From Hyphomicrobiales bacterium (GTDB lineage Bacteria > Pseudomonadota > Alphaproteobacteria > Rhizobiales > JAJFHB01), in NCBI GenBank assembly GCA_021775795.1, contig JAJFHB010000030.1:1-12712 (forward strand): a stretch of 12,712 nt of DNA. The letters run 5' to 3'. The notes beneath the pieces are model-generated. The model made no database searches. It was not told the origin of the DNA and saw nothing but the letters and a program-made list of their open reading frames with translations. The position numbers were made by a program, and so were the translations under genes. Positions 1 through 12,712 of this stretch are shown here, piece after piece (the stretch's first letter is position 1; each line of letters opens with the position of its first letter).

Positions 1-1
1 T

Positions 2-208
2 GATCGCGTGAAACCGGCGGAGATATCCAAATCACTGGCGGATGCCGGCATCTTTGTTTGGGACGGTCACAACTATGCCATCGGCATTGTCGACCAGCTT
101 GCTATTGCGAAAAACGAAGGCGTGTTGCGCATAGGCCTGGCCCATTACAATACGGAAGCAGAGGTCGCTACAGCAGTAACGGCGGTTGCTGCATCTGTTG
201 CAAGCTAG
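2..208 (+). CDS. Cysteine desulfurase-like protein (aminotransferase class V), C-terminal fragment
   Basis: The reading frame is open from the window edge, so only the last 68 or so residues are present. The visible segment FVWDGHNYAI, followed by EGVLRIGLAHYNT, is the characteristic C-terminal small-domain signature of the cysteine desulfurase-like family TIGR01976, a PLP-dependent fold-type I group related to SufS/NifS. The catalytic lysine and any cysteine loop lie upstream and cannot be checked, so true desulfurase activity is not established. The gene ends with TAG, and a GC-rich hairpin (270-286) follows before the next gene on the same strand. The real start is outside the window; the internal GTG at 8 is not a start. 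Family assignment is from recognised sequence pattern, and function is inferred from the family only. Confidence 0.75.
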   Translation, partial: DRVKPAEISKSLADAGIFVWDGHNYAIGIVDQLAIAKNEGVLRIGLAHYNTEAEVATAVTAVAASVAS

Positions 209-269
209 AACCTGGGCATTCATCGCGGCTCGCAGATCGCAATCACGTTTGTCCGCCGGAGTAATGGAT

Positions 270-286
270 ACCGGCCGGGCGCCGGT
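270..286 (+). terminator. GC-rich hairpin between the desulfurase-like gene and ytoQ
   Basis: ACCGGC, a 5-base spacer CGGGC, then GCCGGT form a perfect 6-bp stem in the 129-bp gap between two + strand genes. No T-run follows, so it is at best a weak or Rho-assisted terminator, or a structure in the leader of the next gene. Apart from this and the ribosome binding site of the next gene, I see nothing else in the gap. Confidence 0.3.
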
Positions 287-337
287 GAAGACCCCCTGTT
301 GACCCTGCAATCTGGACCCATGAAAGAAAGGTAACCG

Positions 338-796
338 ATGAACTGGAATGTATATCTGTCTGGCGAGATCCACACCGACTGGCGTGACGAGATCGAGGCC
401 GGCACAAAGTTGGCCGAACTTCCGGTTTCCTTTTCAGCACCGATCACCAACCATCCCGCATCAGATGATTGTGGCGTTGCCATAATGGGAGCTGAACCGA
501 ACAAGTTCTGGCATGACAGCAAGGGCGCAAACCTGAACGCCATACGCACGCGCACCCTGATTGAACAGGCTGACGTGGTTGTTGTGCGTTTCGGCGACAA
601 GTACAAACAGTGGAACGCCGCCTTCGATGCGGGCTATGCAGCAGCTCTGGGGAAAGCGATCATCGTCATGCACGGACCGGATCACCAGCATGCCCTGAAA
701 GAAGTCGATGCAGCCGCCCTTGCCGTAACCGAAACCCCGGCACAGGTCGTTTCCATTCTGCGGTATGTGGTCAACGGAGAGCTTGAAGGCTATTGA
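338..796 (+). CDS. ytoQ: YtoQ family protein
   Basis: A 152-residue protein that closely matches the YtoQ family (TIGR03646), small proteins with a nucleoside 2-deoxyribosyltransferase-like Rossmann fold. Typical features visible are the N-terminal WNVYLSGEIHTDWRD, the middle segment PITNHPASDDCG followed by GAEPNKFWHDSKGANLNAIRT, and the fold-defining stretch DVVVVRFGDKYKQWNAAFDAG with the following strand KAIIVMHGP. The biochemical role of YtoQ is unknown; the fold suggests a nucleotide or nucleoside ligand. The start is chosen because GAAAGG lies a few bases upstream of the ATG and the family begins at this point. It follows the desulfurase-like gene by 129 bp on the same strand and ends just before a bidirectional terminator, facing the convergent fucosyltransferase gene. 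Length is normal for the family. Confidence 0.85.
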   Translation: MNWNVYLSGEIHTDWRDEIEAGTKLAELPVSFSAPITNHPASDDCGVAIMGAEPNKFWHDSKGANLNAIRTRTLIEQADVVVVRFGDKYKQWNAAFDAGYAAALGKAIIVMHGPDHQHALKEVDAAALAVTETPAQVVSILRYVVNGELEGY

Positions 797-819
797 GGCC
801 TAAACTCCGCGGCGCAGCG

Positions 820-857
820 AGGTTTTCATCCAGGCTTATAGCCAGTTCTGAAAACCT
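820..857. terminator. Bidirectional terminator between convergent genes
   Basis: A compound hairpin fills the gap between two convergent genes. The outer arms AGGTTTTCA (820-828) and TGAAAACCT (849-857) are perfectly complementary over 9 bp, and inside them GGCT-TAT-AGCC (833-843) forms a second stem. The arms carry a T-tract in either direction, and the feature abuts the stop codon of the - strand gene (858-860) and lies 23 bp past the + strand stop. Position and symmetry fit termination from both sides. Confidence 0.65.
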
Positions 858-1931
858 TCAGGGGCGAGAAGGCAGTGGCCGATGGCTCCAGCGGCCCGGC
901 TCATTTTCATTCTCTCGCAGATGAACCATGCCGCCTTCAATCTGGAGCAGCGCCGGCAGGTAATTGAATGCTCCCTTCCGGGACAGATCAAGCAGAGGGC
1001 ATCTGGCAAGCGTCAGCATGTCGATAACGCTGTCGACAAGTACCCTTTCGGGATCTGGCACATCGACCGCGTTTTCTGGCTCCACATCCATGTAGACAAC
1101 ACTTCCCGTGCCCGCTTCCGGCAACCACTGCTCACGATGAAATACGTGCTTTGATTTGGCTTCAAACAGGTCCCACATCTCAGGTGCATCCGTACACAGC
1201 AAAATTCTGTAAGCATCAGAATGAAAATAGACGCGCGCCCAGATGTCCAAACGCTTCAACAGAGCATCCACATAGGCTTCGACATCGCGGATCACTCGTC
1301 CCTTGGCGACAAAGTCGCCCTGTTCACCATTTCCATGCCTGACATGAACACCAACGACGTTCCGGCCATCAATTTCCTCTTTCGCGAAGGCGTCAGAAGT
1401 TTCGCGAATAGGCTCAACAAAGGAAAGGTCTTCAAAGAAGCCGCGAACCAGTTCACGGGAATGTCCGTTCCAGTGATCTCTCCAGGCAAACGAACACATC
1501 TCGCGGGCGCCCCATAGAAACACATGCTCCGCAAACGGATCCGGGATACTCCCTTCAACAATGTCATTGAGGGCCGGCGCAATGACCGACCCGACATTGT
1601 CCCGGATCACCTGATAATGATCATTGGCAGTGCTGTTGTTCCAGTCAGACCACAAATACTCGGGATACCGCGTTGGGTCAGTTGCAAGCAGCGCTTCATG
1701 TGCATCATCGACGGCGACCACATCAACTTTCAATCGCCGTTCACCGACACTTTCAATGACATTCTCAAAGATGTTGGCCCCGGGATCGAACCCCCAGTAT
1801 CCAGCCTCTCGCCAGTCCACCACCAACTGGCGATCTGTTGCTGCCGCATATAGCGCAGCGCCACCCAACTCCCGGAACATGTGACCAAGACCAAATGACG
1901 ATTTGTGAATGAAATAGCGTTGGGCCGGCAT
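858..1931 (-). CDS. NodZ-like fucosyltransferase family protein (GT23)
   Basis: A 357-residue protein resembling rhizobial NodZ, the alpha-1,6-fucosyltransferase that decorates Nod factors and belongs to glycosyltransferase family 23. The key motif is GVHVRHGNGE at residues 194-203, matching the GDP-fucose-binding motif with its essential arginine (R198 here). Two later conserved blocks follow: ILLCTDAPEM (243-252) and CPLLDLSRKGAFNYLPALL (311-329). The N-terminal part (residues 8-50) looks like the start of the Rossmann-like acceptor domain, with GLGHMFRELGGA. There are no signal peptide or membrane segments, so it is probably cytoplasmic. No nodABC or other nodulation genes are nearby, so a role in Nod-factor synthesis is not supported; transfer of fucose or a related sugar to another glycan is more likely, and the acceptor is unknown. 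The start ATG lacks an obvious Shine-Dalgarno sequence. The gene ends against the bidirectional hairpin. Confidence 0.7.
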   Translation of the reverse strand: MPAQRYFIHKSSFGLGHMFRELGGAALYAAATDRQLVVDWREAGYWGFDPGANIFENVIESVGERRLKVDVVAVDDAHEALLATDPTRYPEYLWSDWNNSTANDHYQVIRDNVGSVIAPALNDIVEGSIPDPFAEHVFLWGAREMCSFAWRDHWNGHSRELVRGFFEDLSFVEPIRETSDAFAKEEIDGRNVVGVHVRHGNGEQGDFVAKGRVIRDVEAYVDALLKRLDIWARVYFHSDAYRILLCTDAPEMWDLFEAKSKHVFHREQWLPEAGTGSVVYMDVEPENAVDVPDPERVLVDSVIDMLTLARCPLLDLSRKGAFNYLPALLQIEGGMVHLRENENEPGRWSHRPLPSRP

Positions 1932-2013
1932 GAATCAGTTGGTTTCTTGCGTGATCATTTGAGGAAGTTGATTTATCAGCACAAAGACAAAAACTCTGTT
2001 TTGGCGTTCCAGA

Positions 2014-2673
2014 TCACGCCGCCTGCTGCCCTGTAAGCTGGCGCAGAGCCGATGCGTAATTGTCAACACCCTGCGCTCCGCTCAATAGATGGCGTTGGTT
2101 AAAAATCACGGCAGGAACACCCTGAATACCTTGTGACGTCCAGAACTGCTCCTGCTGGCGGACCTCCTGAGCGTACCGGGCATCTTCCAGGACTGCCCGA
2201 GCTTCGCCGCCGTCAAGCCCGACAGTTTCCGCCGCCTCTGACAGAACCTCCAGGTCATGAACATTGCGTCCGTTCGTGAAAAAGGCGCTGAACAATTCAA
2301 TCTTCAAGGCGTGCTGGTGACCACTTTCGCTGGCCCAATGAAGGAGCTGGTGCGCTTTGAATGTATTGTACATCCTCATGTCGTCGGCATAATTGAACGT
2401 AAAGCCCAACTCAGTTCCCAGCGCCTTCAAACGCTCACGGGCGACGACACTATCTTCGGGCGAAGTTCCGTATTTGGCCGCGATATGTTCGCGAAGGTTC
2501 TCGCCTTCATCTACCATTTGCGGGTTCAGCTCGAAGGGTTGCCAGACAATTTGGGCCTTAACACCGGTCAGTTCCAGCGCTTGCTCAAGTTGCTTGTAGC
2601 CAATGATGCACCAGGGACAGACCACGTCGGAGACAATATCGATTCTGAGTTCTGTCGTCGTTTTCTCGTTCAT
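2014..2673 (-). CDS. DsbA family oxidoreductase, FrnE-like
   Basis: A 219-residue thioredoxin-fold protein of the DsbA/FrnE group. The redox motif C19-P-W-C22 sits after the first beta strand (LRIDIVSDVVCPWC), and the cis-proline loop is GVP at residues 185-187 (QGIQGVPAVIFN). The all-alpha insertion between them is typical of FrnE and 2-hydroxychromene-2-carboxylate isomerase-like members. Length is normal. There is no signal peptide, so it acts in the cytoplasm, which distinguishes it from periplasmic DsbA and fits FrnE-type disulfide oxidoreductase/isomerase activity. The start ATG is supported by AGGA six bases upstream. It lies downstream of the aminotransferase and M24 genes on the same strand, with a 124-bp gap in front, so cotranscription is possible but not evident. 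Its substrate is unknown. Confidence 0.8.
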   Translation of the reverse strand: MNEKTTTELRIDIVSDVVCPWCIIGYKQLEQALELTGVKAQIVWQPFELNPQMVDEGENLREHIAAKYGTSPEDSVVARERLKALGTELGFTFNYADDMRMYNTFKAHQLLHWASESGHQHALKIELFSAFFTNGRNVHDLEVLSEAAETVGLDGGEARAVLEDARYAQEVRQQEQFWTSQGIQGVPAVIFNQRHLLSGAQGVDNYASALRQLTGQQAA

Positions 2674-2797
2674 TGTACATCCTGTGTCTCTGTGAATTGA
2701 CCGATTATTGCCTTCAGCCTCAAGCTATTTGAAAATGCCAAAGTCATGGGGTGATGGCAGGAGGCCATTCGCCCGACATGTATCGTTTTTTTCCCGG

Positions 2798-4174
2798 TTA
2801 CAGCCCTGCTGACACTTCGCCAATCGCCTCTGCTACAGCAGAGATGACAATATCGACTTCCTCCCGGGTGATGCAAAGCGGCGGTGCAAAGCCCAGAATA
2901 TCTCCTTGGGGCATGGCGCGGGCAATGACGTTTTTCTTGAGAAGGGCCGCCGCCACTGCAGGGCCAACTTTCTTCGAGGGATCAAACAGCGTCCCTTTTT
3001 CTTTGTCTTCCACAAATTCGACGGCAGCCAGGAGGCCTTCACCCCGGACCTCACCGACAATTGGGTGATCACCCAGCTTGTTGACCAGTTCAGCGTTGAA
3101 ATAGGCGCCGGTGTCACGGGCGTTGGTTACAAGGCCCAGATCGTCGACCAGCTTCAGATTGGCAACGCCGGCCGCTGCCCCGATCGGATGCGCCGAATAG
3201 GTCCAGCCGTGACCAATGGGGCCCAGCTCATCCGTACCCTGTTCGAGAACATTCCAGAAATCGGCGGATACAATCGAACCGGACAGTGGCGCATATGCCG
3301 ACGTCAGGCCCTTTGCGATGGTGATGATGTCAGGCCGGATGCCATAATGTTCGGAACCGAACATAGAACCAAGACGGCCAAACCCGGTAACCACTTCGTC
3401 TGCGATCAGCAGGATGTCATATTTTTCGAGAACAGCCTGGATAGCGTCCCAGTAACCCGCCGGCGGCGGCACGATACCACCCGTGCCAAGCACCGGCTCA
3501 CCGATGAAGGCGGCGATTGTATCGGGGCCTTCGCTTTCAATCAGCTTTTCGAGGGCCAAAGCACAGTCGGCGGAAAATTCTTCCTCGCTCATCGCCCGGT
3601 CTTTTCGGCGGAAGTAATAGGGCGCTTCGGTGTGAATGACCTGAGCAAGAGGAAGATCGAACTTGTTGTGGAACAGTTCGAGACCGGTGAGCGAACCGGT
3701 CATCAGGCCTGAGCCATGGTACCCTCTCCAGCGTGATATGATCTTTTTCTTCTGCGGCCGCCCGCGCACATTGTTGTAGTACCAGACCAGTTTGACGTTT
3801 GTTTCATTCGCGTCAGACCCTGACTGGCCAAAATAAACCCGGCTCATATTGTCAGGCGCCCGGTCCACAATCATCTTTGCCAGCGTGATGGAAGCTTCCG
3901 TACCGTGCCCCACATAGGAATGATAGTAGGCCAGTTCGTGCGCCTGCTGTGAGATGGCATCAGCAATTTCTGTCCGGCCGTAACCAACATTTACACAATA
4001 AAGTCCTGCGAATGCATCCAGCAGGCGGTTGCCGTCACGGTCGCGGATGTAGACGCCTTCTCCCCCCGTGATGACCCGGTTTGGCAGCTCACCACGCGCA
4101 AACTGGGCAAGATGAGTTGAAGAGTGAAAAAAGTGATCCCGGTCCCAGGCGTCGAGTTGATTGTTCTTGAGCAT
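2798..4174 (-). CDS. Class III PLP-dependent aminotransferase (omega-aminotransferase type)
   Basis: A 458-residue, full-length class III aminotransferase of fold type I. Landmarks are LYCVNVGYG (58-66), the phosphate-binding stretch SGSDANET (118-125), RGYHG (150-154) where the tyrosine stacks on PLP, D259 in ADEVVTGFGRLG, which contacts the pyridine nitrogen, and the Schiff-base lysine K288 in TIAKGLTSAYAPLSG. The sequence is of the omega-amino acid/polyamine:pyruvate transaminase type, so the donor is probably a terminal amine, with pyruvate or a 2-oxo acid as acceptor. It follows the M24 hydrolase gene by 78 bp on the same strand and probably belongs to the same transcript. In ectoine-degrading bacteria an aminotransferase of this broad class (DoeD, which acts on 2,4-diaminobutyrate) accompanies DoeA, so such a role is possible, but other amine donors cannot be excluded. 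The start ATG has only a weak ribosome binding site. Confidence 0.8.
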   Translation of the reverse strand: MLKNNQLDAWDRDHFFHSSTHLAQFARGELPNRVITGGEGVYIRDRDGNRLLDAFAGLYCVNVGYGRTEIADAISQQAHELAYYHSYVGHGTEASITLAKMIVDRAPDNMSRVYFGQSGSDANETNVKLVWYYNNVRGRPQKKKIISRWRGYHGSGLMTGSLTGLELFHNKFDLPLAQVIHTEAPYYFRRKDRAMSEEEFSADCALALEKLIESEGPDTIAAFIGEPVLGTGGIVPPPAGYWDAIQAVLEKYDILLIADEVVTGFGRLGSMFGSEHYGIRPDIITIAKGLTSAYAPLSGSIVSADFWNVLEQGTDELGPIGHGWTYSAHPIGAAAGVANLKLVDDLGLVTNARDTGAYFNAELVNKLGDHPIVGEVRGEGLLAAVEFVEDKEKGTLFDPSKKVGPAVAAALLKKNVIARAMPQGDILGFAPPLCITREEVDIVISAVAEAIGEVSAGL

Positions 4175-4252
4175 GCGGCTTGTTCTTTCGGTTCAATGGG
4201 GAAATGCAGCGTTTGAATGTCTGTTGATTGATTTGATGCACACACCGTGCCG

Positions 4253-5434
4253 TCAATCAACCACCATCAGTTTACGGGGGACGTTGCAGAGGCGCTCACC
4301 ACCTCGGTCAGTCACCACAATGGATTCGGAAATAGCAGCGCCAAAATCATCCAGCCACACGCCGGACTGAAAGTGGAAACACATTCCTGAACACAAAATC
4401 GTTTCGTCACCGACCCGTAGGCTTGCGGTGCGCTCACCCCAATCTGGTGGAAAATTGAGACCGATAGAGTAGCCCACCCGGCTGTCCTTGGCATAGCCGT
4501 TGCGTTTGAGAACACCCTGCCAAAGGGCTTCCACTTCAGCACAGGTGACACCGGGCTTTGCAGCTTCAATCGCCAGATCACCCCCTTCGACAATGACATC
4601 AGCGAGACGCGCCATCTCTTCTGGAGGCGGGCCGATATGGGCGGTTCTCGTCAGCGGCGCATGGTAGTGTCTTCGGGCCGATCCCAGCTCCATGACAACA
4701 AGGCCTTCGTCCGGCAGCGGTTCATCTGTCCAGGTCAGGTGAGGCGTGCTTGTGCCTTCGCCCACCTGAATGAGAGGGCAAAGGCTTGTGTAGTCACCGA
4801 AAGCACCATCCATCCCGGCAATCTGGTCATGGTAAACATCCGCAATGACATGGTGTTGAGGCAGCCCCGGCGCCAGTTTCGCCAGCGCCTGGGACATCAC
4901 CTTGGTGGTCAGGTCGCCTGCCTCTCGCATGTAGGCAAGTTCAGCTTCCGATTTGACAAGCCGCGCCCAGTTCACAAGCTCCCTGTTGTCCGTTATCGAA
5001 CAATTCGGCAGCCCCTGAACCAGATGCTGATGAGCCCGTGCGGTGTAATAGTGGGCGTCGAAGTCAACGCCGACCCGCGCCGAACCCCACCCGCGTGAGA
5101 CGACAAGCGTACACAATTCATCGAACGGATGCTCGACCGGGTGATGCACCAACGGCTCTGAAAAGGCGATAATGTTATCGGCCGGCAGGTCGGTCGTTAT
5201 GTGGGCCGACTTTGCATCCTGAGCGCGCCCGAACCAGAGCGGGGACACCTCGTCCAGATGCACGAGCACAGCCTGAGGCGTGTAAAAGGACCAGCCATCG
5301 AACCCCGTCAACCAGCACATGTTGGCAGGATCCTGGCAAATAAGAAGGTCGAAGCCGGCGCTCAGCATGCGCTGCTTGACGTCCGCAACGCGGGCCTCGA
5401 ACTCTTCCGGACCGAAAGCCTTTTCAAATCCCAT
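4253..5434 (-). CDS. M24 family hydrolase, DoeA/EutD (ectoine hydrolase)-like
   Basis: A 393-residue protein with a creatinase N-terminal domain (about 8-155) and an M24 pita-bread domain (about 160-385). The segments WLTGFDGWSFYTPQ (41-54) and GYSIGLNFPPDWGERTASLR (321-340) resemble DoeA/EutD ectoine hydrolases. The metal ligands of ordinary M24 peptidases are mostly missing. The first Asp position is E249 (VMELGSARRHYH), the second falls at A259-P260, the His of the usual GHGIG motif is replaced in VGYSIGL, and the first Glu is replaced in FHFQSG. Only E370 (ISES) remains. This pattern argues against an aminopeptidase and for a metal-independent C-N hydrolase such as ectoine hydrolase or creatinase. 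AAGGA lies 5' of the ATG at a good distance. It is first in a leftward group with the aminotransferase and faces the FAD oxidoreductase across a 220-bp control region. No DoeB-like deacetylase is in the window, so ectoine as substrate is inference. Confidence 0.7.
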   Translation of the reverse strand: MGFEKAFGPEEFEARVADVKQRMLSAGFDLLICQDPANMCWLTGFDGWSFYTPQAVLVHLDEVSPLWFGRAQDAKSAHITTDLPADNIIAFSEPLVHHPVEHPFDELCTLVVSRGWGSARVGVDFDAHYYTARAHQHLVQGLPNCSITDNRELVNWARLVKSEAELAYMREAGDLTTKVMSQALAKLAPGLPQHHVIADVYHDQIAGMDGAFGDYTSLCPLIQVGEGTSTPHLTWTDEPLPDEGLVVMELGSARRHYHAPLTRTAHIGPPPEEMARLADVIVEGGDLAIEAAKPGVTCAEVEALWQGVLKRNGYAKDSRVGYSIGLNFPPDWGERTASLRVGDETILCSGMCFHFQSGVWLDDFGAAISESIVVTDRGGERLCNVPRKLMVVD

Positions 5435-5463
5435 TTGGCCCTTCCTTCAGGCAGTTGTGCATT

Positions 5464-5520
5464 TGAGTGATGCTCTTGGTGTCGGCCGCCGATTACGCAC
5501 AGCGAAGGGAGCACCACTCA
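5464..5520. promoter_or_regulatory. 12-bp inverted repeat in the divergent control region
   Basis: TGAGTGATGCTC (5464-5475) and GAGCACCACTCA (5509-5520) are complementary at 11 of 12 positions, with centres 45 bp apart. The one mismatch becomes a G-U pair in - strand RNA. The repeat lies 30-86 bp upstream of the M24 start and about 135 bp upstream of the oxidoreductase start, in the 220-bp region (5435-5654) from which both genes diverge. It could be a looping or two-site operator for an unidentified regulator, or a stem in the M24 leader. An AT-rich TATACA/TATATT-like stretch at 5561-5569 could serve as a -10 element on either strand, but no good -35 at proper spacing is present. Confidence 0.45.
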
Positions 5521-5654
5521 GTTCAAACTCAACAGCTTCGGACAGGCTGCGATTGGGCAAAAATATACACCAAAGCGGTGGGCCTGATCACCCAGAATGC
5601 GATATGCTCACCCTTGCTTCGTCTGGATGAGAAAAATTTGGAGACTACTTCGTC

Positions 5655-8108
5655 GTGACCTCGTCCTCGCCCTCCAGCCACCATGAGATCGTGATTGTAG
5701 GCGGCGGTGTCGCTGGAGCGAGTGCGGCTTACCACCTGTCCAAACTCGGCAAAACCGACATTGCGTTGATTGAGCGCCACCAGCTGACGTCGGGGACAAC
5801 CTGGCACGCAGCCGGGCTGATCATGCAGCTGCGCTCAAGCCACTCCCTCACAGCACTCGCAAAATACAACGTCGAACTCTATGCAAATCTCGAAGCGGAG
5901 ACCGGCCAGGCTACCGGCTTCAAGCAAAACGGCACACTTGGCGTGGCGCGAAGCAAAGATCGTCTGTTTGAAGCCAAGCGTCTTGCATCGATTGCCAAGA
6001 GTTTCGACATCGAAGCCCACATCATCACGCCCTTAGAGGCGCGCAGGCTTTACCCGGCCATGGATACCTCGATCATCGAAGGGGCGATCTACATTCCAGA
6101 CGATGGCCAGACCAATCCCGTCGACACAACCATGTCGCTGATTGCCGGTGCGCGGCAACGCGGCGTGAAAGTCTTTGAAAACACGCCTGCAAACAACCTC
6201 ATGCGCCTGTCCAACGGGCACTTCCGGATCGAAACGCCCGAGAGCACGATTGAGTGTGAAAAACTTGTGCTCGCCTGTGGCCTTTGGACACGCGATCTGG
6301 CTGCCAAGCTTGGTGTTCGGGTGCCGCTCTATCCCTGCGAGCACTTCTATGTGGTGACAGAGCCGTTGGACTTCGTGACGCCAAACCTGCCTGTTCTTCG
6401 CGACACGGACGGTCATGTTTATGTGAAGGAGGATGCCGGCAAGCTTCTCGTCGGCGCTTTCGAACCTGAGGGCAAACCGCTGCCCATGGAGAAGCTGCCC
6501 AAAGACACGCCGTTCATTGAACTGCCCGAAGACTGGGAACATTTCGAGCTTCCCTTCTCCAAGGCCATGGAAATCCTGCCCGGCCTTGAAACAGCCGGCA
6601 TCGCCAAGTTCTTCAACGGACCAGAAAGTTTCACGCCAGACCTCCTGTTCATGCTCGGAGAGGTTCCAGGCATGCCCAACTGTTTTGTCTCTGCTGGCTA
6701 TAATTCCGAGGGTATCGAGTTTGGCGCCGGGGCTGGCCGCGCCCTTGCTGAATGGATCGTTGAAGGCGAACCAACCCTGGATCTGTCACATGTCGATGTG
6801 GCCCGGTTCCACCCCTTCCAGATCAACCGCAACTACCTTCATGACCGGGTTCGTGAAGTTTTGGGTCAGCACTACAAGATGGACTGGCCGCATCAACAAC
6901 CAGCGTCCGCACGCGGCGTGAGACGCAGCGTCGTGCACGACAAATGGGCGTCACTCAACGCCAGTTTTGGAGAGGGTATGGGCTGGGAGCGGCCCATGTG
7001 GTTCGCACCCCCTGGCGGCTCGACGGAAAACGTCTATTCCCACTCCCGGCCAAACTGGTTCGCCCACACTGCACAAGAGTGCCGCGCTGCACGAGAAGAC
7101 GTCGTCATCCTTGATCAAAGCTCCTTCGGCAAACACTTGATACAGGGGCGCGATGCCTGTGATTGCCTGCAGTACATGTGTGCCGGAGACATCAACGTGC
7201 CGGTCGGCAAACTTGTTTACACCCACATGCTGAACAATCGGGGCGGCATTGAAACGGACATCACGGTCAATCGCCTCTCGGAGACACAGTTCCTGGTTAT
7301 CTCTTCGGCCACCATTCAGCCCCGCGACAAATCATGGATCGAGCGCCACCTGGATGCAGAGCGGCATGTATTCCTGAGCGATGTAACGAGCAATTATGCA
7401 GTGCTTTCCCTTCAGGGACCCAGATCGCGAGACCTGCTTTGCACAGTGAGTGATGCGGATTTCAGCAATGAGGCGTTCCCTTTCGCAACCTCCCGGGAAA
7501 TAGACATCGGCTATGCACGGGTTATCGCTAACCGGTTGACCTACGTGGGAGAGCTTGGCTGGGAGCTGCATATCCCTTGTGAATTCGCGCAGCATGTTTG
7601 CGACGTCTTACTGGGCGCCGGCGAGGCCTTTAACCTCAAACCGGCCGGTTATCATGCGCTTGAACATCTGCGATCCGAGCGTGCCTACCGTGAATACGAA
7701 CTGGACCTGACGCCGGAAGACACGCCACTGGAAGCCGGTCTGGGGTTCACCGTAAAACTCGACAAGCCCGGCGGCTTTACCGGCCGCGATGCTCTGCTCA
7801 GACAAAAGAATGCAGGGCCCCTGACAAAGCGGCTGGTGATGTTCAAGTTGAAGGACCCGGAACCGGTACTGTTTCACGAAGAGCTCATCTACTTGAACGG
7901 AGAGATTGTGGGCTATGTCAGTTCGGGCGCCTATGGTTTCACCCTCGGCGCATCGGTCGGGATGGGCTACGTAAACCATGCGGAGGGTGTAACGAAGGCC
8001 TTGATCGCGGCAGGCGACTGGGAAATCGAGATTGCCTGTGAGCGATACCCCGCTGAAGCCTCAATGAACGCCTTCTATGATCCGCATGGGACGCGGGTAA
8101 AAAGTTGA
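5655..8108 (+). CDS. FAD-dependent oxidoreductase/GcvT fusion (dimethylglycine/sarcosine dehydrogenase-like)
   Basis: An 817-residue protein with the domain order of mitochondrial and bacterial dimethylglycine and sarcosine dehydrogenases. A DAO-type FAD domain (about 11-375) starts with GGGVAG (16-21). The SGTTWHAAGL motif (46-55) contains H51, the residue equivalent to the histidine that binds FAD covalently in this family. A short FAO_M-like linker domain follows (about 378-430). The rest is a folate-binding GcvT domain (about 430-700, beginning near FGEGMGWERPMWF) and a GcvT C-terminal barrel (about 715-810), with TPEDTPLEAGLGF conserved between them. It probably oxidises an N-methylated amine or amino acid and passes the one-carbon unit to tetrahydrofolate; the exact substrate is unknown. 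The start is GTG with GGAG 11 bases upstream; the nearby ATG at 5627 is out of frame. The first amidase-subunit gene follows 69 bp later on the same strand, suggesting an operon. Cytoplasmic. Confidence 0.85.
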   Translation: MTSSSPSSHHEIVIVGGGVAGASAAYHLSKLGKTDIALIERHQLTSGTTWHAAGLIMQLRSSHSLTALAKYNVELYANLEAETGQATGFKQNGTLGVARSKDRLFEAKRLASIAKSFDIEAHIITPLEARRLYPAMDTSIIEGAIYIPDDGQTNPVDTTMSLIAGARQRGVKVFENTPANNLMRLSNGHFRIETPESTIECEKLVLACGLWTRDLAAKLGVRVPLYPCEHFYVVTEPLDFVTPNLPVLRDTDGHVYVKEDAGKLLVGAFEPEGKPLPMEKLPKDTPFIELPEDWEHFELPFSKAMEILPGLETAGIAKFFNGPESFTPDLLFMLGEVPGMPNCFVSAGYNSEGIEFGAGAGRALAEWIVEGEPTLDLSHVDVARFHPFQINRNYLHDRVREVLGQHYKMDWPHQQPASARGVRRSVVHDKWASLNASFGEGMGWERPMWFAPPGGSTENVYSHSRPNWFAHTAQECRAAREDVVILDQSSFGKHLIQGRDACDCLQYMCAGDINVPVGKLVYTHMLNNRGGIETDITVNRLSETQFLVISSATIQPRDKSWIERHLDAERHVFLSDVTSNYAVLSLQGPRSRDLLCTVSDADFSNEAFPFATSREIDIGYARVIANRLTYVGELGWELHIPCEFAQHVCDVLLGAGEAFNLKPAGYHALEHLRSERAYREYELDLTPEDTPLEAGLGFTVKLDKPGGFTGRDALLRQKNAGPLTKRLVMFKLKDPEPVLFHEELIYLNGEIVGYVSSGAYGFTLGASVGMGYVNHAEGVTKALIAAGDWEIEIACERYPAEASMNAFYDPHGTRVKS

Positions 8109-8177
8109 AACTGCAGGGCCCACAACGACAATGCGGGTTAAAGTATCCGGACAACTACAACGGCAAGGGTCAGGGCA

Positions 8178-8393
8178 ATGGAGAAACTAAACCGTCAAAC
8201 CCTCAAGGGTCTCACAAGGGAACTCGCCTCTCACTCCTGGCGCGAGGAAGAAATCGATGAATTGGTGGAACCGAAACTCGGCATTATTACCGGCTTTCAG
8301 GATCTGCTGAACGAACTGGAGATCTTGCGCAAGACGGATCTGGGTTTCACGGCTCCAGCACAGGGGGTGCAACGCCTGGACTCCGATAAATGA
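8178..8393 (+). CDS. Small GatC/AtzG-like amidase subunit, copy 1 (orphaned)
   Basis: A 71-residue, mainly helical, charged protein without recognised catalytic motifs. It differs from copy 2 (11098-11313) at only three residues: L50 to M, D54 to G and S69 to P. The proposed role comes from context and shape. Copy 2 overlaps an amidase-signature gene by four bases, the arrangement seen for small subunits such as AtzG with AtzE, and the layout (helices, then a proline-containing tail FTAPAQG) is reminiscent of GatC/AtzG. Sequence similarity to those families by eye is weak, so the assignment is inference. Here the partner amidase is broken after 11 codons. The protein could still be made and act with the distant intact amidase, or be a leftover. 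It lies 69 bp after the oxidoreductase gene on the same strand, and an AGGG-rich stretch before the ATG gives a fair ribosome binding site. Confidence 0.65.
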   Translation: MEKLNRQTLKGLTRELASHSWREEEIDELVEPKLGIITGFQDLLNELEILRKTDLGFTAPAQGVQRLDSDK

Positions 8394-8419
8394 CGGACGC
8401 GAGAAATGACGGACGCGAG
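8388..8419 (+). repeat. 16-bp tandem duplication at the broken amidase start
   Basis: AAATGACGGACGCGAG occurs twice in direct succession (8388-8403 and 8404-8419). Each unit contains an ATG matching the amidase start, and the first also contains the TGA of the small gene. Copy 2 of the large repeat has a single unit with one base changed (GCC for GCG), so the duplication arose in copy 1, as by replication slippage. Confidence 0.9.
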
Positions 8420-8441
8420 CCTTGCGTTTGAGCCGATTTGA
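8390..8441 (+). pseudogene. Remnant of amidase 5' end
   Basis: From the second ATG (8406) the frame reads MTDASLAFEPI and then stops at TGA (8439-8441). These 11 residues are identical to the N-terminus of the intact amidase at 11310. From the first ATG (8390) the 16-bp duplication shifts the frame and it also stops quickly. The match to the intact gene ends at 8437, after which the sequence is unrelated. This is therefore the truncated start of an amidase gene that once followed, or was copied from, this position, and it marks the left junction of the inserted region. Confidence 0.8.
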
Positions 8442-8495
8442 GCATCGCATGATTTCAACGCAACACGGCAAAATGGCATTCTAAAAAGACAAGCA

Positions 8496-8548
8496 CGGTG
8501 GCAATGAAATTTGCTACCCGTTGCCGTTTGACGAAACTACCGCCACCG
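8496..8548 (-). terminator. Possible terminator downstream of the AraC-family gene
   Basis: Immediately past the regulator's stop (8551), arms GCCACCG (8542-8548) and CGGTGGC (8496-8502) are fully complementary, with a shorter alternative stem TTGCC (8521-8525) with GGCAA (8500-8504). Read on the - strand, a run of five T (complement of 8483-8487) follows about 8 bases after the stem. The large loop makes this uncertain. Confidence 0.3.
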
Positions 8549-8550
8549 CC

Positions 8551-9381
8551 TCACTCGGTAATCATATGTGCTACACGGCGATACTCACTCGGCGCCATCC
8601 CAACATTTCTGCAGAAGAAGCGAGTGAACGCACTGTGCGACGAAAACCCAAGGTCGTAACTAAGATCTATCACGGTCGATTCGGTGTTCACCAAACGGTC
8701 GATCGCCCGTTCCATACGCATCATATTGAGAAACAGATTGGGAGTGATACCCGTCTGCCTGCGAAACAGCTTGAAAAAATGCGGTCGCGACAGACCGGAG
8801 GCCCTCGCCACCTCTTTCAGCGTGAACTCTTCACCCAAATTTTCGCTCAAGATACGGATTGAGTTGCGAATGCGATAGTCATTTAGCTGGATGTGTTGCT
8901 TACCAACAGTGGCTCTCATGTCCTGCCGCTGGAAGGTCTGGTCAAGACATTCTTGAGCTAGCTCATAAACATATCCATCAAACAATTCCGCCGAGCAGAA
9001 ATCCAGAAGCAGCATCACCACCTTAGAGATGGAGCGGTGAATTACATCGGTGATTTCGACCTCGTTACGACCAAAATGAAACGCATACTTTTCATGCTGG
9101 GCAGCTTCGAGGAACCAGCTCTGATTGATGTAGAGCACAAGAAATAGGGCGCTGTCCTCCTCCGCCGGGATGAAATCATGAGGTTCCCAGGGATTGATCG
9201 CACAGCCGCTACCATGTGAAACTTGATATCGCCTGTTACTGATATTCTGAACCCCGGGCGCCCCTTCCACGAGAAACGTCAGATGCCCTTGACGGTGAGC
9301 GTGCGTCGTCATCGTGCTGTTCATTTGATACAGGCACGCCCGCCCGAACTTCCCATGACAGATCGAGATAGCCGTGTTCAT
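8551..9381 (-). CDS. AraC family transcriptional regulator
   Basis: A 276-residue regulator with the usual AraC/XylS layout. An N-terminal cupin-type sensing domain (about 20-100) includes HAHRQGHLTFLVEG and NPWEPHDF, with histidines H27, H29 and H68 typical of the AraC_binding barrel. A C-terminal DNA-binding domain (about 172-272) has two helix-turn-helix units: LKEVARASGLSRPHFFKLFRR (188-208) and the second around VIDLSYDLGFSSHSAFTRFF (237-256), followed by GMAPSEYRR. The effector is unknown. GGGAG six bases upstream supports the ATG start. It lies downstream of the phosphotriesterase-family gene on the same strand, separated by 266 bp that hold its own promoter candidate and two dyads. 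It is the only regulator in the window, so it may control the hydrolase, itself, or the flanking amidase operon. Base composition is AT-richer than the surrounding catabolic genes. Confidence 0.88.
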   Translation of the reverse strand: MNTAISICHGKFGRACLYQMNSTMTTHAHRQGHLTFLVEGAPGVQNISNRRYQVSHGSGCAINPWEPHDFIPAEEDSALFLVLYINQSWFLEAAQHEKYAFHFGRNEVEITDVIHRSISKVVMLLLDFCSAELFDGYVYELAQECLDQTFQRQDMRATVGKQHIQLNDYRIRNSIRILSENLGEEFTLKEVARASGLSRPHFFKLFRRQTGITPNLFLNMMRMERAIDRLVNTESTVIDLSYDLGFSSHSAFTRFFCRNVGMAPSEYRRVAHMITE

Positions 9382-9438
9382 GCTCGTCTCCCACAGCTAA
9401 CCACTCCTGCATCCAAGCGGTTCCGCTATCTGCAACAT

Positions 9439-9466
9439 TTCGCCAAGAATTCGGTGACTTGGCGAA
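9439..9466. promoter_or_regulatory. Dyad in the AraC-family gene leader
   Basis: TTCGCCAAG (9439-9447) and CTTGGCGAA (9458-9466) form a perfect 9-bp inverted repeat around a 10-base spacer, 58-85 bp upstream of the regulator start. TGCAAC occurs on both sides as a direct repeat (near 9431 and 9469). It could be an operator for autoregulation or a leader hairpin. There is no T-run on the downstream (-) side, so a terminator is less likely. Confidence 0.5.
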
Positions 9467-9515
9467 CCTGCAACAAATACATAGCCGGTACCACCTATGC
9501 TTCCACACTGGCAAA

Positions 9516-9546
9516 AATATAGCCGTGCATGATGCATGGTCATCAA
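9516..9546 (-). promoter_or_regulatory. Promoter/operator candidate for the AraC-family gene
   Basis: On the - strand a TTGATG (complement of 9541-9546) and a TATATT (complement of 9516-9521) are separated by 19 bases. Between them lies a near-perfect palindrome at 9523-9539: CCGTGCAT, one base, ATGCATGG, matching at 7 of 8 pairs. The spacing is longer than the usual 17, so the promoter would be weak or activator dependent. A palindrome between -35 and -10 is a classical repressor position. Confidence 0.35.
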
Positions 9547-9647
9547 CGCCGCAGTTGTAGTTTACACCGCGGTTCACAAGTGTATCAACATCTCGCAAAC
9601 CCTGCTGGTTAAACAGTCAACAAGCTACCCGACGAAGCGAAAACAAC

Positions 9648-10715
9648 TCAGACAACGTGATCACCGCGGCGGAAAGCACTAATCACATTGTCGCGTAGTA
9701 TGCGGTTTGTAATTTCCTCGCCCAAGCGCGTGGCAAGCTTCGCCTCAAAATAGCGATACACATATCCATTGTCGCGATCATATTGCCACGCTGGTGGATG
9801 AATGTATGCTGCCGCATCTGCCGAAACTAGGACTCGATCCGAGTGCCCTGCTTTCACGACACTCTCAATGCGATCCAACATCGATTCATCGTCGGTGGGA
9901 CCATTGAAGAAGGGGTCTGAATTGGCACTGATGGCATCAAACTGAACCATAGCGCCCTCGTCTACCATCTTAAGGTGTTCATCACTTGCAGATGGCTGCG
10001 CATGTCCCCAAACGAATCGGTCAAGCTTGAACCCCTCGGATTGCAGAACCGAAACAACTGACCAAGCAGTAGGTGCCTGGGGGCTATGCAGTGTAATGGT
10101 GCAACCCGTTTCATTTGCGGCAATCGCTGCGGCGCGGTGAAAATCGCTTTCTTGCTCGGTCGTGCCAGTTTCAGTGGTGGAAATCTTGATCCAACCTGCC
10201 CTTATTGCTGTTCCGTCGATTCCCATTGTCAACTCACGAATGAAATGATCCGCAATTCCATTGACGGGCAGATCAGCCAACGCCGGTGGAACGAGGCCTT
10301 TGTATATTCCGGTTGAACTTACAATGTTGACACCCGTTTGGCGCGCAACATGGCGAAGCATCATTACATTTCTGCCAATCCCAATATTGGTCCAGTCAAT
10401 GAACAAGTTAACGTCTTGAGCCGCCAACTCTTCTGCCATCGTAACACTTGCACCGGTTACGGCTTGCCAATCGACATTCATGTAGTTGGCGTCACTCGGC
10501 CCGTGGAAATCAGCATAGAAATGCTCGTGGGCCAACGCTTTCTTGATTGTCGACCCCATCACAGGGCCGGTCACAGTTTCAAGCACTATGTCATCGACAC
10601 CAGAAGCGAGTGCACCTGAATATTTCAATGGTCCGGCCGCCATTAGCGCACCTGCTGCAAGCCCAGTCTTCAGAAAATTACGCCGGCTTGTGCTCATTGG
10701 GTCAGGTATCAGCAT
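9648..10715 (-). CDS. Tat-exported phosphotriesterase-family (amidohydrolase superfamily) hydrolase
   Basis: A 355-residue protein with a twin-arginine signal at the N-terminus (STSRRNFLKTGLAAGALMAAG, arginines 11-12, cleavage expected near residue 38), so it is predicted to be folded and metal-loaded in the cytoplasm and exported to the periplasm. The mature part is a phosphotriesterase-type TIM barrel. All expected metal ligands can be placed: H63 and H65 (LAHEHF), bridging lysine K177 (GWIKIS), H210 (ITLHSPQ), H238 (VWGHAQ) and D300 (VLVSADAA), with the family's C-terminal NRILRDNVISAF. The substrate may be a lactone, ester or phosphoester; the family is too diverse to say. AGGAG nine bases upstream supports the start at 10715 rather than the internal ATG seven codons in, which has no ribosome binding site. 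It is followed 266 bp later by the AraC-family gene and lies within the AT-richer cassette. Few members carry Tat signals in my experience, which makes it distinctive. Confidence 0.8.
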   Translation of the reverse strand: MLIPDPMSTSRRNFLKTGLAAGALMAAGPLKYSGALASGVDDIVLETVTGPVMGSTIKKALAHEHFYADFHGPSDANYMNVDWQAVTGASVTMAEELAAQDVNLFIDWTNIGIGRNVMMLRHVARQTGVNIVSSTGIYKGLVPPALADLPVNGIADHFIRELTMGIDGTAIRAGWIKISTTETGTTEQESDFHRAAAIAANETGCTITLHSPQAPTAWSVVSVLQSEGFKLDRFVWGHAQPSASDEHLKMVDEGAMVQFDAISANSDPFFNGPTDDESMLDRIESVVKAGHSDRVLVSADAAAYIHPPAWQYDRDNGYVYRYFEAKLATRLGEEITNRILRDNVISAFRRGDHVV

Positions 10716-11097
10716 CCTCGTCGTCTCCTAAATAGGTTTTTGTGTAGAACCGCTAAAGTGACGGCCCTCCCCTAACGCCATCCACTGCACATTCTCCACA
10801 AGAGAGAACCGCCAGTGCTCGAAGCATCGGTGAGTTAATCAACGCTCCAAGAACAGTCCTTGCCCTGCAGTTGACTGTCTTAACCTCAAGTCTCTTTTTC
10901 GCTTAGTGCGCGCGGTCACATACTGTTATCGATGCGCTCCACGTCTCAGAGCATGTAATTTCACAACCGATTGTTTTTATCAGCATGGAGCAAAAATGAC
11001 TTCGCGCAATTGGCCCTGACACGACACATCACACACTCCAGTGCGCTAGTGTTCCCGGTAAAGTATCAGCCACACTCAAACATGATGGATTAGCATT
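10716..11097. other. Divergent intergenic region upstream of the hydrolase and the amidase operon
   Basis: This 382-bp stretch has no credible gene. It must contain the promoter of the leftward hydrolase gene and that of the rightward small-subunit/amidase pair. I can point to AGGAG just upstream of the hydrolase start, TTGACT at 10871-10876 as a -35-like hexamer on + without a good -10 at 17 bp, and TAAAGTATC at 11059-11067, which is shared with the region upstream of copy 1 at the same distance from the start codon. It is AT-rich (24/60 GC at 10921-10980). Confidence 0.5.
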
Positions 11098-11313
11098 ATG
11101 GAAAAACTAAACCGTCAAACCCTCAAGGGTCTCACAAGGGAGCTCGCCTCTCACTCCTGGCGCGAAGAAGAAATCGATGAATTGGTGGAACCGAAACTCG
11201 GCATTATTACCGGCTTTCAGGATCTGCTGAACGAACTGGAGATTATGCGCAAGACGGGCCTGGGTTTCACGGCTCCAGCACAGGGGGTGCAACGCCTGGA
11301 CCCCGATAAATGA
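11098..11313 (+). CDS. Small GatC/AtzG-like amidase subunit, copy 2
   Basis: A 71-residue protein, paralogous to copy 1 with three residue differences. Its stop codon TGA overlaps the amidase start (ATGA at 11310-11313), so the two proteins are translationally coupled and are likely made in equal amounts, which supports a complex. The protein is charged and predicted helical (residues 5-50), ending in a flexible tail with FTAPAQGVQRLDPDK. By analogy with GatC in GatCAB and AtzG with AtzE it may stabilise or complete the active site of the amidase; sequence similarity to those families is faint, and the function is inferred from context. It has no transmembrane segment or signal peptide. The ribosome binding site before the ATG is weak (GGAT-like), weaker than that of copy 1. 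A promoter should lie in the preceding 382 bp. Confidence 0.7.
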   Translation: MEKLNRQTLKGLTRELASHSWREEEIDELVEPKLGIITGFQDLLNELEIMRKTGLGFTAPAQGVQRLDPDK

Positions 11314-11341
11314 CGGACGCCAGCCTTGCGTTTGAACCGAT
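11098..11341 (+). repeat. Direct repeat, copy 2 (small subunit gene plus amidase 5' end)
   Basis: Partner of the segment at 8178-8437, same orientation, offset 2920 bp. This copy has a single amidase start and continues without interruption into the full amidase gene, so it probably reflects the ancestral junction. Similarity to copy 1 ends at position 11341. Confidence 0.9.
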
Positions 11342-12712
11342 ATCCTCGCTTCTTCAGAAACTCTCCGAATTCGCCATCTCAAGCACCGAGTTGACGGAGC
11401 TTTACCTCGACCGTATCGCCCGCCTCGACGACAAGGCGAAGTCATACATCGAAGTCACCTCGCGCACTGCTGTTGAGGCTGCACGCAAAGCCGATCAGGC
11501 GCGCGCAAAGGGTGTTGAGATCGGTGCCCTGTGCGGCATCCCGTTCGCCTCAAAAGACCTGATAGATATTGCCGGTGTCAGAACAACGGCGGGCTCCCGC
11601 GTCCTGCATGACAATGTTGCAGAAACCAACGCCCATCTGATTGACCGCATGTTCACCAGTGGCGCTGTGAGCCTTGGCAAAACCAATCTGCATGAGTTTG
11701 CCTATGGTGCCACCGGTGAAAACCCGGCCTATGGTACGTCGGTAAATGCCCATGACACGACCCGCCTTGCAGGCGGGTCAAGCAGCGGATCCGCCGCAGC
11801 GGTTGCTTTTGGACTGGCGCCTGCGGCTTTTGGCACCGACACGGGCGGCTCGGTTCGTGCACCGGCAGCATTGTCGGGCCTTGTCGGCCTGAAACCAACA
11901 ATCGGGCGCATTTCGACCCATGGCGTTATCCCCTATTCCTGGACCCTGGATCATATTGGCATAATTGCCCGCACTGTGATGGACGCCGCCCTGCTCCTTG
12001 AGGTTACCGCCGGCCATGACCCCCGCGACCCCTCATCTGCAAGCGAACCCGTTGACGCCTATCAAAGTGGTGCCTGCACGGATTTTTCTGATCTCAGAGT
12101 GGGTATCCCGCGCACTTTCTACTTCGATCAGTGTGACGAAGAAATTGCCGCAGCAAGTGAACGGGTACTCCGGTTTCTTGAGCAGGCAGGAGCCCGCCTG
12201 GTTGATATTGATCTGCCGTCCATGGAACAGGCGCGCACTGTATCCCTGACATTGCAGATGCCGGAGGCTTTGAGTTTTCACTCGCGTTATCTGGAAGAGC
12301 GGGGTGATCTCTACGGCGAAGACTTTCGCGCCGGACTGGCCCTTGGGCAGTGCCTTCTCGCAGAACACTATGTTCGGGCCAAACGGGTGCTCGCTCTGTA
12401 TCGGCAACATACCAACACAGCCTTTACCGAGGTGGATGTCATCGTCACACCGGCAGCCCCCGTAATCGCGCCAAGAATTGGTGATGTCACAATTGAAACC
12501 GGAGGTGTAAGCGAAGCGGCGGGGAACGCCATTACGCGCTACACCACATTCTTCAACATGTCCGGACACCCCGCCATCTCAGTTCCAGCAGGCATGCACA
12601 CATCCGGACTGCCCATGGGAGTTCAGATTGTTGGCCGCTACTTCGAAGAAGCAGCGCTCCTGCGTGTCGCTGCCGCGGTGAATGCTGATCCCGCATTCGC
12701 GGTTCCGATCCC
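11310..12712 (+). CDS. Amidase-signature family hydrolase (3' end beyond window)
   Basis: An open frame of 467 codons runs to the window edge without a stop; since family members are usually 450-490 residues, only a little is missing. The amidase signature triad is complete: K82 (FASKDLID), S157 in the glycine-serine motif LAGGSSSGSAAAV, and S181 in GTDTGGSVRAPA. The spacings K-S of 75 and S-S of 24 match known members such as FAAH. The C-terminal block SGHPAISVPAG, followed by GLPMGVQIVG, is also typical. It hydrolyses a C-N amide bond; the substrate is not evident, though AtzE/GatA-type enzymes with small partner subunits are the nearest comparison. There is no signal peptide, so it is cytoplasmic. 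The start is chosen because it overlaps the small-subunit stop by ATGA and because the same N-terminus is preserved in the remnant at 8406. It probably belonged to an operon with the FAD oxidoreductase before the cassette separated them. Confidence 0.88.
   Translation, partial: MTDASLAFEPISSLLQKLSEFAISSTELTELYLDRIARLDDKAKSYIEVTSRTAVEAARKADQARAKGVEIGALCGIPFASKDLIDIAGVRTTAGSRVLHDNVAETNAHLIDRMFTSGAVSLGKTNLHEFAYGATGENPAYGTSVNAHDTTRLAGGSSSGSAAAVAFGLAPAAFGTDTGGSVRAPAALSGLVGLKPTIGRISTHGVIPYSWTLDHIGIIARTVMDAALLLEVTAGHDPRDPSSASEPVDAYQSGACTDFSDLRVGIPRTFYFDQCDEEIAAASERVLRFLEQAGARLVDIDLPSMEQARTVSLTLQMPEALSFHSRYLEERGDLYGEDFRAGLALGQCLLAEHYVRAKRVLALYRQHTNTAFTEVDVIVTPAAPVIAPRIGDVTIETGGVSEAAGNAITRYTTFFNMSGHPAISVPAGMHTSGLPMGVQIVGRYFEEAALLRVAAAVNADPAFAVPI

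Follow-up and report, generated by a model that had tools for sequence, protein, structure and literature searches.

A truncated and a complete copy of a small gene-amidase pair flank an AraC-hydrolase block of unusual composition in a metagenome-assembled contig

The locus described here lies in a window of 12,712 nucleotides (by which we mean the whole stretch of DNA that was analysed), on a contig from a fragmented metagenome-assembled genome (MAG; 3.63 Mb, 705 contigs, 71% complete). In this assembled contig, a duplicated small gene and the start of an amidase gene are split by a block of DNA with two genes on the opposite strand, and the arrangement comprises the following features:

5655..8108, plus strand: FAD-dependent oxidoreductase of 817 aa with an aminomethyltransferase-like C-terminal half (dimethylglycine/sarcosine dehydrogenase type; Pfam DAO, FAO_M, GCV_T, and GCV_T_C)
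8178..8393, plus strand: small gene, copy 1 (orphan), 71 aa, with an intact frame and the family-consensus residues L50 and D54 retained
8388..8419, plus strand: two tandem 16-mers, a 16-nt duplication that spans the small-gene stop and the amidase start, in copy 1 only
8406..8441, plus strand: amidase remnant of 11 codons running into TGA, homologous to copy 2 up to 8437
8438..11097, no strand: cassette between the repeats, 2,660 bp, compositionally unusual (GC 0.506 and a tetranucleotide outlier)
8551..9381, minus strand: AraC-family regulator of 276 aa with an AraC-type ligand-binding domain and HTH_18 (Pfam)
9648..10715, minus strand: phosphotriesterase-like metal hydrolase of 355 aa with a Tat signal (Pfam PTE, 154 bits; TAT_signal)
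10716..11097, no strand: divergent intergenic region between the hydrolase and copy 2, 382 bp, GC 0.49
11098..11313, plus strand: small gene, copy 2, 71 aa, with a 4-base overlap with the amidase start; M50 and G54 depart from the family consensus
11310..12712, plus strand: amidase-signature hydrolase, open to the contig end (K82, S157, and S181 invariant in a six-sequence alignment)

The repeated unit consists of the 71-codon small gene and the first 11 amidase codons, at 8178-8437 and at 11098-11341. Aligned globally, the copies share 234 of 244 bases (95.9%), with 10 mismatches and one 16-nt gap; the two direct copies of about 96% identity that the original prediction had placed here were therefore recovered, confirming a partial operon duplication. 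The gap corresponds to a tandem duplication in copy 1 (identical 16-mers at 8388-8403 and 8404-8419), a feature absent from that prediction, and it is the reason why the repeats measure 260 and 244 nt, respectively. Judged by the alignment, a 96% match across 244 nt is beyond chance, and the longest exact run common to the copies is 77 nt. Because they differ at 10 of 244 sites and by a 16-nt indel, the duplication is not a fresh one. Within the small gene, seven codons differ, four of them synonymously (codons 2, 15, 23, and 49), while the remaining three give L50M, D54G, and S69P in the direction from copy 1 to copy 2. With copy 1 as the query, only these two places in the whole assembly were matched.

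On the right side, homology between the copies ends after 8437, which is the breakpoint that had been proposed; the copy 1 amidase frame meets a TGA after 11 codons and that of copy 2 is open to the contig end, so that only the second copy continues into an amidase, as had also been claimed. On the left side, identity drops to 33 of 80 bases 5' of the start codons. An in-register nine-base match, TAAAGTATC, lies 5' of both start codons and occurs on the plus strand of the window at these two places only. When one flank was shuffled (100,000 trials), a nine-base run was reached in 0.026% of the trials and an identity of 33/80 in 0.15%.

The cassette stands out in composition from the genome around it. 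At 0.506, its GC content falls below both the mean (0.565, sd 0.012) and the minimum (0.532) of the genome windows sampled; none of these 94 windows (overlapping and N-free, from the 16 readable contigs among 20 sampled, four being wholly N) was as low in GC or as distant in tetranucleotide usage, which upholds the description of the insert as AT-richer DNA. The opposite-strand genes of that description are there too: these two complete minus-strand genes, namely AraC and the hydrolase, have GC contents of 0.509 and 0.514, compared with 0.539-0.581 in the seven other larger window genes measured, and the GC content of the cassette's intergenic DNA lies below that of its two genes. The AraC protein has a 62% identical paralogue elsewhere in the source genome; AraC therefore need not be foreign, and by that test the cassette is not wholly foreign. 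For the hydrolase, the closest relative among the protein matches listed was 76% identical. Within the order, 346 further genomes were searched and none had a hydrolase match at E 1e-40 or better; within the class (289 genomes), the source genome and 26 others matched at E 1e-3, with identity above 60% in only one other genome; in the order of genome G140, 4 of 22 genomes matched at E 1e-40.

We considered whether AraC and the hydrolase form a conserved pair and rejected this, since the four hydrolase relatives that matched genomes best (G140, G841, G838, and G840, the last with a locus only 4.4 kb long) have no AraC match at their loci. The small gene left no trace at these four loci beyond one 14-residue match (E 0.58). 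Relatives of AraC lie at six loci, and neighbours were resolved at five of these (all but L159): an aldehyde dehydrogenase adjoins AraC in three (L156, L160, and L161), an iron alcohol dehydrogenase occurs in two (L156 and L157), and a thiamine-diphosphate enzyme in L158. Pfam, run on the two long cassette genes, recognised no mobility domain in them, and no replicon, integrase, or relaxase domain either, the domains being of AraC and PTE type only. Inverted repeats of at least 30 nt were absent within the window, and the cassette ends (8430-8560 versus 10961-11100) had no 7-12-nt match in common, whether direct or inverted. An insertion by a transposon or IS element was rejected, given (i) the absence of a transposase domain from the two cassette genes, in line with the original prediction, (ii) the absence of terminal repeats, and (iii) the absence of a short target duplication, the duplication here being 244-260 nt long. 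The divergent region 10716-11097 contains no match to a sigma-70-type promoter, and control of the amidase from the cassette is therefore something that we infer; the AraC regulator would be a candidate for such control.

The 71-aa small protein belongs to a rare family. A search of 5.8 billion proteins returned 14 matches, namely copy 1 itself and 13 others with 59-74% identity to copy 2, of which 13 one (P0002, in G040) was placed in a genome. The copies are 96% identical to each other as proteins, and other members reach at most 77% identity to copy 1 and 74% to copy 2. Genomes carrying the gene numbered 3 among 385 in the class, 5 among 397 in the order, 3 among 61 in the order to which G218 belongs, and 1 for the single genome (1/1) searched for G138, where the counts include the query or centre genome and the genome sets overlap; the gene was not found in the three other genomes of the family that the source belongs to, of which one is just 61% complete. 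Fifteen members gave no Pfam match beyond four chance-level ones (E up to 10), and NCBIfam gave none. An AlphaFold2 model with two helices (mean pLDDT 61.4) was too poor to use, and matched neither of only two comparison chains. Phage carriage was rejected as well, as a small-protein scan of viral contigs returned no relative.

In all 16 other loci that we read, the small gene lies directly before an amidase: eight are in genomes (G040, G756, G474, G218, G138, G461, G781, and G777, with G461 only weakly so) and eight are on seven plasmids, from 7 of the 12 matching records (H2, H3, H4, H7, and H12 being left out). The locus thereby draws attention to a small protein family that has this neighbour in each of those 16 loci and no Pfam match, and within which copy 1 is the only orphan seen among the loci read. 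A suspected second orphan, on the Mesorhizobium plasmid pMspAR07b, proved to be part of a second complete operon; this plasmid, with its two pair operons, makes two pairs in one replicon a real starting state. On the plasmids, which are those of rhizobia and Paraburkholderia, an M24 peptidase lies directly upstream of the pair in 8 of 8 loci, and a sarcosine-oxidase-like oxidoreductase follows it in five of the eight. No paper within the literature available to the search dealt with the gene set of these plasmids (ectoine, amidase, Xaa-Pro peptidase, and sarcosine oxidase together). The operons of Rhizobium, Mesorhizobium, and Paraburkholderia plasmids thus resemble the window in having the same kind of small gene-amidase pair, but differ from it in their upstream M24 peptidase and in having neither an AraC-hydrolase cassette in the stretches read nor an orphan copy.

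Across six amidases, including AtzE, K82, S157, and S181 are invariant, and we take these to be the Lys-Ser-Ser catalytic residues of the amidase signature. A known two-subunit system offers a comparison: in Pseudomonas sp. ADP, a gene of about 70 codons likewise lies directly before an amidase-signature enzyme, the 1-carboxybiuret amidohydrolase AtzE, and its product AtzG is described as an obligate, non-catalytic partner that AtzE needs for its solubility (PMC6219798). In contrast to that pair, the window amidase is 32% identical to AtzE and scores under the curated NCBIfam AtzE/GatA cut-offs (353.4 of 461, 334.8 of 425.75, and 343.5 of 481.1 bits), and its small protein has no detectable similarity to AtzG. 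Two identities for the small protein were rejected, namely GatC (none of the matches at E up to 10 was to GatC or another relevant Pfam family) and AtzG (hhalign to a single AtzG sequence, probability 0.2%). Since no AtzG homology was detected, we limit the claim to saying that the pair may work like AtzG-AtzE, by analogy with which the small protein may be a subunit of a two-part, amide-cleaving amidase.

The original prediction held that the ancestral order was probably oxidoreductase, small subunit, amidase, and named an uninterrupted order in close relatives as support for an insertion. The comparison did not supply this: among 46 loci with relatives of the window oxidoreductase, several of which lie on contigs that end soon after that gene, none carried the small gene (by tblastn at E 1e-4, with 40% or more of the query matched) or the uninterrupted order, and amidase matches of that length occurred in three, at 28-32% identity. 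The plasmid operons, with their M24 peptidase in first place, do not show the proposed order either. Partial support came from G040, which holds the closest small gene placed in a genome (74% identical to copy 2), and in which an oxidoreductase paralogue (38% identical), a choline-kinase/APH-family gene, the small gene, and the amidase follow one another on one strand. The order oxidoreductase, small gene, amidase is therefore plausible rather than demonstrated, and we regard it as a weakly supported ancestral state.

Our preferred reading, held with roughly even confidence, is that the locus carries one illegitimate junction, at 8437, left by homologous integration at one side only or by the deletion of DNA separating two operons. 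The starting point would have been two versions, about 4% diverged, of one conserved small gene-amidase pair. In the resident amidase, codon 11 would then have been fused, at an illegitimate junction after 8437, to compositionally unusual DNA with the AraC and phosphotriesterase-like genes. The route would have been either homology-facilitated illegitimate recombination (HFIR), in which homology within the amidase anchors the incoming DNA while the joint at 8437 forms without any, or the loss of DNA between two operons lying close together. The resident amidase would thus have been truncated and the resident small gene orphaned behind the oxidoreductase, while the surviving amidase, in the second complete pair, would now stand behind the divergent intergenic region of the cassette. 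We infer this order of events and the recombination route; the anatomy, the divergence of the copies, the pairing elsewhere, and the unusual composition are observations. The non-homologous joint at 8437, with a complete second pair to its right, is compatible with HFIR, whose illegitimate junctions usually show 3-10-nt microhomology. HFIR is described, in PMC3240628, as a homologous joint combined with an illegitimate joint, usually with a deletion, in which insertion is coupled to the loss of resident DNA. A process akin to it has been proposed, in PMC5361080, for the orphan immunity genes of Vibrio cholerae, where in type VI secretion (T6SS) arrays a two-gene module is likewise displaced and the small partner gene stays; those arrays differ from the present locus, in which the orphan is a putative enzyme subunit, a single event is proposed, and the orphan lies upstream of the new module. 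Counting against the preferred reading, HFIR is rare in experiments according to both sources (PMC5361080 and PMC3240628), and neither a donor arrangement (hydrolase, small gene, amidase) nor an uninterrupted recipient arrangement with the window oxidoreductase was found in any relative. That the copies cease to be homologous at the start codon, with the shared nonamer lying beyond, is also left unexplained by this model and weighs against it.

The direct repeats fit equally well with the single crossover that the original prediction had suggested, in which a circle carrying the cassette, the small gene, and 11 amidase codons integrates in Campbell fashion and leaves two hybrid copies at its flanks. 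Such a circle would account for direct repeats flanking the insert, with identical runs of up to 77 bases, and would need no transposase; however, it must have carried exactly the interval from start codon to codon 11 and no more of the operon, and the two cassette genes show no replicon, integrase, or relaxase domain, so that we consider this possible but unnecessary event unlikely. A tandem duplication of the small gene and amidase start, with later insertion of the AraC-hydrolase cassette between the copies, would suit their direct orientation in one genome and the fact that they are closer to each other (96% as proteins) than to any other member found (at most 77% and 74%). It would, however, require two independent events in one short interval, copies that are already 4% diverged, and a duplication beginning at the start codon, and we think it rather improbable. 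A chimeric contig is a natural suspicion in a MAG of this fragmentation and completeness, all the more as the protein search found copies above 74% identity on the source contig only, but the copies have distinct bases and an indel, their longest exact shared run is just 77 nt, and an assembly switch inside the repeat would still need a molecule joining the cassette to each small-gene copy; there is, in our view, little chance of such an artefact. With junction formation at 8437 as the preferred reading, the locus is probably an ordinary recombination scar, made by a mechanism known in kind, and an example of how an enzyme operon may be split and acquire different upstream DNA with no mobile element recognised, its putative subunit gene being left behind.

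The two small-gene copies differ in how well they match their family. Of 25 aligned members, 24 have Asp54, copy 2 being the sole exception, and Met50 is found only in copy 2, while two plasmid members carry Ile at that position. A profile built with both copies included scored copy 1 at 136.8 bits and copy 2 at 132.3 bits, and the leader was predicted to pair with the 16S tail at -6.1 kcal/mol for copy 1 and -3.1 kcal/mol for copy 2, against -5.3 kcal/mol for G040, the only comparator. From the conservation of D54 and L50, the profile scores, and the predicted leader pairing, the orphan therefore looks better kept than the amidase-linked copy, which looks like the reverse of simple decay and is mildly surprising. 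One could read this as a functional split, in which copy 1, with its near-invariant L50 and D54 and its stronger predicted ribosome-binding site, supplies the small subunit in trans, and copy 2, with M50 and G54, serves mainly for translational coupling; we give this reading a slim chance. If it were true, amidase assembly would depend on the oxidoreductase operon and amidase synthesis on the region of the cassette, recombination across the repeats would restore the order oxidoreductase, small gene, amidase, and the locus would be a naturally occurring instance in which subunit control is divided between two operons.

The oxidoreductase, an 817-residue FAD-dependent protein (5655..8108, plus strand), has the following genes to its left in the window:

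858-1931, NodZ-family protein (matched by Pfam NodZ at 78 bits)
2798-5434, aminotransferase class III and M24 peptidase, divergent from the oxidoreductase

This M24 peptidase resembles the ectoine hydrolase DoeA, scoring 402 bits, which is under the DoeA cut-off of 613, and its relatives in three loci (L025, L031, and L041; 71-75% identity) lie ~4 kb or less from an oxidoreductase relative. An operon comprising an M24 "Xaa-Pro peptidase," a hypothetical gene of ~70 aa, and an amidase recurs on plasmids of rhizobia and Paraburkholderia. Among the eight plasmid loci that were read (L162 to L166, L168, L169, and L175), ABC transporter genes adjoin the operon: in five loci these are of the ectoine type and are accompanied by a sarcosine-oxidase-like enzyme, and the remaining three have other ABC transporter genes. 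The ~70-aa small-gene family itself is without a Pfam match.

Within the window, the nonamer TAAAGTATC is located at equal spacing 5' of both small-gene copies (8139-8147 and 11059-11067), these being its only two occurrences on the plus strand; apart from the nonamer, the leaders of copy 1 and copy 2 are unlike each other. In copy 1, moreover, a 16-nt tandem duplication (8388-8419) spans the small-gene stop and the amidase start.

Regarding the cassette genes, a paralogue of the AraC-family regulator (62% identical) is present on another contig of the same genome (G000:C508, locus L156), where it comes after genes for aldehyde dehydrogenase and iron alcohol dehydrogenase. Relatives of the phosphotriesterase-like hydrolase contain in-frame stops within the matched stretch in two genomes, G841 (L113) and G840 (L115), and the gene may therefore be decaying in both.
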